Below, in pieces: positions 1 to 64,000 of a stretch of 64,000 nt of DNA; the first letter of the stretch is position 1, and each line of letters opens with the position of its first letter. The notes beneath the pieces are model-generated. The model had not been told where the DNA came from, ran no database searches, and saw only the letters and a list, made by a program, of their open reading frames with translations. The position numbers and the translations under genes were made by a program. The stretch comes from Opeltia flavorubescens (Eukaryota; Ascomycota; Lecanoromycetes; Teloschistales; Teloschistaceae). The stretch is taken from contig KE546965.1 of assembly GCA_000442125.1 (NCBI GenBank), positions 1,984,001 to 2,048,000 of the forward strand, written 5' to 3'.

Positions 1-352
1 AGTCCTAGTGTAATGGAAATTGACTTTTCGTTGATTGATAGAAGGTTTGGTAAGTCAGGACTTCGCTACTTCAATTGGAAGATTCGATTCCACGAAGGTG
101 GAGGACAAAGCGGTACTGATGTACTCCAATATTCTCTTGCTTCTGTCATCTCAGCAATTCTCAACAGCGCCAGGATGGAATGCAGGTATACAGTTCTTGC
201 CAGGCTGATCCCAGTGGTAGATTTTGCGTGGTGCTTCGCATACAATGTGGAGGGTTGAGATATCTTTGGGGATTCCAGCTTTCGTTGACTTGAATTATAT
301 CCGTTCTGGAACTTGTTAATTCATAGCTGGCGCCGTCCAAATGCTTATACTA
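1..352. other. Left edge, no gene recognised
   Basis: Nothing convincing. One short open frame on the plus strand (13-258) resembles no family I know and has no recognisable splice context. Confidence 0.4.
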
Positions 353-1183
353 TCAAGGAAAAGAGCGCCTCAGCACCTGTCCTCTCAGTCGTTCCTCCGG
401 ACGCTGCATATCCTCAATAGCGCTATCAACCAAATCTGCTAGAAATTTCTGCTCCCAACCCAGAGTTGCGTGTACCTCGATATTCGTTTCTGGGACGTCG
501 TAGATAATCCTCAAAGGCTCGAGGATTCTGCGTATCCAGGACAGTGCAGGCACCCAAGGCGTACTTCGCCATTCACTTGGCTCGTAATAAATGGTGATGT
601 CAATTCGTGGACGCCATGGCACTTTCTCTTTCTCAGCCATGATCTTCCGTCTCCGGACCTCTTGAGCAAATAGAGACACACCCTGAATTAATTTCATGAG
701 CGGATCGGCCTGACGTGGATCTAAGGGTTTTACGATTTTGATATCGACTCGCAGGCATTTGAACCTGCGAAGATCCATCTTGTAGAGCTGATTGCTCCAG
801 CACTTATCTCCAATTCTTACGAAAGTCTCTTCCCCACGTTCTCGCACCTTTCCATAAATAAGGTAATGGTGGAAGCATATATTCAAGACACTGTGTATGC
901 GGTAAAGCTCTTCGGAAACTTCGCCATATAGGGCCTGGTTCGCGCGTAGAACGGATAGATTCCCTCTATCAACTTCCAAGTCGGAATGTCTGTGGAAATT
1001 CTGTACCAGGAAATGGTAATCATCTTTTACTTGACAGCGTTTTGAAGTATTAGCTTTTGGTATACACTCCCGCCAGATCGTCTGGCGGATTTCGAGAGGA
1101 AGTAAGGCCAGTTTGCCCAGATCCGAGCGGAGATCTTGCTGGCGCATTGGAGCGATGATTGCATTGGTAGTTGATACTCTCAT
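353..1183 (-). CDS. 2EXR / F-box-like domain protein
   Basis: Single-exon protein of 276 residues. Near the N-terminus (about residues 25-45) it carries LALLPLEIRQTIWREC, the hallmark of the fungal 2EXR/F-box-like family: a hydrophobic LP-E-R--IW block followed by an LRANQALYGEVSEELYR segment. No C-terminal leucine-rich repeats or other domain can be recognised. The role of the family is poorly known; members are numerous in Pezizomycotina and some are thought to act as substrate-binding adaptors, which is inference here. The start is the first ATG of the open frame, followed by an unusual polar stretch before the domain. The gene stands alone, with no operon-like or divergent partner nearby. 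Confidence 0.75.
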   Translation of the reverse strand: MRVSTTNAIIAPMRQQDLRSDLGKLALLPLEIRQTIWRECIPKANTSKRCQVKDDYHFLVQNFHRHSDLEVDRGNLSVLRANQALYGEVSEELYRIHSVLNICFHHYLIYGKVRERGEETFVRIGDKCWSNQLYKMDLRRFKCLRVDIKIVKPLDPRQADPLMKLIQGVSLFAQEVRRRKIMAEKEKVPWRPRIDITIYYEPSEWRSTPWVPALSWIRRILEPLRIIYDVPETNIEVHATLGWEQKFLADLVDSAIEDMQRPEERLRGQVLRRSFP

Positions 1184-2064
1184 TTTGTGGAGTAATAAGA
1201 CAAGTAGTTTAATCAGTATATTCTTGCTCAGGTTGAGCCAGGGTCAGCTAATGGGATATAAGTAGAAGGAAAATTGAGCGGAATAGATTTAGTAGAGTAA
1301 AGCAGATTGAAAGAGAGTAGAGGAATAGGAATAAAGAGTGGATTTTATATATGATTACTGACTGGTTCTTGCGAGTCGCAAGCAGATCTACCAAGTCATA
1401 TGAGTACAATTGAGCAAATTTGACAAGGGAAAATTACATCTGGTGCTTTCAACCTACTGAGAATTGTAATGTAGTCTCAATGGAAAAAATTTCCATAATA
1501 TCTCGCCAGCCTATGGAGCCAGGTGGACGTCATCATAGAAGTAGCTGATGATATATAGGAATCCACGAGGTGGTAAGAGATTGTGAAAATTCTAGTGCGT
1601 GAAAATATTTTTGGTGAAAGAGACGTCAAACATCACTAGGCCACCAAATAGCAATCATTACTAGATCGTATTACATGGAGAGTGCTTCGTTCAGACGTTC
1701 TCTGATTTGCAGTTGGCATAGGTAGTATGCATAAGCATCGAAGTATCGAGAAACAATCGCGTTATAATCCTGTCGAACAGTGGACCACAACATACTCACT
1801 TACAGATCTTCCTTTGTCGTGATCCCTTGCCGGCATCATTGACAGTCGAACGATGTAGCTCAGCCTGTCTCATAGGAACAGGTAGGTATGGTGTAAGAAA
1901 CATTGGCATTCAGTGATCCATCATACAAATTACACGAAATTTGGGAGGTAGATCGCACCTTCTAAATTTCAAGTAGTCCGTGTTAAAATTGCATCATTGC
2001 ACGGTATAAAACTGGCAGGGCTCATCCACATACCAATTTCTCTTTCTCGTTACCCGCCATTATT
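1184..2064. other. AT-rich intergenic region
   Basis: Upstream flank of the 2EXR gene and downstream flank of the dehydrogenase gene. Purine-rich AGTAGA-type runs lie around 1260-1340. No open frame, repeat or RNA gene could be supported. Confidence 0.4.
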
Positions 2065-2907
2065 TTACATATGTGTTCTAATCATCTTCGCAAGGAAGTC
2101 GAAAGCGCCTCTACGCTTATTCACCACATCCATGAAATTCTCCGGAGGCCCGATACTACCGATGATTACCTGGTCTTGACCCTTGGCAAGCCCGTCGTAG
2201 GCTTGATTACAAAAGTCAGCGAGAGGCATGCCCATGGCACGACCTCGATCCTGCCCCATATAGTCGTGCAATTCAGTCTGCACGGGAGGCGGCGAGATTT
2301 CAAGAACTTTGACATTCGACCCGGAATTTGCGAGCTGGTCTCGCAGGCAAAGGGTGAATGCATTCAGTGCAGCTTTTGATGCCGAGTAGGCTGGTAGATT
2401 GTGAGCTGGAACAATGGCGAGATTGGAGCCAGTACTGGGTTATGTGTTCAGCAGGTCTCTTGAATTGAGTTCCAACTTAGACACGACTTACAAAATAATA
2501 CTTGATGGAGACGTTTTCGCTTGTAGGAACGGCAGGAAAGCGAGAGAGATATTCACGAGACTGGTGTAGTTCACATCCATCTCTTGGTGATATGCGGCGA
2601 GGTCGAGTTGGTCAGGCTTGGTAAGATCATACATCCCCTGGACGCCGGCATTCAGAAAGACGCAGTCGAGGTCCGGATGGTCGGTAATGATATTGTTTTT
2701 AAAGGTCGCCAGAAACTTGCTGTCTGTGATATCATATGCGCGGCCACCAGCTTTATCCCCGTGCTTGCGGACAAAATCATTGATTCTATCTTGCCGACGC
2801 CCGACAACTATGACTTTGGAACCTTCGCGGATGAGCTTCTCGGCCATACCTAGGCCAATACCCGAGGTAGCTCCCACCATCAGGACGCATTTGTATGGGA
2901 AAGACAT
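2065..2907 (-). CDS. Short-chain dehydrogenase/reductase, DltE-like
   Basis: Two exons (2907-2492 and 2434-2065; intron 57 bases) give 261 residues. The Rossmann nucleotide-binding motif is VGATSGIG near residues 10-17, followed by the VFLNAGVQ segment (NNAG position), and the catalytic pair is in YSASK, with Tyr and Lys four residues apart. The tail GMPLADFCNQAYDGLAKGQD resembles bacterial and fungal DltE-like SDRs that act on unknown carbonyl or alcohol substrates with NAD(P)H. The start was placed at MSFPYKC because the Rossmann fold begins immediately after; an in-frame ATG 60 bases upstream would add a non-conserved leader. The splice joins SSII to FTGSN, keeping the normal beta-strand that carries the catalytic Ser region. 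Substrate unknown. Confidence 0.85.
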
Positions 2908-4543
2908 ATTGCTTTTTGAAAAATGAAAACGTACTATAGGTTGCTGAGCCTGTAATGACGGTATCACAACGATTCAAGGACTGCAGAAAGAGAGAGAATT
3001 GATGGATCTTATGTATTCTCTTTACTCCTTCCTCCGCTTGAGCTTAACTCCGAAAGGTACCTCGAACGTCATCACATGCATGTCAATCCTTCAATCTCTA
3101 GAGGATGCGAAGGACAAGCCGAGGCTTAACATGTCCAATATATCGCGGTAGCTAACCAACATCGCTATGAGAACATGCAATTGAACTGGGCTACCTCCCT
3201 CCCTCTGATAGACTTCATTCAACTGGTACTTTGACAACAATTGACACTCATTTCGTGTAATTTTAGGCATCCACTTTTTGGAGGGTCGAACCTAACTAAG
3301 TCTGAACTATTTCGGATTAGCGTTTGTTCGAGATCATCCCGTACCTTACTGTTAAATCCCGAGCGAGTGATGTGTAGGCTTGAATAGTCATGAAATAATA
3401 CATCAAGCTCGTTGTTACTCTCACCCTTAAGTTGATAGTCCTATCTGTATCTACTGCATCGACACAATTCCTTGTTGGAAGCTGACCTTGCCCACCCTGT
3501 AACAGACGAAATTCGAAATGTCGGAATAAAATACCGGCAGCATGCTATACATTTAAGCCCTCTTCGAATCCAAAATCCAGTTCAATAGGAGCTTGTATCA
3601 TGAAATAATACTACTTTAGCAAAAATGCTCGATACGACATGAAGATGATTTTTTGAGTTCATCCCATGTTCGACTACTGCGGTTGAGGGAGCTTGATGAA
3701 TGTATTGTTGAGAAAAAAAAGCCGAGATGACTAGACGGCGCATAGCTCTGGATTCGAAGTGTTGTGTGTAGACTTTGATCTACGTCTCGAGCATGACTGC
3801 CCAAAAAATTCCCATAAAAGAGGATGGGAGAACCACTTGCTTGTATGTCATCATGGTGACATTCGAAAGGTGCAAACAATTTCCAAAATAGCAGCGTCAT
3901 TTTAAATAATTCTTATAATACAGGTGTTCCTTTACAACCCTTGTTCGACATACTCCACACTATATACAGCGCCTTAACACTACTTCAACTGTAGCCTGTC
4001 ATTTCCATTGGAATGGTATATCCAGAGGGTAAGATGAGCAAATAGCTAGAATTTCTGTCATCTCGATACACTGGTTCCTCGTTCAATTGCGAATTTTGAA
4101 TATGATGTGACATGTGGATTCCCTGCTTTTCAAGACAGCCAGACCGCCTACACATGTACACATACCGAATACCATGGTCTGAAATAGGGCCATAATCTTA
4201 GATCTCGGTTTCTACGGCTGAGAGCTTTCATAGACAGATTTTCCTGCTTGGTCTGTCCGAAAATGTCGCTGAAACGAGGGCTCCACGAAGCTTGGGTTCT
4301 GGGCGGCGCGAGTGGGAAACTGTTCCGGCATTTTGCTGGTGTATTTGACGTCCGATAATATGATTCTCTAGAATTAATGGTTTGTTGATGCCGTTGAATC
4401 TTTCACCAGCACTCAGCTATAGTTAGAATCAACGTTGATTCTTTAGCCGACTTTAGAAACAATCGTAGTTTTCTTTCTGCTCTCAAAAGACCGATCCTTT
4501 CTCGTCGATAGAGATCCGTAACAGGACACGGGACGGTCGATAT
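2908..4543. other. Gene-poor stretch
   Basis: About 1.6 kb, AT-rich in most of its length. A 94-codon frame at 3616-3900 (minus) has no family resemblance and no splice sites that extend it. Nothing else could be supported. Confidence 0.4.
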
Positions 4544-5542
4544 TTATGACAGCTCAATCCTTGATGTTTTCGAAGTTGACCTTTGAGGCAGTTCTCTTAG
4601 ATGTTGGTCGTGCAATTCTCTGAGATGTTGGTCATGCAATTCAGGTCTTGTTCTCTTGTCGTCAAGCTCTGGCAAAGGACCCTTCGCATCAAGCTCTGCA
4701 ATCGTCGTCCCATCCTTCTCGATATAATTACCAGACACCGGCTCATTGGTGGGTTTGTCGGAGATACGATTACGTCGAGTCATCCGACGACGCCGAACGA
4801 GGTAGAAGATGATTGCGGCCATCACCAAGAACAATGGGATACCCAAACCAAGACCCAGGCCAAGATTTGTCTTGGTGGCGGAAGCAGAGTCAGAGTTGGC
4901 CGATGTTGAAGATGGGGGTACCGATGAGGAAGATGTGATTGAACTCGTTGACGGGGTCGAAGGGGAGCTGGATGACGATGCGGAAGTCAAAGTACTGGCT
5001 CCTTTGGTGGTGGATCTGCTTCCAGATATTGAGGATAGAGGTCTTTTTGCAGATGATGTAGGACTGCCGGATACGGTCGAGCTTGCACCTGATTCTGCAG
5101 CGGAAGAAGCGCCGGACGAACCCGAGGAAGAAGAACTCGACTGGTGGGATATGGAAAATTGACCGCTATAATTGACGGAGTCGTTTTGAGAAATTCTAAG
5201 CGCATAATTGTTTTGTTCGGGCAAATCGTTAGGGACAATCCAGGTGTACGCTCCGTTACGTGCAGAATCTATTATCATATATTAATTTAGGCATTGGCGG
5301 GGCCTATAGCTGGCCGGAATGCTTACTGGTGATACCTCTGACGAGCTGTGGCCCATTTGTGTCACTTTCTACAAGATCGATGGCTACTCCTTCCTATAAT
5401 GCATTCGTAAGCAGAATTCATAACGGTACCCTCGCTCTTGGAGCTTCTTGATCCTCACCAAATTATCGCCTCCACCCCATGTCAAAGTAAATTCCTCGCC
5501 AGTGGTGAGAAAAGTAGGCACAGTAGTCCAATATACAGCCAT
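4544..5542 (-). CDS. Kre9/Knh1-type Ser-rich membrane-anchored cell-wall protein
   Basis: Exons 5542-5459, 5393-5327 and 5268-4544 give 291 residues. The N-terminal part (about residues 5-90) matches the Kre9/Knh1 fold found in fungal Ser/Thr-rich surface proteins: TTGEEFTLTWGGGDN, IDLVESDTNGPQ, then YTWIVPNDLP and YALRISQN. A long Ser/Thr linker (roughly 95-180) precedes one membrane segment (about 186-208) followed by RRRR, so it should sit in the plasma membrane with a short cytosolic tail. The tail holds two perfect copies of the 8-residue unit ELHDQHLR. Odd point: the in-frame ATG used here gives no signal peptide. A TATA-like CCATATAAGG at 5721-5730 lies about 180 bases upstream, so a first exon coding the signal sequence may be missing from this model. 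Confidence 0.7.
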
Positions 5543-6615
5543 AATTTTTGGAGGCAATCTTTCAGTCTCACTCTACATCTACCTGAAGAAATAGCAAGAT
5601 CCGCAAAATATATCAAGCTGAAATTCGAAGATTTATTGAGCAGACATTTGTATATAGACTAGATCTTGATTCACTCCCCACCTCTGTAGTAAGTAATAGT
5701 GAAGTGTAGGTTTTGTTATCCCTTATATGGGCACACCATCGCTTCTGTCCCTTGTTGAATGCTGGGCGGTTCGAGGCCATGGCGCTTTTTAGCTAGATTC
5801 GAATCCTGCCGAAGGAAAAATTGCATATGATTCGTCTGTCACAGTCTTAGGAAATTGGGCTGTGCAAGAATTTTCCTGCGGGGGTGCCACCTCCATCATT
5901 GATCCCAACGCCGGCCGTTTGTTTCAGCCTCGCAGCCTCGCCTGTCAAATGAAATAGTAGCCAAAGACCCTTCAGTCACGAAGCGAGTCAGCTAGCTTAG
6001 ATGTAATAGCTGGGATTCGAATTTTGAGCATGCAATTAAGAGTCAAATGGTCAAAGAGGCACTCGAGCTACTTAGCTCTGTATCTCGTCTCTTTGAGCTG
6101 CCACCGAGTTCACTAGGATGACCTTCGCGGAGAACAAAGTACAGTATATTTGGGGAACTTGAGAGAAGGAAAGCCTTCATATATAGTCCCTTGAATTGGC
6201 CACGGAGATTTTGATAAAATCCCCCGCCGCTCTTGCCAGTGACTCGGAAGACAACGAAGATTTCACATGAGTGCGTAGCAGTCACGACTTGGCAATAGCC
6301 CTTGCATCCCAAGTCTTTCGACAAGAAACAATTCAATAGTTGCGGGCTTTCTATCATGTTGTGGAACATTCGTTCCGAGTCATGAAAATTGGCCGTGGAC
6401 ATTTCCAGGGGGCGGCCCGAGCGAGAACCCACCGGTTGGCGGCTGTGAAATATATTCTGCCCCCACGAGCAAATTTCCTGTAATATCCTTCTCCCCAGGC
6501 TCCAGGAATTTGTCTCGACAACCAGCACTCTCAATATCTTCATCAGGTAATTTTTCCTCAAGCCTATGACACTGTGTAAAAATTATGGCATGCCTTTCTG
6601 AAAAGTGGAGCTAGT
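5543..6615. other. Intergenic region with an unsupported long frame
   Basis: A 172-codon minus-strand frame (6043-6561) is open but compositionally unlike the neighbouring proteins, contains no domain I recognise and lies just behind the 3' end of the permease gene, so it may be 3' untranslated sequence. TTCGAATCC-like motifs near 5798-5808 lack a tRNA cloverleaf around them. Confidence 0.35.
5721..5730 (-). promoter_or_regulatory. TATA-like element upstream of the Kre9-type gene
   Basis: On the minus strand the sequence reads CCATATAAGG. It is the best core-promoter candidate for the Kre9-type gene and implies a leader of roughly 150 bases before the modelled ATG. Confidence 0.35.
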
Positions 6616-8554
6616 CTACACGAAAGAATTAAGGAACCTCTTTGGCATGTTCGCCAGCGACTTCCTCCGATGCCCATTGTCTATCGGCTCCAAATCGAAA
6701 TACCGTATCCCAGTGTCCAAATCCATTTCGCTGGCCCTTACGAACAGCCCGCCTCTAAACCGCGTGTAAGCCTTCCATCCCAGGTACAGTGCAATGANGA
6801 TCGGGCCAGCAAGGTAACTCTGGAAAAAGACTTGGGCGTCAGGATCGGCACCAACAGGCTGGAAGAGGAAGAGCAAAAAGTTAGCCACACCCTCGCAACC
6901 AATCTTTGGATAACACTTACGAAGAGGGAGACATAGAATGTCGCAATGAGTGCAATACACGCGAGACAGAAACCGATGAAGCTGCCAGTAGCACCGAAGC
7001 TCGCTCTGTAGGGCAGTTGGTCGACGGTACGGCCTTGGGCTTTCCACCCAGCTCGGAATCGAACGTGTGACAAGCAGATGCTGCCCCACACGAAGAAATA
7101 CGACAGGCCAGACAGGGACAGCAGCCAATTAAAGACTGTGCTGCTCTTTGAAGATTCTCCGATGAAAGCTAGGAGGCCAAAGGCGATCTGGATAATGACA
7201 CACCAGAGCGGTCGGCCCTTCTTGTCGATGTAGGTCAAGAAATGTGGCCCCATCTTTCGGACACCAAGAGCCTGCATTGTGCGAGTGGACCCATACGTGC
7301 AAGAGTTGGCAACGCTGAGAACCGAGATGGTGATGACGGCGTTGAAAACTGAAGGAAGGCCTTTAACACCAGCTCTCTGGATTGCAAGAACGAAAGGCGA
7401 AGCTTTGGTGTTGGCGCCTGACGAACCGAGCAAGTCATCGCTATCTGATGGTAGGATCAAGCCGACGATAAAGAGACTGAGCACGTAAAAGGTGGCAATC
7501 CGCCAGAAGACCTGCTTGGTCGCTTTCGGTAAGGACTTGCGGGGATCAGCAGCTTCTGCTGCTGCCAAACCCACGAGCTCGGTTCCACCGAAAGCGAAAG
7601 CAGCGGTGACAAACACAGACGCGAACCCCTTGAATCCATTGCGGAAAGCACCGGGATCGTGCCAGTATCTTGCACCGATATACCCTCTGTCATCTGTCGA
7701 GACGCCTCCACAATCGACGACAATACCGAAGATGATGAATCCGGTCACCGCGACAACCTTGATGAGTCCGAGGACAAATTCCACTGAGACATGTGCAATT
7801 AGCTCAGAGTGTGGCCGGAAGTAGAAAGATCCCTGGCTTACCTTCGCCGTATCCCTTGACACCAAAGAACTGGACGACGATAAGGATGGTCAAAAAGACG
7901 GCCACCCAAACCCCAATGTTGATGTCGTCCCGCCAGTACTCAATTGTGATACCGGCGGCAGTGATTTCGAAGGGTAAAACGGTCAGCCATCCGAGCGCAT
8001 AATCCCAGCCCATTGCAAATCCCCTGGAACAAAAATCAGAACAGTTTGGAATCTGTCGTGTATTCCCAGAACGTACCAAGCTTCATCGACGAAGCGACAG
8101 GTGTAGGTGAAGAAAGCTCCATTGACCGGGTACAGGACAGCGAGTTCTCCGAGCGCTTGAACGGTGAACAGCAACATCAAGCCGACGATCATGAAGGCGA
8201 TAAGCTATGCACAACGTCAGTACCTTTGAATAAAGTACGAGGCGCATGAAGGATACATACCACGCTGCCAGGCCCACCATTGTGAAATGCTCCGCCGGAA
8301 CCAACGAAAAGACCAGCGCCGATGGAGCCACCTAAGCTGGATCAGTCACTGTTGCAAAGAGGAGAGCTCTTGAAGTGCACGCTCATACCGATGGCAATCA
8401 TCTGCATGTGGCGACCCTTGAGACCTCTCTCGAGCTTTCCGTTGGAGACCTCGCCTTCGACGACACTGCCGCTACCCTCGCTGTCATACTTGACAGTATC
8501 AGGGTTGTACTTCTCATCGGCGAGCCGGGCAACAGGGGGTTCTTTGAGGTCCAT
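6616..8554 (-). CDS. Amino-acid permease of the fungal YAT/GAP family
   Basis: Six exons (8554-8389, 8331-8261, 8204-8077, 8023-7842, 7783-6921, 6858-6616; introns 53-62 bases) give 550 residues, the usual length of APC-superfamily fungal permeases. A polar cytosolic N-terminus of about 50 residues leads to the first helix with IGGSIGAGLFVGSGGA, the conserved TM1 substrate-binding motif. Later landmarks are GELAVLYPVNGAF (TM2-TM3), GWDYALGWLTVLPFE, the AFAFGGTELVGLAAAEA motif of TM6 and SNLSRTMQAL-equivalent STRTMQALG. It should import amino acids with protons at the plasma membrane; specificity cannot be read from sequence. One base is ambiguous (6798), making one residue of a late helix unknown. 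Expression is often nitrogen controlled in this family; not tested here. Confidence 0.93.
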
Positions 8555-11250
8555 GTCTGGGTATGGTGGACGAAAGATGGTGGGAGGTGATGGATAGAAG
8601 GGGTGGAAGTGGAAGCGTATAAAAAGGATCTGGGGTACTTCTACCTCTCGAAGTGTGCAGGAGCAAACACGATGCGACAGGGTTCAACCTTTGCCTCGGG
8701 TTCGACAAGGTGGTCAGGCGTGCAGGTGTCTCTGTACAGCGGGCCAAATAGTCGATGGAAGAGTGAAGCTACAATGATAACTGGGCCGCCGCTTGACCGG
8801 ATCAGGCGGGTGATCCGACATCCAGCAAGCGTCGACGCCGCAGTGAAGGGATGGTGAATAGCAAATGGGCCGAGGATGGCGATTTTTAGCTACGATAACG
8901 ATTCATTCCTAGCGACTGATTCGCTGTCGCTGAGACATTCGTGATAGGCGACATGTCGGGCCAAGACTAGACTTGCAGCGGGATCTAAATCCATCTAAGC
9001 GAATAGGATGGGGAACGATTGGGTGACGGGTTTTTAGGGTGGGTGACATCAGACTCAGATTGGTCGGCTCGAATTGGATTGATGCAGTGGGAAGGCACGG
9101 AATAGCCTTCTGGACTCAGTGCGCACGGAGACTACGAGGATGGTGAGATGCCCAGACGGGCCATAATGGAGTTGATGCCCCCAGAAGCTTCGACTCCGTT
9201 AAGCACTCGGATCTCCTGTCTCTAACAGCGGAGCGGACCTCCCATTATTGCTTGACTTGCTTGTTTCCGGTCCTTGACAAATAGCATTAGCTAACCAGCC
9301 TAGCAGCGGCCATATTCTAGAAGGTTTCTATATTCGGCCGTACTCTTCTCGAAGACTGCCCCGATCCAATCACTTCACACCCATTTATCCTTCCGATTGT
9401 GGCAAAAGATCAAACTCTAGATTTAGACCCTCGTCGCCAATCTGATTGCGACTCTTGGAAACACGGAAAATGATGAACCTGATTGAACGCCGTGGAAAAG
9501 TTTATGTTATCTGAACGCCCCACTCGGATCCATGATTGAAGTACCGAATTCAACATGAATTGCCATGACCGTTGACTCAGCTCGTTATCCGACAACAACA
9601 ACCTTATAAGGCGCGATGTTTCTATCGAGTCTCGAACCTCACGTGCTCCTAAGACATGCGGCTGACTTTCTTCGGCCTCTTCCGAATCCTGGAATACAAT
9701 CCTTTTTCCCTTCACTGTCAGCTTTTAACGAATTAACAGCCGTCGAGATGTGCTGACAGTGGTTCCCCGCTACCTCGGTTGCGTGAGCTGACAACACATC
9801 CGGCCTGAAAATCATTTATCTCCGCTGTAGATCCTACCCTGATCCTCTGCTCACCATTCGTCCACATCGGCCGTTATCCAGCAGTAAGCAACCAGCTGAT
9901 TAGATCAACCTGAATCATATCTTAGTCTGTCGCCATCCTTTCCAGCAAATAATCCTTCGGAGCAACCTGCGATATGCTCCAGCAAGCTAACCACCCTAGT
10001 CCTTACAATGATCACGGTATCCTATGGCCAACAGATATCCTACTTTCTTCTCACCCACCATTCACACAAGCATTTATCCACGATGAGTTGGCAATACTGC
10101 GATTATAACTTTGGCGCACCGAAGCAATCCTGGCAATCTTCCTGGATACACTTTTCCGGCGCTATCCGAAGGGACTCCTATGCGAGAAACATAATTGCGC
10201 CATTTAGGCTTCCGCTGTTCCAGCGACAAGGAACTCCCTGGCTGGTTTTCGTAAAAGCAGCCGTCAGAGATTTCTATCCCTGAGAGTTTTCAGCCCAGTA
10301 CTCTTGACTTCTTACAATTGACCAGAACTTAAATCTACGTGCATCGAAGTCGAGCTAATAGGCCACACTCCTTCTTCTCAGCTGAGGGAAGCCTGAGCTT
10401 CTAGCCAACCTCATTGTTGCGATGTCTCGTAAGGTCCAGAACCTGTTCATCTTCTTGCTTTTTTCCTTTTTTTTTGCCTTTCTCAATTCACCTCGGAATA
10501 GAATCATGTGACATTTCGAAATCTTATGACATACGCGATCACTATTGAAACGGTACCACTGGTTCTCAGGGCTCCCATTCAAACGTCAAGTCATCCTTTA
10601 TGATCCTGATTCCTTTGCATCTTACTCTGTAGTATGCCCTGTGCAGTCGTATGTGCCTGTGGGTGGAGAAGGGTGATCGCACACATATGTCTGGCCATAT
10701 GTAACCTTCGTGGCGGCAAAATATCGTGTCATATAATTGATAGGGTAACATGAGAGTTGCATTCTTACACAGGGCCTTAAGCCAATGTGCTGTCTGCCTA
10801 AAAGAACCTATTTGGACGAATGGCTCGGAGGATCCGTACATGAATAGTGTCTCGATATTCTATGTGGCAAGTCAATTCGAGCCTTAACAACTGTGGCGTT
10901 GCCATGGTAATGATAGAGGAGAAGAGGTAGGAGATGATTCTCGCGAATTTATGCCCTTTAGGCTATAGGATTTGATCATTGCCTCTATTCCGGGAACTTT
11001 GTCGAGTGTTGAAGAAGAAGAAGAATCTTGTCCCGACCTCTGGTCATAGCGTGAAATCCAAAAAAGATTATGTGATATACAAGTAGGCAATATATACCCT
11101 TCCCTGCCCACTGTTTCTTAACGCAGTTCAATTGATTTTTTGGCGTTTCGATCCTCTCCTGTCAACTGCACGGCAATGGAGACCAGCCTCATAGGATTTA
11201 CCCCTATCCAAGACAAGAATGGAAATCATCCAAAGCAAAAGTTCAATGCA
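8555..11250. other. 2.7 kb gene-poor region
   Basis: Holds the permease promoter and the 3' flank of the HET gene. The frames at 9410-9715 (minus, 101 codons), 10008-10283 and 10355-10582 look random: no domain, no usable splice partners. A T/C-rich tract lies near 10455-10475. I find no transposon termini or direct repeats by eye. Confidence 0.4.
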
Positions 11251-13482
11251 TCAAGTAATCTCAATCTCGCCAAATGCAAACCCAGGCTTATGCATAATCT
11301 GACCATCCATGAGACCATGCTGATAACACTCCCCAACAAGCCGATATTGAGCATCCTTCGCACCGCCTCTCAGCACAAATGGGATATGACCACCTTCAAA
11401 GATGCATACCCGATCACCTACCCGAGTCCCACGTGGAAATAGACCCATATCCCCTCTCTCCGTTGTCCCGAATAAACGGCCCATTACAGCAGCTTTAAAT
11501 GCAACTTGCATTTGCCTGTAGATATGACTTGGGCGCCGTACTTCCAGATTGGCGAGGGTAAGCTTTCTTTTAGGATTAGTCGGTTGATAGGATGAGAAGG
11601 TGGGCGAACGGCCAGTCGCCGTGTCAAATAGGAGCGCGAATATATCTGCGTAGTCGGTTGGGGCTTTTTGGAATCCTGTGTGGTCTTTTCCAGCAACTAT
11701 GGTTTTCCAGAAGGCTGTGAAGAGATTATCGTTAGGGTAATATTCTTTGCAATGTTCTGTAATCATGTTTATGCATTCGAGAAGGAATCTGTTAGTAGGG
11801 CTTCCTTTCATACTTATGTCTTTGAGGTCAGTCTCAGCCGGCATGCTTAGGCTGTTGATAGTATCGACACAGTAGCCGGAAATTTTGAGTGATGCATCGT
11901 CTGGATAGAAAGTCCATTTCGACTTCGTGTCTCCAGCGGCTTGATAGATACCTCGGGGTCTTCCGTTATACCCGAGTGAAGTTGTCTGCAAAGGAGAATT
12001 CCAATCTGGTACCCAAGAGGGGGAGTCCACCGGAGGTTGTTCATGATCAACACAATATAGTAGGTCAATCAAGTTCGATGGATCTACGTCTAGTATATTA
12101 CGAACGGCTACCGCATATACTTCTTTGACAGGTGAAGTATAGTCAGGCCTTACAGCAGTCGCCGTCATGCCCATGATGCCATACACTTTGTCCCTTGGAT
12201 CAGTGGCTTGAGAACTTCGTCCTTGAACCAATGCGCTCAATAATGTGCGTTGCTTGGGGAAAGACGCTTCGGAGTCTATCATAGTGTCAATCATGCGGAT
12301 GCGAGTCACACCCAACACAGGGTCGGCGCCTTCGCCGTCTTGGAAAGCGAGAAGACTCTCGAGATGGTTATCAGCCATGCAGATAGCAAAGAGGCTCATA
12401 TCGTTCCAAGGAATACATCTTCGTCCGCATATAAGGCTTACGTTGTGGGAGAGTACAGCTTCTTGGATGATCCACAGTCGGCGAAACCACGGCCGGCTCA
12501 TGAATTTTCCTAAGTCATGCCAGGCTTGCGAATCTGGGGGTGGTAAATCCAATCTGTCAAACTCCTCGGGACTCGGGGCTTCTTCGGCTGTGTGGTACTG
12601 AAGCGCATCTTTGACTGCGACGAGGGTTTTGTGTGCATCGCTGCTGTTGTCGGCTTCCTCTCCAAGCCAAACGATAGTACTCCAGGCGCGTTGATATATT
12701 TTGCTCATCAGAATAACTTGTTGCGTCTTCTCCTCCAGATCGTTTTGATTGATGCATATCTGGTCAATCCAGAGGTTGACCGCCGATTTCGTTTGTCTCA
12801 AGTATTTTAGAGCAGTGTACAGGTTTTCTGTAGTGCGGAATGTTCTCCCATGGCATCTGATCGACCTGACCAAAGAAGGATCACCCCATACGTACGAAAG
12901 CGCAGTATACCAGATCGGCTCTCCCGTTTCAACGGATACTGCATGGAAAGTTGGTGTGAAGAAGGTTAATGTCTCAGCGCCATCAATTTGCTTCGTTGGG
13001 TCCACGGGGTATTCGAAGTCGATAGAGCAGGTATGCAAGGTGCAGCTTATCTCGTCATCGAAAGCCCCGGGAGCAAGTTGCACAATCCTTATCGTCTGAG
13101 CGTTCGTCAATTGGGAATATACGAAGGCTTCACTCGCTGTTTCAGCGGCACTTGTATCCGGCAGTGCAGAGCTGACTGGTTTTGATTTCGCTCCTGTGGA
13201 CACGAAGTTTTGCAGGGCTGTTGCCTGGAACGAATCAAGTTCTCGATGTACGACACCGGCTTTAGCAATGTTTATCTCATCCTCAGGATCTGCCGCCTCA
13301 GTCTTCTCTTTCCAAACGGTGACCCATTTACCTAGTATTCCCAAGAGAGGTTATCTGGTGGAAGTTTCCTTTGAGATACACAACATATGCTTACCTTGTT
13401 CTCCATCCCATTCACCCTTGTAGTAATTCTCATGCTCATTACTCCATAACCATCCGTAGTCTTCTGTGTCAACAAGGTCCAT
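11251..13482 (-). CDS. HET (heterokaryon incompatibility) domain protein
   Basis: Two exons (13482-13395 and 13331-11251; intron 63 bases) give 722 residues. The HET domain spans about residues 170-330 with its three classic blocks: WYTALSYVWGDP, NLWIDQICINQNDLEEKT and PWFRRLWIIQEAVLS, followed by the usual ICGRR segment. The C-terminus ends in RLVGECYQHGLMDGQ, a motif found at the end of many stand-alone HET proteins. HET domains trigger programmed cell death when allelic partners of different fungal individuals meet; whether this copy is a real incompatibility gene cannot be told. The first exon was chosen because donor GTAAGC and acceptor ACTAG join EWDGEQ to GKWV in frame. The frame stays open upstream of the chosen ATG to about 13640, so the true N-terminus could be longer. 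Confidence 0.9.
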
Positions 13483-14659
13483 GGTGCAAGGATCACGATC
13501 CCGAATCAAATACTGCCAATACACCAATCTTACTGTTCCTGGGGGTTTAGACTTGGACGCCGTTAATGATATCTGTAGGAAGGATCGCTCGTCGATCCAA
13601 GTCGCCCTATTCCATCCCAGCCACTGTTGAGTATGACGTCATCTTACTGAGTTGCAATGCTCAGCCTTGTCATAAATAGAACAGGCTTCAAAGTCGGCGG
13701 TGTAGCCGCCTGCTAGGCCCAAATGGCTGTCTATCTGGCCATGGAGTAGCTTTGACACGATGGAGTCTTCGAAAAAACGTCGCCCGGAACGACTCGAAGG
13801 CACTCTTTTCCTTCATTGAAGAGATGCTCTTCTTTTTGCCGCGGCATGGACTGATCGTTGGTTGCAAAACGAAGCAAATTGCAACTTTGAGAAGGATTCC
13901 ACGATCTTTAGCAACGGGTGATTCGCAGTCGGATATGAGCCTTTCCGAGTGTTTGAGGGATGAGCTGCCGAAAGGCGGATGCCGTGGGGAACATTGCTGT
14001 AATTTGCTAATATTGGTTGGTTTGATTCACAGGAATAGTAGAGTCCCAGATCCATGAATGGTACTGTTTGATGAGAGAAGTCCCCAACGAAAAGAGGGAT
14101 GTGCCCGGCATAAATCTTTGACGATCGTCGATTAAGTAAATGTCGCCCCCAAAAAGAAAATTGATTGGTACAGCGTTCGAATTATTGCGATGGTATCAAC
14201 ATCATTCAGAGAAGAAATGAAAATTGACATATCCTATCCATTCACAAATTAATTTTTGTACCCCATTTCTCGGCAGATGACCTATGTCGGGTCACCTAGA
14301 TAAAAGAAAACCCCGAACTTCTATATTCTTGTGATAAACCTGCACTCGATCGGAGAGAAAAAGCGAAAATGCATGTGGCTGGGAATTCTCAATCCCATAA
14401 CCGCACCAGTGGGTGCAAATAGTGGACATTCAGAGGAACTTTCCAGAAATCCTGTGATGAACGCAGTTGAGCCCTCGATTTCATGTAGTTGAAGATGGCA
14501 CGTTGCTAATTGACTCTTTGTTTCCTTACTTCCTACCAAGCAGTGACAGAATGTATAACCGTGATTGGCATGGATATCATTAGTTCTAACCATATGGTGG
14601 CAGAGTGTTGCCACACGATCCGGTTGAAGATACCGTCTGCACCAGAACTTATCCAACTA
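13483..14659. other. Intergenic region, possible 5' extension of the HET gene
   Basis: 13483-13640 is open in the HET reading frame on the minus strand and could be 5' coding or leader sequence. The rest, including a 111-codon minus frame at 14321-14656 directly behind the beta-lactamase-like gene, gives no recognisable protein. Confidence 0.35.
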
Positions 14660-16594
14660 TTAGTGTTCCGGAATAATTGGTTTCATCATTGGATGTAGTC
14701 CACCACCAGAATTCGTCTGTTCGCTCGGTCGCTCGCGCTTTGTTAGCTTGGTCCTAAAGGCTGGTAACTCGACTTTGGTGGCGAATCCCTGATCGCCAAT
14801 TTCAAAGACAAATTCTTCCATGGAGCGAGCTGCATATGTGAACGTATCCACATCAGTGATTAGCTGCATATTGATGATACCTTTCAAGGGTATCTCGTCA
14901 GGAACAAACTGTGAGCGCCAGACCTCGCTATTCGAGCCCCGTTTGGTACCCGTGGAGGTCAATTGGACATTGCCTGATCCAGCGACCCCTCCTGCGCGTT
15001 GAGACATATCGATGTATCTCGCAAGGAAGTCTGTACCATTTGAGATCCATGAAGTCATCACCAGCCCGGAAGAATCTTGAACCTCCAGAGTGATGGACGA
15101 GTTGAATGAGGTAGTAGATGATTCGTATGTGCCGGCCAGTCTTCGAGCGGTCTGTTGTCTAGCAATAAGATCCACAACAGGCACCAACGATGTCAACATC
15201 TTTTCGCGCAGCCATGAAAGCGCATGGCCATCGCCAGCGACTAATACGATGATACTGATTTCGTACTCAGGAATCAAAATCAACTGGGAGGTATAACCGC
15301 GCAAACCCCCTGCTTTGGTAATGATCGTTTGAATCCGGCCGGAGTCTGAAAGCAGATCCTCGGTACGGAAGATCTCCCAGGGCATGCCGTAGGCAAAAGA
15401 CCAGCTTTCCGAGTACGAACGAGGCTTGAACCACGCGTTTGTTATCGCCTTGTCAAGTAAGTGGTTTGTAAAAATTTGCCTGGCAAAGCGTGCAAGATCA
15501 GATGTTGTAGTGTAGATTCCGCCAGTACTGGGTCTGATCAGCCAAAGTTGGTAATGTAGAGCAAGATATCTCACGGGCCATATGTGCCTATATTAGCATC
15601 CCAGTCATTAGTAATATTGGGTATCACTCCTTTAGAATCCAGGGGCTTGCTAAGTGTGGAATTTCCCATGCCAGTGGGTTGGAAAATCTTCGTGTCTACA
15701 ATATCCTCATACGGCAAAGCGGTCAATGACTCCAAGGCTAAGCCTAAGAGAACAAAGGCCATGTTTGAGTATGTAGCTCGATAGTTGGGTTGGTACATCG
15801 AAGGTCGCCTGAGGAGGCCATCCAGCAGCTCTGTATTGGGTCAGAAAGAGACATTGGACCATTCAGTCGGTGTACCTTTTCGCGTGCATGGTCTAGTACC
15901 AGGACGGTTCTCACCGCAAGGAGGTATATCTTCATCATCGACAGGAGGTAAGCCAACATTGACAGGGTTCTCAAATCCGTATTGAAGGTCCTCGACTGGG
16001 TCGATCAGGTCACTTTGACCATCTTAGATCTCACGTCAGCGAAAGCGTATAGTTGATAATGCAGGCATGCCGACATTCTCGTGGAATTCCACTCAATTGA
16101 CTGGCCAATGTCCCGAGGGTGATAGCATTCCAATCGATGCCACCCGCGTTTGCACCATCCAGTAATTCGGGTACGAATTTGGTTATAGGGTCTTGAAGAC
16201 TGCACTTATTTGCCTGCTGCTCGATGAGGATGGCTAAGACGGTGAAGACTTTGCTGATACTGGCAATTCGGAAACATGTGTGTTCGGTCACATTGCTTGG
16301 AGGCGAATCTATATATTTGCCAAGCACAGGTGCAGTGAATGAAGACGTCCATAGGGTTTCAATTGCGGAGGTCACTGAAACAGAGAACGAGGTGATATTC
16401 GTTCTCCAAGGACTGGACTCGCTTCTGGCGGCATGGCGGATTGTAGCATCAAGCTCATTGAATACTCTACTCAGACTTGGGTCACCTCTCACGAGAATTG
16501 GGGGGGCAAGCGGCTCAGTTGGTTCCAGACGCCATGGTATGACTTTGACGACGAGAAGTAACAGGAAAACGATATAAGCAATCCGTCCAGCCAT
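14660..16594 (-). CDS. Secreted beta-lactamase/transpeptidase-like serine hydrolase
   Basis: Exons 16594-16075, 16022-15876, 15830-15575 and 15533-14660 (introns 52, 45 and 41 bases) give 598 residues. A hydrophobic signal or anchor segment fills residues 5-20. The class C beta-lactamase fold shows the SxxK nucleophile motif in RIASISKVF, the second-motif Tyr-x-Asn in ATYSNMAF, and STGGIYTTTSDLARF, a block typical of fungal members. A C-terminal beta-rich extension of about 200 residues follows, as in relatives of ARB_00930. These enzymes are esterases or peptidases of unknown substrate; a true antibiotic-hydrolysing role is not implied. The first intron has a weak donor (GTCGGC) but a good branch site (CTGAC), and splicing there restores the conserved REYGQSDL segment. 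Confidence 0.85.
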
Positions 16595-16926
16595 AGATGA
16601 TTCGAACCAGATCTGTTTTTTGGATAAAAGCTAGGGAGAGACATTACGTCAGAGGCGTACAAGCGACGCGACAGGTAAAAGTCAAGGCTGCAGCGACATA
16701 GCAAATTACCCGATCATGTAGATATATAAATTCGAAAACATATTGAAGACTAGATATTAGGTCATACCTAAGTCTACCCGGTATTTGTTGGTGAGTAGGA
16801 AGCTACTGTACTGGTATACACAGTGTATTTTCGAAAACAACCCGCATTCGTTGGGCTGCCAACGCGCAAAGTTGCTTACGACCTCGATGAAATGTAAAAA
16901 TACAAGATCTCAAATATTGCTCGACT
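16595..16926. other. Short intergenic region
   Basis: 332 bases between the serine hydrolase start and the 3' end of the lysozyme gene. It holds the promoter of the hydrolase; no specific site recognised. Confidence 0.4.
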
Positions 16927-17812
16927 TTAGGAGTTGAACAAATCGACCTCTTCCTGTCTCCTTCTCACCAACCCTGGCAACTCCTGCCCTCCAGCATGGG
17001 TATACTGCTTCATCGCATCTGTCGCGCCTGAGAAGTCATTGCGATTAAGGTAGGCGGCGATATCTTCAAGGTTACCGCATCCGAGGTTATATGTAAAGCT
17101 CACCAGAGCGTCGAATTGGTTTTGATTAAGCTAGCAAAGCAGTGTCAGTAGCAATCGTGGCATCAAACACTGTCCCAAACCGCTAACACTTACAGCGACA
17201 TTGACATCGTTATTGATGCAGTTTACAAACGTAGCGGCATCGGATTTGAGCAGAGCTTGGCCTTCTGCTTCCGTGATCGGCGCGTTGATATTGTCGCATT
17301 CCGAGTCAGGTTGGCATGCATGGCCATATCCGATTGTCTTGACGCCCTATAGATTACAAATCAGCTGGAGAATCATGATTTACCAGAGGCTGCAAACTTA
17401 CAGCAGCATCACGATAGAAGTCGGCTCGAAAGCCTTCGAAACCTGCGATGAACGCTGCGCCATGGTCACTCAGATCATGGTTGGTGGAAGAGCCGCCTCC
17501 GCCGCCTCCTCCTCCGCCTGAGATACAGCATTTGAAGGTGGACGGGCCTGGACATTGACCTGACAGAGTGGTGCCGGAACAGGACGATGTCCAGCGGCAG
17601 TCACCTCCGCTGCCACATGAGGACTTGGTGCAGCATTGTACATCGTCTGGGTCATCTGGACAGAAACCTGCGGTCGATGTCCCACCATTATTGCAATCCG
17701 AAGTTTGTAGACAAACACCAGACGCGCCATTGACGGAACATGGCCCGTTGACAGCAGCGAGAGCGTGTGTTGTAATGGCGACAAGAGCGATGGCCGACTT
17801 GAGAAGGATCAT
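16927..17812 (-). CDS. Secreted GH24 phage-type lysozyme with two Cys-rich modules
   Basis: Exons 17812-17402, 17346-17194 and 17130-16927 (introns 55 and 63 bases) give 255 residues. A signal peptide (MILLKSAIALVAITTHALA) is followed by two tandem modules of about 35 residues, each with six cysteines ending in a CC pair (CPDDPDDVQCC and CPGPSTFKCC), then a nine-glycine linker. The catalytic domain starts near residue 118: FEGFRADFYRDAAGVKTIGYGH reproduces the Glu-x8-Asp-x5-Thr triad of T4-type lysozymes, and LVSFTYNLGCG is the second family hallmark. It should cleave the MurNAc-GlcNAc bond of bacterial peptidoglycan outside the cell. Family members in fungi are patchy and are thought to derive from bacteria or phage. 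The start at MILLKS gives a clean signal peptide; an upstream in-frame ATG would bury it. Confidence 0.92.
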
Positions 17813-20116
17813 GTTGATCTGGGAGTGTCGATTAGAAATACAAGCTTGGAGGAGCAGAGGGGGCTGCCTATATGTATTCAAGATCGATGACCGACAAGGT
17901 CCCTAAGGGGACTGCCTTTTCAGGCATTGGTGCCTTGCGCAAAGGTGCCTGCATAGTGTCAACGGTGATGTCGTCCAAGATTGCCCAGGGGTATGATCGA
18001 CTTGGAAGAAACGAGAGAGAGCCAATCAGCGCACGTCATACCCGAGGTAAAATGATAGAGTTGCATGATCGGCCGTGAGCTTATGTGCAGCTACGCCTCG
18101 TCGCAAAACGCTGGACCTCGTCATTTTTCGGTCAACTTATCCGTATCTACACTAGTCTTTTTGTCACGAGGGGGCGCTTTTTCGGCTGCTGTTTCGTAAA
18201 AGGCATCGGAGGCCTGCAAATATAGTCGTATCTGCCTCGCCAAGCATAGAAATTGTCTGAGCGCCCCCATATTACATGTGATCGCTCATCGCTCAACGCT
18301 CAAGGATACTTTGATAAAACGTTTTGACTAATCCTCCCCTAGCGTCTTTGCAGTGACTGACCTTGTTTACTCCTCGTAACAAAAATACACAAGTACTCCC
18401 CGCGAACTGCTTCAGGGTCTGCGATCCAGACCGAAAAGGGAAAGAGAGTGGCAGATACTTTACCGCTGCTACCATGCAATTCTGACACTCTGAGAAAACA
18501 CCGTAGCAGCGCGGAGACGAGCCAGGAAATACATTGAACTTGAACATGGCATGTAGAGGAAAGTAGCCAGTGCTGTGCAAGGGAGATAGAAAACGCCGAA
18601 GGCAAATGAAAAATTAGGTTCTGGGAAAACGCCCTATCAGGCAGTGCCTGGTTATTCGGAAGGCGAGGTTGGATGTGTGAGCTTTTTATGCCGAGAGCCA
18701 GAAGAAATCGACTGTGACGGCGAGTAGATTTGCAAAGAGCTTCGCTGGAGCAGTCAAATTCTATCGAAGAAGGTCTATTGAGCCTTGACAGCCATGGTCG
18801 TATCACGTGGTTCTCAAAGTTCATAGGATCGAGGTTTAAGCGACAGGTTCGTAATAAGTTCGCTTCCTGTAACGGCTTTCCGGTGGTCGGGTCCGATCAG
18901 CCTTTTGTACCTGCAGGTGATTTAGCCTGCATTGGATGATCAAGAGACCCTCGCTGTAGGGTAGAGGTCATTGGTTGCATAGCACAAGAACGGCTGGCTG
19001 AGAAGCCTTAGCTGACGGAGCGCACACAAGGAGCATAAGATCATCAAGGGTCTATGATTCTGTGGAACAGCATGGCTTTGCGATGCAAGTCTAGAAATGG
19101 CACTTATCAGCAACCAACCCTTAACCCTCATGCGGTGCCATGGCCGTAATTGAATGTGGCCAATGCTGACGCTGTAATGCGAACGCTGGCGCAGGACGAA
19201 GTGTGGTCAAAAGGGTTAACATTGGGATTCAGACCCCAAACGTAAGTGGTGATCAACGGCTATCGCTCCTGCCCGTCCTGTCCTTTGTAGATGGGTGATG
19301 AGTAGAGTACTCAAGAGGGTGCCGCGAGCGAAAGCCCCAACCTTAAGACAGACCTTGCATTTCAGCTGATATTTGTGCAAGGAATTGTGTTCCGCTGCAT
19401 TTATACCTGCTTTATGAACAGCATAAAAAGCCGAAGATAAGCCGGAACTAAGCCTTTTTCACTCATTTACCCGTACTGTGATTGAGACAATCTAGCTCTC
19501 ACCAATTTATTTGATTGAATTAAAACATTGATAATGATATGTATCGTGACCTATTATAATTTCTCTTTTCTGCATACATAAGTTCAGGAGTTTTCGTTAC
19601 AGTATATTCAAGCACTGTAAGTATAACTAACATTAGCTCCTCAGTCTACTCTAAAGACACAAGGATGAGGATTCATTTGATTTTCTAGTCTGAAGACTTA
19701 CAAGTATCGCCGCTCTGTTGCTCGTAGATTTCCTACTTTCTTTACTCATGTCAACGGATCGCATGGAAAATTATGCATCTATTCCGAGAATCTTGACTTT
19801 ACAGAGCTTCACCTATTTTACTTCTAGATGACAGTTTGACTCTGAACATGCCTTCTGCAAGCGATCGGACAACCAGCCGATTGCAGTTCAATGACAGCCA
19901 GTCTTATTCCCTATTGATTACATAGCAAGTTCCCTGATTCTCCATCTACCGCATCTTGTTTACCGCATAAGTTAAAAAAATGCTACGACTGGCAGCCTGT
20001 ACCCAGCGCATACCGCAAGTCGCCATCTTGAACGAAGATATGCGCAATGTATGCGCTTTACTTATCATGCATATCGCGATGGCTTCTTTCCAAACGGTCA
20101 TGGATAATCGCAAAAT
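17813..20116. other. 2.3 kb gene-poor region
   Basis: A 161-codon minus frame at 18339-18824 has no family likeness. From about 19380 to 19800 the base composition becomes strongly AT-rich with many TA steps, which may reflect old decayed sequence, but no element family can be named. Confidence 0.4.
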
Positions 20117-21398
20117 ATGTTGTCAGGGTATTTTTGCGCAGCTGTATTGTTCGCGTTCAGCGCGACCCTTTGCAATGCACTCATCATCCCTCCCAGCGAG
20201 GGAAGTCTCGTTTCAACGCCAGCGTCCCTCATAAATATCTCCTTGCCGGTGGATACTCAATCTACAGCATCTTCTAATGACATTCGTATCGACTGCAAAG
20301 GAGCCCAATACGGATTCAAAGTCAAATATGGCAGTTGTCTAGACGCATTCAGCACGTTCACCGACGGTGGCACCTCGAATCCAGTGCGCGTTGGACGGAG
20401 AAACACAGGGAGCGGTTATACCCAGAATCTACCCTGGAAATGGGTGAGTGGTATGCATTATCTAGCCTTTGTGATTCGTCGTCGTCATGAAATTCGTGCT
20501 GAAAGGAGGTAATGCACAGGTGATGGAGTTTGTACATTCGATGTCATAATAAGAGGGAGGAATCCTTCTGATATCACGTCTGGGGGAGAACTTGCGCGTT
20601 CGGCATGGAAACTCATGAATGAGTGTGTCCGAGATCAGGGGGGTCAGGGCGGTATCGTGACTGGTATCGGTATGTACACAGATCTAGTCCCCGAGTTTCC
20701 AATAGGAGGAACATCTCCCTTGCAGCCAGGAAACGGTTATTCAGCATGGAAGAGATTCTTAACATTCCCAATCAGGTCGAGCAGGCTCAATCGCAATCAC
20801 CGTTCGCCCTTACGACCCCAGCAAGGTCCGATGCGGCTCCACACCACAAGAATATGGTGAAACGATATGCGAGCCCGCACTCGACATGCTCCCCGCCGAA
20901 GTCACGCCCATTCGCAGATGGGGCGCCAGGGGCAGTCGTGATATCGACTACCCCCTTCCTTTCTCGTGGGCAGCAGACCGTTAGTAATAATGCTCGTCAT
21001 GATGCTTGTCATAGCTAATAGTTCTTCCACAGCTCCTTACCAAAATTGTCGCGTGTACGTCCTGGGAACCAGCATCGAGCGACCAGCTAGGGATGAAATG
21101 TCCTTTTATGACATGTGGGAAGCCGCTGCAATGATCCAGGGGATGTGCGTACGATATGGAAAACCTGGGATAGTCACTAAATTAGGTCAGTTACACCCGT
21201 GACTTTTAAGCCATCTCCTCCCCGTACTTTTTCCTCTTTCAAAGTCTGAATCGTGTCCTTACTGACTGATGCGGCATCACCTCTGTAGGCGTAAGGAAAC
21301 TATTGTGGGTGGCAATCGATGATGGGTCTAAACCACCGTATCTTGAAGGAAAAGACATCCATGCAGTTTTTAACGAGACGGCTCTAGCGATTGAGTGA
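20117..21398 (+). CDS. Secreted protein with two related halves, unknown function
   Basis: Five exons (20117-20450, 20520-20669, 20785-20979, 21033-21185, 21289-21398) give 313 residues. Residues 1-21 are a signal peptide. The mature protein shows DIRIDCKGAQYGFKVKYGSC and then two similar halves of about 80 residues. The first runs from CTFDVIIRG through ARSAWKLMNECVRDQG to GGIVTGIGGSIAITVRPYD; the second from CRVYVLGTS through DMWEAAAMIQGMCVRYG to PGIVTKLGVRKLLWVAIDD. The shared pattern is Cys, an amphipathic helix ending in Cys-Val-Arg, then Gly-x-x-Gly-Ile-Val-Thr and a strand. This looks like an internal domain duplication seen in a large fungal secreted family without known function. The third intron could use an acceptor 18 bases earlier in the same frame but would then be only 35 bases. 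Confidence 0.75.
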
Positions 21399-21999
21399 CA
21401 GTCTCAATAAACATAGATATGATCTACCTGAACAAAATTCAGTCTAGTGATGGGGAAGACTCCATGATGATTAACAAAAGAGTGATCCTTAACGTGACTC
21501 AAAACATCCAAACGACATCGAACATTGAATGTCGAAATCTTGGNTAAGACTCTTCCTTCTGTCAACAAGACACAACTCCCTACCGGACATGCGAGAATGA
21601 GGAAGAAAATGATGGAAAAGAACCTTAACCCCCCTCCCACTCTCCCTTATTTTTCAGGAGCACTGACGGTGTAAAAGAGACGGGTGGAAAATCTTACTCC
21701 ATCGAAACGTTTCGAGACAGAGAGGACGAGCATTCACTCCCGTAAGCCGTAGGCGTATCGCATATAGTACAAATTGTCCTTATCCATGTATTGGAAAATC
21801 GCTTTGTACTCCAACTCTGGAAGGACCAGCATTTCTATTTTCTTAGTTCGGTATGGCAGGAAGTATCAGCGGGAGATTGATGTATAGTATAGGAAGAGGA
21901 TGTTCGCCGCAGTTTCCGTTCGGCAGACAAAGGGTATATGTAACGGATACTTCATGCCGTACATATACTGTGTATACAAACCTGAGGTTGTCAAAAAAA
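21399..21999. other. Convergent 3' flanks
   Basis: Between the secreted-protein gene (plus) and RCF2 (minus). One ambiguous base at 21544. The frames here are antisense or 3' flank sequence; no separate gene. Confidence 0.4.
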
Positions 22000-23149
22000 T
22001 TATTCCTTCTTGCCTTCGTTCTTGTTTCCTTCCTCCTTCTTTCCTTCATCTTTCTTCTTGCTATCCTCTTTATGCTCCTTCTTCTTCTTATGATGAATCT
22101 TGCCTGCTTTCCGGTCTCTATCTTCCTGCTCGTGTATCGCGTCTGCTCTTGCCTTTTCCTTTGCCTCTTCCGCCTCAACCATATCTGTTTGGCACACCGA
22201 CTGTGGTCAACGGATACATTTCTTCCAACAGAAAAGGTCTGACTCACCTCTCCATTGATCCTCCCCCGCATACCGCTCATGATGCACCTTCTTCTCTAAC
22301 GTCTTCTTATGCTCCGGATCGTCCGGATCCATATATTTGACCGTCTCCCATCTCCCTTGCTCCTTGTTTCGATCTCCGACCTCGAAAACAGCAGTCGCGA
22401 TCAACACCGCTATCGTCAAACCTTGAGCGTAAACTCTGGCTTGGACAAGCTTCTGCGCAGTGCTCAGATAGGGGCTTCGGCCCACGAGGGTGAGGGCGAT
22501 GGCCATGCTTGCGGCCCAGGATACGCTGACGATCTTGTACCGATTTTCCCGGCCAAAGGTCATGAATCTTTCGAAGGATGTTTGTTGGGATAGTGATTGG
22601 GCCTTTGCTCTGGCAGCGGAGTCTTCGAAGTCTTCTTCGGGGTGTTGTGCTTTTTCGTAAGCGCGGGAGAAATGGTCGGCGGATACAATGGCTAGAGTTT
22701 GGGGAGTGGAAGTGTCAGCTGGTGATAGTTTCCACTAATTCAGACATGCCAGATAGATAGTAATAGCTCTTTCTCCATATCTTTTTCGCAGTGATTATGA
22801 CTGGCATGCGTTGACGCTGCTCATTTTGCATACGATGCGGTCTTTTTCTCTCCTCCCCAAAGGTAGACTTGAAAATGATGTCCAAGAGATCCAACGTACC
22901 GGCAAAAGTCCCCGAGCTCGTAACTAGGAAAGCCCTCAATGGCACGGTCAGAGACCGGAAAGCAGGATATCTTGCCGCCGCCGCCCATACGCCCGCTGCT
23001 CCTAGACCTAAGCCCGCGAAGCCACCGCCTATACCGCCTTTAAGGGTTGCACTGGAATGTGTCAGCGAATCTTAGAACAATATTTGGGCTACTTATCTGG
23101 AGGCATACCGATAATGCGCCTCTTCCTCCTCCCGTGTGAGCACCTTCAT
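22000..23149 (-). CDS. RCF2: Respiratory supercomplex factor 2 homologue (HIG1 domain)
   Basis: Exons 23149-23109, 23051-22900, 22691-22248 and 22184-22000 give 273 residues. It starts MKVLTREEEEAHY and continues ATLKGGIGGGFAGLGLG, a glycine-rich membrane hairpin, then RYPAFRSLTVPLRAFLVTS, the pattern of yeast Rcf2 and its filamentous relatives. A second hydrophobic pair (SVSWAASMAIALTLVGRSPY and AQGLTIAVLIATAVFEVGD) is the HIG1 type 2 domain with QKLVQARVYAQGLT between the helices. The protein should sit in the mitochondrial inner membrane and help assemble or tune the cytochrome bc1-cytochrome oxidase supercomplex. The tail of about 60 residues is almost all Lys, Glu and Asp, likely a disordered matrix or intermembrane extension. 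The second intron (208 bases) is the longest in this gene. Confidence 0.88.
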
Positions 23150-23763
23150 GGCGGCGGAGGGGAAAGCGGAGAGCTCTTAAAGGAGGCCGGAACCTGCGGT
23201 TCCTTTGGAAGTTGGACCTGAATGCGATTGGAATCGGGCACCCAATTGAAAGCTTCTTTCAATTAAAGTTCAGAGTATACTCAATGGCAAGATCCATGTT
23301 GGGGTAAAAACCGTTCGAGGTTTGGCTCTCCAAGATGTTCAAGCAGATAACCTGCGAGAGACTTCGATGGGGGTGGGTGACGTAGGTAGGGTCGAGGGCC
23401 GGAAGTTTTCCGTCGGCTCGTCTCGAAATTCCATGTACACAAACTTTACACTTCGTCTGTTTGAAGGCTGACTGTGGGTGACAGCTTAAGAAGCTACATC
23501 GAGACGACGACTTTATTGTAATTCAATACTTGAGCCATCACCTCGTCCGTTGGCTGGGCACCACGATACCTACAAAGACCACGGTCTTCGACGTATCGAG
23601 CACGCGATTGTCGGGCGATTCCTGTGAACTCGAATCAAAATAATTATTCACTGAGGGAACCGAAGCAAAGCGCCACCGCTGAAAGAATGATTCTCCAGTA
23701 TCAAGATATGAATTATATCCTGCATGCCTAGGACTATTATGTCGAGATACATCCCGCGGTACC
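23150..23763. other. Promoter region of RCF2
   Basis: About 600 bases between RCF2 and the flavoprotein gene, which is transcribed away on the same strand and ends here. No distinct site recognised. Confidence 0.4.
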
Positions 23764-24653
23764 CTACTTGGCAACATCACAAGCATAACGCTCACCCTTC
23801 CGATTCTCCTCCTCCACCCACTCTTTCAAATACTCCGGAGTCCCTTTACGCATATTTGTCGGCGCCTCAACCGGCTTTCCCATCGTCAAATACGTTGGCA
23901 CAACTCCTGTCCAAACCCCCTTCCTCATCTCCTCATCCTTCAAATCCTTTCGATCCTCTCCCGTCGTCCCCGCTCTCACCTTTGCGCTCGCACTCTCAAT
24001 TTCTACGCGCAGGATACCTGTGCTTTTCAGCTCCGAGGATGTGGGCGGTACGCGCGAATTCTCCCAACGGGAGGGAACGAGATTGTTGGTGATAAGCTGC
24101 ATGGCGTGGGAGCGCTCGGCATCGTCGGTCACGAGGTGGGCATGGCCGAAAATGACCGCGGAGCGATAGTTGCAGCTGTGGTTAAAAGGTGTGAGGGCGA
24201 GAACGAAGCCGTCAAGCTGGGTAGCGGCGACGCAGACTGGGATGCCATTATCTGAGGGAGATCCTGCACCTTCAGATCCTTCACCTGCATCCGTGGGTTT
24301 GGCTAGACGCATCATGCGGGCGGAGATGGACCCATGAAGATAGACTATGCGGCTCTCGCTTTTGTCTTCGAGCGGAGTATCAGGGTAGCTGCTTGTGCAG
24401 CCAAGCATGGGCAAGATAACAGGAAAGACGGTCTTGCCTTCTTCGGCGGGAGCGGTGAAGGAGACATGGACGAGAGGAGTCTCGTCTACGATTGTGTTGA
24501 TGGTCTTGAAATCATATTTCCCTTTACAGAAGGGAGTACAATGTATCAGTGTGATGCTGTCGGATCTTGCAGCATCATGGATTTTGATTCACCTCTGGCT
24601 CTGTATCTGTTGACAGCATTGGTTTTTGTCTTTTCCCACCCTTGACTTTCCAT
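23764..24653 (-). CDS. Pyridoxamine 5'-phosphate oxidase-like FMN-binding protein
   Basis: Exons 24653-24593 and 24521-23764 (intron 71 bases) give 272 residues. The short first exon joins AVNRYRAR to GKYDFKTINTIVDETPLVHV; the R-x-x-RG-x-YD start is the signature of the Pyridox_ox_2 split-barrel family. FPVILPMLG and RIVYLHGSISARMMRL follow, the latter carrying the HG-S/R segment that binds the FMN phosphate, then VCVAATQLDGFVLALTPFNHSCNYRSAVIFGH. Such proteins bind FMN and are often annotated as flavin-nucleotide-binding; the reaction is not established. The gene is divergent from the NDH-2-like gene with only 213 bases between start codons, so the two may share a promoter and possibly a redox context. 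Confidence 0.85.
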
Positions 24654-24866
24654 GGCCCTATATTTTTGGCTGGAAGTTACTTCATCCAGAGGTGTGACGA
24701 GTCAGAATGCATGCTGTCAGTGTAAGCTTAGGGTTAGGTCATCACCTTGCTGGTGTGGGTGGCAACATGCCGTCAGCCTCTTCAAGATGGAGAGGGTGTT
24801 GACATTGAAAAGGACTAGATGTCCTTGAAATAATGAGTCTCCCTCGTCGAAACTAGTCTGAAAGGA
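24654..24866. promoter_or_regulatory. Shared intergenic promoter of two flavoprotein genes
   Basis: 213 bases separate the start codons of the PNPOx-like gene (minus) and the NDH-2-like gene (plus). The arrangement allows a bidirectional promoter; no specific operator is recognisable. Confidence 0.45.
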
Positions 24867-26150
24867 ATGTCTCAGCCCAAAATCGTAATCATCGGTTCTG
24901 GCTGGGCCGGCTTCTACCTGGCAGAATACCTCTCCACATCCACGTACTCTATCACGATCGTCTCACCCCGCAGAACGTCGGCGTATACACCACTCCTCGC
25001 CTCAGCAGCTTGCGGTCTCTTCAACTTCTATCTGGCTGAAGAGCCAGTCAGGAGTAAGCATCGAAAATGCCGCTTCATCAAAGCCAACGTGCTTGGCGTA
25101 AATTTTGATGTGAGAAGTATACACTGCGCACCTGCCTTTGAGGATGACGAGGATGTGAGCAATGAGACGTTCGATCTGCATTACGATTTCCTTATGCTTG
25201 CGCCTGGATGTATACCCAATACCTTCAATACGCCAGGAGTGGCGGAGAACGCGCTTTTCATGAAAAATGTCAGTGACGCCATGGCTGTAAGGAAACTGCT
25301 TTTCGATCTTCTCGAGAAGGCTTCTTTGCCGAATTGCCCTGTTGAGCGGAAGCGCGAGCTTCTTCATGTCGCTATTGTAGGCGGTGGGCCAACTGGTGTA
25401 GAGATAACAGCCGAGCTTGATGACTTGGCGCACAAAGAATTGAAGGACCTCTACCCTGAAGTGGCGGAATACTTGCAAATAAGTATCTACGATGTCGCAC
25501 CTTTCATCCTTGGTGCGTATGACCAGAAGCTCCACGAGTATGCCAACGAGGCTCTGTTGAGGCGGAAAATCGGTATCGAGACCAATAGTCGTATTGAGAA
25601 AGTCGACAAGCATGCTCTTTATATCAAAGACAAAGGTCGAATACCGTATGGGATGCTGTTGTGGGTGACAGGGAACAAGGCAGTTCCTCTTGTGACTGAC
25701 CTCAACGTCAAAAAGACAGAAAAGGGTCTCACCCGCATCCTAACGGACAGTCGACTGCGAGTACTCAAATCGAAGGATTCTGCCGAAGTCTTTGACAACG
25801 TGTTCGCTCTTGGAGATGCAGCGGATATCGAGGGGAGCTCCTTGCCAACTACCGCCGAGGTTGCTGTTCAGAAAGCGAAATTTCTTGTCAATTTTTTCAA
25901 TTCCCAATACACCGCGCAGCATTCGTCGACGCCATTCACTTATAAAGAGACGCAGCTGGTTTCTTACATTGGCTCGCGTGATGGAATCATCGCCGGCAAA
26001 GGAGACAAGGAAGGGTGGACCGGCAGGTCAGCTTGGCTGGCCTGGCGAAGCGGAAGCGTCATGTGGACGAGAAGCTGGCGGAATCGGGCGATGATCATAC
26101 TAACATGGATAGTCAACGTACTTTTTGGAAAGGAAATTGCGAAGATGTAG
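24867..26150 (+). CDS. NDH-2/FSP1-like FAD-dependent NAD(P)H dehydrogenase
   Basis: Intronless, 427 residues. Two dinucleotide-binding Rossmann motifs are clear: KIVIIGSGWAGFYLAEYL at residues 4-21 for FAD and HVAIVGGGPTGVEITAEL near 170-187 for NAD(P)H. ALGDAAD near residue 315 is the conserved FAD-contacting GD motif, and the C-terminus (SAWLAWRSGSVMW, then a hydrophobic ILTWIVNVLFG) is the amphipathic membrane-association end of type II NADH:quinone oxidoreductases. Unlike yeast Nde1 or Ndi1 it has no mitochondrial presequence before the first Rossmann fold and no EF-hand insertion. It could be a cytosolic or peripheral membrane quinone reductase. Lack of introns is unusual among its neighbours. 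Confidence 0.88.
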   Translation: MSQPKIVIIGSGWAGFYLAEYLSTSTYSITIVSPRRTSAYTPLLASAACGLFNFYLAEEPVRSKHRKCRFIKANVLGVNFDVRSIHCAPAFEDDEDVSNETFDLHYDFLMLAPGCIPNTFNTPGVAENALFMKNVSDAMAVRKLLFDLLEKASLPNCPVERKRELLHVAIVGGGPTGVEITAELDDLAHKELKDLYPEVAEYLQISIYDVAPFILGAYDQKLHEYANEALLRRKIGIETNSRIEKVDKHALYIKDKGRIPYGMLLWVTGNKAVPLVTDLNVKKTEKGLTRILTDSRLRVLKSKDSAEVFDNVFALGDAADIEGSSLPTTAEVAVQKAKFLVNFFNSQYTAQHSSTPFTYKETQLVSYIGSRDGIIAGKGDKEGWTGRSAWLAWRSGSVMWTRSWRNRAMIILTWIVNVLFGKEIAKM

Positions 26151-26831
26151 ATAGGACGACCGATCCTTTGTATATACTCTCCACTCCTGTCGGCCTGGAG
26201 CCATAGGTACGAGCGATGTTGTTGCACGGTATTAGAGGAACATCAAACGTGCGTCGAACAGTTGCTGAAATTAGTCGAAAGATTCCATTTTCATCAAATT
26301 GAAGCTGTTTTTCGAAGGGGTCGTCAAGTGAAAAAGCCAGTTCGCTTTTTCCATCATCCATGTGGGGGCTTGCAATCCTAACCTCTGAGCCTGGAATTGC
26401 GGTATAACCCATGTTTAGAGAAGTCGTGCCTTTTGACAAGCAATTAGGACATGTAGACGGTAAAGGGGTTTTGTTTCAGCCATGATATCAGCCATGAGGA
26501 TGAGCAAATTAAATTGGGAACGGACGACTGGTCGCGTGCAGATCATTGAGCCTAAACACGACATCACGTGGTAACGGTAACTATTCGTCTTCCCTAACGA
26601 AGAGCTGGTATCGACACGAAATGCCCGTTTACTTGATAAACAACGACGAGTGATGAGAACAGTATTTGATGAATATCATATGTATGTACAAATGTGGTAA
26701 TAGATCTCCAAAATCGCCAATGAACTCAATGATCGACTATCTTATGCTCCATTTTGTGCGTCGAGCGCAACAACTACTCTGCCTACTCGTGTTCCCACCA
26801 CAAACATCGCGTAGACCTCAAAACCATACCT
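26151..26831. other. Convergent 3' flanks
   Basis: Between the NDH-2-like gene and the cutinase. A 108-codon minus frame (26113-26439) overlaps the end of the NDH-2-like gene and shows no known motif; I regard it as chance. Confidence 0.4.
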
Positions 26832-27641
26832 CTAAGACACACCAGTTGCACTGGAGATGAAGGCGGCAGCTTCGGCGGCATTTTTCCCATACGACAAATG
26901 TGCAGATGTAATCTGGAATGTACGAGGTGTTCCGCAAACGCCATCACCCTGGGCACAGAACTCCTTCAACTTTGCGGCCGGGACATTGGCAACAGCTTGT
27001 CCGTTTTGTGGGTCACCGAAGATGACAGCTACAATCAATAGATTAGATTATGTTTGGTGCGAGTATATTTGAAGGATTCTAGCTTACCTGCTGCTGGAGA
27101 GAGGGAAGAAGCTGCCTTGTGCACAACAAATCCTCCTTGAGAATACCCAGAGAGAACAATCTTGGTGCTGGGGCATTGTTGCAGTGCTTGTTGAGCCAAA
27201 GAGGTCATCAATGCTCCGCCCGTACCACCTTGCTGGGCGTTACCCTATGCAATCACGTTAGCTGCGTATCATCACTACTGTCCCAGGCTGTGGGTCATGA
27301 CTTACAGCAGCATCGGCCGGGTATGGCACCCCTTGGTAATTGACTTGACCGGGGAGATTGGATTGCAATGCCTTCTGCAGGGGAGGGCCGATGACACTGC
27401 CAATATTTCCACTCTCTCCGGTCCCACGGGCAAATATCACGGTGATTGCCTTGCAAGGAGCTTTGTTCGTCACATCATTCGCGGTGTTCGAGCTGCTGCC
27501 ACCTCCACCCCCACCTGGGGGAAAGGAGGGGAATGTAAAAGCCGGTGCGGCAGCAGCCTCCCGTTTAGATGGAGGCAATGCGTTGGGGAGAGCTGTGGCT
27601 GTTGCAGCTAGGGCAAGGAGAATGGAATTGGTGAAAAGCAT
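26832..27641 (-). CDS. Cutinase (CE5 family), secreted
   Basis: Exons 27641-27306, 27244-27088 and 27028-26832 (introns 61 and 59 bases) give 229 residues. Signal peptide MLFTNSILLALAATATALP, a short pro-region, and a six-glycine linker precede the alpha/beta-hydrolase domain. CKAITVIFARGTGESGNIG is the oxyanion-side strand with the first disulphide Cys; the nucleophile is in KIVLSGYSQGG, the catalytic Asp in FCAQGDGVC and the His in ITSAHLSYG. It should hydrolyse ester bonds of plant cutin or other polyesters outside the cell. The poly-Gly linker between pro-region and domain is unusual for cutinases, which normally lack a spacer. A TATACATATA-like stretch sits about 40 bases upstream of the ATG. 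Confidence 0.94.
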
Positions 27642-29909
27642 TTTGATAGTGAGTGTAGTGAAAAGTTTGGTGTCGAACCAAAGGAGTATATGTATAATGG
27701 AAGGAAAATGGAAGATGAGTTTGGATGCTGGAGAAGGAGAATCGGCTCATACTTATATCCATTCTGAACTTCTATTCTCAACGCTCGAACGAATAATGCC
27801 TGGCCTTGACAAGGGCTACGAAACGAGGCCAGGGACCCTCGTAGTATAGCGAGTACCGGATCATGGATCGAGCCTTCAAAGTGTGATTCAAGTGTGATAT
27901 TGAAGGGCTTAGGCGCTAGCGGCCAGGCCATTAGTAAGGGATACCTTGTAGATTTCCCCTCATTAAGATGCCGCTGAAATAGTCCCCGTCAATCCATGTA
28001 AGAGATCAACGATGATTGCTTCGGCTTGTGGCAGCAACGCATATTGATTTTTCACAAGTGGGAGTGATGGATGTCATGGCCCGTGCTTCTGCAGATGTAT
28101 GGATGCTTGTGTCGACGTTGCTGCATCCTCAATATCGACTTGAGACTCCAAGGGGTAGGTGAAGACGAGTTCGGTTAACAATCTTGAAACATGTCAAGGA
28201 TCTGGCTGTCAACCTTAATTTCTTCCCAAGATTACCGAACGCCTTGGCTGCCACCAGTGCCGGCAGTTGTGGCTGAAGGCCCTGCAGCCAACTTTCTGCC
28301 TCGGTACACCATCGTCTACAGGAACTTGCATGCATCTTCTGCATCTTGAGCTTGTCACAACATCCATGAGCTTCGATCCATTGGCTTCTAGTGGCGGCAT
28401 CTCACAGCGGGGCTTCGCGGGAAGGGTCCGATCACCGTTGAGTCGTGGAGACGTATCAAGATTTTGCATATCCCAGGGTCGATTCAAGGATCGAGTACCT
28501 GAATTCGTCACCCTGTCAAGCCTGTTCCTTGCCTATGGTTTTAGACAATTTTGGAGACTGTACAGCTTCGGACTCCGATCAGACAAACCGTTTGACAACA
28601 CTTTTAGTCCACTACAAAGGCTGTCTATAGTGTAGTGTGTGCCTTCAGCTCAGCATGAGGGAGCATATCATCTCTTCTAAAATGTAACATCAGCATGTGA
28701 AGCAGAATTGGAAACAATGAACTCAAGCTCGTTTCCATTAGAATACCCGTACCGATTTTCGATGCTGGCCATGAAAGCTACGACCAACATATCGTACCTT
28801 GTAAAATAGCATCACTAAAACGTCCCCCTACCCATGCGAGTTCCCAAGCGCCGAGGTGAAGAGATATCCATGAACAATAGATGACTTTTCTGCTGTGCAA
28901 AAATCTATTCGCTACCCTGCTCTTAGGGCGATGTCTCGATTCCACGGTTCCACGTCAAACCTAGCAAGAGTTCAGTAGACGAATCCTTAGTCGTTATATC
29001 CGAATAACCGATGTATCGACAATGTCGAATCGACCACACTGTCTACCACCCCAACGGCTTCATCGGCACGACTATGTGACCATTACCGATACCCTCGAGT
29101 CACTAGCAATAGCAACAATGGACTTGCATGAGCAGGGTATTCTACTTGTGCCGAGGAATAGTAATGGCTCGTCGAGTCAAAAACTGGAGTCTGAAGGGAT
29201 AGTCGCACCGCGGAAGAAGTAATTCGATTTGCGTCCCAATCAGTGCTATACAAAAGAATCTTTGTTGTGGATCACCGTCTTACCGTTCGTCCTCCACTCT
29301 GTCTCCTCGGTCTTTGATTAAGTCTACCATGCCGGCAATTGCTAGAGTAGAGACTGCCAGAGTAGTCGCTTTGTAAGCAGACTGGGGTCAGGAATGGTGG
29401 ACTATGAAATAGTGTGCAGTAGACTTCACTTCTTAACATGGTCTTACTTTTCCTAGACAAGATAATGTCGCTGCACAGACACGCAATTTGGAAAGGTACA
29501 CTTGCCAATTGAAAAAAGAGGAAGAGAGAGGGGGAACAAAGCTTTGCGGCAGGTAGAACTTGCACCGGTCAGGAATCATTGGTTGCCGTCGAGTGGCAAC
29601 TTTTTGTGAGCGGAAAGTAGGTTCTCGAATACCATGCCGAATAGGAAAGACAACGTTCAGTTGAGGTGACATGATCATAGAGCTCTACACGATGACTCTC
29701 AGCGACCGGAGATTACACGACTTATGATCTCGTCAGACATGTACCTCGGTCGATGAGCTAAAGATCAGTCATAGGTAGATAACACGCCTCAGCTCCATCG
29801 TGCGAGTCTCTTGGACAAGTTGTTGGACATTGAAAGAAACATGCTTCTTACGGCAGCGCCATCATCGCACATTTCGTTCCGAGTTTGAATCGGCAGCTGT
29901 CCTGGCCGT
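27642..29909. other. 2.3 kb gene-poor region
   Basis: Cutinase promoter at the left. Overlapping frames at 28129-28635 on both strands and small frames near 29022-29222 and 29272-29678 show no domain. No repeats recognised by eye. Confidence 0.4.
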
Positions 29910-30857
29910 TCATATGGCTACCAATTCTTCATCGCTGTCGTCCATCATGGCACGAACAATGCTCTTGCCTTCTTTACAGTCTTCGTCGTTATAAAATTTC
30001 AGCCCGTACGTCAGCAAGAACTTGGCAGAATGTCCAAAGTTCGCCTTGATCCAGTCTAATTCTGCCTCAGAAAAGTAGCGGTCGGCAAAGTGAGAGGTCG
30101 GGTCAGATTCCAAGTCGCGTTGGAATGAGTCAAGGCTGTCATCATCGTCTTCGCTCTCTTCCTCCATCAGACCCCGAAGAATACGTCGTCCCTCATCCCG
30201 GTCTTCGTCTTTGTAGATTGACAACCCATAGCTACGAAGAAAGTGGAACTCCCCGCCATAGTTGTCTTTCAGCCACGCCTTCTCGGTATGCGTTAGACTT
30301 GTGTCACTATTGACCGCGTTGACAGATGCTGCAGGTTATTGTCGACCGAGCTCTGCTCGATATGAATCCCAAGATGCTCTCTCGTTAGGTGGCCAGTTGG
30401 CGCGGATGAAGTAGGCAGTATTGGGTTCAAGGCTCGATTGCTTTGCAGATTGACCCCGGAGTCGAAGGCGATAAAGCACATTACGATCCAAAAGGCCAAC
30501 GCATGCTCCGGTGTTTGGTGCAGTGATTTTGGACGTGCTGGCTCCGAAATCCATCAGACATTGGTAGTCGTCGAACATTGGATATCCAAGGATGTTGCAT
30601 AGTGCACTCGGAGCATGGAGGACGTCGCGGAGCAAGATGTGACCTTGGTGAACAGCGCCATTGCGGGTTGGATGTGTCTTAGTTGGAAGTTGGACATCAC
30701 CTATTCCAGCTGCCTTGACGCGTGCACCATTGCCATCTTCGAAAGTTGTAGCGAAAGGCGCCAAAGAAATAAACCAGTCCCGATGGTTAGCCACATGGAC
30801 GTCAGAATTATTTGAGAAGATCCAGTCAATATCGTAGGCTGGTTTTGACGGAGGCAT
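29910..30857 (-). other. Ty1/copia Gag-Pol-related relic with tandem C-terminal repeats
   Basis: The N-terminal 170 codons resemble the protease-proximal part of Ty1/copia Gag-Pol (WIFSNNSDVHVANHRDW, then GIGDVQLP, then HILLRDVLHAPSALCNILG), a segment that recurs in fungi as a stand-alone host-type gene. The C-terminal part holds two related repeats of about 45 residues built on W-(L/I)-K-x-N-(Y/F)-G, YGL-x-x-Y and EG-x-x-I-(L/V)-R. No reverse transcriptase, integrase or long terminal repeats lie around it. The reading frame appears disturbed about once, so it may be a decayed domesticated copy. Age cannot be estimated without relatives. Confidence 0.55.
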
Positions 30858-32093
30858 GAGTACAGGGAACCTGTTTCAAAAGAGATCAATGGAGACCTAT
30901 TTGTATCGAAGATAGCCAGGTGAGTAGCGGTTGAAGACTGATCATTCGACCAACAAAAGCCTACTGTTGGGTTTGCCTGCCTCTTATTAATCCCATCGAT
31001 TGCATTGACGTTCATGAAGCGCAATGAGAGCAAACAATGTGCCCCGCACTGCCATTTTACATCCAACAGAATGAAACTGTCGAACCCATATTCAACAGAT
31101 CATATTCGGTAATTCGATGCTTCGTCCTAGAGTAAAAGATCGATCGCCCAAGGTAAAAACGTCTTCGTATGTTGTACTGGAGGATGACATCTTTGAATGT
31201 GAGAGCTGCCTGTCTTTACCGATGTCAATAGCATAATTCCTTGTCGTCCGAGCCTTGCCCAGCGTTCGATGGCATCGAAGCCCTTCTTGGCGCGCCACAT
31301 CTGGTTAGCTTAAAGCGTCATGTACCCCACTTACCCCTGAGTTTCGGACTGGCGATGTCTTGTAAACGTCGCTTTGCTTTTTCTCTCTTTTTACTCAGCT
31401 TTCACGTGTCTCAAATTTTGTAGGAGATATCCCTTTTTGTTACATTCGGCTTACCTACTCTCTTAGTGTGTGTTCCTTAGTAGACACAGAGTGAACGTAC
31501 TACTGAGCATTGTAAAATGGTTTCGAGGACATTTCAATCCAAAAAAGAAACTATTACGTACTTCCTTCATGATTTTCAGCCTGTCAGTTATCTGTACTGG
31601 AGCGCGTATCCTCGCCAAGGCAGCCGGCGCGGCTGTTGGAATTGAAAGAGCCCGCTATGTATCATTCAAGTACTGTGTTATCAGTTTCGGTCTTTCCATC
31701 CGGTCTAGCAAGCAGGTGTATGTGCCATTTAGTGTGGGTGATCACGTGGGAACTCTCGGCCATTATTCGTCAAAAACTCCGTAATATATATTCCATTGCT
31801 GCTCCCGCGCCAATGGACCTATGTAAACATCACATAAGCTTCAGCTTGTAGGTACCATCCTAGCCTTCTTTATAGCTTTGTATCATGCAAAGGAAATCCC
31901 GTGTCCTTCGTGATGTGCAAACCTGAGGAAACTCGAACTGCACAATAATGATTAAAGTAGCCAAATCTCCTACCAGTATATAGTAACCTACTGGCTCTCT
32001 TGCTTTCTGGTCCCCACAGAAGTCTCAATTCATCTCCATAGGGAACCAAGACTCCTGGCTCAACGATATCTAGAAGCATTTGCTTGGGCTTTA
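30858..32093. other. Gene-poor region
   Basis: About 1.2 kb between the copia-related relic and the receptor gene. Frames at 30701-31066, 31092-31298 and 31470-31784 are shadows or chance. Nothing else recognised. Confidence 0.4.
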
Positions 32094-33743
32094 ATGGCGA
32101 CCAGATCACCCCCCGCCGGCGGGGATTTCAACAGAGCAAATGAGGTCTATGCCTTTACCTGGGCCATGTTGACTGTCTCAGTTTTATGCGTCATCGGGAG
32201 GATGTATACACGAGTCAAGCTGACGAGGAATGTATGGTGGGACGATTGGTGTATCTGCACAGCTCTGGTACGCTCATTTACTTCAGAAGGTAGCAAGTAT
32301 CGACATTGACTTGCACAGATAATCAATTTCATCATTTCGGCTATATGGACCGCCTATGCTCAGAAAGGCTACGCAAGACACATGAACTATCTGAGCTCTG
32401 CGCAGCTGTGGGATGCCGGGAAACTCAGTGTCATTTCCCGGTCCCTTTGTGTGCTCAGTATTGGAATAGCCAAAATATCAGTCGCTTTCCTCATCGAGCG
32501 GATTGCGGGCCCGAACCATTGGCGCAAATGGCTGCTTCGATTCATCTCCATCAGCATTGTTATCTCAGCCGGCATCACCTTTCTGCTCTTTTACCTGCAA
32601 TGTCAACCTGTCAAAGCGGGATGGGATAAAAGTATGATCAATGCCGGTACCGGGAAATGCTGGGATCCGATACCACTCACTAGGTAAGTTTGTACATCGA
32701 ACTGCTGGCCCTCACGGCTTCGATTACATGTGGATGTCTCTTTGGAATCTGTGGCTGCCCATAGATGGTTGGCATTCAGAAGTTGATCAAATTTTGCAGA
32801 TGGAACCAGGTCGTTGCGAGTGAGTTCCACAATACTCCGTGCTAGGTGCAAGTCGCGGGTGATCTGATCTCAGATCTATACTCCTGGTTATGTTTGCTAA
32901 TTCTTCTTTCAACAGGTTACTGGGCTTTCTTAGACTTCGCTCTTGCCTTCATACCCGTCGATATGGTATGGAAACTACAGCTCGCCACAAAGAAGAAGAT
33001 TATGTTGAGCATACTCCTATCTATGGGGATATTGTCAGTACAACCCCACCTGCAAGCATACCGTAGGAGCTAAACATGATACACGTACAGTGCCGGCATT
33101 TGCGCGGCAGTGAAAACATCTATAATACCCGTCACCATACGTAAGGAAAACGACGTGACCTGTACGTGCAATCTAAGATCATTGTCATGGAGGAAGATGC
33201 TTACGCCTTTGATAGGGTCCGCGGTACCGTTTTTCATGTGGGGAGGGTGAGTCGACATCTTATTGCGTTGCAGCAAGACATACCATTCTACAAATAACGA
33301 CAGCCTACGAGCCTTGATTCGCTGACGATAGATATAGCCTCGAAATGAATGTCATTATCATCGCCGCATGCATCCCCACTCTTCGCCCTTTGACCCTCAT
33401 TCTTTTCAACAGACCCGGTGCAGCTCAGTATCTTGGCGGTGGCAGATCGTCCCAGCCGCGCAGGAGTCATACCCAATACTATCGAGCAGACTCTTCCGGC
33501 CCAGCTCGCAGCGCAAAACGCCACGCCAGTGAAGTAATGGCAAATAAAGGCTCCGGCAGTACAACAGAATTGCGGACAACACAGAAAAGTCAGAGTACTC
33601 CGCCTTACAATGAGGATACGATTGATGTCAATAATGAAGTGTGGGTGGAAAGCGGAGACTGTTCGAAGGTGGATAATTGTCATGGTGATGAGGAACGAAT
33701 GGGAAGGATTCATACAAAAGTGGCTGGAGATGTTTGGGCATGA
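32094..33743 (+). CDS. Fungal rhodopsin-domain (Pth11-like) membrane protein
   Basis: Seven exons (32094-32267, 32319-32683, 32800-32819, 32916-33033, 33091-33154, 33197-33246, 33338-33743) give 398 residues. Seven hydrophobic helices occupy about residues 20-290. Family hallmarks are RMYTRVKLTRNVWWDDW after TM1, the Cys-containing loop CQPVKAGWDKS...CWDP, AFIPVDMVWKLQL at TM5, and FMWGGLEMNVIIIAACIPTLRPL around TM7. The last 100 residues are polar and disordered. Pth11-like receptors sense surface or plant cues in some pathogens; the ligand here is unknown. The 20-base third exon and the 42-base fifth intron are the weakest parts of the model, but together they keep the frame and rebuild the conserved TM5-TM7 region. 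Confidence 0.82.
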
Positions 33744-34365
33744 CATCTGTAGGAGCATAGAACCAAGCGGGATAGAAGTGGGCTACATAAGGATGGGAAA
33801 AATGGGAATGGAATGGGAGGCTGGGGAGTATCATTTCATTGAACACATTCATCGGCAGATCAAGATACCCTATTTGCTACGAAAAGCTGCTACTTGTAAA
33901 GCCGAACCGAGTCACTATGTGTTAAATTCAGTTAGTCTTGTCCCTCCTTCTCAATTTTCTTTCACTCTATAGTAGCAATTTTCGGAAAATATTGCTGGAT
34001 TGATATTAATCATAATGCCCCAATCTGCCAATGCACCTTCTTGCCGAAAGAAATGGGGGTAAAAAGTGTCTTGGAGCAACTGCACCTTCCGCGGCTACTT
34101 TGCTTAAGTCACGTCTCAGATTCAAAACGAACACTGCGAGCCTCTTTCTGGCCATCAAGGATTCTTCTCAGCCTCATTAGAACTGGTCAGATTTAATTTC
34201 ACTGACCTGGTCTTTTTCTGTAGTAGCCAGTCAGCCAAATATAGCCAGAAACGATCGATACAACTTCAACTAAGAGATCGAGGAAGAAACTTGTTTCAGT
34301 ACATACTCAGGTCTATGAACTACGAGGTAGCTGCTAACTATTGACGAGGCCAACACAGTGCCGCC
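33744..34365. other. Intergenic region
   Basis: 3' flank of the receptor gene and promoter of the DUF6601-like gene. No specific site recognised apart from a strong translation context at the next start (GCCGCCATGG). Confidence 0.4.
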
Positions 34366-35118
34366 ATGGCTATTCAAGTGCCATTTTCCAAGGAGAATCA
34401 GCTAAACAAGGAGTTGGACGGCTACTCTCGGAGCGACCCAAAGGGCGTATTGCCATCGCAGCCTGGGCTATCCATGACTTCGACAGACAAGCTTGAAGAC
34501 TTCCTGCTGCATGATCTGAACCCGGCCAAGCTCAATAAATTGGCAGAGCACCTTGGACTTTCCTCGACTACATCCCCTAGCAAAATAAGTTCGTTACACA
34601 GTCAACATGTGCAAGGGAGAATTGTATCCGCGTCCGAGGATCCCGCTTTACATCTGGTACAGCAGTCATTTCATCTCTTCGTCAAGCCTCTGCCGGCCTA
34701 CCTTCTTTCACATGCTTTCTGGACAGAGTATTTGCTGGATGGCAATCCATCCGAGAAAAAGAGGCTCGTACAGCAGGCGGCATTGGGCTTGCTCCGATCG
34801 TACTCCTACTTGATTCGCCATGAGGTCGACTTTGACGAGGCACGAATAAGGCTTTTACCCTACGGTATTACATGGAAGCAGTGGTGCAAGTTCGCAGCAA
34901 CGTTGGACACGATTAGCAACACTAATGTAGCACAACGTTATCAATATGGTGAAGTACGACTCCTGCGGCTTAATTGGCTCGTCCGAGTTCATTTGCGGGA
35001 ATGGTATTATAACGACATCGGCGGCGACGACGTTGAATTCGTCATTATGTTCTTGGCGTTCATGGGACTTTTCACCGCTGTCCTCGCTCTGTCTTTTTGG
35101 TGGAAGCTAGGTAGCTAG
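34366..35118 (+). CDS. DUF6601-like protein with C-terminal membrane anchor
   Basis: Single exon, 250 residues, with an ideal start context (GCCGCCATGG). The middle part (FVKPLPAYLLSHAFW, LRSYSYLIRHEVDFDEAR, LLPYGITWKQWCKF and RYQYGEVRLLRLNWLVRV) matches the pattern I remember for DUF6601, a fungal family with no assigned function. One hydrophobic helix (VEFVIMFLAFMGLFTAVLAL) close to the C-terminus suggests a tail-anchored or single-pass membrane protein with most of its mass in the cytosol. The family usually carries one or two C-terminal helices, and only one is present here. Function unknown; assignment to DUF6601 rests on motif memory rather than a search. Confidence 0.75.
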   Translation: MAIQVPFSKENQLNKELDGYSRSDPKGVLPSQPGLSMTSTDKLEDFLLHDLNPAKLNKLAEHLGLSSTTSPSKISSLHSQHVQGRIVSASEDPALHLVQQSFHLFVKPLPAYLLSHAFWTEYLLDGNPSEKKRLVQQAALGLLRSYSYLIRHEVDFDEARIRLLPYGITWKQWCKFAATLDTISNTNVAQRYQYGEVRLLRLNWLVRVHLREWYYNDIGGDDVEFVIMFLAFMGLFTAVLALSFWWKLGS

Positions 35119-36093
35119 AGCTAGTAGAGAAGTGTAATGTTGTGACTCATTAGCCTTCCGAGCTGTCGTTTGCTAATGCATGACATCAGACTCACGTTGC
35201 CGGCCACTGCAACTTTACACTTTGTGGTATCGTCTCAAATATGGTCTTTAGTCGAAGTCAAGCGAGCAGCGGAGGTACAAACGAGATGGAAGTCCAGGGC
35301 CTAAGAAGGAGAAGCATGGAACTCTTCAAGAGTTCTTATAATCGCCTCTCTAGCAGAAATGGCATATCTTTTACTAGTTCGAAGCCGGTATCCGACAATG
35401 ACGCTTGTGTCATTTATTCAATTCCAGGTATGCTACTGAACATTGATCTAGGTTGTGAATCCAAACTCACTCATGTTAGTATGAATCAGTTTTTCCACCA
35501 AAATACGCCGGACAATTGGAAGCCAGAGCGGACTTTCTCGTCCCAAGCAGGTAGCAACAAAGTATCTCCACGGGTCTGATCTTTTCGGCGCACTGCTCAG
35601 TGCACCGTCCTTGTGTTGTGGTAAAGAGAGGCTACGAGTGGTTGCAAGCGCTTAGGACGGCTTGCAAGGACATAGGACGATTGAATGTCGGATAGCATTA
35701 TCCGTTATTCAACGCCTCGGCCGATGAGATACTTTGCGATCTCTATACTAAGCCTTCCCATCTTTTGAACACGACCAAATTCATTCGGATGTTTCTCGCG
35801 GGCGCTTTTGGTCCGGTGGAATCCGTTCTCTTGATTTCCAATCATTTAATTTCCTGTTCGATTGATAATCAGACATACCGAAGGATCATGACCGTCCAAT
35901 CGCAAGAACATGAGCTACGACTAATTAGGGAATTGAGGATGGATGTCATATTCCGCGCGTTGATTGTTACCGCAAATTGCTTGACTGTCCTTATGATATC
36001 ACGAAATGGCGGTCGACCTTCATATAAAAACTGCTTCGCCCATTGTGCGTAAACATGGAGGAATTGTTTTAACAGGACATAGGCAATTTCATC
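35119..36093. other. Region with coding-like fragments, no firm gene
   Basis: A 112-codon plus frame (35241-35579) and, in other frames, a segment reading YEWLQALRTACKDIGRLNVG (about 35625-35690) followed by an open frame 35765-36052 look partly protein-like but share no clear family and are not joined by good splice sites. They may be remains of one decayed gene. Confidence 0.3.
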
Positions 36094-37551
36094 ATGCATT
36101 TCGTTCCCGGCCATACTTATCCTTGGACATTGCTTCTACTCGCCATCTCTTCGATTTCTCCAGCTCTGACACAATCTCCAGAAACTTTGCTTCATCCGCA
36201 ACGGAATGATTTCAACTCTTCATACCGTCTTTCTTCCTCCCAGCGTGAAGCAGCGGGCATTGATGATGTCCTCGCCAATAATATAGAGGTTGCGCTGAAC
36301 TTTGAACGATCGAATTGGGCCGGTAGATCTGTGTCCGAACTTGACTTCTATCGAGTGCCATCCAACGCATCTCACGCAGCTGCTGGCACAGTACTTAAAG
36401 TGGAAACCAATGTCAATACGTCCGCCTTCGTTCTCCCTCCCAACACCGCCATCTCCCGCATCATGTACCAAACGGAAACCATGAATGGAAGCCTGGTCCC
36501 AACCTCAGCGTACGTGCTATGGCCTTACCTACCCCGGAAGACGTCTGACGGCTACGAAGTCGTCAGCTGGGCCCATGCCACCACTGGCGTATTTGCCGAG
36601 TGCGGCCCATCTCATATTCGAAACCTGTGGTACCATTTCGCGGTCCCCTACGCTTTGGTCCTGCAAGGCTACGTTGTTGTCGCCCCAGATTACCAAGGTC
36701 TCGGCGTCGGAGTGGATGCAAATGGCCGTAGCATTCCCCATCCCTATCTTACCTATCCCAGTCACGCGAATGACGTCTTCTTTGCCGTTCAGGCAGCGCA
36801 AGCGGCTTTCGAGTCTCTGTCTAAGAAATTCGTCGTCGTCGGCCATTCCCAAGGCGGAGGCGTTGCATGGGCAGTCGCTCAAAGACAAGCTACACGCCCC
36901 GTGGAAGGCTACTTGGGCGCCGTCGCCGGTTCTCCGCTGACAGATTTCATCGCAAATGCGGATCTTCTTCAGCAGACATTTTCGGGAAATCCAGGGTACT
37001 TGGGAGGAGTACTCGTCCGTGGGTTCCAGAGCATGTTTCCCAACTTCAACATCAGCAGCGTCTTAACGCCTCAGGGGGTCGGTCGGTATAACCTCCTCGC
37101 GGAAATCCAAGGCTGTAATCCCGTCTTCAGCGTCGCCATGTCCACAAACGACGTCTATCAAGACAACTGGCAGCATCAACCGCAAGTCGAAGCTTACAGA
37201 AACCTTACCGCTGCCGGCGGCCAGGATTTCTCAGGACCACTGCTGGTGGTACAAGGAGGGGCGGATCCGCTCGTGCTGGCCCCCGTCGTGGATATGGCGG
37301 TCAATGAAACTTGCGCGCGCTTCCCGCATCGACAGCTTGAGTATCAGAGGTATGCGAACGCGTCGCATGGTCCTGTTGTATATGCGGCGCAGCGCAATTG
37401 GCTGCAGTGGGTTGCGGATCGGTTTGAAGGGAAGCCTATGGAGAGAGGGTGTCAGACGAAAGAGTTTGAGAGCGCGGTGGGGTATGAGAGGTATCAGGTG
37501 GAGGCTAATTGGTTTATTGAGTGGGCTGTGGACTCGTATGAGGTCAATTGA
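36094..37551 (+). CDS. Secretory lipase / alpha-beta hydrolase (LIP family)
   Basis: Single exon, 485 residues. A signal peptide ends near ISPALTQ (residues 20-27). The order of features fits the fungal secretory lipase family (PF03583): FYRVP near the N-terminus, VSWAHATTGVFAECGPS (oxyanion region), GYVVVAPDYQGLG, the nucleophile elbow VVVGHSQGGG, a lid-like segment, QGGADPLVLAP with the catalytic Asp, and YANASHGPVV with the His. Several N-x-S/T sites suggest glycosylation. It probably releases fatty acids or hydrolyses other esters outside the cell. GC content is high in the first two thirds compared with the flanks, in keeping with well-used coding sequence. Confidence 0.88.
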   Translation: MHFVPGHTYPWTLLLLAISSISPALTQSPETLLHPQRNDFNSSYRLSSSQREAAGIDDVLANNIEVALNFERSNWAGRSVSELDFYRVPSNASHAAAGTVLKVETNVNTSAFVLPPNTAISRIMYQTETMNGSLVPTSAYVLWPYLPRKTSDGYEVVSWAHATTGVFAECGPSHIRNLWYHFAVPYALVLQGYVVVAPDYQGLGVGVDANGRSIPHPYLTYPSHANDVFFAVQAAQAAFESLSKKFVVVGHSQGGGVAWAVAQRQATRPVEGYLGAVAGSPLTDFIANADLLQQTFSGNPGYLGGVLVRGFQSMFPNFNISSVLTPQGVGRYNLLAEIQGCNPVFSVAMSTNDVYQDNWQHQPQVEAYRNLTAAGGQDFSGPLLVVQGGADPLVLAPVVDMAVNETCARFPHRQLEYQRYANASHGPVVYAAQRNWLQWVADRFEGKPMERGCQTKEFESAVGYERYQVEANWFIEWAVDSYEVN

Positions 37552-38614
37552 GTAAGGGTGTGGTTGTCGTTTGTCTTGTTGGCTATAGGTTTTTGTCAAC
37601 GTAGGCGATTCTTCCCCTATGCTGTAAGACTTCAAAGAGAGAAAAATGATGTATCGATAGAGAGGTAGATAATTCTTGCAATCTGTATATCACTAATTTG
37701 CGGAGCATGTCCTACATTCATCTTTCCCACAAAAAAGTTTTAAACTCCAACCAGGTTTTTCCACTCGAGTAACGACCTTCTTGAATTTTAAAAGTCTATT
37801 CAAAACATAAACAAATTACCTTCATTTTTCTTTTAGCAGTCTTCCCCCATGTTCACGGCATTCAAAGTCCCATCTCAATGGAGTAATGACTACGATGACT
37901 TCCCAATACATAAAACAAGGAAAATCAAGGATTTCTTAAAGCGGGACAAATATGAGTCTACGCTGATTTCCCACTGTCCCGAGTCTTGTTCGGTAAAACA
38001 AAATGTCAGTCTGATGGGGGCGGATTGCCTGGTGAAGAGGGGGTCCTTTGCCTCCTCGGAAGGATCCGGATGTCTCGGAGTAGCATAATTACAAGAAAAA
38101 ATATGGGGTTTCAAGAGTTTCTTAGACCTCAAAATCTTGACTACCATCTTTTCGCTTCTAGTTAAAATTTTGTGTTCCCTGAATAATTGTATTCTTGCAT
38201 GGAGTTCTATTCCGCATTTCTTCGCCAGCAAACTTAGACCTAGGCGGCGGCAAATATGCGACAAGCTGCGGTCGAAACGCATAAACCCGTAAGTGGCATA
38301 AAGAAGTGTGACATACAAACTCAGAACGACACAGAGTTTTGTGCCTTAGAGATAATGATTGTTTAGGATAGGTTTTGGAGGAATTCTTACTCACCTAATT
38401 GGCTAATGCAGGATTTGGACGAAGCCAAAGCCCACCTATCGGAACCGATCGGGATCCATCTGAGGAAGGCTTACACCATTGTCGAACAGTAGAACACAGC
38501 AACCTGTCGCAGCTATCATTGAAAACATTTGTTCCTCGACCATCCAGTTCCCAGACTTGCATGTTCGGACATAAATGAACGGTAAGCATATACAACAATA
38601 GATTGCCCTTTGCC
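37552..38614. other. Gene-poor region left of the GNAT relic
   Basis: 3' flank of the lipase gene, then AT-rich sequence. A 142-codon minus frame (37890-38318) has no recognised domain and is taken as chance. Confidence 0.4.
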
Positions 38615-39154
38615 ATGGAATCTTGCACTGACGCAGATGTTGAACGAGCGTTCGAAATTATCTCTGATACGTTCTAGCATACACAGCCTGTGGTAGACGC
38701 GGAATTCCCGCGGCATGACACGCCTGAAGGTTGTGCGATAGGTCGAAAACGACTGCTTGGAAAAAAGCACGTAGATTCTTCAGTCCGCCTTATCAAGGCT
38801 GTAGATTCCAATGCCGGACAAATGGTGGGACAAACAAATTGGTTGGTCTTCAATGAGTTTCCAGCTTATGAGCCCCTTAATGGCGCTTGCTGGGGAATTC
38901 AAGATGTAAAGGAGTTTGCTCAGCAGTTGTGGAATCAGTGTTAGTCTTTCCTTCCCAGGGCGAAGACATCCGCGACGTTCATGTTATATTACCTAGGCTG
39001 TGGTTGAATCTTCAACGAATGGAGTGAAGGTATTCGAAAAATTTGGCTTCGGTGCTGTAGAATATACATCTCAAACTACCCCACAAGGTTTGCAACCAAG
39101 AAGAAACCCGATTTGGTCTTTATGCGTAGGATTGCCAAGCAACGTAAGCAGTAA
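38615..39154 (+). pseudogene. GNAT N-acetyltransferase pseudogene
   Basis: In the plus frame from 38615 the translation is clearly related to fungal GNAT acetyltransferases: ERAFEIISDTF, then (after an in-frame TAG at 38675) HTQPVVDAEFPRHDTPEG, RLIKAVDSNAGQMVGQTNW and FAQQLWNQC, where a TAG ends it at 38942. The central acetyl-CoA-binding motif (Q/R-x-x-G-x-G/A) is missing. About 60-70 bases further on, VVESSTNGVKVFEKFGF in another frame is the usual helix following that motif, and KKPDLVFMRR in the first frame is the family's C-terminal block. So two stops, a deletion and at least one frameshift have inactivated a host gene. Protein similarity is still easy to see, so the decay is probably recent in evolutionary terms. 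Confidence 0.75.
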
Positions 39155-40302
39155 AGGATGAGCCGTTCAGAGTACATTCAGGCTGCATACTCACCGCTCG
39201 ATTGTTTGGTCGGTGTGAGCAGGATGTCCGTCAAGAAGGTGCAGTGATCAAGGTTCTTAGCATGGCGATTTATGAAATGATCGGACCTCCGCGCTTGATT
39301 CCTGGTGGCTGATTTCGAGAAAAGAAGTCACCAGCGATATGAACGGGCGACTTCGTGAATTAAAGTGACTATTGCCGTTGTTCAAAAACGGTTGTGACTT
39401 TTGGAGACAAAGAATGAATTTGCAATTTCGTCTATGACGAGGTCTTTTGGTAGCTATCGAATCATGGTGGTGATATAGTTGAGGATCCACGTGCATGACG
39501 AATCCATCAGCTCCGATGTTGGAGGTTGCATGCATACATAGTAGCATGAATTCCTACCGTACTGTCCTGTTCTTTTAGAGTTCTTCGAAGGCGATTGAGA
39601 AAAGGAACAAAAGAAAAGTAATCTACCTGTAGGTTGGTGACGAGGTTTCGCGATACATGTCTGAAATCCTGGGTTTTTTACCGGAACTTGCAACGAGGCT
39701 ACACCGACACGAGGAAGGCAATTCGTGGAGGAATTCATAGCTTGCATGATGAATAGGATTCGGCTGGCATGAAGCATGTCCGAGGACCGTCGGGTTGTTT
39801 GTTTGAGCAAATCCCAAAGATCGAAATTCCGACTGGCATGAATGAGGCAAAGTCTTCGCCTTAACCGTCAGCCTCCAAAATTCGCGTCCATCATGACGAG
39901 ACCCTGAAATTGACCCTTTTAAGTCTAGCGTCAGACTTCACCTGAAATGTCATTACTCAATATTTATGCATCCTCCCTTCATTACGCGTGCAAAGCGTGG
40001 CAATGCCTTGAAAATGCCGTTGTTTCACGTCATGGGCTGAAATCTAACGGGCTATGCCACCGTCAGCCTTCCTTGCAAGCTAAACTGTTATAACGGCAAT
40101 TCTCTTACTCCTTCATACTTGTCTCTTTCCACCATACCACATTCCATCTTCCATACCCTCTTCAAAGTCTTACTTGCATATCCATCTACTTCTCACCTCA
40201 TCGACAACAGCCTCGCCATCCTCCACACTTTTACTACTACTCCTCTCTCACCGACAGCTCTCTTTCTCCCCAACAAGCAAAACAACAAACAAATCACCGA
40301 AA
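39155..40302. other. Gene-poor region and promoter of the GPI-type gene
   Basis: No gene recognised. The last 200 bases become strongly C/T-rich on the plus strand, ending in a CAACAAACAAATCACCG leader before the next ATG, a composition typical of highly expressed ascomycete genes. A TATA-like GTTATAACGG lies near 40087. Confidence 0.45.
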
Positions 40303-40830
40303 ATGCAACTCCTAACAGCCTCTCTCGTCCTCCCCTTCCTCACCCTTGCCTCTGCCCAAAACCCCTTCGCCGCCGCTTCCGCCGCAGCCGGTTCATTCAT
40401 CAACCAAGCCTCCAACATCGGCGGTGACGCCTCCTCCATCTTTCAAGCAGGTGCATCCGGCATCACCGGAGCCGGTGGCGACGTCACTTCAGCAGCCGGT
40501 GCCCTTGCCTCTTCCGCCGGGTCCCTTGCAACCAGTGTCGGCAATGGTGCAGGCTCCATCGTCACCAGCGTGAGCAATGGTGCAGGATCCCTCGCCACAA
40601 GTGCTGCTTCTGCTGGGTCTGCAGCCGTCAATAGCGCGAGCTCCAAGGCGACGAGTGTCAAGGGGCAGACGAGTATGATGACGACGGGTGCCACGACACC
40701 TAGCGGTACCGCGAGTGGAGGTGCGGCGGGATCGACCGGTGGAGCGGATAATACCAGTGGAGCTGTGGGTATGGTCGTGCCGGGTGCTGTTATGATCATG
40801 GTTGGTGGTGTGGCTGCTTTCTTGGCTTAG
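40303..40830 (+). CDS. Small GPI-type Ala/Ser/Gly-rich surface protein
   Basis: 175 residues, no intron. Signal peptide MQLLTASLVLPFLTLASAQ, then a low-complexity Ala/Ser/Gly/Thr body with repeated blocks (GALASSAGSLATSVGNGAG, then SIVTSVSNGAGSLATSAAS), and a C-terminal hydrophobic tail (MVVPGAVMIMVGGVAAFLA) with small residues (ADNTSG) just before it, as expected of a GPI-attachment signal. It is likely a cell-wall or plasma-membrane mannoprotein. The start at 40303 was chosen because it opens directly on the signal peptide and is preceded by an A-rich leader; an upstream in-frame ATG would put 43 unrelated residues in front. Codon use is strongly C-biased, unlike the flanking sequence, suggesting high expression. 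Confidence 0.85.
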   Translation: MQLLTASLVLPFLTLASAQNPFAAASAAAGSFINQASNIGGDASSIFQAGASGITGAGGDVTSAAGALASSAGSLATSVGNGAGSIVTSVSNGAGSLATSAASAGSAAVNSASSKATSVKGQTSMMTTGATTPSGTASGGAAGSTGGADNTSGAVGMVVPGAVMIMVGGVAAFLA

Positions 40831-41288
40831 ATTCTTCCGATCATGATCTTGTTGAGAGGATCTTGAGTGTCCATTTCCTTCTTCACCGGTTGAAGCATGC
40901 ATAAGCGTCGGGCAATGGAGGTTTCTTCTCGGGATACTCAAAATTGGTGCTTGGGATCTCTTGCATTTGTTGCTCAACCACAAGTTTGAATGCATTTGCA
41001 TGAAATTGGCTGGCCTTGTATGATAGGATTTTACAGGGAAAAGTTTCCGAGCTTTCTGGGGAAAAGGGATTTCTCAACTCGAGAATTTTCTTGAAATCAT
41101 TGTTCAGCCTCTGCTGGCATGCGTGACTGACTCTCAATTGATTGTTTGCCTGCCCACTTGTTTCGTGTGATCGTTAGGTTTATCCATCTATAAACCCCAT
41201 CGTGTCTATTCTTAAGACCAAGATAGCACTCTACTCTGCTACTATACACGTGTCTATACTCTAAACCTTCTACCACACAAAACGACAT
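40831..41288. other. Convergent 3' flanks
   Basis: Between the GPI-type gene and the thioesterase gene. No gene or site recognised. Confidence 0.4.
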
Positions 41289-42444
41289 CTAAAACCAATC
41301 CCAATACCTCCCCAACGCCATCCCTTCCTCACCCATAAACTCCTCTCCCAACTCCTCCGTCTTCCCCCACGCCTCCGCAATCCTCAACCCCTTCTGCCTT
41401 TGGCTCTCCACCCTCTCCCAATCCCATTGCCCATCCTCATTCCCAGCAGTATTCACATTCAGCGCCGCATCGATAAGATCCTCTGCAGCCGAAGAGGTCA
41501 TGTCGCGCACCTTCGCTGCGGATGCAACGCCCATGGGCATCTCGTCGCCTTCCACGGCCCCCGTAGCTGGTGAATCTATTGATGCTGTTAGAGGCGGAGT
41601 CCCCTGACCTGCAGGTTTGGGCGGCAGCAGTCCGGAAGCTTGTAGTATCTTCTCCGGAGAAATCGTCATCCTTCCCCTCTTACAAACATATTTCGCGATC
41701 CCAGTTGCGAAGATAGCAGGATGCGTTCCTTTCCTCTTCTCTCCCTCTCCTTTCCTTTCCTCCCTCTCTACTACTCTCGCCTTCCCACCATCACCGCCCC
41801 TTCTCCAAGGCTGCAGCGTCCACCCCTCCGGCTTCACCGCCCCACCCTCCACGAAAAAAGTAACGATGTAAAACCACTTTCGATCCCAACACAGCACCTT
41901 AGTCCACATCTCAAACCCCCTCATCGGCTTGATCTCCCTCCGAAAACTACAGCTCACAGCCCCCATCATGATACGAATGCGCTTCGGCCCCTGCTTCCCA
42001 TCCGCGAGCCAGAGTTCCCTGCCTACGGCGTCGAGACCAGGGGAGCAGAGCCGAACCATGAGATGCAGGCGCGCGATATCGAAGTCGGCGAAGTAGGTGC
42101 TGTTGGATTTATGGAGGTTGAAGTCGATTTCGTAGGGTTGGGCGCGGGAGGCGAGGATCATGGGCTGGAAGAGGGCGGTGGGGGTGAGGTGGGTTTTCTG
42201 GGTGAGGAGGCGCCGTTTGGTGAGGGGGAGGTGGGATAGGAGACCGTTGAGGGTGCGGAGCTATAAAGATGGAAGCGTTAGAGACTGGCTGGGGACGTTG
42301 GGGGGAGGAAAGGGAAATGGTTGCACATACGTGCCAGGCAAAGGGAACATGTTTGAGGTTTAAGAGGGCGAATATAATGGCGAGAAGCTTCCAGATGTTG
42401 ATATTTTCGAGATTGAAGATCTTAAAGAGGTTTGGGAGAGCCAT
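41289..42444 (-). CDS. THEM6-like hot-dog thioesterase
   Basis: Two exons (42444-42331 and 42260-41289; intron 69 bases) give 361 residues. A hydrophobic N-terminal segment (IWKLLAIIFALLNL) probably anchors it in a membrane. YEIDFNLHKSNSTYFADFDIAR is the characteristic active-site region of the THEM6 / Pil1-related 4HBT_2 hot-dog family (pattern D-x-N-x-H-x-x-N-S-x-Y), followed by MMGAVSCSFRREIKPMRGFE and WDRKWFYIVTFFVE, the central strands. The C-terminal 170 residues are polar with charged repeats and extend beyond the usual domain. It may hydrolyse acyl-CoA thioesters at an internal membrane; substrate unknown. Confidence 0.83.
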
Positions 42445-42849
42445 CGTTCGGCGCTACGATTCAGCTACGACGACAATGATCACGGTTCTGGGAAGGTCGG
42501 ACAAGACGCAGAAAGACCTTAGAGCTGGATGGAAGCTCGAAGGGACATCCGCAATCCATCCTGATATGTTGGTCGACTGCCTAGAGACAACAGCTGGATG
42601 TCTATGTGATATCCATACGGACGTAAAATTGTTGAGATAAATTGGATCCTTCGAAGATCTCAGCCGAGGTAAAGTCAAGCTCCGTATTCGTGTCTTAAAA
42701 ACAATTCAGGGGTTATTTAGCAATTCTAGGACGCCTTGGCTCATAGCGGTAATTGAATTGAAATTCGTAAAGTCAATGTAGGGTATCTCTATGGACGAAC
42801 TTTCACAGCTTTGTTCCCTACCCAAATAGGTCGATGTACTGTTCGTAAA
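42445..42849. other. Promoter of the thioesterase gene / 3' flank of SEY1
   Basis: About 400 bases; no gene or distinct site recognised. Confidence 0.4.
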
Positions 42850-45669
42850 TCATATCTCATCATCCTCATCTTCCGTCGACCGTACAGCTTTTCCATGCCC
42901 GTTTAGCTTCTGCATGTTGATTCCGTCATCACCAGACATGGCCATGGCCTGTCGCCCTGTATCCGACGCCTCCAAGAACTCTCGCAGCCGCTTCTTACCC
43001 TCCTCTAGTGCTTGTTGAGAAGCTGCGTTGGCCATCTGGTACATTGGTCCCCATAGATTGAGAGTGTATGTTACATAGGCTCCAATGCCGAGGATGATCA
43101 AGAAAAGGAAGTAAACCGGATTGCGTAATACTTGAAGACAGAGGAATCAGTATTTCTACTGCATCAATTTGTTGAGGTGGCTTACCTGCAACAATCTCAT
43201 TCCATCCTAATGCCAAAAGGAGTCCGTAAAAGTACAGGGGCACCTGGGTCATGCCGCCTATCGCACTACGCTTAGCTTCGACATATACCCCGTCGGCCGT
43301 CTTCTTGAACCGAACGGTAATGTCTTGCTTCTTGGTGTCACTCAGTATCGTCATTTCCTCTTCCAAGCTCTTGCCTTCATCTTCATCCACACCCCCGATC
43401 GGCGTCATATCTTCTTCATCCGCCGGGGTGACCGACTGTGAAGCATTACCTATCCAGTCGTCCAATGGGGGCGGTTCAGAGCTGTGGGCAGACTGAAATC
43501 GAGAAAGAAGCGGTATCAACGTCAAAGTTGATTCACGAGCTTTCGTGTAGATGCCATCAATATCATCTGTCGGTCGCCATATCCGGGGCACACCAGCTTC
43601 GTCATAGCGAAATTTATCCTCGAAGTTCTCTCGCAGCTTCAGCAGCAGATTCCCCTCCATCATCTCTTCGTCAATCTTTGCGCGTAAAACACCCCAAGAC
43701 TTTCTTCGGAGTCTCCAGATGCCGACGTCAACCTCATCTGCGCTAGCATCGAAACTTCGTGCTCGATCCGTGAATCTCTTTTCAGCTTCTTGCACCGTCT
43801 TCGTAAACACTCCCCATATCCGATCCCAGATCTCCCTCTCCGTGGGTTTATCGCCCGTTTCCGGAGCCCCGGACCCACCTCGTCCCGAGCCCAAAGCATT
43901 GAACTCCAAACCAACAGACTCTCCCAGTCGTGATTTCACCCATCGCTCGACTCGCGTGGCCAGACGCCGCATTTCTTCACGGCGAAGGCGCCCACTCACT
44001 TCAGCAAGTTCTTTCTGATACGATGCCATCTCCTGCTTGTAATTACTCCACGCTGCGCCTTCCACAAGCGCCGCTCTTGCCTCTCTTTCGTATTTTGACA
44101 GTGCAGACTTCTTCTCACGGTCGACAATTTCTGCAAAATCGTAGCTCGCCCCCCTCTTCTGACCAGATTTGACAGCATTACTGACAGCATCACTAAAGTC
44201 CTTGACACCAGACTTATGAGCCGCGGATAGCTGGCCTTGAAACAGTACTTTTAGTCGTCCATCGATCTTGCTTTCTAACTCACTCTTCTTGCGGCTGAAA
44301 ACACCCTTGTGGTATCTGCTTGCTTCCGTTTCGAAAGCCTTCAATGTTTTCATACGAGCTGTTCGCATTGCAGTGCCCAAGCCACCGAGTATTTCCGGTG
44401 CTCCTGAGCGGATCCCGTCGGCCTGTTTGTTTTCAAAAGGTACGATGCTTTCATCGAATCCAACGAGTACCTCTCTCGATATCTCATCGCATCGAAATTG
44501 AGCCATCAACTCTTGCTGTGTTGGTAAATCGAGATCCTTGTTGTTCACAATTTGATCCCACACATTCTCCGCGTAGATGGAAAATCCATCTGCAGGTATC
44601 CGCCGGTGGTATTCGGGCAGAAATATACCTCGATCTAACTCTTCTTCGCTTCGTAAAGGATCTCTTCGAGGGTCTTTCTGCCCTTCTCTGAATCGAGTTC
44701 CAAGTTTTGCAACCTCTGAAACAAATTTCTCCGGCTGCAATATTTTATGTGGAAGTGCCGAGAAGGCGAAATCAAAATAGTCTTCTATCTTGGACTTCTC
44801 CATCCCTTTTGGTTTGGAAAGGCCGGCCCATATTCGAGAAAGGTCTTGGATCAGGGTATTCCGAAGATTGGCAAGTGGTGTTGTGCCGAGGTGATCTCTG
44901 ATGACGAAGAAGAGGAGCGATCGAGGATTTGATCTATATAGTCAGTAAGTTTTTAAGCAATTTCCCATAATGTAACGAACTTATTTTCTTTCAGGAACAA
45001 CTCAAGATTGACTTCGAAAACTACTTTGAGCAAGCCCATATTGGCGCCTTGATACAGTCCAACTTGGTGTTCCCATATATTGACAATCAGAACCTCACTC
45101 GTAGCCAGCGCAAAGAGGGCGCTCTTTCTCTCGAAGTCCTGATCCTCCCCCCGTTCTCGACCATCAGTGCCCTCAACATCCATGACCAGAATGTTATCTG
45201 CCATGTTTTTTGCAAGACCATCGCTATGTGCCCTCTTATTTCGAGACATCCAGATACCTTTTGTGGTCTGCTTCCTCTCGGTTTCTGACATAACCCCGAA
45301 TTCGGTACCAAAAAGGTGATTGAGGAGAGTAGATTTGCCTGTTGACTGCGATCCAAATACGGAGATGAGATGGTAGTTAAAGCCAGCATGACCAATTTTT
45401 TCAAAGGATAGATAGCTTGGAAGATTGTGACTGCAGTATAAATTGTCAATATAGAAAGTCGGACTTGTTAAGGGAGTGGAAAAATACTTGAACTCTTGAT
45501 TCTCGTCGATGACCTGAATACCATGCTCGTATTGTTCCTTTGTTGGCTTCTCGCCTACATTGGCGAAGTGCCCGTTGACAGTCATGACTGAAGGAGCTGT
45601 GGGATGTCGTGTATTTGTTGGTGGGCGATTCTCCTTACCGCTCCGCTGTGGAGACAAAGTAGCAGTCAT
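42850..45669 (-). CDS. SEY1: Sey1 dynamin-like GTPase for ER membrane fusion
   Basis: Exons 45669-45488, 45430-44981, 44933-43186 and 43130-42850 (introns 57, 47 and 55 bases) give 886 residues, close to the usual fungal length. After a 30-45 residue leader comes the GTPase domain: P-loop [20 protein letters not shown], switch region QTTKGIW, and [19 protein letters not shown] (DxxG), with [10 protein letters not shown] as the G4-region strand. A long helical middle follows, and the C-terminus has two closely spaced membrane segments ([18 protein letters not shown] and [19 protein letters not shown]) plus a helical acidic tail. Sey1 is the fungal atlastin: it sits in the ER and fuses tubules in a GTP-dependent way. 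The start could also be the ATG at 45585 ([11 protein letters not shown]), which matches the length of some homologues. Confidence 0.95.
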
Positions 45670-45968
45670 CGTGAATGGGACACTCTTTAGACAGCGCCAA
45701 GGGAATAGCTCGAAACAGTAAGTTGAAAAAGAGTGACGCAGAGGAGCAGTGATCACGCGGTTTCTAGGATTGGTCCCCCGGGTTTGTTTTTCGAGTCTAT
45801 GAGCTGCTGCCAAGAGAAGCCACCGGGTCCATCTCCACAGTACGTCATCCGTTCGGTTAATGTTTACAGATTGCTTATTCGTCTGTTGAGCATACTACTA
45901 TTGTCGTACAGCCATAGATATCTTTAATTCCAGCACTGTGGCTCTCAACTTTAAGTATATACATAGGC
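45670..45968. promoter_or_regulatory. Bidirectional promoter region SEY1 / eIF2D
   Basis: 299 bases between the start codons of two divergent housekeeping genes, making a shared promoter likely. No specific element recognised; part of the left side is open in the SEY1 frame and could be extra N-terminal coding. Confidence 0.5.
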
Positions 45969-48084
45969 ATGTTCAAGAAAAAGCCTAGCGTACAAAACCT
46001 CTGACCCAATAGCAACCGTGTACTAATTGATCACCAGATAAAACCTCTTGCGCCCTTACGATCATCTGATAGAAGAAAGATAGCAGATCAAATCATCGCC
46101 GATTATGCAATTAAGGTCCCACTGGAAACATCTGGAGACAACCCGGGCAATAGCCCTGATACTACAACAATAGGTATTGGAGCTGTTCGTAACTCGCTTC
46201 TTCCAGAGCATTCGCTATCCGCACGTTTCACTACGACAGCCGGTAAAGATTTGAAGAAAGTATCCGGCACTGTTTATGTGGGCGCTCATCCCGGCGAGGA
46301 GCAGCGAATCTTATGGTTTAAGCTTGAGGATAAGTTGTTACCAACAGGTTGGTCAAAATTGCCTGAGGGGAACATGTGCTAAAGAATATCAGTTTATACG
46401 TTATGGAGAAATCCAGGAATCGTTGCTCTCCTTCACACTCCCGATGTCGTCCTGCAAAAATTACGGGCCGGCGCAGATCTAATGACTCCTGGCCTCGCTC
46501 ACGGACCTCCCTTCCCACCGAGAGCAACAAAGGGCTCGGTTGTAGCAATCGCAAGTGTTGAGAAACCAAGCGTTCCGATGGTTGTTGGCATTTGCGAGAT
46601 CGACGTGTCATCGCTGCAAGTGGTGAGAGGTGCAAAAGGACACGCTGTACGAGGTGAACACTGGGATGGTGATGAGATCTGGGCATGGAGTCAATCAAAT
46701 GGTGCTGGTGGGAAGGCTCCAGAGGTTGTCGATGGTTGGGAAAATGGAATCGGGAATGGGATGGCCAGTTTTAGTGATCAGGTATCGCAGATCAACATTG
46801 ATGACTCCGATGATGAGCACGGCGAAGGTGGAGTGCCAGTAGAAAACAGTATCCATGAGAGTCGGAATGTTGTGGTGCAGAACGATTACGTACAAGGAGA
46901 AGATGGGCAGCTTTTTGAGGAAGTGGAGGCAGATCACAAAGAGTTCTCTACGAAAGGTTGGTACCTTCAAGACTTGGGTAAACTAATAATGATTGACAAC
47001 GAGAGCAGAGATCGATGAAATCTTCCAGAAAGCTTTTCTATATGGCCTTCACCACTATCTGACCACCAACAAGTCTGATCCGCATCACGGCTTGAATTTC
47101 CCTATCACTCAATCTGCGGTTGTGTCTAACCTCGTACTCCCATTCCTTCCAATTACCACGCCTCAACAAGCCGCCTCACTGAACATCAAGAAGACCTCGT
47201 GGAAGAACGCGAAGAAGTTCATCAAGGCATTTGAAAAAGCCCATCTACTCAAGTCTAAGGATCGGGATGGAGGTGAATGCGTTGTCCTTGACATCGATTG
47301 GGATGATACGACCATCACTAGCTTCGTACCCTACAGATTGCCCAAGAAAGACACATTCGGCGCAGAATCCGGGGGCAGAGGAGGTGGCAAAGCCATATCT
47401 GCCGGCAACTCACCTTCGGACCCATCGATCGGTCAAAGACTTAGCAAGATTGATCTTCATCGGCCAAGGGAACAGCTTGCGCCCATCTTCACAGCTTCAA
47501 ATGCTGGTCAACATAGTCTATATCTTCCTGCCGAACTGTCATCGATTATCACTTCATACATCAAGTCAGAGAAGTTGGTTTCGGATACTAACAAGAGGTT
47601 GATTAACCTCGATCCTGTGTTAGCCAACGCAGTGTTTGATGGCTCGACTGCGCTCGATCGTGAGGTGCTGGCGAAAGGTAGTGTACCACGAGATGCACTC
47701 ATCGAGCGTATACAGAAGAGCTGCTCGCCTTTCTGGATTCTCCTGCGCAACGACGAGACGCGAGACAAGGCAAAAGCTCACGCGGGCCATGCACCGAAGA
47801 TCACGATCACGCTTGAGACGCGTTCGGGAAACAAGGTCGTCACGAAGCTCTCAGGGTTTGAGAATTTCTTCATCCCTCCGCAACCGTTAGCAGAAGAACT
47901 ACAGAAGACATGTGCAAGCTCGACAAGTGTCAGTCAATTGGCGGGTAGCAGTCCAAAGAAGCCAGCAATGGAAGTTATGGTTCAAGGACCGCAAAAAGAC
48001 GCCGTGATAAAAGCCCTGGAAAAGAGAGGCGTGAATAGACAATGGGTGGAGGTCAATGATAAGACCAAACGCAAGAAGAAATGA
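45969..48084 (+). CDS. TMA64: Translation factor eIF2D (ligatin/Tma64 homologue)
   Basis: Exons 45969-45989, 46038-46347, 46393-46956 and 47009-48084 (introns 48, 45 and 52 bases) give 656 residues. The protein starts MFKKKPS, spliced to IKPLAPLRSSDRRK, which is the family's N-terminus. The PUA-like domain is seen in VYTLWRNPGIVALLHTPDVVLQKLRAGADLMTPGL and GSVVAIA, followed by an acidic linker, a SWIB/winged-helix region (EIDEIFQKAFLYGLHHYL onwards) and a C-terminal SUI1/eIF1 domain (ITLETRSGNKVVTKLSGFE, then KRGVNRQWVEV). eIF2D recycles 40S subunits and can deliver Met-tRNA independently of eIF2. The tiny 21-base first exon is a likely reason for automated misannotation. Confidence 0.95.
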
Positions 48085-48741
48085 TGATGTGCTGACGACC
48101 AAATTTAACATCACTGAAGTTCTAGGTCTACTAAAAGTTAAGCGATCGATTCGGTGGCGTTGCAAGGAACAACTATCCACCAGCATTGGAGAGGCGTGAT
48201 TTTGTATCATTAATGGACCCCGTGGAAAACAGGGATTGTGATTTTACGACTAATGGACAACCCTGAGGCTTTCAGTCTTACCCTCATGAGCAGCACTAGA
48301 GGGAGCATGTGTGAGGTGGATAAGTGACATACAATAAATACATCGTCAAAGCAAAAAGCTGGACTTTTAGGCAATTTCTCATGTTTAAGACGTTTGTGAA
48401 CCCTGACCGATACATCGAGTTCTCTACTTCCGTCTAATTGAAAGTAATCTCCCAAATTGGTTGACTATTATTACTTAGCTGACACTTTAACTATTTAAGG
48501 ATACGTTTCGTATCCAGGATGCTTTGATTGCTCTTGATACACGATCTGAAGCCCACCAAATACACGTTCAACGTTCATTTCCTGGGGCCTGACTGAGTAT
48601 GCCACCAGATCCCTTGCTCTGTAATTTCTTGAAACATCTTCAATCCTCTTACCTACATGGTATACATATTTTCTCAAATCTCGAAAGCTCCCATAACCAA
48701 CTCGACTCGGTGATACCCATCATTTTACTTTGAAGTCAACT
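48085..48741. other. Intergenic region
   Basis: 3' flank of eIF2D and promoter of the FAD oxidoreductase. Two short minus-strand frames (48210-48455, 48495-48677) show no motif. Confidence 0.4.
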
Positions 48742-50232
48742 ATGCACGAGAACATTAAGCGAGATCACGACTCCATCGTTAGCGAGATCGCCAACACAAT
48801 TCGTCAATACACAGCACAAGGTCAGAAGTTCAGGATCAAGCATGGATTCACCAATAGTACTCGCTCCACCGCGGCCAAAGGCCGACATTTTGTCGACACG
48901 AGTGAGTTGTCACGCGTGCTAGAGATTAATGAATCTCGAAAGACTTGCTTGGTGGAGCCAAACGTACCAATGGACAAGCTTGTCGCGGCCACTCTTCCGC
49001 ACGGTTTGGTGCCGCCGGTAGTGATGGAATTCCCTGGTATTACCGTTGGCGGAGGCTTCTCGGGGACTTCTGCTGAAAGCAGCTCTTTCAAGCATGGCCT
49101 CTTTGATCGCGCCATCCAGTCTATCGAGATAATTCTTGCGAATGGGGATGTCGTCGTTTGCTCTGATGGAGAGCGTAAGGATCTGTTGCAGGGTGCTGCT
49201 GGGGCGATGGGCACGTTCGGTGTCGTGACCTTGCTTGAAGTACGACTGATCACGGCTACCAAGTATGTTCGATTGAACTATGTTCCTGTCAAAAGCGTTC
49301 CAGAGGCTGTAGAGACACTTCAAAAGCTAATGTCTGACCGTGCCACGGATTTTCTTGATGGGATCATGTTTGACCAAGATCAAGGCGCCATCATGTCTGG
49401 CCAGATGACCAATAAGAAATCCAAAGACGAGATACTCCGAACGTTCAGTAGATCAAAAGACCCCTGGTTCTATCTCCATGCCCAGGACATGATCCGTAAT
49501 AGAACCGCTCCGGCCACACAACTCATACCGCTTACCGATTACCTCTTCCGTTACGACCGGGGCAGCTTCTGGGCTGGATCTTATGCTTTCGCTTACTTCA
49601 AAACACCCTTCACTAACTTCACCCGAAGGGTCTTCGATGACCTTCTCCATACGCGCGTTATTTTCAAAGCCGCACACGCCGGCCACGCCTTTCATCAGTA
49701 CATCTCTCAAGATCTCGTTGTACCTTTCCCTCGAGCAACCGAATTTATCGACTATACAGCTCTTACCTTTGATATCTGGCCCCTATGGCTTTGTCCATTA
49801 AAGCCAACACCATACACGACGCTATACTCTTTCCCCGTGAGCGGAAACGGGGTTTCTGAGCCGCTTTTGAACATTGGACTTTGGGGTCGAGGCCCAAAAA
49901 ACGCCAAAGCTTTCGTGGAGGCTAATAGGAATTTGGAACGTAAATTGGCAGAATTTGGCGGTGAAAAGGCGCTGTATGCGCATGCTTACTACACAGAAGA
50001 TGAGTTTTGGAGAATCTATGACAGAGAGTGGTATGATGCTTTGCGTCAGAATTATGGTGCCGAGTCGCTGCCCAGTGCCTATGATAAAGTGAAAATGGAT
50101 CAGGAAGGAGGCGCCGGATCTTTGAGGAATCGGGTATTAAGAACACGCCCAATAGGGGGATTGTATGGGGTTTTGAAGGCGTGGAGGAGCGCGGAGTATC
50201 TGCAAGAGAGGAGGAGGTCGACGACAAATTAG
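48742..50232 (+). CDS. FAD-linked oxidoreductase of the DHCR24/DIMINUTO type
   Basis: Single exon, 496 residues from the ATG MHENIKRDHD (a TTG codon 12 bases upstream is not a likely start). The FAD_binding_4 domain is seen in FRIKHGFTNSTRS, CLVEPNVPMDKLVAATLPHGLVPPVV and EFPGITVGGGFSGTSAESSSFKHGLFD; the last block is very close in layout to plant and animal delta-24 sterol reductases. GDVVVCSDGERKDLLQGAAGAMGTFGVVTLLEV completes the domain. The second half has the substrate-domain blocks WPLWLCPL and NIGLWGRGP typical of DHCR24 relatives, with no membrane anchor at the N-terminus. It probably oxidises or reduces a sterol-like or other lipid substrate, but several fungal paralogues exist outside ergosterol synthesis, so function is uncertain. 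Confidence 0.85.
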   Translation: MHENIKRDHDSIVSEIANTIRQYTAQGQKFRIKHGFTNSTRSTAAKGRHFVDTSELSRVLEINESRKTCLVEPNVPMDKLVAATLPHGLVPPVVMEFPGITVGGGFSGTSAESSSFKHGLFDRAIQSIEIILANGDVVVCSDGERKDLLQGAAGAMGTFGVVTLLEVRLITATKYVRLNYVPVKSVPEAVETLQKLMSDRATDFLDGIMFDQDQGAIMSGQMTNKKSKDEILRTFSRSKDPWFYLHAQDMIRNRTAPATQLIPLTDYLFRYDRGSFWAGSYAFAYFKTPFTNFTRRVFDDLLHTRVIFKAAHAGHAFHQYISQDLVVPFPRATEFIDYTALTFDIWPLWLCPLKPTPYTTLYSFPVSGNGVSEPLLNIGLWGRGPKNAKAFVEANRNLERKLAEFGGEKALYAHAYYTEDEFWRIYDREWYDALRQNYGAESLPSAYDKVKMDQEGGAGSLRNRVLRTRPIGGLYGVLKAWRSAEYLQERRRSTTN

Positions 50233-52324
50233 TGCTCATTTAGTTCGGCTAGTGATACATGTATTTGAAGCAGAAAAGGGCGCCGAACTTTGTGTCTGCT
50301 AGGAAGCTAATGAGTACTGCTCGAAATGGTATTCCGGCAAGCAGTTTTCGCTTACCAAATCAATGAAAATGAGGACTTGCGAATGTGGGAAGGACAGCAA
50401 AGCTCATCTAGATGTATCTTCATCCTGGCTAAGATAGCACTATACTCCTAGTCTCCTCCATATTCGATTGCGGCTTAAGAATGCCCAGCTTTCTACGGTG
50501 GCATCAAGACTCTCAACTTCAGACGATCCGCACACCTGACTAGAGCCAGATGTGTGCCAACATCACAGAATACTCGAGAAAAGAAAAAGCCCTTTTCATG
50601 AATAAATAATGAAGAATGGCCTACGCTTTGTAAGATACTAACGCAAAGAAAAAGTGCGAGGTATAATTCTATCCTGTCTCGTGTTTGAGAGCCAAGGAAA
50701 CGGCTCATACGTCAAATTTTCTGTTTATATGCCCTCGAGAAATTGAAACATGCGTGTCCTGCAGTGAAGAGATAAAAGATGTATTATGGAAGACTCGCAC
50801 GGGATGATAAAGTTTTCCCCTGATGTGAGGTTATTTCCGAGGTTTACCCTTTGCACTAAACTCTTTTTGTTAATTTATTGAGGTTCATCTCCAAGAACAT
50901 GGCAACAACTTCTTCGGGTTTTGCCATCGACACATCGACTTTATTTAGTGACTTTGAAAAACTGCAGTGAGAAGGAGAAAGAATTACCTCACAGAAATTA
51001 TAATTAAACTCCCCAAATGATAAAGGTATTGAGAAGTTCAATAAAGCTGTCCACTTATCGTATACTTGATATAACCGAAGGGAATAGGGTAGCATATCAA
51101 CTGATGGTTATCCTCTCCCCCCGGAAACATTATTCCTTGATTTCTCCTTCTTTCAGCGTGGGCGTAGACCGCTAAATGTTACCTATAATTTGCTGGCCGC
51201 TTTTCAATTCGACACTCGATGATGTATAAACCTTGCTGGTACGGTAATGGATTGCTGTTGTCAACGCAGATATCGTGTTTAGCTTCGAAGGCTACGTGAA
51301 TGCTGGTAAGCCCCTAATGGTATTCAGGAGGGTACAAAGCTCAAGACTTATGACTGAAAGGAATGACATCGAGTTCGTATAGGATTTTGATCGGCGGCGG
51401 AACATTTCCGTACTTGAGCCTTTAACGTTTATGACTTGTATACCGACTACCGCGTGAACGACCTCAATCCGACTATCGTTGCTAGGCTCCGCTTATCAAC
51501 CATGGGTTTGTTGACTTGACAGCCTGCAACAAATAGATATCGTACCAATACCGCACTGCTTGCAGAAATAGTCTCTCATCCGGGTTGATTCAAGATGGAC
51601 ACTGAGCTTCCCAGGGATGAGGCAATCAGGATTGAGCGTCTCAAGCCTTGCTCTGAAGTTTGCCATCACCCAGTGCTGACAGGAATCCCTGAGGCACAGC
51701 TGTCAAGCTCAGGGAAACATCCGAGCCGCTGGAGGAGTCCTCTAGACTGGCGGTTTGTTCATCTTTTCTCGGTACAGTGGTGGTCTATATTGAAATTTTC
51801 CCGATGTACAGAGTTGTGTTGCATCATTTCCAAGACTGAAAGATACTCGCCGCTGGGCGTTAGGAGTTCTATGATGTAGGCCACAATCTAAACGCAGGAC
51901 ATCTTTCCACAATGCAGGAACATTTGCCTCGGTAAGTAGTGCCGATGATGTCGTGCAGATTCCTGTTTGCGGCTATGCGAGGTTGCTTGCACACACCCTC
52001 CTAGCTCAAGGTGATCTTCTACCCTTCGATTATTCGAGGAGCGAGGTCTTGTGCGTTGAGCGATGGACATAGGTTGCGGCTAAACAAGGACCTTCCTAAC
52101 ATGACTGCTTGGCGCGAGGGCCAAGAAACGGCAACGCATTACAAAAGGAAGGTACACTCTGTATCTCTATTCTTCACGGTCGATCATCTTTCATAATGGC
52201 CAAATCTATCAGGCGACTCTCTATAATTACTTTGGCCGGTCGGTTGCAGGTCTTGGCAGCACCATGAAGAAGATAGGGATTTGCTAATGGATTCCCCATG
52301 CCAGCGAGGCCCGATAACGAGGAA
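50233..52324. other. 2.1 kb gene-poor region
   Basis: Mostly AT-rich. A 94-codon plus frame at 51595-51879 starts with a plausible MDTELPRDEAIRIERLK but ends abruptly and matches nothing known. No repeat or element termini seen. Confidence 0.4.
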
Positions 52325-52334
52325 TATATATAAG
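52325..52334 (+). promoter_or_regulatory. TATA box of the aminopeptidase gene
   Basis: TATATATAAG lies about 82 bases upstream of the LAP1 start codon, a good distance and match for a TATA element. Confidence 0.6.
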
Positions 52335-52415
52335 AGATGATTATTCGGATGGCCTCCTAGGGGATTAGGCTCATCTTTTTGACGCTCGTTACTCAATTAT
52401 ATTGTTTCTTTGAGT

Positions 52416-53692
52416 ATGCGCTTGCAGACGTCCCTTGCTGCCCTTTTGGGTGTCGCCAGTGTAGCGACAGCAATTCCTGCAGCGGATTCGCAAGAGAAAG
52501 CCAAAGCCAACCTTCGCTTGATCAAGACATCTGAAGCAGATCCGGGGGTATGGGTGTCCGAAGAAGACAAAATATCCAAGTATAGGGCGAAGAATATCAA
52601 CTTCATCGACATCACAGACATCAAGGACCCTGAGACTCTTGGGCGATTGAGTAAATTCGATGCTGATACCGCTCGTGTCGCTGCGGTTGTCTACCCAACC
52701 ACAGTCAGCCATCAGACGGAAGCGAATGGTCTCATAGCCAAAGCGACAACATCCGGACCTCAAAGCTGGTTGAAGACTCTTTCAGAGTATGTGCATACAC
52801 AACCTTGCAGTGCCATGTCCTACTGACTTTTCATCAGCTTCTATAATCGCTACTACCGCTCTTCTTATGGAACTCAGTCCAGCACCTGGCTCTTCAACCA
52901 AGTCAAATCGGTCGCATCCTCAAACCCTGCAATTGTCGTTACACAGTTCAGTCACTCATACTCCCAACCTAGCATCATTGCTCGCATCCCTGGCTCCAGC
53001 CCCAGTCTCGTAGTTGTAGGAGCACACTTCGACTCAACCGGAGGCTCATCGACTGCAAGAGGTCCAGGGGCCGACGACAATGGGTCGGGAGTCGTCGTCA
53101 TTATGGAGGCATTGCGTGTTCTAGCTTCTTCCAAGTTTGCCCCAAAGAATACAATGGAGTTCCACTTCTACTCTGGCGAAGAAGGCGGCCTTCTTGGTTC
53201 GGCAGACGTTTGGAGAAATTACAAATCTGCAGGGAAGACGGTGCAAGCGTTCGTGAACACCGATATGGCTGGATACTCACCTTCGGGCAAGATCAGTGTC
53301 TACAATGATTACGCCGACACTAGTCTGACGGCATATGTGCGACGGATTGTCACTGCATATATTGGAAGCTCAACAAGCGACACTTGCGGTTACGGCTGCT
53401 CTGATCATGCGAGTGCTTACTCGAACGGTTTCCCAGCAGCCTATGTGTGCGACGAGCCAGATCGTACAAGCGACCCTTATATTCATAGTCCCAACGATGT
53501 GAGTGACAGCTCTTGACATTTCCAAACCAATACCGAATCAAAATACTGACAATCGGTAGACCTATGATACCGTCAGCTTTACGACCGTTCTGAGACATAT
53601 CAAAGTAAGCTTGACAATGTCCCAGCAACCAGCTAGCATTGACAGATGAATAGTTCACGATTGCATTTCTAGTTGAGGCGAATTATCTCTGA
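52416..53692 (+). CDS. LAP1: Secreted leucine aminopeptidase (M28E), LAP1
   Basis: Exons 52416-52786, 52838-53498, 53560-53604 and 53654-53692 (introns 51, 61 and 49 bases) give 371 residues. Signal peptide MRLQTSLAALLGVASVATA, a pro-region of about 60 residues, then the M28 catalytic domain. Zinc ligands and catalytic acids are all in place: VVVGAHFDSTGG (His, Asp), GADDNGSG (bridging Asp), YSGEEGGLLGS (catalytic Glu and Glu ligand), VNTDMAGY (Asp ligand) and YIHSPNDTYD (His ligand). A Cys pair (TCGYGCSDHASA) matches the family disulphide. It removes N-terminal hydrophobic residues from peptides outside the cell. The last two exons code only for the final 27 residues (VSFTTVLRHIK, FTIAFLVEANYL), a pattern seen in homologues. 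Confidence 0.95.
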
Positions 53693-54785
53693 TACTCGTG
53701 GCGCGATTCATGGGACCTATCGTCATACCTATACTTGCGTTGCATTGCGTTCCTTATCGTAGTCAGGTTACCATCAAGACGAATGAAATGCCAGTCATAT
53801 TCTCGCACTGATTGTTCAATCGTACTCGACTTACTAGTAGCAGTTCCTCGGTACCTTTCTCTTATTCCCAGCGTATTACGAAGCAGTTTTATATCAACCT
53901 TTTTATGGTGGCGTACCGTAAGTATCTCTCTACTCTTTCACGTGCAGTTCCAAACATAGTGTGCCGCCGGTCATATCTTCTTTGTGATGTCAATTTTATT
54001 TGTATCGAGCTCTTTCCATTGGATCCCACCATCTATTTTCGTTACTCTTCTTTGGGTTTAGCCGAGGATGGAGGACCCTGATCAGCGCCCGTGGTATCAC
54101 TCATGGCTGTCGCTGCTCGCAACTTCGAAAAAAAAGGCGCCTCCTTCCTTTCTCTGGTAACAATCTACCTCAGCACACTTCTGCGGAAATAGCCCCGTAT
54201 TCATTGAACACCCAGTCTCATTCGGCCATCAACCATTCACTCTTCCGCTTTTGATTCTCAGCTATCTGTTCCTACAGTAGCTGCTACTCACCTCTTCCAT
54301 CATGATGAGCGAGCAAGAATGATAACAAGTGACCTTGTTCCTTCGACTGAGAAGATGCTTCCGGAAACCCCGCCGGCGGATGGTGGAAGGGGGAATTGGA
54401 GCTTTCGGGGAAACGACGGGGATGCAGAAGATGAGGAGACGAAGGGCGTCGAAAGGTGGGAGTTTGACAGTGGTAGGAAGGGGCGTTTGGGTACTGCTTT
54501 GTTTGCGATGGAGAGGTGTGTCATGATGGTTAAAGTTTTCTTTTCTTCTTTTTTCTAACATGCCTTAGATGTGATAGGGGAGAGACGGGCTGAAGGTTGG
54601 GTTGGAATGATGGATTCGGGAAGTCAGAGACTGCTTTTACGTTTACGAATATACGAGTAGAAGCAATATGTTTGCGGATGGAATGTTTTTTGTGACTCCT
54701 CCATACCTAAAGATGACATAGGCCAACACGAGCGCATGTAAGTAATACACTTTTTCCAATCATTCTTCCCAGGAGTAGAAGTAAT
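53693..54785. other. Intergenic region with overlapping small frames
   Basis: Two frames overlap on opposite strands at 54262-54561 and 54319-54558; the plus one (79 codons, acidic) ends in a hydrophobic MMVKVFFSSFF. Neither resembles a known family. The remainder is unremarkable. Confidence 0.35.
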
Positions 54786-55824
54786 CTACAAAGCCCCTGA
54801 CTCCACAATCACGACCTTTGAGCTCGGAGATCTGTTCCGATTGATTTCATAAGCGTTGAATCTCTTTTGCGAGGGCTATTTCATGATTGAGCTGTGGGAG
54901 AACGGAAAAGTAAACATACCCGCTAGGCGAACCGCAAGCTTCGACCGCTTTCACGTACTCCGATCCTGAAGCTACCTCTCCGAAAACGCAGTGCTTGCCG
55001 TTGAGATGAGGGGTGGGGACGGTGGTGATAAAGAATTGGGAGCCGTTTCTTCATTATGCATGGCGGATATTAGTGTTGCTCAGATTGGTGATGCACGCAT
55101 ATGGTAAAGCATGAAAAGATCTCGACTCACGTGTTCGGACCTGAATTTGCCATACTGTGGTTTTGTTAAGCTTCATGTTAGCAAGCCTCGTTTTAAAACT
55201 TGGCAATCTAGGGCGAGGCGGGCTTACGAGAGGAGGAACGGTTTCTCGTGCTTACGGACGAAATTCTCGTCTTGGAATTTGGCGCCGTAAATCGATTTTC
55301 CGCCCGTTCCCTGTTCAGTGTAAGATTCGTCAGCATTTAAATTCCCAGGGCTACTTATTTCGAAAGCCAAAAGATAATCACTTACATTACCAGCGGTGAA
55401 ATCCCCTCCCTGAAGCATGAAACCAGGAATGATACGATGAAACGAGGAACCCTGGTAGCCAAAGCCTTTCTCGCCCGTGCAAAGAGCGCGGAAATTCTCT
55501 GCAGTCCTGGGTACTACATCGTAGTATAGGTCAAAGATGATTCTGGCCGGTGGACCTATGTAGTATTAGGGAACGACAAATGCTAGCTTTGGATTCAGGA
55601 TGATCTACCGTCGTTGACAGTGACGTCGAAATAGACTTGGGGCTTTGAGGAGCTGGTCACAGTTGGAGCTGATGAGCCCTGCTGACTCGACGACGACTGA
55701 GTAGTTTTGGAGCCTTCCGTCCAACAATGTTAGCCCTTTTCCTCCTTATAAGCATCAACGAGGATCAGTCACCAGTATCGTCGCCCTTGGCTTTTGCCTT
55801 CAACTTGCTAAAGAGTTTGGACAT
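54786..55824 (-). CDS. Small cyclophilin (peptidyl-prolyl isomerase), Cyp40-like active site
   Basis: Seven exons (55824-55773, 55713-55609, 55555-55386, 55310-55228, 55154-55131, 55048-54920, 54831-54786) give 202 residues. A basic, then Gln/Ser-rich N-terminus of about 45 residues ([18 protein letters not shown]) precedes a complete cyclophilin domain: [47 protein letters not shown] (catalytic Arg, Phe, Met and Gln), [17 protein letters not shown] and [12 protein letters not shown]. The Trp that binds cyclosporin A in CypA is His here (PTPHLNGKH), as in Cyp40-type cyclophilins, but no TPR domain follows. It probably assists protein folding in the cytosol or nucleus with reduced cyclosporin sensitivity. 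The 24-base exon 5 is easily missed. Confidence 0.92.
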
Positions 55825-56217
55825 TATGCTTAGACTGGGCTTTGAATTTTGGGATAATAGGAATGTTTTCAAGGTATCGATGATGAGGTCTGGAGAATGG
55901 AGAAATCAAGGAAGTTGCTGTGGCTGAGAAGAGTTAGCGGTGGCTTGACGTCCATCGGAGATAAAGCCCTTGAAATCCGGTCACGTTCATCCTGCCGCCT
56001 GCGGTGTCTCGATTATTGTTGAGGCTGACGGGCCTCACGCAAGGTACCATGTGGCGGCCTGCATGCGCTGCCCAAGCACAGCCGAGCACTCCTGACCTTG
56101 TTCTTCGAATATGAGAAGACGTTGCCCCCAGACTCGAAGGAATGAGTTGTGTTTAGATCAAACAATCTCTGTAACAAGCATGCACATACAAAAGTCTCAA
56201 GCCTGTGAAAGCCATCA
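55825..56217. other. Divergent promoter region
   Basis: 393 bases between the cyclophilin and the Fungal_N gene start codons. No specific site recognised. Confidence 0.4.
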
Positions 56218-57232
56218 ATGGCGGAATTTGGGATTATTGCCTCCATAATACAGATCGCCGATGTCGGATTACGTCTCAGCCTCAAGCTATATACCTTCGG
56301 TGAAACTGTAGCCAGTGCTGATAGGACGGTCTTAGCCATTTCCAAAGACATATCGCTTACATCCTCGGTCCTCAAGGAACTGGGCCATAGTCTCGAACGG
56401 GATAAACAGGCACAAATATGTTCCCAGAATGCCATCAAGACGGCCGAGGAAGTCGTACAGGAATGCTTGGTCGTCTTTCAGGAAATCGATGGATTACTGG
56501 AGAAGACCGCTGGTCATGAAGGGAAACCGATGCCGAAGTGGACCTCTGCGGTCGTGGGAAAACTCAAATGGCCGTTTCTGCAGCCTAAAATGCAATTGCT
56601 GAGGAGCAACCTGGATAGATTAAAGGCGACTTTATTGCTGATGCTCAATGTGATGACCTACGCCAGGCAGGTGTCTGAAAGGTACATCCAACAGTCAATG
56701 CCGGCACTCCACCGATCGATTGGGTTATTTGAAGTCGATGTGCTGATTCGCTGATAGTGGTCTTCAAGCCTCACAGCTAGACGATCACCGCAAGTTGATT
56801 GAAGATCTTGCGCGGTCTAAGGACGAATACACACGTAAATTCGAGACCCTTACTCAATCTATCACGACGACTTTCTCCGTCGAAGGCAATCCAGAGACTC
56901 ATAGTCTCATCCATCCAACGAGCCCTGAAAGCTCGCCAGAGTTGCTACCAACGTCGCCTGGATCAAGTCGCCTGATGTATGAGCTCAAATTCTATAGTGG
57001 CCTAATCAATAAACTCTTGCGTAACGTGGAGGCTGCTGAGCGCCATATGGAACCTCTTCTGGGGTCAAGGATTCGGGATGATATCATTGTCACCCATCGG
57101 CGTGAAGCACTTCGTCTTGACTCCTTGCACGGTCCAGAACGGCTAAGAGCAACTATTACAGGTAAAGCATGGGATTTACTTGGATCAACAATTATCGCTG
57201 AGGCAAGCCTAGCTTGGTCAGGCACAAGTCAG
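56218..57232 (+). CDS. Fungal_N-type signalling domain protein (N-terminal two exons)
   Basis: Exons 56218-56681 and 56758-57232 (intron 76 bases) code 313 residues. It opens MAEFGIIASIIQIADVGLRL, the classic beginning of the Fungal_N domain (azaphilone cluster protein L-type, related to N-termini of fungal NLR-like proteins), and continues through LAISKDISLTSSVLKELGHSL and a helical middle with AGHEGKPMPKW. The second exon (GLQASQLDDHRKLIEDLARSKDEYTRKFETL) is a coiled coil, then a Ser/Pro linker and a helical block ending AWSGTSQ. The 3' end is uncertain: splicing from the GTAAGA donor at 57233 can lead to a short tail (acceptor at 57314 or 57401, with stops soon after) or to 57427, which enters the HapC-like frame downstream. 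Function unknown; the domain is linked to protein-protein contact in NLR-like receptors. Confidence 0.75.
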
Positions 57233-57426
57233 GTAAGAAGGTCAAACACTTTCCCTACGCTCTCAATTTCACACCTATTGGTTTCCTCAATTACTCTTGA
57301 CACTCTTTTGCTAGTGCGTTTTTCTTTTTCGTTGAGCAAGTCTACTTCATGCAAACTACTCGGATCGCACCGATATCAGTCGAGAAGAAACCATTTTTTA
57401 GAAGGCATTGGAACTATTGCCAGTAG

Positions 57427-58539
57427 CGAACAGACGCTTACGTTGACCAGCCCTCAGCAACATCGCAGACTCCAGCAACGCTGAACAAGGCAGTGTTTGG
57501 GGTTCAGCCAACGTCGTTAAGTGAACCACGTCGCGCCCATCGCTGGGTCGAACCAACTGGTTCACAAGAAAATGAGAATCAATCGGAGATCTCCACCAGA
57601 CCTCCAATATTTGCAACGGCTGACATGTCATTTGCGAACCGGAGGTCCCTTTCTTTCGGCCGGCAAAAAACGGGGAGACCTGTAAAACAAGATCAACACA
57701 GCGTCAATCCCTCTGTCAGAGAAACCGCTACGGCGATCGACACTGTCCCGCCTGGTCAGAGTCGGAACCGATCTGCATCCCCAACCGAAATACGTTCTTT
57801 TGTCCGATCAGACTCAGCGTCTGAAGGTAGCGCGGAATATATGGATCGTGAAGAATCCGACTTTGGCTGTGAACCAGCCTACGATTTTGAGGTCAAAGAG
57901 CAAGACAGATGGCTTCCGATTGCAAATGTAGCAAAAATAATGAAACGTGCCCTTCCAGAAGATGCCAAAATAGCAAAAGAGACCAAAGAGTGTATGCAAG
58001 AGTGCGTCAGCGAGTTTATCTCATTCATCACGAGTGAAGGTATGTAGTGGATAGCCACTTCATCTTTGACGTTGAACCACTAATGTTTAACAGCTGCCGA
58101 AAAATGTCAAATGGAGAAAAGGAAGACCCTTGGAGGCGACGACGTGCTATTCGCAATGACGTCGCTTGGTTTCGAGAATTATGCACAAGTACTACGTATC
58201 TATCTGACACGATACCACCAAACAGTGCACAAAAAAGGTTCTGTTTCTCATCCGTTTCCTTCATCGCCGAATGCCATACCCAAGAGAGCCACTACTTCAC
58301 CAATCTCGACACAGGATCGACCCCTGAGGACGAAGTCTCAAACTAGCGGCGCAGATGCCTTTACCACTGCCAAAGACCACACAGCATCACATGGAAAAGA
58401 TGAAGACGAGCCCAACGATCATGACAATGCTACCTGGCCTAGAGAAGATGGCGGCTCTAAACAAGACAGCAAAAATGAAGCTACTAGCGTGGTCGACCAT
58501 TTACTCTCCGAATGGACATTGCTCACCGACTTTCGCTGA
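57427..58539 (+). CDS. Divergent HapC/Hap3 (NF-YB) histone-fold protein, possible fusion partner
   Basis: Exons 57427-58039 and 58094-58539 (intron 54 bases). If independent, the first ATG in frame is at 57625 (MSFANRRSL). The histone fold begins at [21 protein letters not shown] and runs through [18 protein letters not shown] and [19 protein letters not shown] to [12 protein letters not shown], so the NF-YC contact and CCAAT-binding residues are recognisable. Compared with the fungal HapC consensus as I remember it, several positions differ ([28 protein letters not shown]), which suggests a second, faster-evolving copy. The 95-residue N-terminus and 115-residue C-terminus are polar and disordered. 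The frame stays open to 57427, directly after an acceptor TAG, so it can be spliced to the Fungal_N exons. HapC binds CCAAT boxes with HapB and HapE and controls iron and redox genes. Confidence 0.8.
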
Positions 58540-59330
58540 CCACCTTTCTTTTAACTTGTCCTATAATATAGATTGATTAATGAGTATGCATTTCGACTGT
58601 TTTCGAACAACGTTCATGTATCTCGATACCTCGCAATCGGGACTATTCGAGGAAACCTTTCGGGGATACTCCACCAAATCATAATCTATGCCTTGGCTTT
58701 CCGCAATTCGCGTCACATTCAGCAGTTCAAGAATTAAAAACGCGCACTTTTTCTACCTCTTGTTTAGCCAGTGAATTGAACTGTGCGGATGGTGGAATCG
58801 ACCCTTCCAGGTCGCGGAGCTGGATCTTTGGGGGCTTTGAGTGCCTCCTTGGCTATCTGGCTGAAATAGCGAGCTCCAAAGGCGAATCTCTCTGGCTTCA
58901 TTGTCGTCTTTTGAGCTCTATAGGTCTGCAAAGGTATATATCTATGTCTTTTTGTTCTTGATCTATGAGTACATACTGGTAAGCTTACTGAAGCTCCTTT
59001 CAGGGTTCCCGACAGATGTCAGGCTTCCAAACGTGCTGCCATCTCTCCTTGTGATGCACGCTTCCTCGAATGCTCTCAACGCCTCTGCGTACCACGTGAG
59101 AAACCTAGTGTCCCATCTATACATACACATATGGCGTATATCTTGAGGCTGACACCATAATATCGTGAGTGAAGTACGCCCCGGTTATTTTGACACCAAA
59201 AGACTAGGCCAGGACCTTTAATTAATAACAGGTTGTAGTTTTGTAAAGTTCAACGAGCACGTGTCATTCACTCCAACATCAAAGGTAGAGCCTCAAAGCC
59301 TAAGAAGCCCTGTCCAAGCAGTTCAAGCAG
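58540..59330. other. Convergent 3' flanks
   Basis: Between the HapC-like gene and the secreted-protein gene. A 61-codon and an 81-codon plus frame (58776-59146) have no support. Nothing else recognised. Confidence 0.4.
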
Positions 59331-60542
59331 TCAGAATATTGATTCTTTTTCGATTCGGTACTCAGCAAGATTTATATGCGTCAGGGCCAGGGCGGTATCG
59401 AGACTACGCGGTGGTAATATCCAATACGGCTCAATGAAACAGGAGGTGTCACCGTATACGCCTGCGGAGACCCATCCGACCCAACCCATCAACCCCTCGA
59501 CTAACGCACCCCACGTTAGCTTAGGCACCTTCTCTAGGCCTTCGAAGGGAAAGGAAAGTAAGACTAGTTGGTCCTTCGATGAGTTCCCTGTGGCGGGCTT
59601 GCAGGAGAAGTCGTAGATAGCGGCCTTTGCAGGATCGGGGAAGAATAGTTTCATACTGTCCCTAACAACTCCAGTAGGTGGATATTTCATTGCGAAGAGG
59701 AAGAAGGGTGTCTAGCAGCTGAGCCAGCGCTTCTTCATGGCTAAATACCTGCCGTGGGATGCATCGCCGACTTGGCCACTGGCAGTCTGAACGTCAGACG
59801 AGGTATGGTTCCCCGATCGAGGCGCGAGCGTGTTGGTTCGCGTAGCCGTCGTGTCTTTATAGGCACCTTTGGCACATGTTAGTACTGATAATTCACAGGG
59901 AAGAAATGTTGTGGGTGGACTTGTGAGCTCGAGTGTGCCAACGTTCAATACGTGGCCTTGTCCCCTAGGGGTTGTATCCTAGACAGTGGCTTTGATATCT
60001 CCAGGCCAAAAGGGATCTTCCAAGCACCGACGTAGAATCCAACAAAGAACGATTCCGGCTTTCAATGGCATGAATTTTGCCCCTGGCACCAAAGTAGGCT
60101 GAACAATGATCTCTACGTTACTTTGCCCGTCTACATCGTCTATCCTTTCCTTGATTGCAGCGTTTGTACTATCCCGCCAATAGGAGCGTATTCGACTGGC
60201 AATCCCTGCGACGAGCTTACTGCCAGAACTGCGTATCTGTGGGCCAAACGTAATCGTCTCATCGATGTCAAGATGCTCGCTAGGATTCAACGATAGGGTG
60301 AGACCGATTGTGTTATTTGTCAAGGCGCTGGAACCGAGCACATTTCAGCCATTGAATGAAGCCATGTAAGAGGCGCGAAATCCATACTTTGGTCTTGAAA
60401 TTTGGACGGGCAGATATTCAGCTGGAAACCCCATCAACGGATTATCCAAAAAGGAAGGAGCAGGTTGAAAGAGACCATCCTGGGTCAGTCTTGCATTACA
60501 TAGACTCGCGATGGTTAAAGGAATGAACCAAAGGTGATGCAT
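59331..60542 (-). CDS. Secreted protein of unknown function, internal structure uncertain
   Basis: Model: exons 60542-60388, 60327-60028, 59964-59749 and 59655-59331 (introns 60, 63 and 93 bases). A signal peptide (MHHLWFIPLTIASLCNA) starts the protein. Beta-strand-like stretches follow (NALTNNTIGLTLSLNPSEHL, ITFGPQIRSSGSKLVAGI, VEIIVQPTLVPGAKFMPLKA), then GTLELTSPPTTFLPCELSVL, and an aromatic C-terminal region (VPKLTWGALVEGLMGWVGW). No family recognised. The first intron is sound: it removes a TGA and has a good branch region. The second is doubtful: without it the frame reads WPGDIKATV, meets a TAG at 59981-59979 and continues open as DTTPRGQGHV, so either a 63-base intron with a weak donor (GTGCTT) exists or the gene has a premature stop. 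A second possible start is 60560. Confidence 0.5.
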
Positions 60543-61153
60543 GGTGTGTATCGCAGGCATGGAGAAAGGCGTTGTGTACGACAAAGACAAAGCAAAAGCT
60601 TATCATCTGGTATATATACGCCATCTTGCTCCCTATGCGCATCACCGTTGTGGTGAAGGTTTTGACAAGGCATTCGATGAGGCAGATAGATTCGATCCCT
60701 TTTCTTTGCCTAACGACGTCTCGCTGGATTCTTTATTGTTCCGAGTCATAATAAATGTGGATAAGATAGCTTTGATGGTGAAACCAAATGAACGCTGGAA
60801 ATAGGACGAAAGTACGCCAGGCGGGTTTGCGCCTGTCGGAAGCGGAGTTGGCAAATCGAAAGCGTAGTAGGAGCAGGATGTGTCTTGCAAACACGAGATC
60901 CACAACCGGTTATCCTCGAAAAATAGACAAAAGGACAATAAAGATGACTTGGTCCTTTCACATTGCTCTTCTGGATTACCGAGAAAGCCAACGAAAAGTA
61001 GTACATAAAGGCTTTTACAGCGACAGCGGGCTTTACAAATAACGTGTCCCTAGCTACAGCACGCTATTAACTTGGTAACCGGTTGATGGACGCACTATGA
61101 ATCAGTACGGCGAGCGATCAAGGAAAAATTGCTCTGGTCCTAGATAGGTCAGA
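60543..61153. other. Intergenic region
   Basis: Promoter of the secreted-protein gene and 3' flank of the glycosylase gene. Frames on both strands (60541-60804, 60642-61042) are short and featureless. Confidence 0.4.
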
Positions 61154-62164
61154 TCATGTATCACCTGAATTACTCTCAGGAACAACATCATTTTCCACCA
61201 TTTTGACTTCCTCGCCTTTCCCGTTTTCGACTGCTTGCTCCCTCTCCTCGCGCCTCCTTTGCACCCATCCTCCTAATTCCGCCCAAATGTTCTCCTTCTC
61301 CTTCATACTCAGACTAGCCGCCAATCCACTCGTGCTTGTGGCCACGAAAACCCTCGCCCCATCCCATGCTTCTCCCTCGCTACTCCCTTCTCCTTCGATC
61401 TTCTTCGCCTTTCCAAAGAATCCAACGCTCCCCTTCTTCCTCCCCATATTCTCGGTCTCGTTTTGGAACCCATACCGAAACTCCTCCTTCTTGATCCCCC
61501 GACCATGTTTCCACTTCCACACCGCTTCCCAGATGCTTTTTCCCACGAGACACACCACCTCGGGCTTCCACTTCCTTATTTTCTCATCCAGCACGCCTGC
61601 CCCTACCACCATCTCCGCCTTACTCAATTCCGACCCATCCCTTGTAGCTCTTGATACAATGTTTGTATTTCCCAACGAGTACTTCTCCGGGAGAGTTACA
61701 TATTCAGAAGGAGCGAGACGACGGTCGGAAGTCAGTCCGGAGGTGTGGAGGAGAGGCCAGTAAAGGTTTGTAGGGTGGGCGTACGGGTGACCCTTGGTAG
61801 CGGTTTGGATACCGGGGTTGAGGCCCACGAAGAGGCAAAGGAGGTTCGGGATTATAGTGTCCGGAAGAGGGGGAAGGTGGTCGTAGCTGCTGGGTGGGGC
61901 ATAACCTTTCGCGCCGGGTCGTTTGCCTTCCTTGGCTTTTTTGCCAGAGACGTTCTCTGTGTTTGGGACGTCGTCATTAGCGCGTTTTCGCTTCGATAGT
62001 TGCGAAGGCGTTGGGATTGAGGCATTTGAGTCTAGTTCAGCGATACTCGCGTCTGGAGTATCAAGCTTTTCAGTTGAAGCTTTGGGGGGACTTGGATGAG
62101 AAACTGAGCTTCCCAATATCGAAGAGTTGGGATTTGATTTCGCTAATAGCTTTCGTGAGGCCAT
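61154..62164 (-). CDS. Thymine/uracil-DNA glycosylase (TDG/MUG family)
   Basis: Single exon, 336 residues. A 100-residue disordered, Lys/Ser-rich N-terminus contains a nuclear-localisation-like KRKRAND. The catalytic domain starts at LPPLPDTIIPNLLCLFVGLNPGIQTA: GLNPG is TDG motif 1 with the catalytic Asn. NLYWPLLHTSGLT, the EVVCLVGKSIWE strand and VFVATSTSGL (motif 2, the DNA-intercalating loop) follow. TDG enzymes excise thymine or uracil mispaired with guanine, the products of deaminated 5-methylcytosine or cytosine. In fungi with repeat-induced point mutation or cytosine methylation this activity would oppose C-to-T decay; that link is inference. Two charged insertions lie between motifs 1 and 2, and the tail is acidic. 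Confidence 0.93.
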   Translation of the reverse strand: MASRKLLAKSNPNSSILGSSVSHPSPPKASTEKLDTPDASIAELDSNASIPTPSQLSKRKRANDDVPNTENVSGKKAKEGKRPGAKGYAPPSSYDHLPPLPDTIIPNLLCLFVGLNPGIQTATKGHPYAHPTNLYWPLLHTSGLTSDRRLAPSEYVTLPEKYSLGNTNIVSRATRDGSELSKAEMVVGAGVLDEKIRKWKPEVVCLVGKSIWEAVWKWKHGRGIKKEEFRYGFQNETENMGRKKGSVGFFGKAKKIEGEGSSEGEAWDGARVFVATSTSGLAASLSMKEKENIWAELGGWVQRRREEREQAVENGKGEEVKMVENDVVPESNSGDT

Positions 62165-63636
62165 TTCACGTCCTGTAGATTACAGTATGGTTATTGACAG
62201 TGGCTCCGGAAAATTCGACCCTGGTTGCAGACGCTCTTGGCGGAACGCCTTGGGCAAAGGGTTTGCATGCATAGCACAACCATGATTTGTGCTTGGCTCT
62301 GCATGACTTCGATCAGATGCGTGATCCATAGCTGTCATATATTGACTTGGTCGACAAGGAGGAAGAGCAGACAGCAACTTCCTTGAGTACTTCGAGTGCC
62401 GAGGTTCCCATTCCTATTCGGAATTAGGATGGCCAGCTCGCAACCACATCGAGGAGGAAATTTGTGTGAAAGAGCATCTAAAAAGCATCGTTCGATAGAA
62501 GGTGTGGGAGCGGCTCTCGTAACTAGAGCTGATCCTTATGTGACCCGATTGCGGTCTTGAAATCCCATCGCGACCAGAGCTCCTAAGACTTCATTTCACG
62601 TGACACACGGTGGCCATGTTCTTGGGAGCAGCTGCTGCAAAGATCATCTTTGGAAACTTGTTCACGTCCTCTTCCTCCGTGCTTCTCCAAGCTGACTTTT
62701 CTCGAGCGGCATATCACAAGAACATCCTTGTCATACATAAGTCACTTCATAGCCTGGCTTACGCAAGTAGAAAGATGATCTATCATAAATAAGCCAGCTG
62801 TTTCTGCATGTCTTGTTTCGAAGCGTTGCAATGGAGCTTTGAGTCTTAATGATGTGCGGAAACATTCTTCTGTTTTAGCTTTTGTTTCCGTTACAATGTA
62901 TCTTTGCCTTTCTTTCAATCGTAAACTGAACGAGGAGAGTTTCGGGAGCAATTGACCATTTGAATACCATCTTGTTCTTCGCCCGAGGAAGTAACGCCAG
63001 CACCGTACGCCCAGTGTTCCTTCGAGTGGTAGGGCATTCGTATCAATGCCAAATCGATGTAGCGAGTGCAGGGCTTAGCATTTGATGGGATTGGTGAAAT
63101 AATCAACAATCATCGAGTACTTGGTTTTGATTTTGAAAAGGAATCCCTGGCTCAACTATCCTTACATTCATTTGGTTCGCACTTCGACTGCCGAGGACTC
63201 GTACACTTAAAGCGTGAATATTGCGGAACCAAATGGCATTTTCTACCAGATCCGCATCTAAATCATCAACCACGGAAATATGCAAAGCAGAACGGATACC
63301 TGCATTACCGTTCCTCGCGACCCGGCGCATATATTCTAGAGAAGGATGGCCACGTTTTTGCGCCAATCATACAAGCGCTTCCTTTCGGAATATATCTTTC
63401 CTGCACATGCACGACTCACCAATTCACGTTGCTGGAATATCTCTTGCTCAATCTCGAAAAATCTAGACAGCCGACCAAGAATGCTGTCCTGTCGAGTCAG
63501 CCATTCTCTAGCGCTCCTCTTCCTCACTATAACCTTGATATCCGGAACAGCAGCACGGATTCTCCCAATAAATCTCGCACACTCTCACACAGGACTTGAA
63601 GTCAACTCTTCTAACATTCTCTCCTTCCGCCGTACC
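62165..63636. other. 1.5 kb gene-poor region
   Basis: Promoter of the glycosylase gene at the left. A 177-codon plus frame (63066-63599, first codon TTG) and a minus frame (63103-63366) overlap and show no motif; I regard both as chance. Confidence 0.35.
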
Positions 63637-64000
63637 ATGGCTGCCGCAGTCCTCTTCATCCACGAAACCAATCCCCATGCTCAGCTCAATCGCATTGAAG
63701 CCACCTCCCCACGCGGCCCGACGCTCAATTCCGAATCTCTAACCGACATCAGCCTATACTTCGCTCTTCCCAGTCCTCCCAGTCCTTTCCATATCCCACC
63801 AAGCACTATTCGACTGGCGTCGCGCCCGGACGCCACAGTATGGGGTGAATGGCAACCTCTGCAGTATCTACCAGGTAAATTCTTCAAACTGCATCCGTTC
63901 TTATCAGGGCTGTTATCGCAGCCACGAATAATCCCTAGGAATGGAATGCTAACACCAAAATCAATGTGTAGACCAGCGACCTCCGAGCGAGCAAGGCCTG
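63637..64000 (+). CDS. 5' part of an unknown gene (runs off the window)
   Basis: Exon 1 (63637-63874) opens MAAAVLFIHETNPHAQLNRIEA in a good ACCATGG context and is C-rich, like the other coding regions. A 97-base intron (63875-63971) joins LQYLP to DQRPPSEQGL, which continues past the right edge. The 89 visible residues are Pro-rich (LPSPPSPFHIPPSTIRL) and have no signal peptide or domain I recognise. The coding character rests on codon bias, the start context and the in-frame splice. Confidence 0.6.
   Translation, partial: MAAAVLFIHETNPHAQLNRIEATSPRGPTLNSESLTDISLYFALPSPPSPFHIPPSTIRLASRPDATVWGEWQPLQYLPGKFFKLHPFLSGLLSQPRIIPRNGMLTPKSMCRPATSERARP

Follow-up and report, generated by a model that had tools for sequence, protein, structure and literature searches.

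A candidate fusion gene joining a HeLo-like domain to a HapC-type histone fold

Results

Organization of the locus

Within the window, by which we mean the whole 64,000-nucleotide stretch of DNA analysed here, four exons on the plus strand (56218-56681, 56758-57232, 57427-58039 and 58094-58539) join into one open frame of 665 amino acids plus stop, in agreement with the single protein of about 665 residues proposed in a preliminary description of this DNA. Exon 1 encodes a putative helical domain of the HeLo-like (PF17111) type and exon 2 the region after it, which may include a coiled coil. The 5' part of exon 3 (57427-57876) encodes a linker and is followed by a HapC/NF-YB-like histone fold (57877-58215), which is split by intron 3 (58040-58093). 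Exon 4, placed by the frame of its join, holds the end of the fold, a further linker, a tail and the stop codon, and its tail contains a ten-residue motif (58489-58518) common to HeLo-like relatives. The proposed intron 1 (76 nt, 56682-56757) has GT-AG ends, and its removal brings the reading frame back into step at LIEDLARSKDEYTRKFE, a segment that aligns with a paralogue in the same genome, and intron 3 corresponds in site and phase to a modelled intron of the canonical hapC gene. Just upstream of the candidate fusion gene a cyclophilin exon (PF00160) lies on the minus strand at 55224-55565, and 54847-55050 looks like a further piece of the cyclophilin gene.

The proposed intron 2 (57233-57426) has an uncertain 3' end. 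The donor CAG/GTAAGA at 57233 and the acceptor TAG ending at 57426 are both present as previously described, the junction between them is of phase 0, and the donor has the top consensus count among the donors compared. The acceptor exists and keeps the frame, but its precise use is unsupported: no YTRAY branch-like site occurs 10-75 bases before it, and other acceptors keep the frame too, among them 57468, which has a TTGAC branch-like site upstream. Combining 16 donors with 29 acceptors gave 94 GT-AG pairs that keep the frame into HapC; seven of these use the donor at 57233, with acceptors at 57426, 57450, 57468 and four other positions. Because so many donor/acceptor pairs keep the frame, the splice junction taken alone is weak evidence for a fusion.

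The acceptors at 57314 and 57401 were likewise found to give short tails with stops, as had been noted, and with the 82-nt intron from 57233 to 57314 only six residues would follow before the stop. One locus might accordingly make two products by alternative splicing, either a short HeLo-like protein (through 57314 or 57401) or the fusion, a reading that is favored by the several usable acceptors and by the sequence CTTGAC (57296) shortly before 57314. An intron of this length would, however, be expected to yield short tails of this kind by chance, and we consider two products from the locus rather unlikely.

Coding potential was scored with a 3-periodic model trained on 18 frames of the window together with 30 taken from 19 further loci. 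Exon 2 scored +17.1 bits in one frame, with the other five negative. The proposed intron 2 as a whole scored negative in all six frames, though two of its sub-stretches were each positive in a single frame, at +2.4 and +1.7. Beyond it, the first in-frame ATG stands at 57625 and the next at 57841, and the 198 bases that precede the first (57427-57624) scored +6.5 bits in frame. Dinucleotide shuffles reached that score in 13 of 1000 cases, and the frame stayed open in 160 of 1000.

The N-terminal domain

The head of the predicted protein (residues 1-313) has its closest relative in the paralogue on contig C1 (C1:871071-872086), with 70% identity over residues 1-155, which supports exon 1, and 40% over residues 152-307, which together with the coding score supports exon 2; weaker relatives include loci on contigs C16, C6, C15 and C3. 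The preliminary description had spoken of a clear Fungal_N domain, a name we take to denote PF17111, listed as PigL_N in the Pfam copy used. This wording was too strong: PF17111 matches the window protein at 16.1 and 17.8 bits against a curated cut-off of 27.2, exon 1 alone gives no PF17111 match at E 0.01, and a plain filing under PF17111 was dropped since the score lies below the cut-off. The same family is called HeLo-like (PMC9815663, in excerpt). A PF17111 search of the genome returned 14 loci, 10 of them above the cut-off, and the window is absent from the 14. The head nevertheless matches C3:2124471 with an E-value of 9.4e-11, and this locus scores 38.9 bits with PF17111, above the cut-off, so that the head is tied to the family by homology to one of its members.

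In a single-sequence structure model, exon 1 folds into five helices, with a pLDDT of 78.4 for the best of five models and 46.0 for the worst. When this fold was compared with the PDB, no match reached E 0.001, the best having an E-value of 0.066. Across the 665 amino acids no nucleotide-binding domain and no repeats, as would define an NLR (STAND receptor), were matched by Pfam at E 1. The window has 18 other frames of at least 200 amino acids; a Pfam scan of nine of these and of one shorter frame, made in search of an NLR neighbor, gave matches for eight of the ten, none of them of NLR type.

The surroundings of the paralogue show two features of their own. A stretch of 10% G+C (C1:869583-870332, or L017 1-750) ends about 740 bases upstream of it and is, we presume, of the kind that repeat-induced mutation leaves, and a frame-broken region lies downstream (C1:873900-875000, or L037 4900-6000), which we take to resemble a CHAT-domain gene.

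The histone fold and the canonical hapC gene

Residues 464-558 match HapC (PDB 4g91_B) with an E-value of 1.3e-46, and residues 475-539 match PF00808 at profile positions 2-65 of 65 (E 6.6e-24, 84.4 bits). In the ranking of PDB chains HapC and NF-YB stand on top, with NC2 and CHRAC far below. The fold, with a complete PF00808 domain and its best similarity to NF-YB and not to NF-YC, NC2 or Dpb4, is thus of the HapC/NF-YB type.

Besides the window and the canonical hapC, a search of the genome with the fold at E 0.1 returned a match of 37% identity on contig C14. The canonical hapC is a stand-alone gene on contig C3 (locus L004), with which the window fold shares 79 of 95 residues and 210 of 285 bases over 95 codons. 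An intron within SEA is alike in position and phase in the two copies, as modelled; two of the three modelled introns of the canonical gene are without counterpart in the window copy, and the canonical HapC C-terminus differs, lacking the window tail motif. Over 90 residues the canonical HapC differs from the Aspergillus nidulans chain at one position and the window copy at 16, and nearly all of the change has therefore taken place on the window branch. The two copies within the genome likewise differ at 16 of 90 residues, with pN 0.11 and pS 0.86 (dS was saturated, and dN/dS ratios were therefore dropped in favor of pN and pS). We read the histone fold as having remained under constraint after an old duplication of hapC, which dates the copying and not the insertion. 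NF-YB invariant positions, 63 in number, were defined on five sequences: the canonical HapC, 4g91_B and another three chains of NF-YB, presumably of plants. The window fold keeps 56 of the 63; the seven changes include N62G, and several of them are conservative.

These values also bear on whether the locus is a functionless fusion gene that is drifting, for which one could point to a head scoring under the family cut-off and a HapC copy evolving faster than the canonical HapC. Against this, 665 codons stay open, and an excess of pS over pN is found both in the HapC part and in the first 100 codons (pN 0.168, pS 0.78 against the paralogue), which makes drift very improbable. No relatives outside the genome were found when genome_contigs and viral_contigs were scanned with the HapC part.

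A tail motif shared with HeLo-like relatives

The paralogue (C1:871071-873090) has the head and a similar [IV]VDxLLxxWT tail, and no histone fold. The last 16 residues of the window protein resemble the paralogue end IVDTLLRKWTLVPRLRVSGI; in the window the motif stands downstream of the HapC-like fold, which places the HapC piece between a family head and a family tail. The last 30 amino acids aligned with the last 45 of the paralogue at a score of 47, reached by none of 2000 shuffles, with lengths chosen post hoc, and the whole 107-amino-acid tail showed weak similarity to the paralogue at a score reached by 21 of 2000 shuffles. A protein search of the genome with the 107-amino-acid tail returned the window and two matches (E 0.2 and 0.87) and did not find the paralogue tail. 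Linker homology was dropped as a proof of fusion, since the linkers of the two proteins show no significant similarity (p 0.27 to 0.76 by shuffles) and their scores fall within the shuffle range. In the paralogue's own exon model, which is predicted, a donor lies at the place matching the end of exon 2, and the family tail is encoded further on.

As a DNA pattern, the motif has eight matches in the 34.4-Mb genome (23 contigs), which is fungal judging from its genes, against two for a reversed control. Half of the eight share the strand of one of 21 HeLo-like loci and lie no more than 2.5 kb downstream of it; among the 21 are weak matches too. Without the discovery pair, two of six matches lie near HeLo-like loci (nominal P 8.7e-6, to be taken as a guide only, the pattern having been composed after its four instances were known). 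The strict motif occurs at four of the 21 loci, the window included, and was not found within 3.2-4.7 kb downstream at the other 17. These 17 include three of the six closest relatives (L038, second by E-value, L040 and L042); L043 has a looser match. In L039 (C6:114002 onwards) and L041 (C3:2124471 onwards) a motif of the form [IT]VDxL[LM]xxWT lies mid-frame, the frame staying open for another 292 and 384 codons, and in these proteins it could serve as a shared docking site.

On these sequence comparisons, relatives without HapC also combine the head with the tail motif, and because the motif that ends the HapC-like frame recurs in HapC-free HeLo-like relatives, the fusion gains independent support. 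The earlier suggestion of a single gene with both domains is supported by this motif together with the coding signal upstream of the first in-frame ATG. The same evidence weighs on the alternative of two adjacent genes, in which a short HeLo-like gene would end near 57320-57450 and a separate HapC paralogue would start from the ATG at 57625 or at 57841. Such an arrangement would use the in-frame ATGs that exist and the short tails with stops, and would agree with the stand-alone nature of the canonical HapC gene. It leaves unaccounted for, however, the coding-like character of 57427-57624, which contains no in-frame ATG, the HeLo-like tail motif at the end of the HapC frame, which is missing from the canonical HapC, and the modelled paralogue that runs on past the matching donor; we regard it as improbable. 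One gene encoding one HeLo-like/HapC fusion protein of some 650-665 residues is the reading we hold to be likely, with our confidence lowered slightly because the motif pattern was post hoc and many joins keep the frame.

Discussion

Under the fusion reading, a single protein would begin with a HeLo-like (Fungal_N) helical domain and continue through a linker and a HapC (NF-YB) histone fold to a short tail motif of the family. In their association with DNA, HapC and HapE resemble a nucleosome, and it is HapB that reads the CCAAT box (PMC7266990, in excerpt). We see an even chance that the window fold still pairs with HapE, and perhaps it would also engage HapB. Such pairing would tie a HeLo-like protein to the CCAAT-binding complex, where it might compete and so alter the complex, or else act as a built-in bait or sensor that registers interference with it. 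The whole of this explanation, with fusion gene, HapE pairing and link to the complex, is the best we can offer and appears to us about evenly balanced between right and wrong.

By analogy the protein may work like an integrated decoy. That definition involves a domain copied into a receptor gene from a conserved gene that effectors target, and a response once a foreign effector binds the copy: the HapC copy in a HeLo-like gene is seen, and the target and receptor parts are putative. Since no nucleotide-binding domain was matched in the window protein, we speak of it as decoy-like and not as a decoy. A sensor or decoy role is possible and somewhat doubtful, and a competitor role is as likely as one resembling an integrated decoy. 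A related scenario has the histone fold acting as a transcription regulator or dominant HapC competitor, with the HeLo-like part a mere scaffold without death function. The constraint on the fold and the weak HeLo-like assignment (below the cut-off and without a PDB match) would fit this, and the changes at seven of the 63 invariant NF-YB positions argue against it; we see it as a tentative alternative to the explanation preferred above. HeLo-like domains are listed among the pore-forming domains of fungal NLRs (PMC12258605, in excerpt). It is conceivable, though we put it forward as speculation that is unlikely to hold, that a HeLo-like effector has incorporated a histone-fold subunit of the CCAAT-binding complex, wiring the state of this central transcription factor directly to a self-recognition or cell-death domain, which would amount to integrated-decoy logic outside NLRs, in fungi.

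Among the matches listed in our literature search, no HeLo-like/HapC pair was described in titles or abstract openings. Extra Hap3-like proteins are known, as Gzccaat007 of Fusarium graminearum groups with Hap3 at lower similarity (PMC7078317, in excerpt). Compared with HapC/NF-YB/Hap3 of the CCAAT-binding complex (4g91_B), the window protein is alike in its histone fold and has one intron site in common with the canonical hapC of its genome; it differs in that the fold is embedded in a 665-residue protein with a HeLo-like head, departs at seven of 63 invariant positions and lacks the canonical C-terminus. To HeLo-like/PF17111 fungal proteins it is linked by an N-terminal domain 70% identical to that of a same-genome paralogue and by a tail motif common to three relatives, and it is set apart from them by the histone fold and the sub-cut-off PF17111 score, no nucleotide-binding domain being matched. 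From the sequence, we take the pairing as a likely case of a HeLo-like family protein that has received a conserved domain, each part being of a known kind.

Plant NLRs are known to carry integrated target domains, fungal NLR kinase fusions have been proposed to do so, and a CHK-2-like kinase domain occurs in nine Sordariales NLRs (PMC12258605, in excerpt). The window protein differs from integrated-domain NLRs in having neither nucleotide-binding nor repeat domains, and its decoy role is putative. It resembles them in that the domain copy of a conserved gene is built into another gene of a defence type, and the CHK-2-like kinase NLRs are the closest precedent we know for such a decoy. Should the protein be made, it would link a HeLo-like protein to the CCAAT-binding complex, and a histone fold in a protein of HeLo-like type that has no NLR core would broaden the idea of integrated target domains.
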